Assembly (NCBI GenBank): GCA_030524285.1
Contig: JAUNGQ010000010.1
Coordinates: forward strand, 1 to 43,308
DNA: 43,308 nucleotides
Direction: 5' to 3'
DNA from: Eubacteriales bacterium
Lineage (GTDB): Bacteria > Bacillota > Clostridia > Oscillospirales > Butyricicoccaceae
In this document: positions 1 through 43,308 of the stretch, one piece after another
Layout: each line of letters starts with the position of its first letter
How positions within the stretch are numbered: the first letter of the stretch is position 1
Notes under the pieces: model-generated
Seen by the model: the letters and a program-made list of their open reading frames with translations, nothing else
Told to the model about the DNA's origin: nothing
Database searches by the model: none
Translations under genes and position numbers: made by a program

Positions 1-1
1 C

Positions 2-412
2 CATGATCTAACGAATCGTGCCAGCACGTTTCAGCTGGAGCGTCAGAATTACTATGTGCGTGCTGCGACGGAATTTATTCAGGAAAACTATGCGGATGAT
101 ATCAAGGTACAGGACATTGCTGACCATGTAGGTATCAGCCGCAATTACCTTTCGACATTGTTCCAGAACATCTTACAGGTATCTCCGAATGCATATCTGG
201 CAAATTTTCGCCTGACCCGTGCCAAGGAACAGCTGACGATTACAGATTTGTCCATTGGTGCAATTGCCGACATGTGCGGCTATCGTGACCCGTTGGTATT
301 TTCCAAAGCCTTCAAGCTGAAAACAGGTATGACTCCGACGCAATACCGCAAGACAAACCGTGAGATCGAGCGTATGAGTATCGAGCAGCTACGTCACAAA
401 AAGGGTTTGTGA
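2..412 (+). CDS. AraC-family transcriptional regulator, C-terminal part (5' truncated by window edge)
   Basis: The reading frame is open to the left edge, so only the last about 136 residues are visible. They form the AraC-type double helix-turn-helix. The first helix-turn-helix lies around 'VQDIADHVGISRNYLSTLF'. The second lies around 'IGAIADMCGYRDPLVFSKAF', followed by the family-typical 'GMTPTQYRK' end. Regulators of this kind (MsmR/RafR type) often activate alpha-galactoside genes. The gene converges on the alpha-galactosidase gene, and the two share a bidirectional terminator. That context suggests, but does not prove, that it controls the neighbouring galactosidase and transporter. The sensor domain lies outside the window, so the effector cannot be judged. 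Confidence 0.9.
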   Translation, partial: HDLTNRASTFQLERQNYYVRAATEFIQENYADDIKVQDIADHVGISRNYLSTLFQNILQVSPNAYLANFRLTRAKEQLTITDLSIGAIADMCGYRDPLVFSKAFKLKTGMTPTQYRKTNREIERMSIEQLRHKKGL

Positions 413-420
413 TTGTGAGA

Positions 421-450
421 GACCGGCACAGTTTCCTGTGCCGGTTTCTG
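421..450. terminator. Bidirectional terminator between araC-type gene and alpha-galactosidase gene
   Basis: Perfect 10-bp stem ACCGGCACAG / CTGTGCCGGT (422-431 and 436-445) with a TTTC loop. It is followed by TTTCTG on the plus strand and lies 40-70 bp beyond the stop of the minus-strand gene. Confidence 0.8.
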
Positions 451-491
451 CATATTAGGATAAAATGGATAAAGGAATGGAATAGGCTGAA

Positions 492-2732
492 TTATTGTGC
501 GCGGAGCACGAAAATGCAGGAGTCAAAATCCTTGCTGATATGCTCAACACTTGTATCCGGCTCGCCGGAAGCGCCGTCTGTGGTGAGCAGGCCGACATGC
601 ATCAGCTCATCGCCATAGTGGCTGGTTGCCGGATTCTCGCGGTAACCAGTTACCGTGTAACACAGATCGGGCTCCAAGCCACACAGCTTGACACGGTGAT
701 AGCCGGCGTTGACCAGATTCAGAATCTTGTAGTAGCCAACCAGCGCGATTTTCTTATCCTCGCTGACAACCATCCATGCCGTGAAGTTGCTGTTTTCAAA
801 CGGGCTGATCAAACGATAGAAGGTACCGAACTGAATCACCTCGCGATACTCCTTCATGAACTTGATCTGTTCCCGAACCAGCTCGCGCTCTTCCTCCGAC
901 AGCTTGTTCAAATCCAGCTCATAGCCAAAGGTGCCGAAATGCGCGACATTAGCACGAGTTTCAATCGGAGTCGTGCGGAAAACCTGATGGTTCGGAACCG
1001 CGGATACGTGTGCGCCGATGCTGCTGATCGGGTAGCACATGGAGGTACCGTACTGAATTTTCAGACGCTCGATGGCATCGGAGTCATCACTTGCCCAGCC
1101 CTGCGGTGCATAATATAACAGGCCCGGATCAAAGCGTCCGCCGCCAGATGCACAGGACTCAAACAGAACCTGCGGGAAATTGGTGGTCAGGCGGTCATAC
1201 AGCTGGTAGACACCGAGAATATATCGATGGAACAACTCACCCTGACGGTCAGCCGGCAGAGAAGCGGAAAATGCTTCGGTAATACAGCGGTTCATATCCC
1301 ACTTGATGTAGGACACCTTTGCTTCGGACAGGATCTTTGCCATCATGTCGTAGATTGCATCCACAACCTCCTGACGGGTAAAGTCGAGTACGAACTGGTT
1401 GCGGCCATGGGAAGCGCGACGGTCCGGGGTGCAGATACGCCAGTCCGGATGTGCGCGGAACAGGTCAGAATCCTTGTTGACCATTTCCGGCTCGAACCAG
1501 AGGCCGAACTTCATGCCGAGCCTGTCGATGCGTTCTGCCAAACCAGTGATGCCGTTTGCCAGACGGTCCGGATTTGCAACCCAGTCACCCAGGCCGGCAA
1601 AGTCATTGCAGCGCGCACCGAACCAGCCGTCATCCAGAACAAACAGCTCTACGCCGTCGTTCTTTGCAGTTTCTGCAATCTTGACCAGCTTGTCTTCGGT
1701 AAAATCAAAATAGGTTGCTTCCCAGTTATTGATCAGGATCGGACGGGTGCGGTCACGCCAGTAACCGCGTGCCAGACGCTTCTGATACAGCTTGTGGAAG
1801 GTTTGGCTCATGCCGTTCAGCCCATCCACGGAGTAAACCATAACGGCTTCCGGAGTCTGGAAGCTTTCACCCGGCTCCAGCTTCCAATCAAACTGGAACG
1901 GGTTAATACCCATGGTCACGCGGGTGATATCCCAGCTGTCAACCTCAACCTGTGCGAGGAAGTTGCCGGAATAAACCAGACTAAAACCGATTGCCTCGCC
2001 GGAAAATTCTGTGGTTTCCGGACGCTTGAGGATCACAAACGGGTTATGGTTGTGTGAGGATGTGCCGCGGGTGGACTCAACGCTCTGAATACCAGCTTCC
2101 AGCTTACGAACCTTCATGTGGCGCTCACGGGACCATGCGCCGGAGAAGTGCACAAATTCATAGTTGGAATCCGGCAGATCAAGGTTCAGACTCATTGCGG
2201 TTGTCAGGTGCAGATCCATGCTGCCGTTGTTGGTGAAGCAGGCGCTGCGTGCGATGACCGGACGGTCCGCGAACAGGGTGTAATGCAGATCCAGCTCCAC
2301 ATCCAACAGCTCATCGCGCAGATGGAAGGTCAGGGTCTGTGCCTCGTCATCCCGTTCTGTATACGTAGCCGGCAAATCCTTCAGCGCCGGCTTGCCAGTG
2401 GAAATGGAATACGAAACATAAGTAAAGTTGGTGATACGGCTGCCATTCGGCTGCACGATCTCCAATGCGGGATGTCGGAAATCTGTCGTGCCATAAGAGG
2501 GATATTCCTGCTTGATATGATCAAGCGAAAACTTTTTGTTCCCTTCAAACACATATGAAGTCATCGGACGATGGTTCATCTCTACCAGATGGTCAAAGGA
2601 TTCGCAATCACGGATGGCCTTGCCAAAATAAAGCTGACCGAGCTGGTCATTTGGCAGAACCTTGATGATATAGCTGATACTGTCGTTGCGCAAATGGAAG
2701 GTGCGGCTTGACTCGTGATATAGAATTTGCAT
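492..2732 (-). CDS. aga: Alpha-galactosidase, GH36 family
   Basis: A 746-residue cytoplasmic enzyme, the usual length for bacterial GH36, with no signal peptide. It hydrolyses terminal alpha-1,6-galactose from melibiose, raffinose or stachyose. Visible landmarks are 'FVLDDGWFGARCND', then 'YIKWDMNR' carrying the catalytic nucleophile Asp, then 'FESCASGGGRFD' and 'WASDDSDAIERL' with the acid/base Asp. The N-terminal third matches the beta-supersandwich domain. Start ATG has AGAGAGG upstream. It lies 101 bp downstream of the GPH symporter on the same strand and is probably co-transcribed with it. A strong GC hairpin sits between the two genes. Confidence 0.95.
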   Translation of the reverse strand: MQILYHESSRTFHLRNDSISYIIKVLPNDQLGQLYFGKAIRDCESFDHLVEMNHRPMTSYVFEGNKKFSLDHIKQEYPSYGTTDFRHPALEIVQPNGSRITNFTYVSYSISTGKPALKDLPATYTERDDEAQTLTFHLRDELLDVELDLHYTLFADRPVIARSACFTNNGSMDLHLTTAMSLNLDLPDSNYEFVHFSGAWSRERHMKVRKLEAGIQSVESTRGTSSHNHNPFVILKRPETTEFSGEAIGFSLVYSGNFLAQVEVDSWDITRVTMGINPFQFDWKLEPGESFQTPEAVMVYSVDGLNGMSQTFHKLYQKRLARGYWRDRTRPILINNWEATYFDFTEDKLVKIAETAKNDGVELFVLDDGWFGARCNDFAGLGDWVANPDRLANGITGLAERIDRLGMKFGLWFEPEMVNKDSDLFRAHPDWRICTPDRRASHGRNQFVLDFTRQEVVDAIYDMMAKILSEAKVSYIKWDMNRCITEAFSASLPADRQGELFHRYILGVYQLYDRLTTNFPQVLFESCASGGGRFDPGLLYYAPQGWASDDSDAIERLKIQYGTSMCYPISSIGAHVSAVPNHQVFRTTPIETRANVAHFGTFGYELDLNKLSEEERELVREQIKFMKEYREVIQFGTFYRLISPFENSNFTAWMVVSEDKKIALVGYYKILNLVNAGYHRVKLCGLEPDLCYTVTGYRENPATSHYGDELMHVGLLTTDGASGEPDTSVEHISKDFDSCIFVLRAQ

Positions 2733-2768
2733 GGTATCGCCTCTCTCTTTACGATGTGGGTTTTAGCC

Positions 2769-2793
2769 CGGGAAGGGCTGTCGCCCTTCCCGA
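2769..2793 (-). other. Intercistronic GC-rich hairpin between transporter and alpha-galactosidase genes
   Basis: Inverted repeat GGGAAGGGC / GCCCTTCCC with a 4-nt loop in the 101-bp gap. No T-run follows on the minus strand, so it looks like an mRNA-processing or stability element rather than a terminator. It could give the two cistrons different expression. Confidence 0.55.
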
Positions 2794-2833
2794 ACCGCAT
2801 TGAGTTATAGATAGGAGTGGGTAGTAAACAAAA

Positions 2834-4282
2834 TTACTCAGCAGCAGGCTGTGCAGCGTGTAGCGCGTTAACCTGTGCAGTCAGCTCAGTCAACCTGTCA
2901 CCCTTCAGCTTGTAAACACACTTGAAGATGAGGAAGCTGATGACACACAGAACGATTGGGATAACAAACATCAGGACACGGATGCCGAGAATGGTACCAG
3001 CTGCCTGATGGCCAGCCAGATCAGCGCTGTAGCCAACGAGTGTCAGGCCAACACCGGACAGCAGACCGGTAACAGCCTGTGCAGCCTTCATCAGGAACGT
3101 CTGCGCAGAGCAGGTGATTGCTTCGTTGCGCTTGCCAAACTTTACTTCACCGTAGTCGATAACATCAGCGATGCAGCAGGTTGTGGTGCCCAGAGACAGT
3201 CCGGAACCGAAGAACAGGAATGCGCAGCATGCAATAACTGCACCGTAGCTGGTCGGGCAAACATAGCCGCAGATTGCCAGAGCGATCATAGCGATAATCG
3301 GCAGGCCGCAAGCCAGGAAGTAAACCTTTTCACGTGCCAGATGGCGTGCGATAACCGGGAACAGGAACAGGCCGATCATCTCGAAGATGATGGTGAAACC
3401 AAATACGGAGTACAGATCAGCAGCCAGGCAAACTTCCTTGAAGTAGTATACAGCGAAAGCCTTGAGCAGCTGGGTAGCCAGATTGAAGGTCAGCAGCAGG
3501 CCGATGAAGGCAACCAGCTGATCATTGTGGATAATAATGGAGAAAGTCTCCTTCAGGCCGGTCTTTTCTGCCGCAGCAGCACCAGTGGTCGGCTTTTCCT
3601 TTACGTTGAGAACCGTGATGCCGATGCACACGATGAACAGAACAACGATGCAAACAGCAACAGCGGTGAAGCCAGTCTCAGAAATATTCAACAGAGAACC
3701 ATCTGCCTGCTCCTGCATAACGGTGTTGTCACCAAACTTGTTGTTAAAGAAGTTGATGAAGCGCAGGCCGAAGGTGCATACGATGAAACCGCCGAAGGAA
3801 GCGAAGATACGCGGAATAACTGAGATGCTCTCGCGCTCATGCGGGTTCGACGACAGGTTTGGCAGCCAGGACCAGTACGGTACGTCCATGATCGTGTAGG
3901 TCATGCCGTAGAGGATGTACATAACCGATACGTAAATATACATTGTGGTAGAGCCTTTTTCGATACCCAATGTTGTGAACAGCAGAATAAAGAATACAGA
4001 GTTGACCAAAGTACCGATTGTCAACCAGATACGGAATTTACCAAAACGGGTACGGGTGTTATCACAAATCATACCCATCATCGGGTCATTGACCGCATCC
4101 CAAATTCTTGCAACAGCGAACAGAACGCCGACAAACGCCGGATTCAAACCCAGTGTGTCTGTAAAATATAGCATCAGGAATGCGCCAACGAGGTTGCAGA
4201 TCGCATCTTTGCCAATTGCGCCGATACCGAACGCGTACTTCTGCCGCGCTGGCAGTCTGGCGGTATTCATTTCATTTGCCAT
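2834..4282 (-). CDS. GPH-family sugar:cation symporter (MelB-like)
   Basis: A 482-residue, roughly 12-helix membrane protein of the glycoside-pentoside-hexuronide:cation symporter family. The N-terminus '[19 protein letters not shown]' and the downstream '[20 protein letters not shown]' segment are family signatures; the latter contains the cation-site Asp region of MelB. The chosen ATG has GGAGGT 8 nt upstream. An in-frame ATG at 4360 lacks such a site and lies upstream of the predicted transcription start. Followed by the alpha-galactosidase, it most likely imports melibiose, raffinose or related galactosides, although family members also carry beta-glucosides and pentosides. The C-terminus ends in an Ala/Glu-rich tail. 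Confidence 0.9.
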
Positions 4283-4362
4283 GATTTTTACCTCCATGTT
4301 TATGAACTTTTTGGTGCGAATGGAAGGAACTTCGTGCACGTTATCCCTTGTTTCTGACACTA

Positions 4363-4368
4363 ATTATA
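4363..4368 (-). promoter_or_regulatory. Probable -10 box of the galactoside operon
   Basis: A perfect TATAAT on the minus strand, 80 bp upstream of the chosen symporter start. No good -35 box lies 16-18 bp further upstream, as expected for an activator-dependent promoter. The nearby AraC-type gene could supply the activator. Confidence 0.5.
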
Positions 4369-4473
4369 CGGTATCGTCAAAAAAAATAACAGCGTGTTTT
4401 GAACCAATCAACAGTCAAAATGTTAACTGCAATTAGAAAACTTTTTGCCGTTTTTCACTGTTTTCCATAAATT

Positions 4474-4488
4474 TAGTAAATTTTACTA
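4474..4488. promoter_or_regulatory. Palindrome upstream of the galactoside operon, candidate operator
   Basis: TAGTAAA-T-TTTACTA, a perfect 7+7 inverted repeat around one base, about 110 bp upstream of the -10 box of the symporter gene. Position and symmetry suit a regulator site. Its AT-rich composition means chance cannot be excluded. Confidence 0.4.
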
Positions 4489-4633
4489 GATTAAATGAAT
4501 GTTTTACTTCGCTATTCGAGATCTTATTTGGTGAAAATGCCTTCAACTGGAGGAAATACGCCGTTTTGACGGTAAAAGGGAACAATTACATTTTACCTGA
4601 TTTTATCCGTGATAAGTTCCACCAAGTTCGCTA

Positions 4634-4662
4634 TTGTTTCCGCCGGTAATTTCGGCTATACT
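4634..4662 (+). promoter_or_regulatory. Promoter of the 41-residue peptide gene
   Basis: TTGTTT (4634-4639), 17-bp spacer, TATACT (4657-4662). The predicted start lies near 4669, leaving a leader of about 55 nt before the peptide ATG. Confidence 0.65.
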
Positions 4663-4723
4663 ATGCCCGTAAACAAAAAAAGCGCGCTAAGTAACCCCAT
4701 GAAATCCGAAAAGGAGGCTTATC

Positions 4724-4849
4724 ATGATGAAAAAGAACACTTGGAATGAGATCGGTGCCCTGTGCATGTGCAGCACGATGCTGAACACCGGCATGAAGAA
4801 GGATCGCACTGCTACCGACAGCATCCGCAGCCTGCATAACGGCAGATAA
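4724..4849 (+). CDS. 41-residue orphan peptide with C-x-C motif
   Basis: No recognised family. It begins Met-Met-Lys-Lys, has the central segment 'EIGALCMCSTMLNTG', and ends in a hydrophilic basic tail. Support for translation comes from a near-ideal AAGGAGG site 7-8 nt upstream of the ATG pair, its own promoter (TTGTTT-17-TATACT) and a strong terminator 35 bp after the stop. So it is a complete single-gene transcription unit. It lies between the galactoside operon and its LacI-type regulator, on the opposite strand. The two close cysteines could bind metal or be modified. It lacks the pattern of AgrD-type peptides. Function unknown. Confidence 0.6.
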   Translation: MMKKNTWNEIGALCMCSTMLNTGMKKDRTATDSIRSLHNGR

Positions 4850-4879
4850 CACACCTACTACCTGTTTCCATATCTATAA

Positions 4880-4927
4880 AAAACCCGCCCGCTTCCCGAA
4901 ACATGTCGAGAAGTGGGCGGGCTTTCC
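4880..4927. terminator. Bidirectional terminator between peptide gene and LacI-type regulator
   Basis: Long imperfect stem from CCCGCCCGCTTC (4884) to GAAGTGGGCGGG (ending 4921). An A-run lies on the left and CTTTCCTT on the right. It ends the peptide transcript and, on the minus strand, the regulator transcript whose stop codon is 7 bp away. Confidence 0.8.
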
Positions 4928-5986
4928 TTATTCTAAACCGTCATCAAACTCCGCTGTACTCTGTCGTACAATCAGGGAGGGCGGAATGACAACCTTTTGG
5001 GGGAAATGGCGTTCCGGCTGATGGGCCGGTGTCGATGCACGCTGCTGTACAAGGCGCACAGCAGTAGCCGCCATATAATCCAGATGCGGGCTGATACTGG
5101 TAAGCGCAGGTTCTACAACCGATGACATAACAGTATCATTGAAGCTGACGATGCTCATATCCTCCGGGATATGCTGCTGTAGCTTGCGCAGGGCATGAAT
5201 GACGCCAATCGCGGATTCTTCATTCACTGCGACAACTGCCGTCGGAACAATACCGGGATTCCAGGTACGCATCCGCATGTAAAATTCTTCCTCAACCGCC
5301 AATTGATCGCGCATAGGCGCTTCTACAACCAGTTCCGCGCGATATAACCCGGCCTCACGCATATAGTGCTCATAGTACCGTCTGCGCGGCTCCAGTACAA
5401 TATGCATATGTTCATCGCCCAGACGCTTCGGCCCGATAAAGCTGATACGGGAGTGGCCCAGTGCACGCAGGTAATCCAACGCCTGTTTGATTCCCAGCTC
5501 AAAATTCAGGATCACGGAATCATACAGCAGTTCGTTTGGGGAAGAATCCAAAAACGTAATATTGCTGCTCAACAGCTGCAAGGACGAGATCTGTGTATCC
5601 GTAAAGAAGCCAATGGCAATGATACCATCAATACCAGAAGCCGACAGGGCATGGTAGCCATCCGCGTCCGCACGCAGCATGACCGTTTGCAGCTTATGCT
5701 CATAGCACGATTGCTCGACAAAGTTTTTCAAATACAGGAAATATGGGTCTGTCATCTGCTCGGCAGGTGACAGCATTTCTGCGATACCAATGGTCATGGT
5801 GTCACTGACAATGCGTTGTGTCCGCCTACCGGAGCCGCCAGTATAGCCCAGCTTATGTGCAGCATCAAGAATACTTTGCCGCGTTTCCTCACTGACAGTC
5901 ATGGTTGGATCGTTATTCAGGACACGCGAAATGGTTGTGAGTGAAAAGCCGGTATGCTCGGCAAGTGTTTTGAGTGTTACTCCCAT
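4928..5986 (-). CDS. LacI/GalR-family transcriptional regulator
   Basis: A 352-residue repressor-type protein. The N-terminal helix-turn-helix is canonical: 'VTLKTLAEHTGFSLTTISRV' followed by a hinge at 'RQSILDAAHKLGY'. The rest is a periplasmic-binding-protein-like sensor that ends in a region with 'MSIVSFNDTVMSSVVEPALT', typical of the GalR group. The start ATG has GGAGGT upstream. Downstream of galE on the same strand and beside the galactoside operon, it probably senses galactose or an alpha-galactoside. The effector and operator are not visible from sequence alone. Confidence 0.9.
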   Translation of the reverse strand: MGVTLKTLAEHTGFSLTTISRVLNNDPTMTVSEETRQSILDAAHKLGYTGGSGRRTQRIVSDTMTIGIAEMLSPAEQMTDPYFLYLKNFVEQSCYEHKLQTVMLRADADGYHALSASGIDGIIAIGFFTDTQISSLQLLSSNITFLDSSPNELLYDSVILNFELGIKQALDYLRALGHSRISFIGPKRLGDEHMHIVLEPRRRYYEHYMREAGLYRAELVVEAPMRDQLAVEEEFYMRMRTWNPGIVPTAVVAVNEESAIGVIHALRKLQQHIPEDMSIVSFNDTVMSSVVEPALTSISPHLDYMAATAVRLVQQRASTPAHQPERHFPQKVVIPPSLIVRQSTAEFDDGLE

Positions 5987-6034
5987 AAAAAAGACCTCCG
6001 GGCAATCAAACTTGTCTGCGCTTTCCTTTATTCG

Positions 6035-6088
6035 CCTCCCTCTTTGAGGGAGGAAAACTGCCGCGTAGCGGTGGTGGTAGAAGGAGTG
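6035..6088 (+). repeat. Dispersed intergenic palindrome, type B
   Basis: Hairpin CCTCCCTC-TTT-GAGGGAGG followed by GCCGCGTAGCGGT and a degenerate GAAGGAG end. Related copies lie at 32566-32609 and 34544-34592. It fills most of the 123-bp gap between galE and the LacI-type gene. No coding role. Confidence 0.7.
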
Positions 6089-6109
6089 AAATATAACGAT
6101 GCTGTCACA

Positions 6110-7126
6110 TTAGTCCCGATAGCCGTTTGGATTGCTCTTCTGCCAGTTCCAGGAATCGCGGCACATATCCAGAATACCGTACTGTGCCTTCCAGCCCAAT
6201 TCTTTTTCCGCCTTCGCCGGATCAGAATAACAGGTTGCAATATCACCTGCACGGCGCGGCTTGATAGAATACGGAATCTTGAGCTGATTTGCTTCCTCAA
6301 AGGCATGGACAACATCCAGAACCGAATACCCCTGACCGGTGCCCAGATTATAAATTTCCAGTCCGCATTTCTTTTCGATTGCAGACAATGCCTTGACATG
6401 TCCGTTTGCCAAATCGACAACATGGATATAATCACGCACGCCTGTGCCATCCGGGGTATCATAATCATCGCCAAAGACGCCCAGCTCTGCACGCTTGCCG
6501 ACAGCAACCTGTGTGATATATGGCATCAGGTTATTCGGAATGCCATTGGGGTCCTCTCCGATTTTACCCGATGCGTGTGCGCCGATCGGGTTGAAGTAAC
6601 GCAGCAGGACAACATTCCACTCCGGGTCAGCCTTCTGCATATCCATCATAATCTGTTCGATCATGCTCTTGGTCTGGCCATATGGATTGGTGCACTGTCC
6701 CTTCGGGCATTCCTCGGTAATCGGAATGACCGCCGGATTGCCGTATACCGTTGCGGAAGACGAGAAAATAATATTCTTGCAGCCATGGTTCCGCATCACA
6801 TCCAGCAGAACCAGTGTGCCTGTAATATTGTTATCATAATATTCCAGCGGCTTTTCTACCGACTCGCCGACTGCCTTCAGACCTGCAAAATGAATGCAGC
6901 AGTCAAATGCATACTGCTCCATTACCTTTGTCATGCCCGCACGGTCACGGATATCTACCTGATAAAACGGAACCTTTTTGCCCGTAATTTCCTCGACGCG
7001 CTGCAATGACTTTTCGCTTGCATTCCACAGATTATCCACCACAACGACATCATGTCCTGCCTTCTGTAATTCAATGACAGTATGACTGCCAATATAACCG
7101 GCGCCTCCGGTAAGTAAAATCAACAT
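6110..7126 (-). CDS. galE: UDP-glucose 4-epimerase
   Basis: A 338-residue, full-length short-chain-dehydrogenase-type epimerase of the Leloir pathway. It interconverts UDP-galactose and UDP-glucose in the cytoplasm with bound NAD+. The Rossmann motif is 'LTGGAGYIGSHT' at residues 5-16. The catalytic Ser/Thr region is 'SSSATVYGNP' and the Tyr-Lys pair is in 'NPYGQTKSMIEQ'. 'VGVFGDDYDTPDGTGVRDYI'-type sequence (here 'LGVFGDDYDTPDGTGVRDYI') is a galE signature. It carries its own strong promoter and lies upstream of the LacI-type gene. No galK or galT is in the window. Confidence 0.96.
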   Translation of the reverse strand: MLILLTGGAGYIGSHTVIELQKAGHDVVVVDNLWNASEKSLQRVEEITGKKVPFYQVDIRDRAGMTKVMEQYAFDCCIHFAGLKAVGESVEKPLEYYDNNITGTLVLLDVMRNHGCKNIIFSSSATVYGNPAVIPITEECPKGQCTNPYGQTKSMIEQIMMDMQKADPEWNVVLLRYFNPIGAHASGKIGEDPNGIPNNLMPYITQVAVGKRAELGVFGDDYDTPDGTGVRDYIHVVDLANGHVKALSAIEKKCGLEIYNLGTGQGYSVLDVVHAFEEANQLKIPYSIKPRRAGDIATCYSDPAKAEKELGWKAQYGILDMCRDSWNWQKSNPNGYRD

Positions 7127-7178
7127 TGTATCATTCGCCCCTTTATCATAATTCCCTCGTTTTTGTGCTTATATTGTT

Positions 7179-7207
7179 ATTATACACGATAAACATGCAT
7201 CCTGCAA
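7179..7207 (-). promoter_or_regulatory. galE promoter
   Basis: On the minus strand TTGCAG (7202-7207), 17-bp spacer, TATAAT (7179-7184). The predicted start is near 7172, about 46 nt before the galE ATG. Confidence 0.75.
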
Positions 7208-7309
7208 CGTACAAGCAGTTGGACAGCACCATATATAGCTTTCCTTGGATGAGATAGCCTTATGATCGTATGTATTGTTAAAAACTTTTAAACAAACACG
7301 ATTTCCCTC

Positions 7310-7338
7310 TTGCAATTTTCCAGTAATTGCGTTATTCT
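7310..7338 (+). promoter_or_regulatory. htpG promoter
   Basis: TTGCAA (7310-7315), 17-bp spacer, TATTCT (7333-7338). The predicted start (about 7345) lies inside the CIRCE palindrome, so a bound repressor would block it. Confidence 0.75.
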
Positions 7339-7341
7339 ATA

Positions 7342-7368
7342 TTAGCACTCAAAAGATGAGAGTGCTAA
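7342..7368 (+). promoter_or_regulatory. CIRCE operator (HrcA site)
   Basis: A perfect match to the CIRCE consensus: TTAGCACTC, 9-bp spacer, GAGTGCTAA. CIRCE is the binding site of the heat-shock repressor HrcA, usually in front of groESL and dnaK operons. Here it overlaps the predicted htpG transcription start, so htpG should be HrcA-repressed. Confidence 0.97.
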
Positions 7369-7407
7369 AGTATGTACTCTAAAATCTGAAAGGATTGAAT
7401 ATAAGCT

Positions 7408-9321
7408 ATGGCAAAGCAGCAGTTTCAGGCAGAATCCAAACGTCTGCTGGACATGATGATTAACTCGATCTACACACACAAGGAAATTTTCCTGCGTGAG
7501 TTAATCTCCAACGCAAGCGATGCAATTGACAAGCGTCATTTCCGTTCCCTGACAGATTCCTCCCTTGTACCGGAGGGCGGATTTGAAATCCATCTGGCAG
7601 TGGATGAGGACAACCGTACTCTGACCATTTCCGATAACGGTATCGGCATGACCAGAGAAGAGCTGGAGCAGAACCTCGGCACCATTGCGCAGAGCGGTTC
7701 TCTGGCATTTAAGAAGGAGAACCAGACGGAAGACACCGATATTATCGGTCAGTTTGGTGTCGGTTTCTACGCTTCCTTTATGGTAGCCTCCAATGTCAAG
7801 GTAATTTCCAAGGCATGTGGCAGTGATCAGGCATATGTCTGGGAATCCGACGGTGCAGATGGCTTCACCATTGAACCGACAGAAAAGGACTCCTATGGTA
7901 CAGAAATTATTCTGACCATCAAGCAGAATCCGGAAGAAGAGGATGCGGACAGCTATGATGAATTCCTCCAGACCTATCGCCTGTCCGGACTGGTACGCAA
8001 GTATTCCGACTACATCCGTTACCCGATCAAGATGCTGATGCCGCATTCGCAGGCAAAGCCGAAGCCGGAGGATGCACCGGAGGATTACCAGCCGGAGTAT
8101 GAAACCATTTATACCGAGGATACGCTGAATTCCATGGTTCCGCTGTGGAAGAAGGATAAGAAAGAAATCACACAGGATGAATACGATGAATTCTACCGCA
8201 ACAAGTTCATGGATTACATGAAGCCGGCGCGTACCATCCATTCCCATTCCGAGGGCCTGACCGCGTCCTATGACGCCCTGTTGTATATCCCGTCGCAGGC
8301 ACCATATGATTACTATTCCAAGGACTTCACCAAGGGCCTTGCACTGTATACCTCCGGCGTCCTGATTATGGACAAGTGTGCTGACCTGTTGCCGGATTAT
8401 TTCGGCTTTGTCCGCGGCCTTGTCGATTCCTCTGACCTGTCACTGAACATCTCTCGTGAAATGCTCCAGCATGACCGCCAGCTCAAGGCAATTGCCATCA
8501 GCCTGGAAAAGAAAATCAAGTCCGAGCTGCTCAAGATGCAGAAGGATGAGCGTGAGGAATATGAGAAGTTCTGGACTGCCTTCGGCTATTCCATCAAGGT
8601 TGGCGCATATGCAAACTATGGTGCAGACAAGGAAAAGCTGCGTGATCTGATTCTGTTCTATTCCGCAAAGGAAAAGAAGATGATTACCCTGAAGGAATAC
8701 CGCGCTGCCATGCCGGAAGGTCAGGAAGAAATCTATTATGCTTCCGGTTCCAGCATTGATCTGCTGGACAAGCTGCCGCAGGCTGAAATGGTACGCAAGC
8801 ATGATTATGATATCCTGTATCTCACTGCTGATATTGATGAATTTGTCATCAACCTGCTGGAATCACAGGACGAAAAGAAATTCCGTTCCATCACCGCAGG
8901 TGATCTGAACCTGTCCTCTGAGGAGGAAAAGAAGGAAGCAGAAGAGAAGTCCACTGCCAACCGTGCGATGTTCGATATGATGAAGGAAGCGCTGGACGGC
9001 AAGGTAAAGGATGTCCGTGTATCCTCCCGTCTGGTAAGCAATCCGGTCTGCCTGACCTCTGACGGCAGCCTGTCCATTGAAATGGAACGTGTACTCAACA
9101 ATGTTCAGAACAGCGGCGGACAGTTCAATGCAGAAAAGATTCTGGAAATCAATGCTTCCCATCCGATTTTTGAGACACTGATCAAGCTGTACGTCAATGA
9201 TCCGGAAAAGCTCAAATCCTACACCTCCCTGCTGTACAATCAGGCACTGCTGATTGCAGGTATCCCGATTGAGGATCCGGCTGCATTCTCCAATGCAATC
9301 TGTGACCTGATGGCGCAGTAA
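7408..9321 (+). CDS. htpG: Molecular chaperone HtpG (Hsp90)
   Basis: A 637-residue ATP-dependent dimeric cytosolic chaperone, standard length. The N-terminal GHKL ATPase is clear: 'LRELISNASDAIDK' with the Mg2+-binding Asn, 'ISDNGIGMTREEL' (adenine-binding Asp and glycines) and 'GQFGVGFYASFMVA'. The middle domain contains 'LNISREMLQHDRQLKAI', with the conserved Arg that contacts ATP. The C-terminal dimerisation region is complete. It is monocistronic: a CIRCE-covered promoter lies upstream and an intrinsic terminator 13 bp downstream. Confidence 0.97.
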   Translation: MAKQQFQAESKRLLDMMINSIYTHKEIFLRELISNASDAIDKRHFRSLTDSSLVPEGGFEIHLAVDEDNRTLTISDNGIGMTREELEQNLGTIAQSGSLAFKKENQTEDTDIIGQFGVGFYASFMVASNVKVISKACGSDQAYVWESDGADGFTIEPTEKDSYGTEIILTIKQNPEEEDADSYDEFLQTYRLSGLVRKYSDYIRYPIKMLMPHSQAKPKPEDAPEDYQPEYETIYTEDTLNSMVPLWKKDKKEITQDEYDEFYRNKFMDYMKPARTIHSHSEGLTASYDALLYIPSQAPYDYYSKDFTKGLALYTSGVLIMDKCADLLPDYFGFVRGLVDSSDLSLNISREMLQHDRQLKAIAISLEKKIKSELLKMQKDEREEYEKFWTAFGYSIKVGAYANYGADKEKLRDLILFYSAKEKKMITLKEYRAAMPEGQEEIYYASGSSIDLLDKLPQAEMVRKHDYDILYLTADIDEFVINLLESQDEKKFRSITAGDLNLSSEEEKKEAEEKSTANRAMFDMMKEALDGKVKDVRVSSRLVSNPVCLTSDGSLSIEMERVLNNVQNSGGQFNAEKILEINASHPIFETLIKLYVNDPEKLKSYTSLLYNQALLIAGIPIEDPAAFSNAICDLMAQ

Positions 9322-9333
9322 CCATATTCCCAC

Positions 9334-9364
9334 AAAGGCTCCTTCGGATGAGGGAGCCTTTTTT
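9334..9364 (+). terminator. htpG terminator
   Basis: Stem AAGGCTCC / GGGAGCCTT followed by TTTTTT. It resembles the GGCTCC-type dispersed palindromes of this genome. Confidence 0.85.
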
Positions 9365-9384
9365 CTGTACAGATAGATTGTCAG

Positions 9385-9435
9385 AAAAAGCGAAGAATCC
9401 ACAGGCTGTGGATAAACCTGCGGATTCTTCTTCGC
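9385..9435 (-). terminator. Terminator of the micropeptide cluster
   Basis: On the minus strand a long stem (GCGAAGAAGAATCCGCAGG against CCTGTGGATTCTTCGC, one 3-nt bulge) followed by TTTTT (9385-9389). It lies 33 bp beyond the last peptide stop, so all four peptides could share one transcript. Confidence 0.75.
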
Positions 9436-9467
9436 GATAAACGTATATCAATAAAGGTGGAATGGGT

Positions 9468-9587
9468 TTAGCGATAATCATAACGCTCATAGTGTACCGG
9501 AGCTACCGCAGTAGCCTTGGTCATATGAGCCGGAATGGTGCCGATTACCGGCAGTGCAACAAACAGTGCAGTGAGTGCAGTCATCAT
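9468..9587 (-). CDS. IPxHM micropeptide P1 (39 residues), last of four
   Basis: No known family. It starts Met-Met-Thr-Ala, has the hydrophobic segment 'LTALFVALPVIGTIPAHM', then the tail 'TKATAVAPVHYERYDYR'. The ribosome site GAAAGAGG lies 9-10 nt upstream. It is a paralogue of the three peptides upstream on the same strand: shared MMTA start, LPV followed three residues later by IP, then His-Met, and a Tyr/Asp-rich end. The hydrophobic stretch is long enough for one short membrane helix broken by two prolines. The family conservation and ribosome sites argue that it is translated. Export signal, toxin and small membrane regulator are all possible roles. Confidence 0.7.
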   Translation of the reverse strand: MMTALTALFVALPVIGTIPAHMTKATAVAPVHYERYDYR

Positions 9588-9631
9588 AGTAATTACCTCT
9601 TTCTCATATCAGTCTGGTCCGTTTTCGGACG

Positions 9632-9733
9632 TTATCTCATGTCGTATACTTCTTCTGCTTCCGGCTGGATATTCATCATGTGTACCGGAATAACTGCCAG
9701 AACCGGCAGGATTACAAACAATGCGGTCATCAT
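9632..9733 (-). CDS. IPxHM micropeptide P2 (33 residues), duplicate of P3
   Basis: Met-Met-Thr-Ala start, hydrophobic core 'LFVILPVLAVIPVHMM', acidic tail 'NIQPEAEEVYDMR'. The ribosome site GAAAGAGG lies 10 nt upstream. The coding bases are identical to P3, so the duplication is recent. A small hairpin (GTCCG-AAAA-CGGAC) follows the stop directly. Function unknown. Confidence 0.7.
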   Translation of the reverse strand: MMTALFVILPVLAVIPVHMMNIQPEAEEVYDMR

Positions 9734-9778
9734 AATCAATTACCTCTTTCTTATATCAGTCTGGTCCGTTTTCGGACG

Positions 9779-9880
9779 TTATCTCATGTCGTATACTTCT
9801 TCTGCTTCCGGCTGGATATTCATCATGTGTACCGGAATAACTGCCAGAACCGGCAGGATTACAAACAATGCGGTCATCAT
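9779..9880 (-). CDS. IPxHM micropeptide P3 (33 residues), duplicate of P2
   Basis: Protein and bases are the same as P2. Only the ribosome-site side differs (here AAAAGAGGGAGAT-type instead of GAAAGAGG). The same GTCCG-AAAA-CGGAC hairpin follows the stop. The pair forms a 147-bp tandem unit. Confidence 0.7.
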   Translation of the reverse strand: MMTALFVILPVLAVIPVHMMNIQPEAEEVYDMR

Positions 9881-9904
9881 AATATCTCCCTCTTTTCTAA
9901 TATA

Positions 9905-10024
9905 TTAAAATGTCAGATAATCAAATTCGTCCTCAGTATAGGACAATCGGGCGGCCATGTGTGCCGGAATCATGCCGACACATGGGAGAATCAACAGTAA
10001 AAGTGTCATAACAGCAGTCATCAT
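9905..10024 (-). CDS. IPxHM micropeptide P4 (39 residues), first of four
   Basis: Starts Met-Met-Thr-Ala, core 'VMTLLLLILPCVGMIPAHM', tail 'AARLSYTEDEFDYLTF'. GAGGGA lies 5-6 nt upstream of the ATG. It shares the LP...IPxHM motif with P1-P3 and has a single Cys between the two prolines. The frame stays open far upstream, but that part lacks a ribosome site and shows no protein-like composition, so the short start is preferred. As the first gene after the probable promoter region it would lead the cluster transcript. Function unknown. Confidence 0.65.
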   Translation of the reverse strand: MMTAVMTLLLLILPCVGMIPAHMAARLSYTEDEFDYLTF

Positions 10025-10366
10025 AAATCCCTCATTTCGTATCTGTTCGCTGTTGTTTTGAATGTGGAAAGAGGTTTCCTTTTCGGTTTTCCTCTTTGTT
10101 TTTATGGCTTTATTATAATCAGAAAGTATGAATTTGGCTTCCATTTTTTTGCGAAAGAATAGGCTTTTTTTCCGTCTTTTTCCGGTAGCTGCTCCAGTTT
10201 TTTTCAGTTTCTTGCGGTTACAAATCAGCAACCGGAAATCGATCGCTTTTTCCCTGTTATCCTGCCATAATCGATCGCCTTTTTTATGTTCATATGCTTG
10301 TTTTATTGTTGTAATATTTCGATGCTCCATGCACACATCTTTGTGATTTGTGTAACATTGCAGCGC
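10025..10366. other. Intergenic region upstream of the micropeptide cluster
   Basis: About 340 bp without a supported gene. It contains TATAAT on the minus strand (10112-10117) with a poor -35, a leader hairpin AAAGAGG/CCTCTTT (about 10072-10101), and two direct copies of AATCGATCGC (10237-10246 and 10269-10278) spaced 32 bp. These last are candidate regulator sites. The minus-strand frame running into P4 is open here but looks non-coding. Confidence 0.4.
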
Positions 10367-10399
10367 AAAAAGACCTCCGGCAAAATACCGGAGGTCTAA
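10367..10399 (-). terminator. Terminator of the RCC1-repeat gene
   Basis: Perfect 10-bp stem AGACCTCCGG / CCGGAGGTCT (10371-10397) followed by TTTTT on the minus strand, 15 bp after the stop codon. Confidence 0.9.
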
Positions 10400-10412
10400 A
10401 ACTTTTTTCAAA

Positions 10413-11660
10413 TTACTTTTTCAGATACACTGCTGTTGCAGTCTTCTTAAATTGATCTTCTGAGCCAATGCCCATCTGTCCATACAGATTAGAGCCAATG
10501 GTACGCAGTACACCATCAGAAGAACGGTACATGCTGTTGAAGCCGCCTGCTGCAATCGCTTCTACATTTTCAGCCAGCTTCTTTGGCTTAGCCTGATAGT
10601 AGATGGTTTCTTCGCCGACTGTATACGTACCATCGCCATATTTCAGTCCCAACTGGCAATAGTTGTTTACGCCCCACGTATATGCCGTGCCATCGCTCTT
10701 GAGCGCTACGGCATGTGCGCTGGCTGCTGCAATATCGGTTACATCCTCCATAATTTTCAGCGGGGTTTTCTGGATATTGTTCTTGGCATCATCAACCTTC
10801 GTTGTACCGACGGAACCAACCCGGTTATCGCCCCAGCCATACAGCACACCGTCCTCCGTCAGTGCAAATGCCATGTATCTGCTGCCGCAGGCAACCTTGG
10901 TGACACCTTCCATCACCTTTGCCGGCTTGGACTGGTATGCTTCACCGTTGCTGTTCTCGCTGTCAACCTTTTCCAAACCCAGCTGGTGATCAACATCATA
11001 GCCCCATGCATACAGCGTGCCATCTGTGGTAATTGCCATGGAATAATCTTCACCTGCGTCAATATAAGCGACATCGTCCATCAGCTTATACGGTGTAGAC
11101 ATACACGGATAACCACTTTCGTCGGTCTGGTCACACTCACTCTCGGAAATGCCCAGTGCGCCATCCTTGTTTCTTCCCCAGACATACAGTGCGCCATCCG
11201 TGCCGATTGCCATGGCGTGCTTGGAGCCTGCTGCTACCATAGCAACATCCTCCATCATTTTCTCCGGTTCCATACGACTGATGTTCATTCCATCACCCAT
11301 CTGATAGCTGGTATTATCGCCCCATGCATACAGATCCCCACTCTTGTTGAGCGCAAAGGAAAGTTCATCGCCTGCTGCTACCTGTACCACTCTGCCCGGC
11401 ACTTCAACCTTGACCGGGGCGGACTTATTATCACAGGTTACGTCACCGAGCTCACCCATCAGATTATGTCCCCACGCATAAACATTTCCGCCTGCATCAA
11501 CAGCCAGCATATGGTCTTCACCAATTGCCATTTCCTGTGAGGTTATTTTTTCTGTTGAGCCGTTGCTGCTCAGCCCGATAAACATTGCCACCGCAATAAC
11601 CACCACAACAATTGCCGTTCCCAGCAATGCTGCAATTGCTTTATTTCTTTCTCTTGACAT
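10413..11660 (-). CDS. Membrane-anchored RCC1-repeat (beta-propeller) protein
   Basis: A 415-residue protein. Residues about 8-30 ('AIAALLGTAIVVVVIAVAMF') form an uncleaved signal anchor, which would place the rest outside the membrane. The body holds about seven RCC1/ATS1 repeats with the D-G-x-L-Y-A-W-G core. Examples are 'VYAWGHNLMGELG', 'LYAWGDNTSYQMG', 'LYVWGRNKDGALG' and 'LYGWGDNRVGSVG'; the last repeat is degenerate ('LRTIGSNLYGQMG'). Seven repeats fit one closed seven-blade propeller. Such bacterial proteins are usually uncharacterised binding modules. It follows gluQ on the same strand after a 73-bp gap holding a hairpin. GAGG precedes the ATG. Confidence 0.85.
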   Translation of the reverse strand: MSRERNKAIAALLGTAIVVVVIAVAMFIGLSSNGSTEKITSQEMAIGEDHMLAVDAGGNVYAWGHNLMGELGDVTCDNKSAPVKVEVPGRVVQVAAGDELSFALNKSGDLYAWGDNTSYQMGDGMNISRMEPEKMMEDVAMVAAGSKHAMAIGTDGALYVWGRNKDGALGISESECDQTDESGYPCMSTPYKLMDDVAYIDAGEDYSMAITTDGTLYAWGYDVDHQLGLEKVDSENSNGEAYQSKPAKVMEGVTKVACGSRYMAFALTEDGVLYGWGDNRVGSVGTTKVDDAKNNIQKTPLKIMEDVTDIAAASAHAVALKSDGTAYTWGVNNYCQLGLKYGDGTYTVGEETIYYQAKPKKLAENVEAIAAGGFNSMYRSSDGVLRTIGSNLYGQMGIGSEDQFKKTATAVYLKK

Positions 11661-11707
11661 GGATATTCCTCACTTTACCAGAAAATTCGATCATGAAATA
11701 TCTTTCA

Positions 11708-11736
11708 CCAAAGGCTCCCCATCCGAAGGAGGCTTA
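11708..11736 (-). terminator. Possible terminator after gluQ
   Basis: GCCTCC-TTCGGATG-GGGAGCCTTT on the minus strand, directly at the gluQ stop. The T-run is weak, so read-through into the RCC1-repeat gene is plausible. Same GGCTCC-type palindrome as the htpG terminator. Confidence 0.5.
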
Positions 11737-12687
11737 TTTCTTTTGTTCTAATATTTCCATCGGAAGCACAGCATCCCCTTTGGGGATGCCATCCCATGAA
11801 AAATCTGCTGCCAGATCCTGTAATGTCACCGGCTGCGCTGTTGGACGCAGGCCAACAGCTGCGGCCAGCATACCGATAATCGGCTCGGGACGTCCGAACT
11901 TTGCCCGCAGTACACCCAAATCCAAATCGCCATCCCGCTTGGACAGGCGTCTGCCATCCGGCGCGGTCAGCAACGGGATATGATAAAACTTTGGTATCGG
12001 TAAACCAAGCTGTTCATATAAGTATATCTGCCGCGGCGTCGATTCCAGAAGGTCACGCCCGCGTACTACCTCTGTAACACCCATTTCCGCATCGTCTACA
12101 ACCACTGCCAGTTGATACGCATATACGCCGTCTGAACGCCGGAGAATAAAATCCCCGCAATCTTCTGCCAGATTCTGCGCATACACGCCCTGGCAGCCAT
12201 CTATCAGGCTGACCTCCTGATTCGGTACTATGACGCGTACTGCCGGCGGTCTGCGCCTGCGTTTTTCCGCAATTTGCTGCGGTGTCAACCGTCTGCATGT
12301 CCCGGCATAGATATACGTGCCGTCTGAGCGGTGCGGTGCCTGCGCTGTATGCAGCTCAGCACGGCTGCAAAAGCAGGGATATAGCAGTCCTCTGCGCTCC
12401 AGCTGATCAAAATAGCGTTTATATACAGCAAAGCGGTTGCTCTGATACCATTGCTCGCCACCCTCGCTGCCGCCAGCATCCCAATCCATACCGAACCATT
12501 TCAAGTCATCCTCAATCTGGTCTGCAAGCGAACGCGGACAGCGCATGGCATCCAAATCCTCGATGCGCAATACATACTGCCCGCCAACTGACCGGACAGA
12601 CAGCCACGACAGCATGGCACACAGGATATTGCCCAGATGCATCCGCCCACTGGGTGTCGGTGCAAACCGGCCGCATACTGTATGCAT
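11734..12687 (-). CDS. gluQ: Glutamyl-Q tRNA(Asp) synthetase
   Basis: A 317-residue truncated paralogue of glutamyl-tRNA synthetase that lacks the anticodon-binding domain. It activates glutamate without tRNA and transfers it to queuosine at position 34 of tRNA-Asp. The class I signature 'GRFAPTPSGRMHLGN' lies near the N-terminus. A Cys-rich zinc element ('YPCFCSRAEL' then 'YAGTCRRL') lies around residues 95-130, and the KMSKS-like loop is 'RRLSKRDGDLDLG'. The ATG at 12687 lies one base beyond the stop of the NifX-like gene, suggesting coupling. The longer start at 12744 would sit inside that gene. It requires queuosine-modified tRNA. Confidence 0.9.
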   Translation of the reverse strand: MHTVCGRFAPTPSGRMHLGNILCAMLSWLSVRSVGGQYVLRIEDLDAMRCPRSLADQIEDDLKWFGMDWDAGGSEGGEQWYQSNRFAVYKRYFDQLERRGLLYPCFCSRAELHTAQAPHRSDGTYIYAGTCRRLTPQQIAEKRRRRPPAVRVIVPNQEVSLIDGCQGVYAQNLAEDCGDFILRRSDGVYAYQLAVVVDDAEMGVTEVVRGRDLLESTPRQIYLYEQLGLPIPKFYHIPLLTAPDGRRLSKRDGDLDLGVLRAKFGRPEPIIGMLAAAVGLRPTAQPVTLQDLAADFSWDGIPKGDAVLPMEILEQKK

Positions 12688-12688
12688 C

Positions 12689-13108
12689 TTACTGCAACGG
12701 CGCCGGACGGTCATGGCAGTCCGCCATACATTTTGCACAGTCATGCATACAATTCATTGGGTCATCCTCATCAACTTCCGGAATAACAATTTTAGAAGCA
12801 TCGCCTACTTTTTCACCGGCTAACAGACCTGCAATGCATTCAATCGCATCTCCGGTACATCCCGGCAATACATGCATCCCCAGCATACGCAGGGTAGTCT
12901 GCAACGCTGTACCTACCTCGCCTGCCAGCAGGATATCAATATTCTGCTGGGACAGTTTAAACAGGACACTGGTAATCCCATCCTTGCCAAGTTCAACGGT
13001 GTCCTTTGCAACCGGTTTGCCATCCTCTTCTGTTACGATGAAAACCTCGGTGCTTTCTGCAATGGTATCGGCAATTTTGCCGTCCTTTACTGCTGCTGCT
13101 ACTTTCAT
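12689..13108 (-). CDS. NifX/NifB-type cofactor-binding domain protein with Cys-rich tail
   Basis: A 139-residue protein of the dinitrogenase-iron-molybdenum-cofactor-like fold: 'MKVAAAVKDGKIADTIAEST' start, 'NIDILLAGEVGTALQTTLRM', then 'GMHVLPGCTGDAIECIAGLL'. These proteins bind Fe-S or Fe-Mo clusters and usually occur outside nitrogen fixation. The unusual part is the C-terminus, 'NCMHDCAKCMADCHD': Cys-x-His-Asp-Cys-x2-Cys-x3-Cys. The same pattern forms the N-terminus of the Mrp-type carrier at 28675. AAGGAG lies 7 nt before the chosen ATG. First gene of a run with gluQ and probably the RCC1-repeat gene. Confidence 0.85.
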   Translation of the reverse strand: MKVAAAVKDGKIADTIAESTEVFIVTEEDGKPVAKDTVELGKDGITSVLFKLSQQNIDILLAGEVGTALQTTLRMLGMHVLPGCTGDAIECIAGLLAGEKVGDASKIVIPEVDEDDPMNCMHDCAKCMADCHDRPAPLQ

Positions 13109-13174
13109 TTCTATCTCCTTCTCGCAAAAGCTTTGATTGCTTTGCATATGTCTTTTGTTTTATGATTCCTCATT

Positions 13175-13203
13175 ATTATATCGTAAATACACCGCTTTCG
13201 CAA
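13175..13203 (-). promoter_or_regulatory. Promoter of the NifX-like/gluQ run
   Basis: Minus strand: TTGCGA (13198-13203), 17-bp spacer, TATAAT (13175-13180). About 60 nt before the NifX-like ATG. Confidence 0.75.
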
Positions 13204-13212
13204 CCGTGATAT

Positions 13213-13251
13213 AAAAAGCCAAAAGCTCCCTCTGCGAAAGCAGAGGGAGCC
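13213..13251 (-). terminator. ptsI terminator
   Basis: Perfect 11-bp stem GCTCCCTCTGC / GCAGAGGGAGC with a 4-nt loop, then TTTTGGCTTTTT on the minus strand, 30 bp after the ptsI stop. Confidence 0.9.
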
Positions 13252-13280
13252 ATATCTATATAATACGTTGATCGGTTGGA

Positions 13281-14948
13281 TCAGCAGCCAAGAAGCTCGT
13301 CCAAAATCTTCTGGCTGTTTACTGTAGTATCGGTGGAACGGATGGCAGAGCGCAGCGGTAATACTGCCGACGGGGAAACACTCAGCTCATCGATGCCAAT
13401 AGCGAGGAATGTCTCTGTCAATGTTACATCCGCACCAAGCTCACCACAGATACCAATCCAGATACCTGCCTTATGCGCATTATCTGCTGCCATCTTGAGC
13501 ATACGCAGCACGGCCGGATGATGGGAATCAAAGAACTTGTCCAGATTGTTGCCCTGACGGTCAACCGCCAGCGTATACTGTGTCAGGTCATTGGTACCAA
13601 CGGAGAAGAAGTCAACCTCCTGCGCCAGACGGTCAGACATCATAACAGCAGCCGGCGTTTCGATCATGATACCCAGCTCCACGTTTTCATTGAACGGAAT
13701 TTCTTCTTCACGCAACTCAGCCTTAACAGCCTGACAGATGCGCTTAATTTCCTGAACCTCCCAAACAGAGGTAATCATCGGGAACATGATTGCAATCTTG
13801 CCATAAGCTGATGCACGATACAGTGCGCGCAGCTGGGTCTTAAAGACCTCCGGACGGGTCAGGCAAATACGGATTGCACGCAGGCCCATTGCCGGATTTT
13901 CTTCCTTCTCAAGCTGGAAGTAATCTGCCTGCTTGTCCGCGCCGATATCCAATGTACGAATAATGACACGCTTGCCGCCCATGCGCTCAGCTACTGTCTT
14001 ATATGCCTGGAACTGCTGCTCCTCAGACGGATAATCGTCGTTCTGCAGATACAGGAACTCGGAACGGAACAGGCCGATTCCGCCGCCGTCATTTGCCAGT
14101 ACCGGATCAACGTCATCCGGGGATCCGATATTGCAGTATACCATGACCTTGCGTCCGTCTATGGTAACATTTTCCTGACCCTTCAGCTGATCGAGCAGCT
14201 CCTTAAGCGCACGTTCCTTTGCCTGCTTCTTGAGCAAACGCTCGCTGGTAGCATCATCCGGATCAATCGCAACCTCGCCGGTTTCGCCGTCAATGATCGC
14301 AGTCTTGCCCTCCAGACCTTCGCTCAGCGCCTCGCCAACACCGATGATTGCCGGGATACCCATGGTACGCGCCAGAATTGCCGTATGGCTGTTGCCGGAA
14401 CCGCCGGAGGTAACGAAGCCCAGAATCTTGGACTTATCCAGCTGTACTGTCTCAGACGGAGCCAGATCGTCGGATGCCAGAATAACCGGAACATCGGAAT
14501 CAATACCGCCTGCTACAACACCCTGTAAAATGCCAATGACACGGTTGGAAATATCCTTAACGTCAGCAGCACGAGCCTGCATATATGCATCATCCATTGC
14601 TGCCAGCATCGCTGCAAACTGCTCCGCTACCTGCGATACAGCATACTCTGCGTTGACGCTTTCCCCTTCAATCATATCATTGATGCCATCAATATAATCC
14701 AGGTCCTCGAGCATCATCTGATGTGCTTCAAACAGCGCAGCGCCCTCTTCGCCTACTTCCGCAACTGCCTTTTCATACAGTCCAGCCAGCTGCTCCATTG
14801 CAGTGGCACGCGCATCTTCAAAACGCTGCTTTTCTGCCGCCGTATCCGAAACTGCCGTCTTTACAACCTCTCCGCCGCCGCGGCGATAGAAATAAATCGG
14901 GCCATTGGCTACGCCCTTGGAAACACCTTTTCCCTGAATTGTGTACAT
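13281..14948 (-). CDS. ptsI: Phosphoenolpyruvate-protein phosphotransferase (PTS enzyme I)
   Basis: A 555-residue cytoplasmic enzyme that takes phosphate from PEP and passes it to HPr for sugar uptake and regulation. The active-site His is in 'TSGGSGNSHTAILARTMGIP', where the usual Thr-Ser before the His is replaced by Gly-Asn-Ser. The C-terminal PEP-binding TIM barrel is complete, with 'GIGLFRSEFLY', 'RTLDIGADKQ', 'NPAMGLRAIRICL' and the metal-binding 'VGTNDLTQYTLAVDRQGN'. Slightly shorter than the roughly 570 residues typical in Bacillus. ptsH is not adjacent. Its promoter lies about 270 nt upstream, leaving a long leader with a terminator-like hairpin. Confidence 0.95.
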   Translation of the reverse strand: MYTIQGKGVSKGVANGPIYFYRRGGGEVVKTAVSDTAAEKQRFEDARATAMEQLAGLYEKAVAEVGEEGAALFEAHQMMLEDLDYIDGINDMIEGESVNAEYAVSQVAEQFAAMLAAMDDAYMQARAADVKDISNRVIGILQGVVAGGIDSDVPVILASDDLAPSETVQLDKSKILGFVTSGGSGNSHTAILARTMGIPAIIGVGEALSEGLEGKTAIIDGETGEVAIDPDDATSERLLKKQAKERALKELLDQLKGQENVTIDGRKVMVYCNIGSPDDVDPVLANDGGGIGLFRSEFLYLQNDDYPSEEQQFQAYKTVAERMGGKRVIIRTLDIGADKQADYFQLEKEENPAMGLRAIRICLTRPEVFKTQLRALYRASAYGKIAIMFPMITSVWEVQEIKRICQAVKAELREEEIPFNENVELGIMIETPAAVMMSDRLAQEVDFFSVGTNDLTQYTLAVDRQGNNLDKFFDSHHPAVLRMLKMAADNAHKAGIWIGICGELGADVTLTETFLAIGIDELSVSPSAVLPLRSAIRSTDTTVNSQKILDELLGC

Positions 14949-15108
14949 AAGAATATATCCTCCCTTATCTCAAATATCCATCTGTCAAAAGGAACTTTTA
15001 ACAGAGCTGTCTTTTTCCTGCAAACCAAGGGGATTCGTGGCTGTCTTTCCCCTATGCCTTTCCTTGTTTTCACTGTATCCACATGCCAACTATGGCAAAA
15101 AATAAAAC

Positions 15109-15157
15109 ACCAAATAAGCACAGCCGAAACATCCTTTTATTCCCTGTGTTATTTGGT
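15109..15157 (-). promoter_or_regulatory. Terminator-like hairpin in the ptsI leader (candidate attenuator)
   Basis: On the minus strand ACCAAATAACACAG (15144-15157) pairs with CTGTGCTTATTTGGT (15109-15123), with one mismatch. It is followed by GTTTTATTTTTTG. It lies about 60 nt after the predicted ptsI transcription start and 160 nt before the ATG, where an antiterminator-controlled terminator would be expected. Confidence 0.55.
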
Positions 15158-15221
15158 TTTCGTACAGCCCGATAGACAGACCAACTACTCTATTCTATTG
15201 TATTTTATCTATTCCTTTTTT

Positions 15222-15250
15222 ATCTTATCCGTTTTTGCCGAAATTGTCAA
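15222..15250 (-). promoter_or_regulatory. ptsI promoter
   Basis: Minus strand: perfect TTGACA (15245-15250), 17-bp spacer, TAAGAT (15222-15227). The distance to the ptsI ATG is about 270 nt. The remaining sequence from 14949 to 15479 is AT-rich and holds no supported gene. Confidence 0.75.
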
Positions 15251-15479
15251 GAATTTCCGCTGCACCGCCGGATATTTTAGCAATATATCCAAATTATATC
15301 TATCGTTTTTATACAGCCTGCTATTTTTTTGTGTTTCATTTTCCAGTAATTTACTATGGTATACGAAAATCCGAACGCTATGTATAGAATATTTCCTTAT
15401 AAACAGAGCATTTTTATTAAGAAAAACCAATATGTTTTATATATAGTTTACAAAATTCATTTCTTCATTTCAGTTATAA

Positions 15480-15508
15480 TTGTCAGTTGTTCGGTTCCGT
15501 GTTATACT
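15480..15508 (+). promoter_or_regulatory. Promoter of the sirohaem/ferredoxin protein gene
   Basis: TTGTCA (15480-15485), 17-bp spacer, TATACT (15503-15508). About 53 nt of leader before the ATG. Confidence 0.75.
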
Positions 15509-15567
15509 ATGAACATAAAAAAATACGATTGAAATTCAGTCATTTATTTTTGAAAGAGGGTATTATC

Positions 15568-16512
15568 ATGAGTGTTACACTTACCCCAATGGGAACTGCT
15601 ACCATCCCTCAGGATGAAGTGAAGCGCGTAAAAGCGCTGGGTTGTTTACATTGCAAGGGGACGGATTTGTTCAACTGCCGCGTAATTACAAAAAACGGTA
15701 AGGTATCGGCGGATACCATGCAGCATATCATCGATGCTGCAAAAAAATTTGGTAATGGCGAGGTCTGTATGACGACCCGTCTAACTGTGGAAATCCAGCA
15801 GGTTCCGTTCGAGAAGATTGATGAACTGCGCGCGTATCTTGCGGAATACGGTCTGCAAACCGGCGGTACCGGCAGAAAGGTCCGCCCGGTTGTCTCCTGC
15901 AAGGGTACAACCTGCCAGTATGGGCTGCTGGACACCTATGGGCTTTCCGAGGAAATTCATGAACGCTTTTTTGTCGGCTATGGCAATGTGACACTGCCGC
16001 ATAAATTTAAAATCGCTGTCGGCGGATGTCCGAACAACTGCATCAAACCCAATCTGAATGACGTCGGTATTTTCGGCCAGCGTATCCCGGATTTTGATGC
16101 AGACAAGTGCCGTGGCTGTAAAAAATGCCAGTGTGCAGTTGCCTGTCCGGTGCATGCTGTCTCAATTGTTGACGGAAAGATGTATGCCGATCCGGAAATC
16201 TGCACCCGCTGTGGACGTTGTGTCGGCAAATGCCCGTTCCATGCACGCGACAATTCTACCTATGGCTTCCGCGTATATGTCGGTGGACGCTGGGGCAAGA
16301 AAATTTCACATGGTATCATGCTGGATAAGATTTTCACCTCCAAGGAAGAGGTGCTGGATATTGTAGAGAAATGTATCCTGCTGTTCCGCGAGCAGGGTAT
16401 TCCCGGCGAACGTTTTGCCGAAACCATCAAACGCATCGGTTTTGAAACGGTGCAGGCTCAGCTCATGTCGGATGACCTGCTTGCACGCAAGGCAGAAATT
16501 ATTGCGGATTAA
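15568..16512 (+). CDS. Sirohaem/4Fe-4S reductase-like protein with two ferredoxin clusters
   Basis: A 314-residue soluble protein resembling the AsrC type (anaerobic sulfite reductase subunit C). The nitrite/sulfite reductase half-domain spans residues about 20-110. The sirohaem/4Fe-4S ligands are 'SCKGTTCQYG' and 'GGCPNNCIKPN'. The first pair is spaced C-x4-C, shorter than the C-x5-C of classical sulfite and nitrite reductases. Two ferredoxin motifs follow: 'CRGCKKCQCAVACPVHA' and 'CTRCGRCVGKCPFHA'. The ATG at 15568 has GAAAGAGGG upstream, while the longer frame start has none. It is monocistronic, with no asrA, asrB or sirohaem synthesis genes beside it, so sulfite as substrate is uncertain. 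Confidence 0.8.
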   Translation: MSVTLTPMGTATIPQDEVKRVKALGCLHCKGTDLFNCRVITKNGKVSADTMQHIIDAAKKFGNGEVCMTTRLTVEIQQVPFEKIDELRAYLAEYGLQTGGTGRKVRPVVSCKGTTCQYGLLDTYGLSEEIHERFFVGYGNVTLPHKFKIAVGGCPNNCIKPNLNDVGIFGQRIPDFDADKCRGCKKCQCAVACPVHAVSIVDGKMYADPEICTRCGRCVGKCPFHARDNSTYGFRVYVGGRWGKKISHGIMLDKIFTSKEEVLDIVEKCILLFREQGIPGERFAETIKRIGFETVQAQLMSDDLLARKAEIIAD

Positions 16513-16525
16513 CCGTTTTGCTTAT

Positions 16526-16556
16526 CAGGCTCTCTCTTTGAGGGAGCCTTTTATTT
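16526..16556 (+). terminator. Terminator of the sirohaem/ferredoxin protein gene
   Basis: Stem GGCTCTCTC / GAGGGAGCC (16528-16548) followed by TTTTATTT. Another GGCTCC-type palindrome. Confidence 0.85.
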
Positions 16557-16594
16557 CTCTGTGATGGCCATGCATAAAATTCCTCTGATAAGCC

Positions 16595-16624
16595 TTGCAT
16601 ATTCGCCCCAATTTATAGTAAGAT
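16595..16624 (+). promoter_or_regulatory. Promoter of the flavin reductase-like gene
   Basis: TTGCAT (16595-16600), 18-bp spacer, TAAGAT (16619-16624). Confidence 0.65.
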
Positions 16625-16674
16625 AGGAACAGATATAAACTATTTCAACAACAACACGAGGAGGTTGTATTGGT

Positions 16675-17184
16675 ATGTCTTTCCGTAAGATTGAACCGAC
16701 TGAACTGCCGGGCAATGTAATTGACGAGATTTGCAACAAATGGATGCTGCTGTCAGCCGGCACAGAGGATGATTTTAATTTCATGACCATTAACTGGGGT
16801 ATGATTGGTGAACTGTGGTTTAAACCGGCAATTACGGTATATGTCCGTCATTCCCGCCATACCTTCGGCTATATGGAGGAAAATGATCTGTTTACGGTAA
16901 CATCCCTCAAGCCGGGTTATCAGAAGGCTTTACAGCTGGCCGGTTCCAAGTCTGGTCGCGATATCGATAAGCTGAAGGAATCCGGTCTGACCAAGGCAAT
17001 CGTGGATGGCTGCCCGACTTTTGAAGAAGCTGCCTATACGCTGGTCTGCAAAAAGATGTATGCACAGGAGCTGCCGCCGGAAAACTGCACGGATATGCCG
17101 ATTTTTGACAAGGCATATGAAGGCGCTGCTGATTACCACAAGATGTATATTGGCCAGATCGTTGCAGCTTATGTAAACGATTAA
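16675..17184 (+). CDS. Flavin reductase-like (FMN-binding split barrel) protein
   Basis: A 169-residue protein of the flavin reductase-like fold: 'NKWMLLSAGTEDDFNFMTIN' with the FMN-facing 'MTINWGMIGELWFKPA', then 'YVRHSRHTFGYMEENDLFTV' and 'GSKSGRDIDKLKESGLT'. Members bind FMN and act as NAD(P)H:flavin reductases or electron shuttles. It is related to small clostridial flavoproteins more than to the HpaC type. AGGAGG lies 11-12 nt upstream of the ATG. It follows the sirohaem protein on the same strand but has its own promoter and terminator. A joint redox role is only suggested by position. Confidence 0.8.
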   Translation: MSFRKIEPTELPGNVIDEICNKWMLLSAGTEDDFNFMTINWGMIGELWFKPAITVYVRHSRHTFGYMEENDLFTVTSLKPGYQKALQLAGSKSGRDIDKLKESGLTKAIVDGCPTFEEAAYTLVCKKMYAQELPPENCTDMPIFDKAYEGAADYHKMYIGQIVAAYVND

Positions 17185-17207
17185 ATTTCCACATAAACAA
17201 CAAAAAG

Positions 17208-17246
17208 CTACCGCCGTTCTCTATCTCCGGAAACGGCGGTTTTTTG
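17208..17246 (+). terminator. Terminator of the flavin reductase-like gene
   Basis: Stem ACCGCCGTT / AACGGCGGT (17210-17218 and 17232-17240) followed by TTTTTTG. Confidence 0.9.
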
Positions 17247-17317
17247 TGGAGTTTTTGTGATCAATCATTTCAAAAATAACATTTTTTACTTTTAACAAAG
17301 AATATACCGATATTTGT

Positions 17318-17346
17318 TTGAATTTGTGACAAATTTTTGGTATACT
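17318..17346 (+). promoter_or_regulatory. Promoter of the metallo-beta-lactamase-fold gene
   Basis: TTGAAT (17318-17323), 17-bp spacer, TATACT (17341-17346) preceded by TGG (extended -10). Confidence 0.75.
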
Positions 17347-17383
17347 TAAGTCACAATTGTGCAAAAGAAGGGGGAAGATGTCG

Positions 17384-18310
17384 ATGAAGGGAAAATCAAG
17401 CGGCCTGCTGGTAATCATCATTATGCTTTTGTTTGCACTCGCATTCAGTAAAAATGTACCGATAGCCACTGTCCCTGTTCAAACAGCAGTTGATATGAAT
17501 ACAACGACTGTCCCGTTTTCAGCTTCCTCCGGCGATGATAGTACCAGCATCCATTGTATCAATGTCGGGCAGGGGGATTCCACCCTGATTGTCAGCGGCG
17601 GCAGCGCCGTGCTGATTGATGGTGGGCCACAGTCCGCAGGCAGTACCGTTGTGGAATACCTCACCCGTCAGGGCATTGCAAAGCTGGATGCCGTGATCGC
17701 AAGCCATCCGCATGAAGACCATATCGGCGGTTTGGTTGCCGTATTACAGGCATTTCAGGTGGATGCTGTATACATGTCGGATGAAGGAACGGATACCGAA
17801 GCTTACAGAAAGCTTCTGGAGGCAATTACTGCGGAAAACCTTGTTCCACAATTCCCTAACATAGGGGATACCATTTCATTTGGCAATACAGGCGCTGTCC
17901 TGACAAACCTTGCTCCCGGCCCGGAAAGTTCAAAGATTTTTGATGCCGACAATCCGGATGGCTGGTCCCTGGTCTTCCGGCTGGACGCCGCGGATTGCAG
18001 CGCCTTATTTCCCGGAGATGCTACCTTCGGCATCGAACAGTTTATGCTGCAACAAAATGAATCCCAGCTCAACTGTGATATTCTAAAGGTTGCCCAGCAT
18101 GGCGCAAAGGGCTCTTCCTGTCAGGCATTTATTGATGCGGTTTCCCCGGCCTATGCTGTCATTTCATACGGGGAAGGCTCAACGGAACAGGCGCCGGATT
18201 CAAAAATTTATACGTATCTGGAGCCTTACCAGACAACCATTTCTCAAACTGCAACAGATGGCACCATTGTATACCAGCTGCATAACGGTATCGTACATTT
18301 GGTTTCCTAA
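17384..18310 (+). CDS. Exported ComEC/Rec2-type metallo-beta-lactamase-fold protein
   Basis: A 308-residue protein with an N-terminal hydrophobic segment ('GLLVIIIMLLFALAF') that anchors or exports it. The metallo-hydrolase domain follows: 'HCINVGQGDSTLIVSGGSAVLIDGG', with metal ligands in 'ASHPHEDHIGG' and the later 'LFPGDAT' and 'VAQHGAKGSS'. This is the soluble-domain type found at the C-terminus of the DNA-uptake channel ComEC, but here without the channel. Stand-alone relatives are annotated as ComEC-like hydrolases of unknown substrate. The ATG at 17384 is 9 nt after GGGGGA; a second ATG two codons earlier is too close to that site. Confidence 0.85.
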   Translation: MKGKSSGLLVIIIMLLFALAFSKNVPIATVPVQTAVDMNTTTVPFSASSGDDSTSIHCINVGQGDSTLIVSGGSAVLIDGGPQSAGSTVVEYLTRQGIAKLDAVIASHPHEDHIGGLVAVLQAFQVDAVYMSDEGTDTEAYRKLLEAITAENLVPQFPNIGDTISFGNTGAVLTNLAPGPESSKIFDADNPDGWSLVFRLDAADCSALFPGDATFGIEQFMLQQNESQLNCDILKVAQHGAKGSSCQAFIDAVSPAYAVISYGEGSTEQAPDSKIYTYLEPYQTTISQTATDGTIVYQLHNGIVHLVS

Positions 18311-18312
18311 GC

Positions 18313-18344
18313 AAAGAAATCCTGCCATACGGCAGGATTTCTTT
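18313..18344. terminator. Bidirectional terminator between the metallo-hydrolase and yjbQ genes
   Basis: Perfect 14-bp stem AAAGAAATCCTGCC / GGCAGGATTTCTTT with a 4-nt loop. It overlaps the yjbQ stop codon on the minus strand. Confidence 0.9.
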
Positions 18345-18795
18345 ATTCGCCCATAACCTGGAACACGATTTCACGATGACGGTCACGGGTATCGCACTCA
18401 ACGAGCGTCAGATTCTGCCATGGACCGACCGTAATACGCCCATCGATAAACGGGACAGTAATAAACGGACTCAGCAATGCAGCTTTGATATGGCTGGAAC
18501 CGTTATCATCATGCCATGTATTGTGATGCTCATAATGAATCACCCGTCCACGCTCATCGGTATACGGTGAAAATACATCCATTGCTGCCTTGAGATCATG
18601 ATTTACCATGCCCGGTTCAAATTCCAATGTTGTCAAACCAGCGACGCCGCCCGTTGTAAAGCCGGTAATTGTGCCGCTCTTAATGCCGTACGTGCGGCAT
18701 GCTTCGGTGACTGCCTGCTGAAAATCCCCCGTCACATCAATCATACCCATATGTGCACGGGTATGGTATTCCTTCATAGAACTATAGACTGCCAT
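18343..18795 (-). CDS. yjbQ: YjbQ/UPF0047 family protein (secondary thiamine-phosphate synthase type)
   Basis: A 150-residue, full-length member of the YjbQ family. Conserved parts are 'GFTTGGVAGLTTLEFEPG', 'HYEHHNTWHDDNGSSHIKAA' with the metal-type histidines, and 'GRITVGPWQNLTLVECDTR' followed by Arg-rich residues. Members can show weak thiamine-phosphate synthase activity; the true cellular role is unsettled. GGAGG precedes the ATG. It lies 27 bp after the potassium channel gene on the same strand and probably shares its transcript. Confidence 0.9.
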   Translation of the reverse strand: MAVYSSMKEYHTRAHMGMIDVTGDFQQAVTEACRTYGIKSGTITGFTTGGVAGLTTLEFEPGMVNHDLKAAMDVFSPYTDERGRVIHYEHHNTWHDDNGSSHIKAALLSPFITVPFIDGRITVGPWQNLTLVECDTRDRHREIVFQVMGE

Positions 18796-18822
18796 AAGAT
18801 CATTCCTCCATCTTTTCTATAC

Positions 18823-19842
18823 TCATACAAACGTTTCCTGTACATCTTCGGTTTTATCTTCAACGGAATCTATTGTACCACGCGCCAATGTATTTTTCAA
18901 ATCCTCTGACAAATCCTGCAATAAATCCACATCGGTATTCCGATCCTTCTGAATCTGTTCTACCTGTGCGGCAATCAGTTCAATTTTTTTCTCCAAACCA
19001 CGCGCTGCTTCTTCCTTACGCAGCTGCCGGATCTCTTCCAGCAGCTCTGCAACATCCTCCTCCAGTTTGCGTTCATTGTGAAAGCGTTCTTTGTTGATCT
19101 CCTCCATAAATCCGGCTGTAATAATGCCAGCCGGCATGGCAATGACTGCCGTACCAAAAAAGGAGGAAAGAATGCTGACAAACCGGCCGGCCTCTGTCAC
19201 AGGATAAATATCACCATAGCCGACCGTTGTGAGCATAGCGGTAGCCCAATAAATCGCATCAAAAAAGTTATCAAAGGTATTCGGCTCCACAGAGAACATA
19301 AATGCCGCAGAGCCAAATAAATATAACAAAGCAAGCACCATAACCATAACCAAAAGCCTGCTTTCCCTTTTAATTGCACGTAAGATATACAAAAAGCTTC
19401 TGGCATACCGCATGGTTTTAAAAAACCGTACACAGCGAAATACACGCATGATACGCAGAATCTGAATATACTGCGTCAACGGCATCATCGGTGTCCATGG
19501 CAGGGACAAAAACATCGGCGCCACTGCAAGCAGGTCAATAATTGCCATTGGTGTCAGCGGATACAATAAAAATGCCTGCCAGCTCGGACGTTTCTTTAAA
19601 ATCGGGACAAAATCCGCAGTTGCCCATCGCAAACAATAATCAATCATGAACAGTATTGTAATGATCTGATCCAGTATCACAATCTCCTGCGTCCATAATT
19701 TTAACATCAGAGGAATTGCGCTGAGTATGACCAGAATCAAAATATAAATATCATACAGCCTGCTCAGGATATTCCGTTGTCTGTCTTTATCTATGATCTC
19801 ATATACTTTCTTACGAAGATCATATACTCTGTTCTGTTTCAT
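18823..19842 (-). CDS. Six-helix voltage-gated-type potassium channel subunit
   Basis: A 339-residue membrane protein. Helices S1-S6 are visible from 'YILILVILSAIPLML' on. S4 carries regularly spaced arginines ('ILRIMRVFRCVRFFKTMRYA'), and the pore has the selectivity filter 'TTVGYGDIYP'. The C-terminus is a charged coiled coil ('LEEDVAELLEEIRQLRKEEA'), with no RCK or cyclic-nucleotide domain. It probably forms tetramers conducting K+. The ATG at 19842 is chosen because the upstream in-frame part (to 19911) is the pta hairpin, not protein. No clear ribosome site is visible at this start. Confidence 0.85.
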   Translation of the reverse strand: MKQNRVYDLRKKVYEIIDKDRQRNILSRLYDIYILILVILSAIPLMLKLWTQEIVILDQIITILFMIDYCLRWATADFVPILKKRPSWQAFLLYPLTPMAIIDLLAVAPMFLSLPWTPMMPLTQYIQILRIMRVFRCVRFFKTMRYARSFLYILRAIKRESRLLVMVMVLALLYLFGSAAFMFSVEPNTFDNFFDAIYWATAMLTTVGYGDIYPVTEAGRFVSILSSFFGTAVIAMPAGIITAGFMEEINKERFHNERKLEEDVAELLEEIRQLRKEEAARGLEKKIELIAAQVEQIQKDRNTDVDLLQDLSEDLKNTLARGTIDSVEDKTEDVQETFV

Positions 19843-19868
19843 TTTCGCTAAAACACTTCCATGTGAAG

Positions 19869-19902
19869 ACAGCCGCTGCCCGGAGAAACAGACAGCGGCT
19901 GT
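19869..19902 (-). terminator. Hairpin after pta
   Basis: Perfect 10-bp stem ACAGCCGCTG / CAGCGGCTGT with a 14-nt loop. The minus strand continues CTTCAC without a T-run, so termination is likely incomplete and the channel gene may be read through. Confidence 0.6.
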
Positions 19903-19936
19903 GCCGTTCATGATTGGATTGATTCGGAAAAAAAGC

Positions 19937-20953
19937 TTACTTCAAGCCTGCGGTGATGATTGCCATCTGATAAACCTCATCTGCATTGCAGCCGCGGGAC
20001 AGGTCATTGATTGGGGCATTCAGACCCTGCAAAATCGGGCCATATGCCTCGAAACCGCCCAGACGCTGTGCAATCTTATAGCCGATATTGCCGGCATTGA
20101 TGTCCGGGAAGATAAAGGTATTTGCCTGACCTGCAACCGGGGAGTCCTTTGCCTTGGTCTTTGCAACTACCGGGGAGAACGCAGCGTCAAACTGCAGCTC
20201 GCCGTCTACAGCCAGATTCGGATCCAGTTCCTTTGCAGCAGCAGTTGCTTCGCGCATCATGGTAACCGTCGGGCCCTTGCCGGAGCCCATGGTAGAATAG
20301 GACAGCATAGCAACCTTCGGATCAATACCAAAAGCAGCGGCAGTCTTTGCTGTTTCAATCGCAACCTCTGCAATCTTCTCAGAAGCCTTCAGCGTAACCT
20401 CGCCGGTCTTCTTGTCAACAGTATCCTCGTAGGAGATGTTGATTGCGCAGTCACCCATTGCATACATCTCTTCGCCGCCATCCTTGGCCGGACGGCTCAA
20501 AATAAAGCAGGAGCTTACCAGATGCGCACCCGGCTTGGTCTTAACCAGCTGAAGCGCCGGACGAACGGTATCAGCGGTAGAATAGGTAGCGCCGCCCAGC
20601 AGAGCGTCAGCCTTGCCCATCTTGACCAGCATGGTGCCGAAATAATTGCCCTTTGCCAGATTTGCCTTGACGGTATCCATGTCCATCTTGCCCTTGCGCA
20701 AATCATACATGGTCTGCGCCATCTCATCCAGCTCAGCATAGGTATCCGGATCGATGATGGTAGCGCCGGAAATATCAAATTTGCCAGCAGCAGCAGCACC
20801 GTTTACTTCGTCCTCGCTGCCAATCAGGATAACGTCCATCAGGTCATCCTTCAGCAGACGTGCGGTAGCTTCCAGAATACGTGCATCCGGACCCTCCGTG
20901 AAAACAATGGTTCTGCGATCTGCCTTCAGCGTGGCAATCAAATTCTCAAACAT
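19937..20953 (-). CDS. pta: Phosphate acetyltransferase
   Basis: A 338-residue single-domain enzyme of usual length for clostridial Pta. It converts acetyl-CoA and phosphate to acetyl phosphate, feeding acetate formation and ATP synthesis. Typical segments are 'FTEGPDARILEATARLL', 'LLGGATYSTADTVRPALQ', 'SYSTMGSGKGPTVTMMREA' and 'NTFIFPDINAGNIGYKIAQR'. The ATG at 20953 has GGAGGG 9 nt upstream; the longer frame to 21055 runs into the promoter. The acetate kinase gene is not next to it. Confidence 0.95.
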   Translation of the reverse strand: MFENLIATLKADRRTIVFTEGPDARILEATARLLKDDLMDVILIGSEDEVNGAAAAGKFDISGATIIDPDTYAELDEMAQTMYDLRKGKMDMDTVKANLAKGNYFGTMLVKMGKADALLGGATYSTADTVRPALQLVKTKPGAHLVSSCFILSRPAKDGGEEMYAMGDCAINISYEDTVDKKTGEVTLKASEKIAEVAIETAKTAAAFGIDPKVAMLSYSTMGSGKGPTVTMMREATAAAKELDPNLAVDGELQFDAAFSPVVAKTKAKDSPVAGQANTFIFPDINAGNIGYKIAQRLGGFEAYGPILQGLNAPINDLSRGCNADEVYQMAIITAGLK

Positions 20954-21025
20954 TGGTGATTCCCTCCAAAATAAAATATTACACAATTCTCTTCCGCAGG
21001 CTCGTCTCCTGCAATTGTTATTTTC

Positions 21026-21055
21026 ATTATACAACCATTTACCAAAAATGTTCAA
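21026..21055 (-). promoter_or_regulatory. pta promoter
   Basis: Minus strand: TTGAAC (21050-21055), 18-bp spacer, TATAAT (21026-21031). The leader to the ATG is about 65 nt. Confidence 0.75.
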
Positions 21056-21118
21056 GGGATATTAGCAATTTTGTGAGATTCCGCACAAAAAAAGTGTAGC
21101 TATGAAAACCCATTCCTG

Positions 21119-22498
21119 TCATTCCTGCCTGCCAGACGGGCGCTGATAAGCCAGCCCCTTTTTTTGTATCCTGTGCAGGTCATAATAAAAGCATATCAGC
21201 TGAAAAATACCTGCCGCCGTCCATGCAAGTCCATCCATACAGAACAGGCCGGTAATGCCGATGAAATGCGGCAGCAGGACTGCGGCGCCGGAACGTGCTG
21301 CAAATTCAAAAAAGCCGGAAAGCATGGGGGATACACTGTCGCCCAACCCCTGTAAGGAATATCGATACAGGTTCATCAGATAGGCAGCTACGAGGAACAG
21401 GCTCATAATGAACAGATACTGATAGGCGGTATCAAGCACCTGCGCAGCATTTTCTGCATCTGCTGAGATAAACAGACCGACAGCCTGCCTGCCAAACAAA
21501 ATCATAGCTGTCATAATCAAGAGGGCAAGCGCCACAGCAATGACAAAGCCGCGGCGGATACCGGATTTCACACGATCCAGACGGCCTGCGCCCCAATTCT
21601 GCCCAATATAGGTAGAGGACGCAAAACCAAGCGCAGTGGCCGAGCAGTCCAGCAGGCCGTGCAGCTTATTGGTAGCCGTAAAGCCTGCGACAACAACATA
21701 ACCATATGTATTGATGACAGCCTGTGCAATAATGCCGCCAAGCACAACCACTGCCTGCTCCAACGCCAGCGGAAGCCCCAGCTTGCATAGTGTCCGCAGA
21801 ACCCTCCTGTCCACTTTCCAGTCTTCTTTTTCCAGCTGAAACAGGTCTGATTTGCGCATAATGCGGAAGCAATACAAAAAGGCAATCATCTGCGCCAGCA
21901 GCGTTGCAAAGGCAGCGCCGATAATCCCCCAATGAAATACCAGCACAAACAGCAAGTCAAACAATACATTAAACGTACCGGCAAGCCCCATGGCAATCAG
22001 CGGACTTTTGCCATCGCCGACACTGCGCAGGATGGCAGCGGACATGTTATATGCCATAACGATCAGTGTGCCGGCATACATAGCGGTCAAATAGGTCTGC
22101 GCACCGGCAAAGATATTTTCTGGTGTATGTAATACCTGCAGCAGTGGCTTTGCCCAAAGCATGCTGGCAGCCGTCAGCAGGACGCCGAGGACCGTACACA
22201 GCAGTACTGACATGGCAACGGCTTTACGAAAATCCTTCTGATTGCCGGAACCAAAGGTCTGGGAAACCAATGCAGAAAAACCCTGCGTCATCGCAGTAAT
22301 GGACCACAAAACCAGCCAGTATACCCAGTCTGTGGCGCCAAGAGATGCCAACGCCTCCACGCCAACACCCCTGCCAACAATGGCGGCATCCATAATACTG
22401 TACAGCTGCTGACCCAGATTGGTTAAAATCAACGGAAATGCCAGCCGAAGAATCAGCTTTGTCGGACTTCCGGTTGTCATATTCATGGAACGATCCAT
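21119..22498 (-). CDS. MATE-family multidrug/cation efflux transporter 1
   Basis: A 459-residue, 12-helix protein of the MATE family, which uses Na+ or H+ to export drugs or metabolites. It opens with 'MTTGSPTKLILRLAFPLILT', the usual MATE start. It then shows 'QQLYSIMDAAIVGRGVGVEA' and 'ALVSQTFGSGNQKDFRKAV', and in the second half 'CSATALGFASSTYIGQNWGA'. AGGAGAG precedes the ATG. It is followed upstream on the same strand by a second, clearly different MATE gene with its own terminator between them. Substrate cannot be told. Confidence 0.92.
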   Translation of the reverse strand: MDRSMNMTTGSPTKLILRLAFPLILTNLGQQLYSIMDAAIVGRGVGVEALASLGATDWVYWLVLWSITAMTQGFSALVSQTFGSGNQKDFRKAVAMSVLLCTVLGVLLTAASMLWAKPLLQVLHTPENIFAGAQTYLTAMYAGTLIVMAYNMSAAILRSVGDGKSPLIAMGLAGTFNVLFDLLFVLVFHWGIIGAAFATLLAQMIAFLYCFRIMRKSDLFQLEKEDWKVDRRVLRTLCKLGLPLALEQAVVVLGGIIAQAVINTYGYVVVAGFTATNKLHGLLDCSATALGFASSTYIGQNWGAGRLDRVKSGIRRGFVIAVALALLIMTAMILFGRQAVGLFISADAENAAQVLDTAYQYLFIMSLFLVAAYLMNLYRYSLQGLGDSVSPMLSGFFEFAARSGAAVLLPHFIGITGLFCMDGLAWTAAGIFQLICFYYDLHRIQKKGLAYQRPSGRQE

Positions 22499-22535
22499 AG
22501 CTCTCCTACTCCCTTGTCTTTTTCTTCTTCTATCA

Positions 22536-22576
22536 TAACAAAAAAGCAGCGCAATGAAAAGCTATCATTGCGCTGC
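22536..22576 (-). terminator. Terminator after MATE gene 2
   Basis: Perfect 12-bp stem GCAGCGCAATGA / TCATTGCGCTGC (22546-22557 and 22565-22576), then TTTTTTG on the minus strand. Confidence 0.9.
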
Positions 22577-22594
22577 AACACGGAAATCAATTTT

Positions 22595-22617
22595 CACTCC
22601 CTCCGTCAGAGAGGGAG
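22595..22617. repeat. Partial CTCCCTC/GAGGGAG palindrome
   Basis: CTCCCTC-CGTCAGA-GAGGGAG (22597-22617) in the gap between the two MATE genes. A shortened relative of the dispersed palindromes. Confidence 0.5.
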
Positions 22618-22664
22618 AAAAAGGAAATGTAACATGCTTTGCGGTGTACAAACTTTTTTCTATT

Positions 22665-24161
22665 TTATCTATGGTTCGCGTGCTGCTTTTTCCAAAAAAG
22701 CTTATGTCTGCGGCAAGCTACAATTGCTCTTCCTGTCTGCAAGAGACGTTTATCCTGCTCTGGCTGTTTGTTAACAATATGAATCCGGTGAATCGGATGC
22801 AGGGAAATGCCCTTGTGCTTTGCTTCGCGGATATATTTCGGCACCCACACATCGCATACATAGAACAGGATGGAAATGGATGTACCAATCAGCCAGCCAA
22901 TCGGATATGCATAGCAGACACCGGCAAAGCCCCATACCGGAACCAGCAGATATGCCAGTGCAACACGCAGCGCGAGGTCAGCTAATGTGGTAACCATAAA
23001 CGGCCCCATCGCACCGCCGCCGCGCAGTACACTGTCACAGCAGTTTTTGATGCCAACCAGCGGATAAAACGGTGCGACAATCAGTAAATATTCCAAACCG
23101 ATGCTGATAACAACACCATTGACTGTACTGCCAAGGAAGAGCTGCAAAACCTGGTCACCGGCAACGAAAAACAATACAATAATACTACTGATGACGGCTT
23201 CCGACATGAGAATACACGCACGTACACCCTGACGGACACGCTTGATATCCTGTGCCCCGATGTTCTGTGCCGCATAGCTGGACAGCGCATTCGGCAGTGC
23301 ATTCATGACCATCAACGCGAAGGTGGAAATCTTCAATGCCGCAGAGAAGCCTGCCACCGTATTCGAGCCGAGCGGATTGATTAAGCCCTGCACGCAGAAT
23401 ACGCCAATGGAGACAAAAGATTGCTGGCAGATCGACGGAATCGCAATCATTGCCATACGGCGCAGCAGATGGCTGTCAAAACGTGCCGGCTTATGCTCTA
23501 CCGGAATACGGGACAGACGGCGAACCAGCGTTACAATTGCCAGCAGGGAAGAAATACCCTGCGCAATCAGTGTCGCCCAGCTGACGCCGGCAATGCCCAT
23601 ATGCAGGTTGCTGACGAACATCACGTCCAGAATGACATTAAACGTCGTGGAAAATGCGAGGAAATACAACGGGGTACGGCTGTCACCCAGACCGTTAAAA
23701 ATAGCCGTTGCTGTGTTATACAAAAACAGGAACAGAAGACCGGCAATATAAATGCGCAGGTAAACCATCGTCGGTTCAAAAATATTCTTCGGGGTGCTGA
23801 TGAGCCGCATCAGCGCCGGGCAGGCAAGCTCGCCGATCACAGTCAGCGTCAATGCCAATGTTACCAACGTGATGACTGCGGTATTGACTGCGGCACGCAT
23901 CCTTTCATGATCGTGCGCACCGAACAGCTGGGAAACCACAACAGAGCAGCCAACGCTGGCGCCGGTGGCAACTGCAATAAACAGCACGGTAATCGGATAG
24001 GCCGCGCCGGTGGCTGCCAGCGCTTCCACACCGAGAAAACGTCCGGCAATCACGCTGTCAGCCAGATTATACATCTGCTGGAATACCATGCTGAGCAGCA
24101 GCGGAATGACAAATTTCAGAAGAATTTTGAACGGAGACCCTTTGGTCATGTCAGTCATCAT
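22665..24161 (-). CDS. MATE-family efflux transporter 2
   Basis: A 498-residue MATE protein. The start 'MTKGSPFKILLKFVIPLLLS' and 'QQMYNLADSVIAGRFLGVEA' match the DinF/NorM-like bacterial branch. The second half has 'ALPNALSSYAAQNIGAQDIK'. Compared with the usual 440-460 residues it has about 45 extra C-terminal residues after 'CDVWVPKYIREAKHKGISLH'. This basic tail of low similarity to known proteins may come from loss of the original stop. GAGGT lies 10 nt before the first of two adjacent ATGs. Substrate unknown. Confidence 0.9.
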   Translation of the reverse strand: MMTDMTKGSPFKILLKFVIPLLLSMVFQQMYNLADSVIAGRFLGVEALAATGAAYPITVLFIAVATGASVGCSVVVSQLFGAHDHERMRAAVNTAVITLVTLALTLTVIGELACPALMRLISTPKNIFEPTMVYLRIYIAGLLFLFLYNTATAIFNGLGDSRTPLYFLAFSTTFNVILDVMFVSNLHMGIAGVSWATLIAQGISSLLAIVTLVRRLSRIPVEHKPARFDSHLLRRMAMIAIPSICQQSFVSIGVFCVQGLINPLGSNTVAGFSAALKISTFALMVMNALPNALSSYAAQNIGAQDIKRVRQGVRACILMSEAVISSIIVLFFVAGDQVLQLFLGSTVNGVVISIGLEYLLIVAPFYPLVGIKNCCDSVLRGGGAMGPFMVTTLADLALRVALAYLLVPVWGFAGVCYAYPIGWLIGTSISILFYVCDVWVPKYIREAKHKGISLHPIHRIHIVNKQPEQDKRLLQTGRAIVACRRHKLFWKKQHANHR

Positions 24162-24599
24162 GATGGTTTACCTCGAATCTGATGTCAATCAAATAAAATT
24201 TCGTTGAAAATGCAGTTTTTGATATAAACTCCTGCATTTCCTTATGCCGTCTGAGATTTTAGCACACAGCATACCATTTGCCTAGCTGAAACATTCACAG
24301 CTTTTTTTGAAAATATGATGGGTAATTTATACAAATTTTTATGTTAAATTCTAGTCAATGTTACAAAAGAGCAAGGGATTTATCTATGCCTTTCCTAAGA
24401 AAATCAATATCCCTCTCTGCCACGGTCACAGAGAGGGATATGCAGGATAGATATGTATCATATTGTATATTGCTGCCGGACTATGTTAGCTGCAACACGA
24501 CACTATCATCACCGACCGTAATATTCGTATACAACATAATAATACTAAATGTATAGAATATAAACTATTATACAAAAATATCGGCGTATATCCAAAACT
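24162..24599. other. AT-rich gap between MATE 2 and BCCT carrier genes
   Basis: About 440 bp with no supported gene. The only clear structure is a hairpin at 24409-24439, described separately. No convincing promoter for MATE gene 2 was found by eye. Confidence 0.5.
24409..24439 (-). terminator. Hairpin downstream of the BCCT carrier gene
   Basis: Perfect 11-bp stem ATCCCTCTCTG / CAGAGAGGGAT with a 9-nt loop, then ATTGATTTT on the minus strand. It lies 160 bp after the BCCT stop, which is distant for a terminator. Confidence 0.5.
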
Positions 24600-26243
24600 T
24601 TATGATGCCTGGTTGCTGTCATCCTTTTCAACAATTACGGTCAGCCCCTTTGCAACTGCCTTACGATGCTGATCCGGCGCTGAAATCTCATCCTCTGTCG
24701 GGATATCAGAAGCAAGGTGGCTTTTGGATTTGAGCAGCGGCTTGATAAGCTTGAAATTCATTAAGATAAGCCATAGGGTTGGAATCGTCATCAGCAGTCC
24801 GCCCAGATTGAGCAGGCCCTTGACTGCATTGACACCGCCGGAAATGACCAGCAGATACGCAACAGCAGAAATTGCAATACCCAAACCAATCTTTAGCGGC
24901 TTTGGCGGCTCAGAATCGATCTCTTGTCCATGGACACACAATGTGGACAAAGCAGCACAATTCGGGTCAGCCAACGTAATAAAAGACAGACAAACTGTTA
25001 TCAGGAAAGCAAACTGTACGATCTTACCAAACGGCATACTGCCAAGCACCTGATACAGTGTGGTCTGCATTCCTTCTTCCTGAATCATTGCCCAGACATC
25101 CGCCGCACCGCTGGTCTGCACACTGACAATCTGTCCTGCAAAAATGGCAACAAATAGACAGCAGAACAGAGACGGTACCAGTATCTCTACCAATAGGAAT
25201 TCACGTACTGTCCTTCCCTTTCCCATACGTGCGAGGAACATGCCGATCACCGGTGCATAAATAAAGAATGAATTCCAGAAGGTAATCGGCCATTCGTTTG
25301 CCCATTGGTCCTGTGATACCATGGTATTGTTGATGGTGATTTTGCTCCAGAAATTATTCAGCAGATCACCGGTTGCCTCAGAGCCGATTTTTCCGATAAA
25401 CATAGTATCTCCAGCAATCACCATATATATCATCAGTACAAAGAAACACACCATACATGCAGAGGATACATAGGTCAAGCCTTTGTTAATACCGGTTACA
25501 CAGGAGAAAATAAAGAAAACTGCAACCAGAACGGTGATAATCAGATACATCAGAGCACCTTGCGGAATGCCAAATACTGCATTGATACCGCCGGAAATCT
25601 GCATCAATCCTGCTGCCATAGAATTGGATACGCCACATGCTACAGCATAGCCGCAGATGATATGCATGAATGTTGTCAGTTTCTTTGTTTTCTCACCTGC
25701 TGTCAGATCCAGCATCGGCCCCATAGACAATGATTTCTGATAGTTAAAACATAGCAACGCAAATGCCAGCGCCGGCAGAGAATAAATAAAATATTGGACA
25801 AAAGACCAGTCAAACATTGCCTGGCTGACCGCAAAAATAGCTGCCTCACGGCTGCCTGCTGCTGCCTGAATGGCTGCGGGTGGTGTCATAAAATGATACA
25901 TCGGCTCTCCCATTGCCCAGAACATCAGACCACAGCCAATGCCACTGCAGATCGACATAGAAAACCACTGCCAATAGCTGAAATCCGGCTTTGCATCCTT
26001 ACCGCCAATCTTTACATCCCCCCAACGGAATATCACAATTACAATACCGGCAATTACACAAAATACTGCAAGCAGATTAATCCACCAACCAAAATGATCT
26101 CCAACCCAATAAAGCATGTTGGACATTGCTGCACCGAACTGTTCTGTAAAGAAAATGCCAACAATAATCTCAATGAGAAGTGCTGCTACAATCACAATCA
26201 GCACCGGCTTATAAAGCTTAACCTTATTTGACATATGTTCCAT
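24600..26243 (-). CDS. BCCT-family (betaine/carnitine/choline) transporter
   Basis: A 547-residue, 12-helix carrier for quaternary ammonium compounds. Family features are 'SICSGIGCGLMFWAMGEPMY' in helix 3 with the glycine-rich ion/substrate loop, 'QAMFDWSFVQYFIYSLPALA', and 'FIYAPVIGMFLARMGKGRTVREF'. The last of these contains the conserved segment before helix 9. The substrate could be glycine betaine, choline or carnitine. The C-terminal cytoplasmic tail is short and charged. It is isolated, without choline or carnitine enzyme genes beside it. The leader is long and structured. Confidence 0.92.
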   Translation of the reverse strand: MEHMSNKVKLYKPVLIVIVAALLIEIIVGIFFTEQFGAAMSNMLYWVGDHFGWWINLLAVFCVIAGIVIVIFRWGDVKIGGKDAKPDFSYWQWFSMSICSGIGCGLMFWAMGEPMYHFMTPPAAIQAAAGSREAAIFAVSQAMFDWSFVQYFIYSLPALAFALLCFNYQKSLSMGPMLDLTAGEKTKKLTTFMHIICGYAVACGVSNSMAAGLMQISGGINAVFGIPQGALMYLIITVLVAVFFIFSCVTGINKGLTYVSSACMVCFFVLMIYMVIAGDTMFIGKIGSEATGDLLNNFWSKITINNTMVSQDQWANEWPITFWNSFFIYAPVIGMFLARMGKGRTVREFLLVEILVPSLFCCLFVAIFAGQIVSVQTSGAADVWAMIQEEGMQTTLYQVLGSMPFGKIVQFAFLITVCLSFITLADPNCAALSTLCVHGQEIDSEPPKPLKIGLGIAISAVAYLLVISGGVNAVKGLLNLGGLLMTIPTLWLILMNFKLIKPLLKSKSHLASDIPTEDEISAPDQHRKAVAKGLTVIVEKDDSNQAS

Positions 26244-26332
26244 CGTTCATCCACTTCCTTCTATCATACTTGCCAGAGGATCGCCTCCGGCCTCTGACTA
26301 TGATTCATGCAATTTCTGTGCCAACATGCGAC

Positions 26333-26400
26333 AAAAATCTTATTTTTTTTATTTCCACTTTATTTTTATGTACTTTGCAAAATTTTAAATAAGATTTTTT
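26333..26400 (-). promoter_or_regulatory. Terminator-like hairpin in the BCCT gene leader
   Basis: AAAAATCTTATTT and AAATAAGATTTTT form a 13-bp inverted repeat with a 41-nt loop, and the minus strand continues TTTTTGTCGC. It lies about 90 nt before the BCCT ATG and could act as an attenuator. The surrounding sequence is very AT-rich. Confidence 0.4.
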
Positions 26401-26597
26401 GTGTAACATCCCCATCAATCTGCGGCCTTCTCCAACAAAAAAGATACTGCAAAAAATCTCTGAAGTTCTGTCAACATTTAGATGTTTTTCATAAATAAAA
26501 TATTATATATCCCCTATTAATCCGACAAATATATATAAACCGATATCAGATATATCGCCAATGTCTCTATTCTTCCCTGCAAAAATTTTTTACATCC

Positions 26598-26637
26598 GCA
26601 AAATCATTTTGCATGCTGGACTGCAAAATAATTTTGC
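26598..26637. repeat. Paired GCAAAATnATTTTGC palindromes
   Basis: Two 15-bp palindromes, GCAAAATCATTTTGC (26598-26612) and GCAAAATAATTTTGC (26623-26637), centres 25 bp apart. Together they also form one 17-bp stem with one mismatch and an 8-nt loop. They are candidate tandem operator sites or a large hairpin between the ABC and BCCT genes. The rest of 26244-26727 holds no supported gene. Confidence 0.55.
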
Positions 26638-26670
26638 GTGATTTATTTCGTAACAATTGAACTGCGGTAT

Positions 26671-26717
26671 TTTGCACTGTATTTTTCCAAAGGAGAAATA
26701 CAGTGCAAAATAATTTT
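26671..26717. terminator. Long hairpin downstream of the ABC exporter gene
   Basis: ATTTTGCACTGTATTT and AAATACAGTGCAAAAT form a 15-16 bp stem around TTCCAAAGGAG. It is followed by AATTTTTT on the plus strand and is AT-flanked on both sides. It begins 11 bp after the ABC stop codon. Confidence 0.65.
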
Positions 26718-26727
26718 TTGAAGTAAA

Positions 26728-28497
26728 TTACCGCATGTCTGAATACATTTTGTATAAATCCTTATAAATTCCACCTTTTGCGATCAGTTCTTCATGTGTC
26801 CCCTGTTCCGCGATGCCATCCGAGGTCAAAACAAGGATTTCATCCGCACCGCGTATGGTAGTCAAACGGTGTGCAATCGTAAATACTGTTCGCCCGTGTG
26901 CCAGCTTGTCGAGCGACTGCTGGACGAGGCGTTCGCTTTCATTATCCAATGCGCTGGTGGCTTCATCCAAAATCAGCACCGGAGGGTCCTTCAAGAATAC
27001 ACGTGCAATCGAAATGCGCTGCTTTTGTCCGCCGGAAAGCTTGACGCCGCGCTCACCGATAAAGGTATCATAGCCATTCGGCAATGCAGAAATAAATTCA
27101 TCTGCACCGGCAAGCTTTGCCGCCTCCACAATCTCCGCACGGGAAGCGCCCGGCTTTCCGTATTCAATATTATGCAGCACGGTGCCGGAAAACAGATAAT
27201 TGTCCTGCTGCACCACACCGATGTGAGAACGCAGGGAATGCAGCTTGATATCCCGGACGTCAACGCCGTCCAAACGAACCGAGCCACTTGACACATCGTA
27301 AAATCTCGGTATTAAATTACTTAAAGTAGTTTTACCACCGCCCGACGGGCCGACAATCGCGATATTTTCACCTGCTTTGACATGCAGATTGATATTCGCC
27401 AGCACTTCGCCTGCGTCATCCTCGTAGGAGAAGGACACATGGTCAAAGTCAATTTCCCCGCGCACAGCATGGCATTCCACAGCATGGGGAGAATCCGTAA
27501 TATCCGGCTTTTCATCCATAACCTCTAAAAACCGGTCAATTCCAGTCATGCCGCGCTGGAACTGCTCCATAAATTCCACAATACGGCGGATCGATGTCAG
27601 CAGGGTTTGGACATACAATAAATAGGCGACAAAATCCCCCGGCACAATCGCGCCGCGCAACAGGAACAAGCTGCCGAATACCAGCACAACCAGATTCATC
27701 AGGCCGTCAAAGGCACGGGTTGTGGCATTGAAGCCGCCCATCCAAAAATAATTTCGCTTTTTGATATCCAGCCAGCGGCGGTTGCCTTCATCAAATTTCT
27801 GCTGTTCGGTTTCCTCCTGTGCAAACGACTTTACGACACGGATACCGAGCAGGGAATCCTCCACCTGCGCATTGATTTCACCCACCTGCCAGCGCGATTC
27901 CTTAAACGTTTCACGCATCCGGCGGTTGAATTTATAGCAGCACACCAGCATAACCGGCAGGACAAGGAATGTGAGGAGTGTCAATGGAATGTTGACGCTC
28001 AGCAAAATCGCAAAGGCTACGACAATTTTTACACCGGCAATGAAGAATTCTTCCGGGCAATGATGGGCAAACTCAGTAACGTCAAACAAATCCGAGGTGA
28101 TACGCGCCATCAGCTGTCCAACCTTTGCATCGGCATAATACCGGAACGACAGCTTCTGTAAATGTTCAAACAAATCCCGGCGCATATCGGTTTCAATTTT
28201 TGCGCCCATGACATGGCCCACATTCGCCATGAAATATGCGCCGGCGGTGTCAATCACACGCAGGACAAAATACAATACGCCCAACCGCACAACCAGTTCC
28301 ACCGTCAGCTCAGACAGCCGATACTGCGCCAGATTGGTGACATACCGGACAATGACCGGCAGGGCCAGCTCACAGATGGTTGTCATTGCGGCGCAGAACA
28401 AATCCAAAAACAGTACTGGCAAATATGGCCGGAAATACGGTGCAAATCGATGGAACAGCTCCGCAGTGGAACGGGTGCGTCCATGTTCTTCAGACAA
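26728..28497 (-). CDS. ABC exporter, fused membrane and ATPase domains
   Basis: A 589-residue half-transporter of the type IV (MsbA/LmrA-like) exporter class that works as a homo- or heterodimer. Six helices span about residues 20-310. The ATPase shows Walker A 'GPSGGGKTT', signature 'LSGGQKQRISIARVFLK', Walker B 'PPVLILDEATSALD' and H-loop 'FTIAHRLTTI'. The start is TTG, preceded by AAAGGGG at 8-9 nt; no in-frame ATG fits. It is monocistronic, with no partner half-transporter next to it, so a homodimer is likely. Substrate (drug, lipid or peptide) unknown. Confidence 0.93.
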   Translation of the reverse strand: MSEEHGRTRSTAELFHRFAPYFRPYLPVLFLDLFCAAMTTICELALPVIVRYVTNLAQYRLSELTVELVVRLGVLYFVLRVIDTAGAYFMANVGHVMGAKIETDMRRDLFEHLQKLSFRYYADAKVGQLMARITSDLFDVTEFAHHCPEEFFIAGVKIVVAFAILLSVNIPLTLLTFLVLPVMLVCCYKFNRRMRETFKESRWQVGEINAQVEDSLLGIRVVKSFAQEETEQQKFDEGNRRWLDIKKRNYFWMGGFNATTRAFDGLMNLVVLVFGSLFLLRGAIVPGDFVAYLLYVQTLLTSIRRIVEFMEQFQRGMTGIDRFLEVMDEKPDITDSPHAVECHAVRGEIDFDHVSFSYEDDAGEVLANINLHVKAGENIAIVGPSGGGKTTLSNLIPRFYDVSSGSVRLDGVDVRDIKLHSLRSHIGVVQQDNYLFSGTVLHNIEYGKPGASRAEIVEAAKLAGADEFISALPNGYDTFIGERGVKLSGGQKQRISIARVFLKDPPVLILDEATSALDNESERLVQQSLDKLAHGRTVFTIAHRLTTIRGADEILVLTSDGIAEQGTHEELIAKGGIYKDLYKMYSDMR

Positions 28498-28573
28498 AAC
28501 AATTTCCCCTTTCGACAGACTTTTCTTAACTTACTAAGCATACTGCAAATCCATGCCGTTTTGCAAGAGTATC

Positions 28574-28601
28574 TTGAAAAATGTTTGATATATGATATAA
28601 T
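28574..28601 (+). promoter_or_regulatory. Promoter of the Mrp/Nbp35-type gene
   Basis: TTGAAA (28574-28579), 16-bp spacer, TATAAT (28596-28601) preceded by TGA (extended -10). Confidence 0.8.
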
Positions 28602-28674
28602 TGTACCACTTGAAAAACAAATCTGCGGCTTGATCGCCGCAAAATATGCAAGAAAATAAAAGGAGATGACTGAA

Positions 28675-29487
28675 ATGGGCTGCAATCATGATTGCGAGAG
28701 CTGCGGCGGAAGCTGTGGCGAGCCGGAATCCCTTCTGAAAGAGCCACATCCGCTGTCTAAGGTGAAAAAGGTAATTGGTGTTGTCAGCGGTAAGGGCGGC
28801 GTAGGCAAGAGCATGTGCACCTCCCTGCTGGCAGTTGCCATGCAGCGCAAGGGCGCTCACTGCGGTATTCTGGATGCCGATATCACTGGCCCGTCGATTC
28901 CGAAGGGCTTCGGCCTGTCCGGTACGCTCGGCGCTACCGAAGAGGGCGTATTCCCAATGGCAACCAAAACCGGTATTGAGGTCTGTTCCATCAATCTGCT
29001 GTTGGAAAATGATACAGACCCGGTTGTATGGCGTGGCCCGATTATTGCCGGCGCTGTGCAGCAGTTCTGGACGGATATTATCTGGAAGGATATCGACTTT
29101 ATGTTCGTGGATATGCCTCCCGGAACCGGCGATGTCCCACTGACTGTATTCCAGTCCCTGCCGGTTGACGGCATTGTCGTTATGACCTCCCCACAGGAGC
29201 TTGTCTCTCAGGTTGTAACCAAGGCCGTGAAGATGGCTGAGATGATGGAAATCCCGATCCTCGGCATTATTGAGAACTACAGCTATGTACAGTGCCCGGA
29301 CTGCGGCAAAAAAATCCCGGTATTTGGCGAGAGCCATGTGGAAGAAATTGCACAGGAGCATAATCTGGAAGTACTGGCAAAGCTGCCGATTGACCCGGCT
29401 CTGGCTAAAGCATGTGATGCAGGCGCACTGGAGGATGTCACACTGCCGGATCTGTCGAAGGCATGTGAGAAGCTGGCTGCACTATAA
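28675..29487 (+). CDS. Mrp/Nbp35/ApbC-family Fe-S cluster carrier ATPase
   Basis: A 270-residue P-loop ATPase that carries and delivers 4Fe-4S clusters as a dimer. The deviant Walker A is 'VVSGKGGVGKSMCTSLLA', switch I 'ILDADITGPSIPKGFGL', and Walker B 'MFVDMPPGTGDVPLTVFQ'. The C-terminal cluster motif is 'QCPDCGKK' (C-x2-C). The N-terminus adds 'CNHDCESCGGSC', a C-x3-C-x2-C-x3-C motif as in eukaryotic Nbp35 and absent from simple ApbC. GGAG lies 9 nt before the ATG at 28675; the in-frame ATG at 28666 overlaps that site. It has its own promoter and terminator. Confidence 0.93.
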   Translation: MGCNHDCESCGGSCGEPESLLKEPHPLSKVKKVIGVVSGKGGVGKSMCTSLLAVAMQRKGAHCGILDADITGPSIPKGFGLSGTLGATEEGVFPMATKTGIEVCSINLLLENDTDPVVWRGPIIAGAVQQFWTDIIWKDIDFMFVDMPPGTGDVPLTVFQSLPVDGIVVMTSPQELVSQVVTKAVKMAEMMEIPILGIIENYSYVQCPDCGKKIPVFGESHVEEIAQEHNLEVLAKLPIDPALAKACDAGALEDVTLPDLSKACEKLAAL

Positions 29488-29505
29488 TTCCCGTCTGAAA
29501 ACAAA

Positions 29506-29540
29506 GAAAAGACACGCTGAACCATCAGCGTGTCTTTGTT
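29506..29540. terminator. Bidirectional terminator between the Mrp-type and cation exchanger genes
   Basis: Perfect 13-bp stem AAAGACACGCTGA / TCAGCGTGTCTTT (29508-29520 and 29525-29537) with a 4-nt loop, flanked by A- and T-rich ends. Confidence 0.9.
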
Positions 29541-30481
29541 TATGCGAACAGGAATACGCCATAACATCCGAGAATCAAGAGTGGACAGACGATTTTCGTC
29601 ACATGATTGCGGAATTTCATCATAATCCACATAAGCGGGAGTGCGACGGTGCCGCACAGCAGCAGCGTCACGGTCTGCGGGTCTGAGAAATCATATACGC
29701 TGCCGCGGTACAGGATATCGACAACTGCCATGATAATAAAATTGAAAATATTGCTGCCGACAATGTTGCCAAAGGCAATGTCCACATTTCCCATACGCAG
29801 CAGTGTTGCCGTAGAAGCGGCCTCCGGCAGGCTGGTTGCAATGCCAAGGAACAAGGCGCCTGCCATGCTCTGTCCCAGATGCAGGCGCACAGAAATGCCA
29901 TCCGTAATATAGGTGATGAGAATACTCAGCGCAACAATACCAACACTGACTGCTACAAACCGTACAGCAACCTGCCGCACGGTTAATGGGCTGGTATCCT
30001 CCTGTGATTCCTCTTCGCTTTCCTCTGAGGACAAAAATTTTACACTGAGAATATACAACACCACAATACATACCGATGTCAGACTGACTGACAGAATATT
30101 GAGCCGCAAAATATCCAACCAATTCAGAATCAGCGCCACATAACAGACAAAGACAAAGGCTGTTACCACACGATGGCTGGAGGACAATGCTGCTTTGCCG
30201 AAGGTACGCGTAAATATCAGCAGGAAAAACGACAGCATCGCCATATTAAACAAATCGCTGCCCAAAATATTACCCAGACATAGGCCCGGCTGATGAAGCA
30301 ATACCGTCGCGGAAATACTGGTAAACAGTTCGGGTAAACTGGTCACAGCGGACAGCATGATACCACCAATAAACGCGCCGGATAAGCTTGTCTTTTTGTC
30401 CAGCAGATCGACATAATCCGATGCCTTAACCGAAAACCACACAACACCGGCAGCAACAATCAAATAAGCCAAATAAATCAT
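29540..30481 (-). CDS. CaCA-family cation exchanger (YrbG-like)
   Basis: A 313-residue membrane protein with two homologous halves, each carrying an alpha-repeat: 'GAFIGGIMLSAVTSLPELFT' and 'AGALFLGIATSLPEAASTAT', followed by 'GNIVGSNIFN'-type segments. These are the ion-binding repeats of Na+/Ca2+ exchangers. An acidic cytoplasmic loop ('SSEESEEESQED') joins the halves. AAGGAG lies 9 nt before the chosen ATG. A yybP-ykoY-like Mn2+ riboswitch with a terminator lies in its leader. This suggests that the physiological substrate or signal is Mn2+ rather than only Ca2+. Confidence 0.88.
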   Translation of the reverse strand: MIYLAYLIVAAGVVWFSVKASDYVDLLDKKTSLSGAFIGGIMLSAVTSLPELFTSISATVLLHQPGLCLGNILGSDLFNMAMLSFFLLIFTRTFGKAALSSSHRVVTAFVFVCYVALILNWLDILRLNILSVSLTSVCIVVLYILSVKFLSSEESEEESQEDTSPLTVRQVAVRFVAVSVGIVALSILITYITDGISVRLHLGQSMAGALFLGIATSLPEAASTATLLRMGNVDIAFGNIVGSNIFNFIIMAVVDILYRGSVYDFSDPQTVTLLLCGTVALPLMWIMMKFRNHVTKIVCPLLILGCYGVFLFA

Positions 30482-30518
30482 TTCTGTTTTCTCCTTCCTC
30501 TTCAGCCATGAAATGAAA

Positions 30519-30585
30519 GAGACCCATAGACAATCATGCCACGGGAAAATCCGGTTTTCCTGCAGCATCATCGTCTATGAGTCTC
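30519..30585 (-). terminator. Expression-platform terminator of the riboswitch
   Basis: GAGACTCATAGAC pairs with GTCTATGGGTCTC (30573-30585 and 30519-30531) with further pairing inward, then TTTCATTTC. The 5' arm is also the 3' strand of aptamer helix P1, so the two structures exclude each other. Confidence 0.7.
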
Positions 30586-30673
30586 ATTTTTTAAGAAAAT
30601 ACCAGCCAGCAGGGCTGACGCGATTGTTGGTATTCCCACGGCAAAGCAGCCGCAAACTACTCCCTCAACAGAC
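30573..30673 (-). promoter_or_regulatory. yybP-ykoY-like manganese riboswitch aptamer
   Basis: The minus-strand RNA shows the conserved L1 GGAGUAG directly after the P1 5' strand (GUCUGUUGAG), a GC-rich P2 hairpin (UGCGGC-UGCUUU-GCCGU), and then P3 closed by AAUACCA/UGGUAUU containing CAACA. Before the P1 3' strand (CUCAUAGAC) lies AGA. The order matches yybP-ykoY RNAs, which sense Mn2+ and commonly precede cation exporters and exchangers. Size (101 nt) and position before a cation exchanger agree. The internal P3 sequence deviates from the classical ACCGGC box, so class membership needs a covariance-model check. Confidence 0.65.
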
Positions 30674-30746
30674 AGCGTTTTCTTTTTTTCCTGTGTTACT
30701 GTATCATGGCCGGCATAGCTCTGTCAATAAAAACCTGAAAAAAGAG

Positions 30747-31370
30747 TCAAAATGAAAACAGCATCCAGCTCGGTGATGCCAGCAGCGCATAAACAGCAAA
30801 TGCCAACAGGCAGCTTCCCCATCCCGCTATGGTTATTGTATCCGAAGTATCCGCCAGACATACAGTCACCCGACGGAAAAACAGCAGAAAAATCACATAA
30901 CCCAGCAGAACGCCGATTGTATTCATGAGCAGGTCATTGATATCCGTGGCACGGAAATTGAACAGCTGAGAAAGTTCAATCAGTCCGGAGAGCAGAAAGC
31001 CTGTCCCAACAGTCTGTAGAAAGCCACAATTGTTCCACAGCAGCGGCAGCATGACCCCCAGTGGGATAAACAGCAGCACGTTGAGCAGCATTTCCGCTGT
31101 CAGCTGGTCAGATAGCTGCATATAAATTTCCTGCTTCTGTATCATGCTTGTCCCAAACCGTATAACATCATCCACCCCAGCGGTTCCGGTAACGGAAAAC
31201 ATAGCAGTCAATAGCAACGCCAGCAGCTGCCAGCCAATTACAAATCCGCGGCTGTATGCAATCCCCTGCCTGCGGTATATCCGGCAAAGTATCCATTCCA
31301 ATAGCAAAAATACCGGACATACAATGAGATAATCCAACAGTATTTGTCCCAAATAAAAAACAGATATCAT
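30747..31370 (-). CDS. VanZ-like membrane protein
   Basis: A 207-residue protein with about five hydrophobic helices. The VanZ-domain signature is 'MLLNVLLFIPLGVMLPLLW' followed by 'GFLLSGLIELSQLFNFRATD' and 'DINDLLMNTIGVLLGYVIF'. VanZ itself gives low-level teicoplanin resistance, but most VanZ-like proteins stand alone and have no proven function. No van genes are nearby. The ATG at 31370 begins the first predicted helix and has AGGAAGGA 12 nt upstream; the longer frame to 31739 is a read-through of non-coding sequence. Confidence 0.8.
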   Translation of the reverse strand: MISVFYLGQILLDYLIVCPVFLLLEWILCRIYRRQGIAYSRGFVIGWQLLALLLTAMFSVTGTAGVDDVIRFGTSMIQKQEIYMQLSDQLTAEMLLNVLLFIPLGVMLPLLWNNCGFLQTVGTGFLLSGLIELSQLFNFRATDINDLLMNTIGVLLGYVIFLLFFRRVTVCLADTSDTITIAGWGSCLLAFAVYALLASPSWMLFSF

Positions 31371-31447
31371 AAAAACAGCACATCCTTCCTCTCCTTTATG
31401 ATACCTGTTACTTTTTAATTGTATATGACAAAATTCTTTCGTTTTTC

Positions 31448-31753
31448 TTACAAAAACAGCTCCAATACAAATACAACCACACAGGCTGCCACGGCAACCT
31501 GAAACAGACTTCCGCCCAACCATGCCAGCGCAATACCGACAAGTAAAGCCGCCAAACCAGCCCACATGCTGTTGGTTGCCTCCAAAATTGCCGGAAACGT
31601 CATCACAGCCAATGTGACATACGGTACATAATACAAAAAAGAACGTATGGTCTGGTTTTTGATTTCTTTTCGGATCAACGTCAGCGGCAGGACACGGATA
31701 AGATAGGTAACCCCTGCCATCACCAAAAGATAAAGCCATATATTATGCTGCAT
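31448..31753 (-). CDS. azlD: Branched-chain amino acid exporter subunit AzlD
   Basis: A 101-residue small membrane protein with four helices, beginning 'WLYLLVMAGVTYLIRVLPLT' with the conserved Arg-x-Leu-Pro after helix 1. It is the partner of AzlC. The two together export branched-chain amino acids. Its ATG overlaps the azlC stop by 11 bp, so the pair is translationally coupled. Confidence 0.93.
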   Translation of the reverse strand: MQHNIWLYLLVMAGVTYLIRVLPLTLIRKEIKNQTIRSFLYYVPYVTLAVMTFPAILEATNSMWAGLAALLVGIALAWLGGSLFQVAVAACVVVFVLELFL

Positions 31754-32462
31754 TTTGCTCCTCCTTTACCGGAAACAGGACAGCTGCAACACCTGCGATC
31801 ACAACAGTCAGGATAATTGTCCGCATACCGGAGGAAATACCGGATACCAGCGGAAGCTTCGCCATGGCAAAGCTTGCCAGCATGGAAATCGCAACCAAAC
31901 CGGCAATCACCCTATTTTTGCGTGCCGGTGGAATGATGATCGCAAGGAACATGCCATACAGCCCGACGCTCAGTGCGCTGACCGCGTGTGCCGGCAGAAC
32001 ATTGCCCACTGCAATGCCGACAAATGTTCCCAATGTCCAGCCCGGAATGGAAATCGCCATCATGCCATAGTTATACCATGGGTTCAGCTTATCCGGCACA
32101 CTGGAGGCTACACCGAAAATTTCATCTGTAATACCCCAGCCAAGAATCAGACGATGGAAAAACGGCAAATCCGGGTCCAATTTCTGGCTCAGCGAACAGG
32201 ACATCAGCATATACCGTGCATTGATGACCAGCATCATGACTGCCATTTCCAAATACGATGCGCCCGCTGCGATGACCTGAAAACCGGCAAATTCTCCGGC
32301 AGAAGCAACCGTTGTCACACTTGCGCATGCGCCCTGCCATGCAGTCATGCCGGCATTTTTTGCGGCAATCCCCAATGTAAAGGATACTGCCAGATATCCC
32401 AGTGCAATCGGTGTGCCATGATGGATGCCCTTTCGGAACCATGCGGTATTCTCCTGCTTCAT
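31743..32462 (-). CDS. azlC: Branched-chain amino acid exporter subunit AzlC
   Basis: A 239-residue membrane protein of the AzlC family. Signature segments are 'GTPIALGYLAVSFTLGIAAK', 'SVTTVASAGEFAGFQVIAAG', 'INARYMLMSCSLSQKLDPDL' and 'GWGITDEIFGVAS'. The ATG at 32462 has GGGAGG upstream and a clear promoter (TTGACG-17-TACAAT) about 40 bp further. The longer frame to 32672 crosses a dispersed repeat and is not protein-like. First gene of the azlCD operon. Confidence 0.94.
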   Translation of the reverse strand: MKQENTAWFRKGIHHGTPIALGYLAVSFTLGIAAKNAGMTAWQGACASVTTVASAGEFAGFQVIAAGASYLEMAVMMLVINARYMLMSCSLSQKLDPDLPFFHRLILGWGITDEIFGVASSVPDKLNPWYNYGMMAISIPGWTLGTFVGIAVGNVLPAHAVSALSVGLYGMFLAIIIPPARKNRVIAGLVAISMLASFAMAKLPLVSGISSGMRTIILTVVIAGVAAVLFPVKEEQNAA

Positions 32463-32498
32463 ACAAACATCCTCCCGACAAAATACATATCGCCGTTT

Positions 32499-32527
32499 AT
32501 TGTACTCCAAACAACATTTTACGTCAA
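32499..32527 (-). promoter_or_regulatory. azlCD promoter
   Basis: Minus strand: TTGACG (32522-32527), 17-bp spacer, TACAAT (32499-32504). Confidence 0.8.
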
Positions 32528-32565
32528 ACCTTATTTTCCCATTATGATCCATGCAACGGCTCAAA

Positions 32566-32609
32566 CCTCTGCGCTGCCGCTGCGCGGCGGTTCCCCTCCA
32601 GAAGGGAGA
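32566..32609 (-). repeat. Dispersed intergenic palindrome, type B
   Basis: On the minus strand TCTCCCTTCTGGAGGGGA followed by GCCGCGCAGCGGC. Same arrangement as the copy at 6035-6088. Confidence 0.6.
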
Positions 32610-32666
32610 CTTTTGCATAGACTGATAATAGGTTCCCCTTCTTAAGAAAGAGCCTTTAGAGGAAAA

Positions 32667-32701
32667 GACCACCCGCCGGATTTTGCTCCGGCAGGCGGCC
32701 T
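32667..32701 (-). terminator. Terminator of the SLH-protein gene
   Basis: Minus strand GCCGCCTGCCGG pairs with CCGGCGGGTGGT (one mismatch), then TTTTCC. About 20 bp after the stop codon. Confidence 0.85.
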
Positions 32702-32719
32702 TATGTTCGTATGATATTG

Positions 32720-34237
32720 TTACCGTCCCATACTCAGTGTGTAGGTAATGAAGCCCTGCAGCATAACAGCAGCCTCTGCACGGCTGAGCGGATTACGCGG
32801 GCCGAGTTCACCGAGATCATTGCCGCTCATAATACCTGCTCCGACTGCCCACTGCATGGCAGGCTGCGCCCATGTGGAAACCGTTCCGCCATCGTTAAAG
32901 CTGCCAAGATCCGCGCTTGCACTCACATCATAACCCAAACGGCTGGAGAAGGCATACAGAACCTGTGCGAACTGCTGACGGGAAATGTTCTCCTTCGGTT
33001 CAAATACATTATATCCCAGGCCCTTGACAACCTCATTGCCGCCAGCCCAGCCAATCGGCTTTGCATACCATGCATCTGCCGGGACGTCGTCGAATGCTAC
33101 TGTTGCACCAGAGTCCAGACCATACTGTTCCCAGTACGTCATGGACAGGGCATACATCAGCTGTACTGCCTCTGCACGGGTGATCTGTGCATTTGGTGCA
33201 AACTCTATCGTGCTTCTACCCATCATCAGTCCATGCTGATTGACATACTTTACATAATCCGTATACCACTTATCTGCCGCAACATCCTCAAAGCCATTCT
33301 GCCATTCCAGCCAGCTCTGATCTGCTGCCACAACAACATATCGATAGTTACGGTAATTGCTATCAAAATCCGTTACCTGTGCTGCATCCAGGCTGGAAAT
33401 ACCTGCGTGAGTATACAGTCCATTGGTAGAAACCACGCCGGAAGTCGTATTCAGCGCCGAAACCTGTGCATTGCGGCGTACCCGAGCTTCCACTGTTCCG
33501 CTGGAAATGGTCACATTCCCTGTACTGTTGATCGCGCCTGCGTCGCCATCCGCACTGACAAAGCCATTGGAATCCAGTCCGGCGCAGGAAATAGCCTGTC
33601 CGTTAGCTCCTGTCTCCGAATCTGCATACAGCGCTGCATACTCGGTCACGGTAAGCCAGCCGGAGCTGACACAGCAGCCCTTGGCTTCCGCTGCAAGCAT
33701 ACCACTGCCGGTTACGCTCAGCGCTCCCGGCGTACCTACGCCAGTTTTATCACAGTATACGCTGACAGAAACATCCTTAATCTCCATGGAGCTGTCACCG
33801 ATGCGGTTGACAATACCGTCCGCTGTGCTGTGAATTTCCAGCATACCGTTCTCACTGTTTTCACCGCCGCGCAGCAGGATATTGCCGGCTGCGCTCTGGT
33901 TGCCATCTGCATTGAATACAACAGCTGCTGCATCGCCGCTTGTATTGATATAGTTTTCACCATTGATTTCAATGGTAATACTACCGTTTGGAATCGAAAT
34001 TGCCGTTCCCTGCGTCTCAATATTCACACCGCTCAGATACAGTACGCCATCCGCAAAATAGATGTCATTATCTCTGGAGCCGCTGCCGGTTGTAGAACCG
34101 TCATTATTCCAGCCCATGCCATTGGTCAGTACTGTCCCCATAACGACAACCTGCTGGCTGTTTGCAGCGAATGCCGCCGGAAGCATGGCTATTGCCATAC
34201 ATAGGGCAAGCACTGCGCTTAAAAGTCGTTTTTTCAT
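32720..34237 (-). CDS. Secreted protein with carbohydrate-binding-type repeats and three SLH domains
   Basis: A 505-residue cell-surface protein. Signal peptide: 'KKRLLSAVLALCMAIAML' then 'PAAFAANS', cleaved after Ala-Phe-Ala. The first about 270 residues are beta-helix-like ('LYLSGVNIETQGTAISIPNG', 'INTSGDAAAVVFNADGNQSA'), as in carbohydrate-binding-domain (DUF4353-type) proteins. Three S-layer-homology domains follow, beginning 'FEDVAADKWYTDYVKYVNQH', 'FDDVPADAWYAKPIGWAGGN' and 'LGSFNDGGTVSTWAQPAMQW'. The SLH part holds the protein to wall polymers. The ATG at 34237 lies 9 nt after AAGGG; the ATG at 34246 touches it. Confidence 0.9.
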   Translation of the reverse strand: MKKRLLSAVLALCMAIAMLPAAFAANSQQVVVMGTVLTNGMGWNNDGSTTGSGSRDNDIYFADGVLYLSGVNIETQGTAISIPNGSITIEINGENYINTSGDAAAVVFNADGNQSAAGNILLRGGENSENGMLEIHSTADGIVNRIGDSSMEIKDVSVSVYCDKTGVGTPGALSVTGSGMLAAEAKGCCVSSGWLTVTEYAALYADSETGANGQAISCAGLDSNGFVSADGDAGAINSTGNVTISSGTVEARVRRNAQVSALNTTSGVVSTNGLYTHAGISSLDAAQVTDFDSNYRNYRYVVVAADQSWLEWQNGFEDVAADKWYTDYVKYVNQHGLMMGRSTIEFAPNAQITRAEAVQLMYALSMTYWEQYGLDSGATVAFDDVPADAWYAKPIGWAGGNEVVKGLGYNVFEPKENISRQQFAQVLYAFSSRLGYDVSASADLGSFNDGGTVSTWAQPAMQWAVGAGIMSGNDLGELGPRNPLSRAEAAVMLQGFITYTLSMGR

Positions 34238-34288
34238 TGATGTCATCCCTTTCTACATCGGTTTGTAACCAAAATGTAATCTTTCCCT

Positions 34289-34317
34289 ATTATGCCACAG
34301 ATCATAGACTAATGCAA
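34289..34317 (-). promoter_or_regulatory. Promoter of the SLH-protein gene
   Basis: Minus strand: TTGCAT (34312-34317), 17-bp spacer, CATAAT (34289-34294) preceded by TGG (extended -10). Confidence 0.7.
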
Positions 34318-34543
34318 CACCTTTTTGCGGAATCTATTTGAAAAAGTATCAAAAAAACGATTTTCTTACCTGTCCAGAGAGAAAAATCCCCGAAAAAACG
34401 CAGCAAAAGTGTCTGCTGTCCGAGCTGTTTTCGTTCGCTTGTGACACAAAAGCCTTTTGTACGATAAAAAATCTCCTGCCGCAGGATGCAGCAGGAGACA
34501 GTCTGTCAATCAGCCTATTGTATGTACAATGGTTGTTGAACAG

Positions 34544-34592
34544 CCTCTCTCTTCGAGGGAGGTGGATTCGACGTAGGCGAAGACGGACCTCG
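34544..34592 (+). repeat. Dispersed intergenic palindrome, type B
   Basis: CCTCTCTC-TTC-GAGGGAGG, then TTCGACGTAGGCGAA and a degenerate GGACCTCGG end. Confidence 0.6.
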
Positions 34593-34723
34593 GTGCAGCG
34601 TATTCTGAAACAGATTATCATGCCGAAAGCTTGCTTCGATAAAGCAAGCCCGGAATGGTTTCGGAATACCTGTAGGGAGTGTAAACGTAGCTTTACCGTA
34701 TCAATTGAAACCGTTGTGCGCAG

Positions 34724-34773
34724 AACTCCCTCCGTCAGCTTCGCTGACAGCTCCCTCAGCGAGGGAGCCTCTT
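34724..34773 (-). repeat. Dispersed intergenic palindrome, type A
   Basis: On the minus strand GGCTCCCTC-GCT-GAGGGAGC, then GTCAGC-GAA-GCTGAC, then GGAGGGAGTT. It matches the copy at 43252-43300 at nearly every position. Confidence 0.85.
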
Positions 34774-34794
34774 TCCTAACATAATATGGGTTGA

Positions 34795-34824
34795 TCCAAA
34801 GCCTCCCTCGTCTGAGGGAACCTT
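34795..34824 (-). terminator. Terminator of the 113-residue hypothetical gene
   Basis: Minus strand AAGGTTCCCTC-AGAC-GAGGGAGGCTTTGG, at the stop codon. A GGCTCC-type palindrome with a weak T-run. Confidence 0.55.
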
Positions 34825-35164
34825 AGTCTGTATTTTTTCGACAAGCTGAGAAAATGGTTTCCAACCATTTTCTCTCCGCTTCATTGGGCTGGTACACTGT
34901 TTTTTTATCTTTTCCGAGCAGAACCATGCTGCGCGCCAGCTTTCCAACCCACATGCCGTCATGCAGCCGGCTGGCAAACAGCAGCTCCTCCTCGATTTTT
35001 ACCGTGCGCTGGCCATGCTTATCCTCCAGCACGATACTGCCATAAACAGCGGTGTCCTCCGGCACATCTTCACAGCCGAAATCCGGCTCTTCTACATACA
35101 GCAGCTTCGCTACCGGACGGAATACCGAGCCATTGATATCAAACGGCTCCCATTTGCCTGCCAT
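34823..35164 (-). CDS. Hypothetical 113-residue soluble protein
   Basis: Not recognised. No signal peptide or membrane helix. It begins 'MAGKWEPFDINGSVFRPVAK', has an acidic central part and 'DGMWVGKLARSMVLLGKDKK', and ends with a basic and tryptophan-containing helix. The composition is mixed alpha/beta and charged. GGAG lies 7 nt before the ATG at 35164; two upstream in-frame ATGs overlap or touch that site. Its coding start is just left of the antisense-RNA promoter of toxin locus 1, which fires away from it. Confidence 0.7.
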   Translation of the reverse strand: MAGKWEPFDINGSVFRPVAKLLYVEEPDFGCEDVPEDTAVYGSIVLEDKHGQRTVKIEEELLFASRLHDGMWVGKLARSMVLLGKDKKTVYQPNEAERKWLETIFSACRKNTD

Positions 35165-35197
35165 ATCCATTCTCCTTCCCACTGTTCCCGCTTTTCC

Positions 35198-35226
35198 TTG
35201 ACAAATTGCCCGGAAAATAGTATCCT
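35198..35226 (+). promoter_or_regulatory. Antitoxin-RNA promoter, toxin locus 1
   Basis: TTGACA (35198-35203), 17-bp spacer, TATCCT (35221-35226). It faces the toxin gene from its 3' side. Confidence 0.8.
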
Positions 35227-35232
35227 ATCAAT

Positions 35233-35334
35233 AGAAACAGGGCATACCGGTAAACGGTTTATTCCCACATTATAAAGATCAGATTGCTGAAGCAACCCGC
35301 CTTATGTGGTAGTGAGGCGGGTTACTTCTTTTTG
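35233..35334 (+). ncRNA. Predicted antisense antitoxin RNA, locus 1
   Basis: About 100 nt from the promoter at 35198-35226 to a hairpin AACCCGCC/GGCGGGTT (35294-35323) followed by ACTTCTTTTTG. The RNA is complementary to the 3' end of the toxin mRNA, including its stop codon. No open frame with a ribosome site. Type I antitoxins of the RatA kind have this layout. Confidence 0.7.
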
Positions 35335-35499
35335 ATCTGAATAATCAGATTGATAATACCGATGATCACAAGTGTATACGCAAATAATGCTTCATATGTA
35401 ACCATAGGGCAGCCCTCCTTTACAAAAATCAGAGGGCATGAAAGAAGCCTGCCCTCCGTCCTAGACCGAAGGGAACACACCGCTTACCGTTTGTATGCC
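35241..35499. repeat. Inverted repeats bounding toxin locus 1
   Basis: GGCATACC... (35241-35266, plus) and GGCATACA... (35471-35499, minus) share GGCATAC, CGGTAA, CGGT and TTCCC in order. Each lies within about 10 nt of the predicted 5' end of the antitoxin RNA or toxin mRNA. Confidence 0.7.
35322..35405 (-). CDS. Holin-like type I toxin 1 (27 residues)
   Basis: A tiny membrane peptide: 'MVTYEALFAYTLVIIGIINL' followed by 'IIQIKKK'. One hydrophobic helix and a Lys-rich end are typical of the putative holin-like toxins (Hol-Tox; TxpA/Fst-like group), which damage the membrane when overproduced. AAAGGAGG precedes the ATG. In the mRNA GCCCUC (35418-35423) pairs with GAGGGC over this ribosome site, hiding it. 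It is transcribed from TTGACG-17-TAAGAT and opposed by an antisense RNA from the other side. A close relative sits at 39536. Confidence 0.88.
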   Translation of the reverse strand: MVTYEALFAYTLVIIGIINLIIQIKKK

Positions 35500-35507
35500 G
35501 TACTCTT

Positions 35508-35536
35508 ATCTTACCAGAGCAACAGAAATCCGTCAA
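35508..35536 (-). promoter_or_regulatory. Toxin promoter, locus 1
   Basis: Minus strand TTGACG (35531-35536), 17-bp spacer ending TGG, TAAGAT (35508-35513). Layout matches the toxin 2 promoter. The -35 box lies inside the terminator hairpin of the upstream YbjN-type gene. Confidence 0.85.
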
Positions 35537-35577
35537 GAAACTGCACTTTTGTGCTGCTTCCTGACGGATTTTTTTAT
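35528..35577 (-). terminator. Terminator of the rsmF-like/ybjN-type run
   Basis: Minus strand AAATCCGTCAGGAAGCAGCAC and GTGCAGTTTCTTGACGGATTT form a long stem around AAAA, then CTG. It directly follows the YbjN-type stop. Confidence 0.8.
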
Positions 35578-35996
35578 TATTCCAATACCTTGTCGATTTT
35601 TTCCTGCGCTTCATCCAGCACACTGAATACACGGCGCAGCATTTCCCAGCAGACCCGCGGCGCGGATGCCGGTGTAATGATCGCATCTGCTGCTGCCGCA
35701 ACCTCGCTGTCACTGTCAACGAAGAACCGTACCCATGCATAATTTGCATTCAGGTCATTGAGTACCTTGAGCATGGGGCGCTGGCGCTCCTTCGGCACCT
35801 TCCCCAGCTTATAACAACGGATACCAAATTCACTGCCATCGGCACTGAATACCATCGCAATATTATATAAGATACCTGTTTTGCCGGCCAATTCAACAGC
35901 CACATAATGGCTGCCATCCGGCTGTGCGTCGTGCATATGCCGGATATCATGCCGTGCCAGCCGTTCAATAAATGCTTCTGCTGATGCATTGCTCAT
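35577..35996 (-). CDS. YbjN-domain protein
   Basis: A 139-residue soluble protein of the YbjN fold (related to secretion-chaperone-like folds). Typical parts are 'GIRCYKLGKVPKERQRPMLK', 'VLNDLNANYAWVRFFVDSDS' and 'PRVCWEMLRRVFSVLDEAQE'. YbjN-type proteins have no firm biochemical role. The ATG overlaps the stop of the rsmF-like gene (ATGA), so the two are coupled. Last gene of the run before a strong terminator. Confidence 0.8.
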   Translation of the reverse strand: MSNASAEAFIERLARHDIRHMHDAQPDGSHYVAVELAGKTGILYNIAMVFSADGSEFGIRCYKLGKVPKERQRPMLKVLNDLNANYAWVRFFVDSDSEVAAAADAIITPASAPRVCWEMLRRVFSVLDEAQEKIDKVLE

Positions 35997-37399
35997 CTCG
36001 TTTTACCCTCCTGTTTTCCTACCCATCGCAAGCCCTTGGGATAATGGTTTTTCATCATACCGTTTGCCGCCTTGCCCCAGCCCAGCGCAAAGCTATCTGC
36101 TGTGACAACCGTCCAGCCCTTTTCTCCGTCGTATGGAAAGGTCTCGCCGCGCAGATAGCTTTCCGCACTGCCATCTGCGACATGAAGTTCGCAGACCCGA
36201 TGAAACGCGTCGATCGGCAAGGCATGCGACAGCGCATGTGCCGGTTCAAGCCGGTTCTTTTTACATGTCCCAAGCTCTACACCGCAGGACTTCACGCGCA
36301 GGCCGGATACATCCAGCATACAATCCTCCGGCACGAGGAATAGCTTCTCCTTTCGCAGTTCAACGAAGCTGTCCTCTGGAAGCTGCTTGACATGCTCCAA
36401 AAGCAGTTGCTTTGCTGTTTCCAGCATTTCCTGCTCCTTTTTCGCCAGCTTCCGATGCAGCTTTGCTACATCGCCCGCCGCAGCATCCGTCCGACGCAGG
36501 ACTGCTACAAAATGCCCTTCTCCATCCAGCTTATGCGGCCAGAGACGGAATGCGTTTGCTGTCGCCGGATTGGCGTTTTCCACCCATTCCGGACGCGCCG
36601 GAGAAAACGCAGCCGGCGGATGTTCCATCTGCACCATTTCAAACGCCGGATGCCGCTCCAGAAAATGGGACAGACTGCCTTCATCCTCCTCGGGTGCAAA
36701 CGTGCAGGTGGAATAAATCAGCTTTCCGCCGCCGCGCAGCATTTGTGCGGCACAATCCAAAATCCCTGCCTGCCGCTCCGCGCAGAAAGCCGGTAAATCC
36801 GTCGTCCATTCCGTCTGTGCCGGATTGTCATCCTTGCGGAACATGCCTTCGCCCGAGCACGGTGCATCCACAACGATTTTATCGAAAAAATGCGGAAATC
36901 TCTTTGCCAAACGTTCCGGCGTTTCATTGCATACAATACAATTGGAAATACCCATCCGCTCAATGCTCTGCGCAAGGATAGCCGCACGCCCTGCATGGAT
37001 TTCATTGGCAACCAATACGCCTTTTCCCTGCATCCGGCCCGCCAGATGGGTGGTCTTGCCGCCCGGCGCAGCACATAAATCCAAAACTCGTTCTCCCGGC
37101 TGTGCATCGGCCAGTGCGCCGACTGCCATTGCAGACGGCTCCTGAATATAATACACGCCGGCGTCATAATACGGATGCCGCCCCGGACGTTCGGTTTCCG
37201 GATAAAAAAAGCCCTCACGTGCCCATGGTACGGGCGTCAGCGTAAATGGAGCCTGCGCAGCAAACGCTTCCGGCGTGATTTTTAACGGGCTGACGCGCAG
37301 ACCTCTTGCCTGCGGACGCGCCAGCGCTTCACGGAAAGCCGGATATTCTTCCCCGAGCAGGCGTTCCATGCGCTGTTCAAATTCCTGTGGCAGTGCCAT
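35993..37399 (-). CDS. rsmF: RsmB/NOP-family rRNA m5C methyltransferase (RsmF-like)
   Basis: A 468-residue S-adenosylmethionine enzyme that makes 5-methylcytosine in 16S rRNA. The SAM motif is 'VLDLCAAPGGKTTHLAGRMQ'. The two catalytic cysteines are in 'VDAPCSGEGMFRKD' and 'YSTCTFAPEEDEGS'. The C-terminal third ('HALPIDAFHRVCELHVADGS', 'SFALGWGKAANGMMKNHYPK') matches the RsmF-type C-terminal extension. AAAGGAGG precedes the ATG. It lies 12 bp after the 65-residue membrane protein and overlaps the YbjN-type gene by 4 bp. Confidence 0.93.
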   Translation of the reverse strand: MALPQEFEQRMERLLGEEYPAFREALARPQARGLRVSPLKITPEAFAAQAPFTLTPVPWAREGFFYPETERPGRHPYYDAGVYYIQEPSAMAVGALADAQPGERVLDLCAAPGGKTTHLAGRMQGKGVLVANEIHAGRAAILAQSIERMGISNCIVCNETPERLAKRFPHFFDKIVVDAPCSGEGMFRKDDNPAQTEWTTDLPAFCAERQAGILDCAAQMLRGGGKLIYSTCTFAPEEDEGSLSHFLERHPAFEMVQMEHPPAAFSPARPEWVENANPATANAFRLWPHKLDGEGHFVAVLRRTDAAAGDVAKLHRKLAKKEQEMLETAKQLLLEHVKQLPEDSFVELRKEKLFLVPEDCMLDVSGLRVKSCGVELGTCKKNRLEPAHALSHALPIDAFHRVCELHVADGSAESYLRGETFPYDGEKGWTVVTADSFALGWGKAANGMMKNHYPKGLRWVGKQEGKTR

Positions 37400-37411
37400 G
37401 GCAATCCTCCT

Positions 37412-37609
37412 TTACTGCTTCCGTTGCTCATATACTGTCACGATACTGGTTGCTACGGCACAAATCAGCAATACCAGCAACAGCGCCTTTGGCAGGTTTC
37501 CGGTCAGGAAATGCATCATCGGATTGAAATAATCCAGAATCCACAGCACAACAAACAGGATGGACAGTACAATGGTGACATGCGGCAGCAATGCCCGGAT
37601 ATACTTCAT
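37412..37609 (-). CDS. Small two-helix membrane protein (65 residues)
   Basis: No known family recognised. Two hydrophobic helices: 'VTIVLSILFVVLWILDYF' and 'ALLLVLLICAVATSIVTVY', joined by a short loop. Basic ends. The ribosome site GGAGGGG lies 5-6 nt before the ATG. It sits 15 bp after the NAGPA-domain gene and 12 bp before the rsmF-like gene on the same strand, so it belongs to the run. Confidence 0.8.
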   Translation of the reverse strand: MKYIRALLPHVTIVLSILFVVLWILDYFNPMMHFLTGNLPKALLLVLLICAVATSIVTVYEQRKQ

Positions 37610-37624
37610 GCGGTTCCCCTCCCT

Positions 37625-38653
37625 TTATGTATCTGCACCGATATAAATGATATCACTGATCGTGCGTCCCGCGCCAATCGGCTTACTGATCTGCTTTCCG
37701 TCATACACCATGACTGCGGATTTGCCGCCATCCAGATTATAGGCTGTCATACAGCCCTCCTCCTGCATCAACGCAGCCAGCTGGGACATCGTAACACCCG
37801 CAGAATACCCATCCTGTCTGCCATCGACAACGACAAATTTATAATGTCCCGGCGCCACATAACCGATTGCGGCACGCGGATTGATTTTATTCAGATATTC
37901 CGTCGAATGGAACGCTTGTAAAACAGCTCCGTTTCCATCCAGCAGCGATGGGCCGAAGGTCCATGCCTGCCATGCGCCCTGTGCTACGATTTCGTCTGCA
38001 TCAAAATCTGCCGCGGCATAGGTCTTCATCACGCCATCGCGAAACAGGACACATACATCGGAGGTTCCCGGATTGCTATCATACAGTACGCCATTGCGGA
38101 TCACACAGGCGCTGTCGCTTTCGCCATAGGAATCGCCGGAAATGGCCAGAATCGCATGGTTCTGCCGTGCCATGGAGCTGACAAAATCACGGATATTTCT
38201 TCCGTACATATTCTTTGCAAAGGCTGTCTGTACCGCCTTTGTGGTGGAAACATAGATATCTGCCGAAAAATATACAACCGGTTCGCCATCGATGGTACAC
38301 GAAACCTGATCAATACAGATTTCCGAGGTGTCGCCAGCATATTCCTGCAACGTTTCGCGTGTTTTTTCCGCAGCAAGAAAATTCGCAATTTCGCTCTGAT
38401 CCGCGGCCAGTGACATTGTATCCGCATGGCTCCAGTCATTTTGGCTCGCAGGCGTGATATTCAGATCAACGCCGCTTCCGCCTTCGGACGGGAGGGAAAA
38501 CTGTGTCACAGCTTCTTCTTCCGTCTCGTTCTGTTCTACCATACTGCCCTGCGGCACAATATACAGTACAAGCAGCACCAGACCAACGCAAACAGCCGCT
38601 GCTGCCAGATCTATCACAACCAGCGCCCATACCGGTAACCTGCGCCTGTTCAT
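37625..38653 (-). CDS. Membrane-anchored phosphodiester glycosidase (NAGPA-domain) protein
   Basis: A 342-residue protein with one N-terminal helix ('WALVVIDLAAAAVCVGLVLL') and an extracellular domain. The NAGPA-type domain is marked by 'INPRAAIGYVAPGHYKFVVV', 'DGRQDGYSAGVTMSQLAALM', 'MTAYNLDGGKSAVMVYDG'. The family includes the enzyme that removes GlcNAc from mannose-6-phosphate tags and bacterial wall or exopolysaccharide hydrolases. The substrate here is probably a surface phosphodiester-linked sugar. AGGAGG precedes the ATG, which overlaps the ModE-like gene stop by 4 bp (ATGA). Confidence 0.9.
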   Translation of the reverse strand: MNRRRLPVWALVVIDLAAAAVCVGLVLLVLYIVPQGSMVEQNETEEEAVTQFSLPSEGGSGVDLNITPASQNDWSHADTMSLAADQSEIANFLAAEKTRETLQEYAGDTSEICIDQVSCTIDGEPVVYFSADIYVSTTKAVQTAFAKNMYGRNIRDFVSSMARQNHAILAISGDSYGESDSACVIRNGVLYDSNPGTSDVCVLFRDGVMKTYAAADFDADEIVAQGAWQAWTFGPSLLDGNGAVLQAFHSTEYLNKINPRAAIGYVAPGHYKFVVVDGRQDGYSAGVTMSQLAALMQEEGCMTAYNLDGGKSAVMVYDGKQISKPIGAGRTISDIIYIGADT

Positions 38654-39015
38654 TCGCTATTTCCTCCTGATTCATAAATCGAAAAGCATTCCTCATAAAT
38701 CCGGTCCGCCTCCTTCTGTACCTTGCGTACAAAGGTATCGTACCGGTTTAACAATTCCCTGCCTTCGGGTGTCAGTACAGCTTTTCCACCGCCGCTGCCG
38801 CCGGCCTCCCGCTGCAGCAGCGCAAAGCCCAGATCTTCTTCAGAATGCTTGAGAATTTTCCATGCTTTGGAATATGCCATACCCATATCCCGGCAGGCCG
38901 CCCGAATGGAACCGCGTGCTTCCACACCATGCAGCAGCTCAGCCACACCTGGCCCAAACGATTTTCTACCGCGGAACAGGCGCAGCCTTAAATCATATCG
39001 CAATGGTTCCGACAT
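38650..39015 (-). CDS. ModE-type winged-helix regulator
   Basis: A 121-residue protein equal to the N-terminal DNA-binding domain of ModE, without the molybdate-binding part. Typical are 'GPGVAELLHGVEARGSIRAA', 'DMGMAYSKAWKILKHSEEDL' and 'GGSGGGKAVLTPEGRELLNR'. Stand-alone forms are LysR-type HTH regulators of varied control. GGAG lies 7 nt before the ATG at 39015. It overlaps the following NAGPA-domain gene by 4 bp. This heads a five-gene run, unusual for a molybdate regulator, as no mod transport genes are present. Its ligand is unknown. Confidence 0.85.
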   Translation of the reverse strand: MSEPLRYDLRLRLFRGRKSFGPGVAELLHGVEARGSIRAACRDMGMAYSKAWKILKHSEEDLGFALLQREAGGSGGGKAVLTPEGRELLNRYDTFVRKVQKEADRIYEECFSIYESGGNSE

Positions 39016-39047
39016 CGTCATACTCCTTTGCTTTCATGCTGTCTGTT

Positions 39048-39053
39048 ATTATA
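39048..39053 (-). promoter_or_regulatory. -10 box of the ModE-like five-gene run
   Basis: Minus strand TATAAT preceded by TGC (extended -10). The best -35, TTCACA, is 19 bp upstream. Confidence 0.6.
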
Positions 39054-39121
39054 GCATAAATTTCCGTACTTTTGTGAACATTTCAAGAAGATAGAGGGAT
39101 GAAAGGAAATGCACTGTGTCA

Positions 39122-39150
39122 TTGACAGAAAATGCCATATCCTGTATATT
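39122..39150 (+). promoter_or_regulatory. Promoter of the 55-residue membrane protein gene
   Basis: TTGACA (39122-39127), 17-bp spacer, TATATT (39145-39150). Leader about 24 nt. Confidence 0.8.
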
Positions 39151-39180
39151 GAATATATAAGAGGAAAGGGGGGAACTTTT

Positions 39181-39348
39181 ATGATTCCTGTTGAAGTATT
39201 ATGCCAACTTTTCAATCTCGTATTGCTTGTTGGGATTTTGATCTTCCTCGTGATTGTTGCCAGAGCGCTGAACACCTATACCCGAAAAAACGCCCAAAAG
39301 CTTGCCAAAATCCTTCCATTTCCGCGCAGGCATGACGCACAAAAATAA
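39181..39348 (+). CDS. Small single-helix membrane protein (55 residues)
   Basis: No known family recognised. One helix ('LFNLVLLVGILIFLVIVA') with a short N-terminus ('MIPVEVLCQ') and a long basic tail ('YTRKNAQKLAKILPFPRRHD') that should face the cytoplasm. AAAGGGGGG lies 7 nt before the ATG. It has its own promoter and a strong terminator, so it is a complete unit. It lies directly upstream of toxin locus 2 but shows no resemblance to the toxin. Confidence 0.8.
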   Translation: MIPVEVLCQLFNLVLLVGILIFLVIVARALNTYTRKNAQKLAKILPFPRRHDAQK

Positions 39349-39363
39349 ATTGATGCAACAACA

Positions 39364-39400
39364 AAAATGCTCCGCCGGAACGTATCCAGGCGGAGCATTT
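39364..39400 (+). terminator. Terminator of the 55-residue membrane protein gene
   Basis: Perfect 10-bp stem ATGCTCCGCC / GGCGGAGCAT (39367-39376 and 39389-39398), then TT and GC. Confidence 0.75.
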
Positions 39401-39408
39401 GCTGCTTC

Positions 39409-39437
39409 TTGACGCGATATCATAATTCTGCTAAGAT
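39409..39437 (+). promoter_or_regulatory. Toxin promoter, locus 2
   Basis: TTGACG (39409-39414), 17-bp spacer ending TGC, TAAGAT (39432-39437). Both boxes and the spacing equal those of toxin 1. Confidence 0.9.
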
Positions 39438-39450
39438 ACATATGTGGTAA

Positions 39451-39702
39451 GACATACACAGCAAGGCGGAAAGCCCTTTCCTTTTTCGACTTCTTTTTCG
39501 CCCTCCGGAGTTTTGAAGCAAAGGAGGGCTGCCCCATGGTAACGCATGCTGAGCTATATCAGTATACATTAGTAATCATTGGTATCATCGGGCTGTTCGT
39601 AGCAGTCCATAACAAGAAGTAACCCGCCTCACTCCCATAAGGCGGGTTACTCTTTCTTTAACCTAACTTTATAGGACAGGGCAATCCGTCTGCTGGTATG
39701 CC
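39451..39702. repeat. Inverted repeats bounding toxin locus 2
   Basis: GACATACACAGCA... (39451-39481, plus) and GGCATACCAGCA... (39674-39702, minus) share RCATAC, CAGCA, CGGA and GCCCT-TCC in order. Each is close to the predicted 5' end of its RNA, as in locus 1. Confidence 0.7.
39536..39622 (+). CDS. Holin-like type I toxin 2 (28 residues)
   Basis: 'MVTHAELYQYTLVIIGIIGL' followed by 'FVAVHNKK'. It shares the MVT start, YTLVIIGII core and Lys end with toxin 1 and belongs to the same holin-like toxin group. AAAGGAGG precedes the ATG. In the mRNA GCCCUCC (39500-39506) pairs with GGAGGGC (39523-39529) and covers this site. An antisense RNA is predicted from the 3' side. Toxic action is inferred from the family, not shown. 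Confidence 0.88.
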   Translation: MVTHAELYQYTLVIIGIIGLFVAVHNKK

Positions 39703-39714
39703 TTGCCTTTTTCC
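39612..39714 (-). ncRNA. Predicted antisense antitoxin RNA, locus 2
   Basis: About 100 nt from the promoter at 39721-39749 to the hairpin AACCCGCC/GGCGGGTT (39621-39648), then ACTTCTTG. It covers the toxin stop codon and 3' untranslated region. No open frame with a ribosome site. Confidence 0.7.
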
Positions 39715-39720
39715 ATTTTT

Positions 39721-39749
39721 AGCATAGCATTTCATTGCGATTTTGTCAA
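39721..39749 (-). promoter_or_regulatory. Antitoxin-RNA promoter, toxin locus 2
   Basis: Minus strand TTGACA (39744-39749), 17-bp spacer ending TGC, TATGCT (39721-39726). A stronger consensus match than the toxin promoter. Confidence 0.85.
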
Positions 39750-39785
39750 CAATTTTCATAAAGCCCCCCATAGAAAGGACACGTT

Positions 39786-40598
39786 ATGTTAAAGGATATT
39801 CGAGTCATTGTTTCTGATTTTGACGGCACACTTCTCGACGACGAAAAGCGTTTACCGGAACAGTTTCCCGCTCTACTGGACGCACTGGAGCAGCGCGGCA
39901 TTCGTTTCATTGCTGCCAGCGGACGGCAATATTACAATATCCGTGCCCAGCTGCCGGACGGTATGGCAGACCGTGTGGATTATATCGCAGAAAACGGCGC
40001 TATGACCGTGCGCAACAACGAAATCTGCTGGGTAGATGAAATGCCGATGTCCGATGTTGCCGCTATTGTGCATACCGTGCGCAGCACAAAGGGCTGTTAT
40101 GCAATCCTCTGTGGCGCACAATGCGCATATTTTGAAAACGGCAACGTTGCGGAGCTGGTGCATCATGCAAACATGTATTATGCCCGTTTGCAGCTTGTGC
40201 AGGATATATTGGAAGCGGCTGCAACAGATCGTATCTGCAAGATTGCTGTCTTTCACAATCATGACGCCGAGCACGTTTCCTATCCGGCCCTGCTTCCGTT
40301 CGCAGACCACATGCAGGTTGCTTTATCTGGCGACTGCTGGGTGGATGTGATGAACCCATCTGTCAGCAAAGGTACTGCTCTGACGGAACTGTTGCGTCAA
40401 ATGCAGATTTCTCCAGAGCGCTGCATGGCATTCGGCGATTATCTGAATGATATCCAGCTGCTACAGGCAAGCGGCCATCCCTATGTCATGGAAAATGCGC
40501 ATCCGCAGCTTTTGGAGCTGTTTGACTGCACCGGCGGACACAATAACCACGCCGGTGTTTTGAAGACCATCTGCCGCGAGCTGGGGATTGTACTGTAG
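39786..40598 (+). CDS. HAD-family phosphatase, Cof type
   Basis: A 270-residue hydrolase of the Cof/IIB subgroup. Motif I is 'VSDFDGTLLDDEKRLP' with the nucleophile Asp, motif II is 'FIAASGRQYYN', the Lys is in 'NPSVSKGTALTELL', and motif IV is 'CMAFGDYLNDIQLLQAS'. Such enzymes dephosphorylate sugar phosphates, nucleotides or cofactors with Mg2+. The substrate is not predictable. AAAGGA precedes the ATG. It converges on spoIID with only 9 bp between the stop codons. Confidence 0.93.
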   Translation: MLKDIRVIVSDFDGTLLDDEKRLPEQFPALLDALEQRGIRFIAASGRQYYNIRAQLPDGMADRVDYIAENGAMTVRNNEICWVDEMPMSDVAAIVHTVRSTKGCYAILCGAQCAYFENGNVAELVHHANMYYARLQLVQDILEAAATDRICKIAVFHNHDAEHVSYPALLPFADHMQVALSGDCWVDVMNPSVSKGTALTELLRQMQISPERCMAFGDYLNDIQLLQASGHPYVMENAHPQLLELFDCTGGHNNHAGVLKTICRELGIVL

Positions 40599-40607
40599 GC
40601 TGTTGTT

Positions 40608-41669
40608 TTATTTTTCTCCCAGCTTTTCCACTTTTGTTCCGGTGTAATAATGCAGCAGGATTTCCTCATAGCTGCTGCCGTTTTCTGCCATGCTTTTCGC
40701 ACCGTACTGGCTCATGCCGACACCATGTCCATAGCCCTGTGTATGAAAGGTAATCGAGGTATCTGTTGTACTGATGGTAAAATGCGTTGAGTTCAGCTTG
40801 AATAGTTCCCGCACTTCTGTTCCCTTGAGCTGCTCCCCGCCGATTTTACAGGCTGTGACACCGCCGGCTTCCGAGCTTTCGATATCGGTAAACCAGGTCT
40901 TCGGCAAGCCTGTCAGGTTGATATCGGGATATTTTGCCAGCATGATCTGCCGAAATTCCTCTGCGCCAAGTGTAACCGACGCATCATATTCCGGACAGGC
41001 GTCATCTCCGGTGCTTTCCACAGCAACCAGATAGGGAATATCACTTCCCCAGACACTGACCGCCGATTCCGTTTCCTGCGCGGAGGCCGAATGGAAGACA
41101 GCTACAATCGGACTGCCGTTATAGGTGATAATTTCCCCTGCCGTTGCGTTCGCAGCATCCTCCACCTTTTCCCTCCATTCCTTTGCCTTGTTGCCCCATA
41201 GATCCTTTGCCTGTGTATCCAGATCGACAAAGGCCGCACAGTGGGTATAATCATCACATACCACGGCGTCAGGATGCTTTTCATCTGTCCCAAGCGATTT
41301 TTTATACATGGCAAATGTGCGTGCCGCTACTGCCTGCGCTTTGAGCGCTTCCTCCGGGAAGGAGGCAGGGATTTCTGCCGCCACAGTTCCGGCTGCATAC
41401 TGCTCCAGCGTCATTTCCTTCACAGTTCCATTGACGGAAACTGCAATCGTCTCTGTAGTATCCTGCTTGTTTTCCTCTTTTTCCGCGGTATTATTCGTTT
41501 TTTCTGCACTTTCACCATCTGAAGCCTGCGAATCCAAAATATTTTCTACATTTTGGACGGAATGGATTTTTTCTTCTTTCTCTGCCCCTTTTTGGTAATA
41601 TTGAAATCCAATGGGTGCAATATATACTAAAAATATGACTATTATAACCAAGAAAAATAAGCGTTTCAT
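40608..41669 (-). CDS. spoIID: Stage II sporulation protein D (SpoIID)
   Basis: A 353-residue membrane-anchored lytic transglycosylase needed for engulfment of the forespore. One N-terminal helix ('LFFLVIIVIFLVYIAPIGF') is followed by a Glu/Thr-rich linker and the SpoIID/LytB domain. This begins 'TLEQYAAGTVAAEIPASFPE', goes on 'LKAQAVAARTFAMYK' and ends 'HTQGYGHGVGMSQYGAKSMA'. GAAAGG lies about 12 nt before the ATG at 41669. No spoIIM or spoIIP is next to it. Its presence suggests an endospore-forming ancestry. Confidence 0.93.
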   Translation of the reverse strand: MKRLFFLVIIVIFLVYIAPIGFQYYQKGAEKEEKIHSVQNVENILDSQASDGESAEKTNNTAEKEENKQDTTETIAVSVNGTVKEMTLEQYAAGTVAAEIPASFPEEALKAQAVAARTFAMYKKSLGTDEKHPDAVVCDDYTHCAAFVDLDTQAKDLWGNKAKEWREKVEDAANATAGEIITYNGSPIVAVFHSASAQETESAVSVWGSDIPYLVAVESTGDDACPEYDASVTLGAEEFRQIMLAKYPDINLTGLPKTWFTDIESSEAGGVTACKIGGEQLKGTEVRELFKLNSTHFTISTTDTSITFHTQGYGHGVGMSQYGAKSMAENGSSYEEILLHYYTGTKVEKLGEK

Positions 41670-41704
41670 GGCATATTCCCTTTCCTTTCTGTCATAGTCT
41701 GTAT

Positions 41705-41733
41705 TTGACATATTTGCAGGATTGATGTAATAT
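41705..41733 (+). promoter_or_regulatory. Citrate synthase promoter
   Basis: TTGACA (41705-41710), 17-bp spacer, TAATAT (41728-41733) preceded by TG. Leader about 80 nt. Confidence 0.7.
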
Positions 41734-41822
41734 ATAATTCATAAAAAGTACTCTTGTTTCGTTTTCTGCGCTTATTTCCCCGTCTGGCAGGAAACGGACG
41801 CCTGAATGACGAGGTGATTCCA

Positions 41823-43187
41823 ATGGTTGACATGATGAAAAACATGCGTTCTTCCGTCATTGACAATCTATGCAATAACTTTCAGCAAAATAACCTGATT
41901 CAGCCGAAAATGTTTTCCAAGTACGGCGTGAAGCGTGGCCTGCGTAATGCAGACGGTACGGGTGTTCTGGCTGGTATTACCTGTGTATCCAACGTTCACG
42001 GTTATATGGTAAATGAAGGCGAAGTAGAACCGATTGAAGGCCGCCTGACCTATCGTGGTCATAACCTGTATGACCTGCTGGACGGCTTTGATGCGGAAGA
42101 CCGCTTTGGTTTTCCGGAAACCTCTTATCTGCTGCTTTCCGGCTCCCTGCCGAATCAGGAGCAGCTCAATGATTTTACGGAACTGCTGGCAGATGACTGC
42201 TCCCTGCCGGATGGCTTTACAGAGGACGTCATCATGCGTGCGCCGAGCCGTGACCTGATGAATAAGCTGGCTGTTTCTACGCTGGCCTTGTATTCCTATG
42301 ACCCAAATCCGGATGATACCAGCCTAGAAAATATGGTGCGTCAGGCAATCAGCCTGATTGCCAAGTTCCCGGTTATCATCTCCCATGCATACCAGTCCAA
42401 GCGTCGTTATTACGACAACGCTTCGATGTTCCTGCATATGCCGGACCGCAATTATACCACCGCAGAAAATATTCTGAGCCTGATCCGCCCGGATGGTATG
42501 TTTACCCGTGAAGAGGCTATGCTGCTTGACCGCTGTCTGATTATCCATGCAGAGCATGGCGGCGGTAACAACTCTGCCTTTACCACCCGTGTTGTTTCTT
42601 CCTCTGCAACCGATACGTACTCTGCTATTGCAGCCGCAATCGGTTCGCTGAAGGGCCCGCGCCATGGTGGCGCCAACCTGCGTGTATGCAAGCAGTTTGA
42701 TGAAATGAAGGCGAATATCTCCAACTGGGAAGATGAAGACGAAGTTCTGGACTATCTGTGCAAGATTCTGCGCAAGGAGGCTGGCGACGGCTCTGGCCTG
42801 ATTTACGGCATGGGCCATGCGGTTTATACGCTGTCTGACCCGCGTGCGGTTGCACTGAAGAATACTGCCCGCCCGCTGGCAGCAGAAAAGGGCTTTGAAC
42901 GTGAATTCAATCTGATTGAGTTGACCGAACGTCTTTCACCGGAAGCATTTTATCGTGTCCGCGGGGAACACAAGATCATGTGCGCCAATGTAGATATGTA
43001 TTCCGGTCTGGTTTACGAGATGCTGGGTATTCCACAGGAAATGTATACCCCGTTGTTTGCCACTGCACGTATTGTCGGCTGGCTGGCACACCGCATCGAA
43101 GAAGTTACTACCGGCGGCAAGATTATCCGTCCGGCATACAAACCGATTATTTCCCGCTCCGGCTATACACCGGTTACGGACAGATAA
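41823..43187 (+). CDS. gltA: Citrate synthase
   Basis: A 454-residue enzyme condensing acetyl-CoA and oxaloacetate to citrate, the carbon entry to glutamate synthesis in anaerobes. Characteristic parts are 'PIEGRLTYRGHNLYDLLDGF', 'LIIHAEHGGGNNSAFTTRVV' and 'GSLKGPRHGGANLRV', carrying catalytic His residues. 'YGMGHAVYTLSDPRAVALKN' carries the third His and the Arg near oxaloacetate. GAGGTG lies 7 nt before the ATG at 41823. The longer frame start at 41754 lies inside the leader. A 2-methylcitrate synthase activity cannot be ruled out. No aconitase gene is in view. Confidence 0.93.
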   Translation: MVDMMKNMRSSVIDNLCNNFQQNNLIQPKMFSKYGVKRGLRNADGTGVLAGITCVSNVHGYMVNEGEVEPIEGRLTYRGHNLYDLLDGFDAEDRFGFPETSYLLLSGSLPNQEQLNDFTELLADDCSLPDGFTEDVIMRAPSRDLMNKLAVSTLALYSYDPNPDDTSLENMVRQAISLIAKFPVIISHAYQSKRRYYDNASMFLHMPDRNYTTAENILSLIRPDGMFTREEAMLLDRCLIIHAEHGGGNNSAFTTRVVSSSATDTYSAIAAAIGSLKGPRHGGANLRVCKQFDEMKANISNWEDEDEVLDYLCKILRKEAGDGSGLIYGMGHAVYTLSDPRAVALKNTARPLAAEKGFEREFNLIELTERLSPEAFYRVRGEHKIMCANVDMYSGLVYEMLGIPQEMYTPLFATARIVGWLAHRIEEVTTGGKIIRPAYKPIISRSGYTPVTDR

Positions 43188-43202
43188 CAACATCATATAT
43201 AA

Positions 43203-43232
43203 CAAAGAGGATGCCCTGCGGTATCCTCTTAA
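43203..43232 (+). terminator. Possible citrate synthase terminator
   Basis: Stem AAGAGGAT / ATCCTCTT (43205-43212 and 43223-43230) with a 10-nt loop. No T-run follows directly; TTATTTTTTA comes 10 nt later. Confidence 0.5.
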
Positions 43233-43251
43233 ATTATGGATTATTTTTTAT

Positions 43252-43300
43252 AAGGCTCCCTCCCAGAGGGAGCTGTCAGCAAAGCTGACTGAGGGAGTTT
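43252..43300 (+). repeat. Dispersed intergenic palindrome, type A
   Basis: GGCTCCCTC-CCA-GAGGGAGC, then GTCAGC-AAA-GCTGAC, then TGAGGGAGTTTT. The first arm can pair with either GAGGGAG copy. Near-identical to the minus-strand copy at 34724-34773. Confidence 0.85.
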
Positions 43301-43308
43301 TATATCAA

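What the first reader, a model, noticed from the sequence alone, without database searches (positions are those of the whole stretch)
9468..10024. Cluster of four paralogous micropeptides with an LP...IPxHM motif
Four minus-strand genes of 33-39 codons, each with its own ribosome site, encode peptides sharing a Met-Met-Thr-Ala start, a hydrophobic core with LP and then IP followed by x-His-Met, and a Tyr/Asp-containing polar tail ('EEVYDMR', 'HYERYDYR', 'DEFDYLTF'). They sit on one probable transcript ending in a strong terminator. I do not recognise the family. The shape (short proline-kinked helix, variable tail) suits secreted signals, membrane toxins or small membrane regulators. Repeated gene birth with divergent tails suggests selection on the tail.
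Basis: partly seen in the sequence, partly recalled or inferred. Interest (0 to 1): 0.85.

Follow-up and report, generated by a model that had tools for sequence, protein, structure and literature searches.

The report
Stand-alone arrays of conserved membrane micropeptides
A Butyricicoccus-like bacterium carries a short run of four tiny look-alike genes for 33-39-residue, probably membrane-embedded peptides; relatives keep the run with the same three peptide types, and the first gene seems to carry a second, RNA- or DNA-level message of unknown use.

Summary
The four ORFs are real genes at the stated places: class A (10024-9905), two identical class B copies (9880-9779, 9733-9632; a recent 147-bp tandem duplication) and class C (9587-9468), with a conserved promoter and a strong terminator. 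The family lies in 9 of 12 genomes of the genus and 2 of 2 of a second genus; in a 392-genome sample of the class a C-type profile found only the own genome. Codon-position bias and pN/pS of 0.41-0.59 show protein-level selection. The idea of diversifying tails fails: A, B and C are conserved classes whose tail ends (FDYL[TV]F, YDMR, YDYR) are class-constant; YDYR spans both genera. What recurs is gene dosage. Unexpectedly, class A carries extra nucleotide-level constraint: 9 of 10 conserved four-fold codons are invariant over seven genomes, against 4 of 91 in the neighbouring RCC1 gene, nearly all in the start region and a perfect hairpin stem. Best reading: membrane micropeptides acting in quantity through a conserved tail tip, from a dedicated mRNA whose first cistron doubles as a control element. 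The target is unknown; toxin and signal readings stay open.

The parts
9905..10024 (-). class A micropeptide gene (first cistron), MMTAVMTLLLLILPCVGMIPAHMAARLSYTEDEFDYLTF; the start conserved in relatives is the ATG at 10021
   Evidence: orthologues in 9 loci of 8 genomes, this one included; pN/pS 0.41
9779..9880 (-). class B micropeptide gene, copy 1, ...EEVYDMR
   Evidence: pN/pS of class 0.41
9632..9733 (-). class B micropeptide gene, copy 2, identical peptide
   Evidence: 147-bp tandem duplication 9591-9737 / 9738-9884, 99% identical
9468..9587 (-). class C micropeptide gene, ...HYERYDYR
   Evidence: pN/pS of class 0.59; YDYR end in 14 of 14 aligned C-type sequences of two genera
10111..10156 (-). 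promoter module TTTCGCAA - 31 nt - TATAATA
   Evidence: aligned; exact pattern (derived from these loci) found at 10 array loci of 9 genomes, plus 3 other places; reversed control 0 in 12 genomes; no hit at the solitary class C gene of G004 C57. The generic consensus scan did not list it
10068..10097 (-). 5' leader hairpin (AAAGAGG...CCTCTTT); sequence varies while a stem is kept in most relatives
   Evidence: first 62 nt fold better than at least 292 of 300 shuffles in 6 of 10 leaders, 280 in G004, 262 in G009, no signal in G005a and G010; with the whole leader only 4 of 10 stay at 22 or fewer shuffles as good
10001..10038 (-). nearly invariant block 1: ribosome site to codon 7 of class A
   Evidence: per-codon table
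9960..9982 (-). block 2 inside class A: hairpin TGTGTCGG-CATGATT-CCGGCACA, codons 14-21
   Evidence: identical in 8 of 9 class A genes, 1 mismatch in the ninth, nowhere else in 12 genus genomes at 3 mismatches or fewer; paired in the consensus fold, without covariation
9392..9430 (-). intrinsic terminator closing the array

Best explanation
A dedicated, probably well-expressed short mRNA makes several copies of 33-39-residue peptides that insert in the cell membrane by an N-terminal hydrophobic helix (about residues 1-20, kinked at LPxxGxIPxH in classes A-C) and show a short polar, aromatic tail ending in YDYR, YDMR or FDYLTF. The tail tip is the recognition part, bound by a partner common to both genera; dosage matters, so copies are added in tandem. 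The first cistron (class A) also carries a nucleotide element (start block plus internal hairpin) that most likely sets translation or stability of the array mRNA. Shown: genes, classes, protein-level selection, promoter and terminator anatomy, extra constraint in class A. Inferred: membrane insertion, a tail-binding partner, high expression, and what the nucleotide element does.
For: Nine of 12 genus genomes and 2 of 2 g14 genomes carry the family. The most hydrophobic 19-residue window is residues 1-19 in all five peptides tested, KD mean 1.77-2.36. L, P, H and the tail D are invariant in 23 genus peptides. pN/pS 0.41, 0.41, 0.59. Apparently independent copy gain: B doubled in G000, G008 and G005 C117, C-type repeated in G024 and G036. 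No shared neighbour: HSP90 and RCC1 genes at one site, an oxidoreductase-like gene (by eye) at a second, other genes in G036. Conserved promoter; A-tracts centred near -50 from the -10 box in 10 of 10 loci, near -62 in 8, near -84 in 8, near -74 in 4 (no null tested). Class A four-fold sites of conserved codons 94% identical pairwise, against 43% in RCC1 and 54% in htpG; 9 of 10 invariant against 4 of 91 in RCC1 over the same seven genomes.
Against: No expression, localisation or partner data. AlphaFold2 gives one helix from 2 to 37 at mean pLDDT 68, so neither kink nor free tail is reproduced. No flanking positive charge, so topology is uncertain. g14 peptides lack LP, and one has Q for H. 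At other degenerate codons class A shows no excess over htpG (6 of 16 against 146 of 353 invariant, same five genomes). The hairpin has no covariation. G010 and the g14 loci read have no class A, so that element is not needed for the other peptides.
Confidence: 0.45

Rival explanations
1. Membrane toxins of the type I toxin-antitoxin style (Fst/Ldr-like), held down by an antisense RNA that overlaps the class A start; the nucleotide constraint in class A is the RNA-RNA interaction region.
For: Size and layout like Fst (33 aa, helix with P and G, acidic disordered C-end; passages of PMC8309996). Tandem copies. Strong constraint around the class A start and an internal hairpin. In G008 the opposite strand has a terminator-like hairpin in the leader (L028 5360-5343) and a promoter-like site behind class B1 (L028 5677-5650) that would make an RNA over class A.
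Against: Those G008 sites come from scans near chance level (5 promoter-like sites against 3.1 in shuffles, 2 terminator-like against 1.2). In the window no + strand promoter-like site in 9300-10500 and no terminator-like score for the leader hairpin, though that scan also missed the conserved sense promoter. Fst motif APxxxG not met (here P-xx-G, with A for G in two B peptides). Ribosome sites are not hidden as a rule: mean unpaired 0.11-0.68 against mRNA means of 0.42-0.48, lowest for A in G005 C148. No toxin model hit.
Confidence: 0.2
2. Exported peptide signals: the hydrophobic part is an export segment and the last 7-10 residues (...YDYR) are released as pheromone.
For: The C-terminal tip is the most constant part; alanine-rich stretch before it in several C and g14 types; many copies would raise the signal level (inference).
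Against: No receptor or transporter recognised beside the array at the sites where both or one flank could be read; in G036 an ABC transporter-like gene pair lies about 2.5 kb away behind a permease-like gene (by eye). No positive n-region. A tip constant over two genera is unlike species-specific pheromones (general knowledge).
Confidence: 0.2
3. Structural or spore-associated small membrane proteins needed in bulk.
For: Copy gain, stand-alone operon, no common partner gene.
Against: The -10 box looks like an ordinary TATAAT; no sporulation gene among the three window neighbours scanned. No match in 3 of 12 genus genomes at E 0.01.
Confidence: 0.1

Closest known systems
[quoted passage not shown]
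   Same: 30-39 aa, one hydrophobic helix with proline and glycine, charged C-end (PMC8309996 passages); several Ldr copies in E. coli (recalled)
   Different: LPxxGxIPxH instead of APxxxG; three conserved classes on one mRNA; no antisense promoter found in the window; no family-model hit
Conserved small-protein families of microbiome catalogues (Sberro set, as cited in PMC11364881, passages)
   Same: short, conserved, often predicted membrane, mostly unannotated
   Different: here array anatomy, three paralogue classes and an overlapping nucleotide constraint are described. Whether single peptides are already entries there was not checked (supplements closed)
Short hydrophobic peptide pheromones (SHP/Rgg; abstract start of PMC7564271 in a search listing)
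   Same: small hydrophobic precursor with a meaningful C-terminal end (recalled)
   Different: no receptor gene recognised next door; tail acidic and aromatic; tandem copies

Membership tests
Fst/Ldr type I toxins | motif APxxxGxxx in the hydrophobic helix | tested here: not met
   alignment of 23 peptides has P-xx-G (A for G in two), not P-xxx-G (motif from PMC8309996)
Fst/Ldr type I toxins | hit to a curated family model | tested here: not met
   no Fst/Ldr model at E <= 1 for 3 window peptides in Pfam and NCBIfam or 14 C-type peptides in Pfam
Fst/Ldr type I toxins | 30-40 aa, one hydrophobic helix and a polar or charged tail | tested here: met
   hydropathy of five peptides; helix in a low-confidence model. 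Membrane location itself untested
Fst/Ldr type I toxins | antisense RNA antitoxin | tested here: inconclusive
   no + strand promoter-like site in the window; opposite-strand promoter- and terminator-like sites in G008 near chance level; class A constraint
Fst/Ldr type I toxins | toxic on expression | not testable with these tools
   needs bench work
RRNPP/SHP pheromone cassettes | receptor or regulator gene beside the peptide gene | tested here: not met
   window neighbours are HSP90 and RCC1 genes (Pfam); rubrerythrin-like in G009 and oxidoreductase-like in G001 by eye. One flank of the G005 C148 and G024 copies is cut by the contig end
Phage- or plasmid-borne modules | occurrence on phages or plasmids | tested here: not met
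   no relative: viral contigs with the class A alignment, phages with one class A peptide, plasmids with one class C peptide; class B was not tried

The most novel reading that the evidence does not exclude
Class A is a dual-function cistron: its codons are read as a membrane peptide and at the same time form a conserved RNA control element (start block plus internal hairpin) that governs the whole micropeptide array, perhaps by pairing with a still unseen small RNA.
Probability: 0.4. Interest if true: 0.7.

Novelty: new variant of a known kind. Interest (0 to 1): 0.5.

Why it matters
It turns an unannotated stretch into a testable operon: three conserved micropeptide classes with fixed tail tips in Butyricicoccus-like bacteria, with a defined promoter. 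If the dual reading of class A holds, it is a compact case of a sub-40-codon gene under protein and nucleotide selection at once, which short-gene surveys that rely on synonymous change would score poorly.

Tried and rejected
Known families: Pfam and NCBIfam on 3 window peptides (only MotB_plug at E 0.19), Pfam on 14 C-type peptides (four families, each in 1 or 2 of 14, best PRD1_DD at E 0.0071 in one), PHROGs and PADLOC on 23 members (best 0.083, and none), solved structures (best 0.088), Rfam on the window (none). Nothing credible.

Search hits set aside as chance: G007 E 0.42 and the other hits above E 0.2; G113 E 0.0067 inside an 814-residue frame; G057 and G048 E 0.03-0.09 inside frames of about 290 residues. 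The promoter pattern also hit G010 C4, G009 C18:23497 and G011 C29, which precede ordinary-looking genes (by eye), so no regulon was learned.

A pattern for the YDYR end with two mismatches was too loose to use. Four-fold sites in class B are invariant in 3 of 3 codons over five genomes, but pairwise identity is 67%, with the two identical window copies counted, so no claim is made for B; class C gave 5 of 8 over three genomes. The 5' stabiliser (STAB-SD) idea for the leader rests on recall and a search listing and does not fit G009, G005a or G010.

Full report
Observation. On the minus strand four ORFs of 39, 33, 33 and 39 codons lie at 10024-9905, 9880-9779, 9733-9632 and 9587-9468, each behind a GAGG-type ribosome site, followed by a strong terminator at 9430-9392. 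The two middle genes encode the same peptide and are a 147-bp tandem duplication at 99% identity.

Homologues. A search of 99 related genomes with the class B peptide matched 9, of which I keep 7. A 23-peptide profile matched 9 of 12 genus genomes and 2 of 2 genomes of genus g14 at E 0.01 or better, 11 of 87 family genomes in all. A 14-peptide C-type profile matched 10 of 396 order genomes, one of which (G113) I take as chance, and only the own genome among 392 genomes of the class at E 0.001. The order and class samples are drawn evenly from larger groups, so rare members elsewhere may be missed. Named records with class A are eight MAG loci labelled Clostridia, Eubacteriales or Butyricicoccus. 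Viral contigs, phages and plasmids gave nothing with the queries tried.

Classes. The 29 genes of nine genus genomes fall in three classes by tail: A (FDYLTF 6, FDYLVF 3), B (YDMR, 10, the two identical window copies included), C (YDYR, 10). The nearest neighbour in another locus is of the same class in 28 of 28 (one identical copy left out), which is partly circular because the tails named the classes. Order: A-B-B-C in G000 and G008, A-B-C in G006, G004, G005 C148 and G002, A-B-B in G005 C117, A-C in G009 and G001, C alone in G010. A solitary C with a decayed A before it sits in G004 C57. g14 has C-like repeats ending in YDYR, most with SHLANP and without the LP. The 14 C-type sequences leave out G005 C148 and some G024 copies; the former ends in YDYR too.

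Sites. In eight genomes the array lies by the RCC1-repeat gene. Beyond it comes htpG (HSP90) in G000, G006, G004, G008, G005 C117 and G010, and in G009 a rubrerythrin-like gene, by eye. In G003 the htpG and RCC1 matches are about 115 nt apart, so there is no array there. In G001 and G005 C148 the array follows an oxidoreductase-like gene, by eye. G036 has other neighbours. No common partner gene was seen.

Protein selection. Differences by codon position are 273/103/371, 288/205/446 and 605/547/885 for A, B, C; pN/pS 0.41, 0.41, 0.59. One printed pair, the two B copies of G005 C117, has dN/dS 2.06 on pS 0.04. In class A pS is 0.46 in the tail and 0.24 in the first 21 codons.

Nucleotide constraint in class A. 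At four-fold codons with a conserved residue, third positions agree in 94% of pairwise comparisons in A, 67% in B, 58% in C, 43% in RCC1 and 54% in htpG (genome sets differ). With the same seven genomes 9 of 10 such codons are invariant in A and 4 of 91 in RCC1; with the same five, 10 of 11 in A, 24 of 109 in htpG and 11 of 102 in RCC1. Other degenerate codons show no clear excess: 4 of 14 in A against 19 of 106 in RCC1 (seven genomes), 6 of 16 in A against 146 of 353 in htpG and 35 of 128 in RCC1 (five). A binomial estimate at the RCC1 rate gives 2.4e-9 for 7 of 8 over nine loci, but it takes a rate from seven genomes and ignores shared descent. Over all nine loci codons 2-4, 6, 14, 16-20, 30 and 35 keep one spelling, while codons 8-12 between the blocks vary; that argues against recent transfer of the whole gene. 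Block 2 is a perfect stem TGTGTCGG / CCGGCACA (one G-U pair); G001 breaks one pair, and no compensatory change exists. Over the seven genomes codon 24 is also invariant and lies outside both blocks (read from the table).

Expression signals. TTTCGCAA-31-TATAATA is found at ten array loci of nine genomes, with three further hits before other genes and none for the reversed control; the pattern was made from these loci, so only its rarity elsewhere is informative. The generic promoter scan did not list it in the window. A-tracts recur near -50 (10 of 10), -62 (8), -84 (8) and -74 (4) from the -10 box. A leader stem is kept with changed sequence in most relatives, not in G005a or G010, and the signal weakens when the whole leader is folded. 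Ribosome sites are neither open nor hidden as a rule.

Structure. AlphaFold2 on nine class A sequences gives one helix 2-37, mean pLDDT 68. It does not show a kink or a free tail, but it is a weak model.

Mechanism. Most likely these are membrane micropeptides that work in quantity and through their tail tip, with the first cistron also carrying a nucleotide-level control. Membrane placement, tail partner, high expression and the role of the element are inferred. The Fst-like toxin and pheromone readings are kept at 0.2 each; in G008 opposite-strand promoter- and terminator-like sites would fit an antisense RNA but are near chance level. Literature searches listed no paper that I recognised as being on this family; the library is open-access only. 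I saw passages of PMC8309996 and PMC11364881 and listings of the rest; supplements were closed, so prior listing of single peptides is possible.

Noticed in passing
window 9777-9764 and 9630-9617: A small hairpin (GTCCG AAAA CGGAC) follows each class B stop codon; several relatives show a different short stem at the same place (seen by eye, not computed).
   Followed up: no
window 9462-9908, + strand: A 148-codon open frame antisense to the array, probably a by-product of the repeated sequence; not tested.
   Followed up: no
L067 (G004 C57): A second locus with an intact class C gene behind a decayed class A copy, near a contig end; its promoter pattern is missing.
   Followed up: partly
window 10413-11660: The neighbouring RCC1-repeat protein has an N-terminal hydrophobic segment by eye, so it may be membrane-anchored; it is kept in G003 without the array.
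   Followed up: partly
L063 and L065 (g14), roughly 115-160 nt before the first peptide gene: A shared AAAGGCRGGCGATYCC element with a short arginine-rich frame behind it in both genomes (by eye).
   Followed up: no
L026 (G005 C148) and L063 (G024), upstream of the -10 box: The stretch ATATCGAAAGACAAA is shared by promoters of the two genera (by eye), so the promoter may be conserved with the peptides.
   Followed up: no
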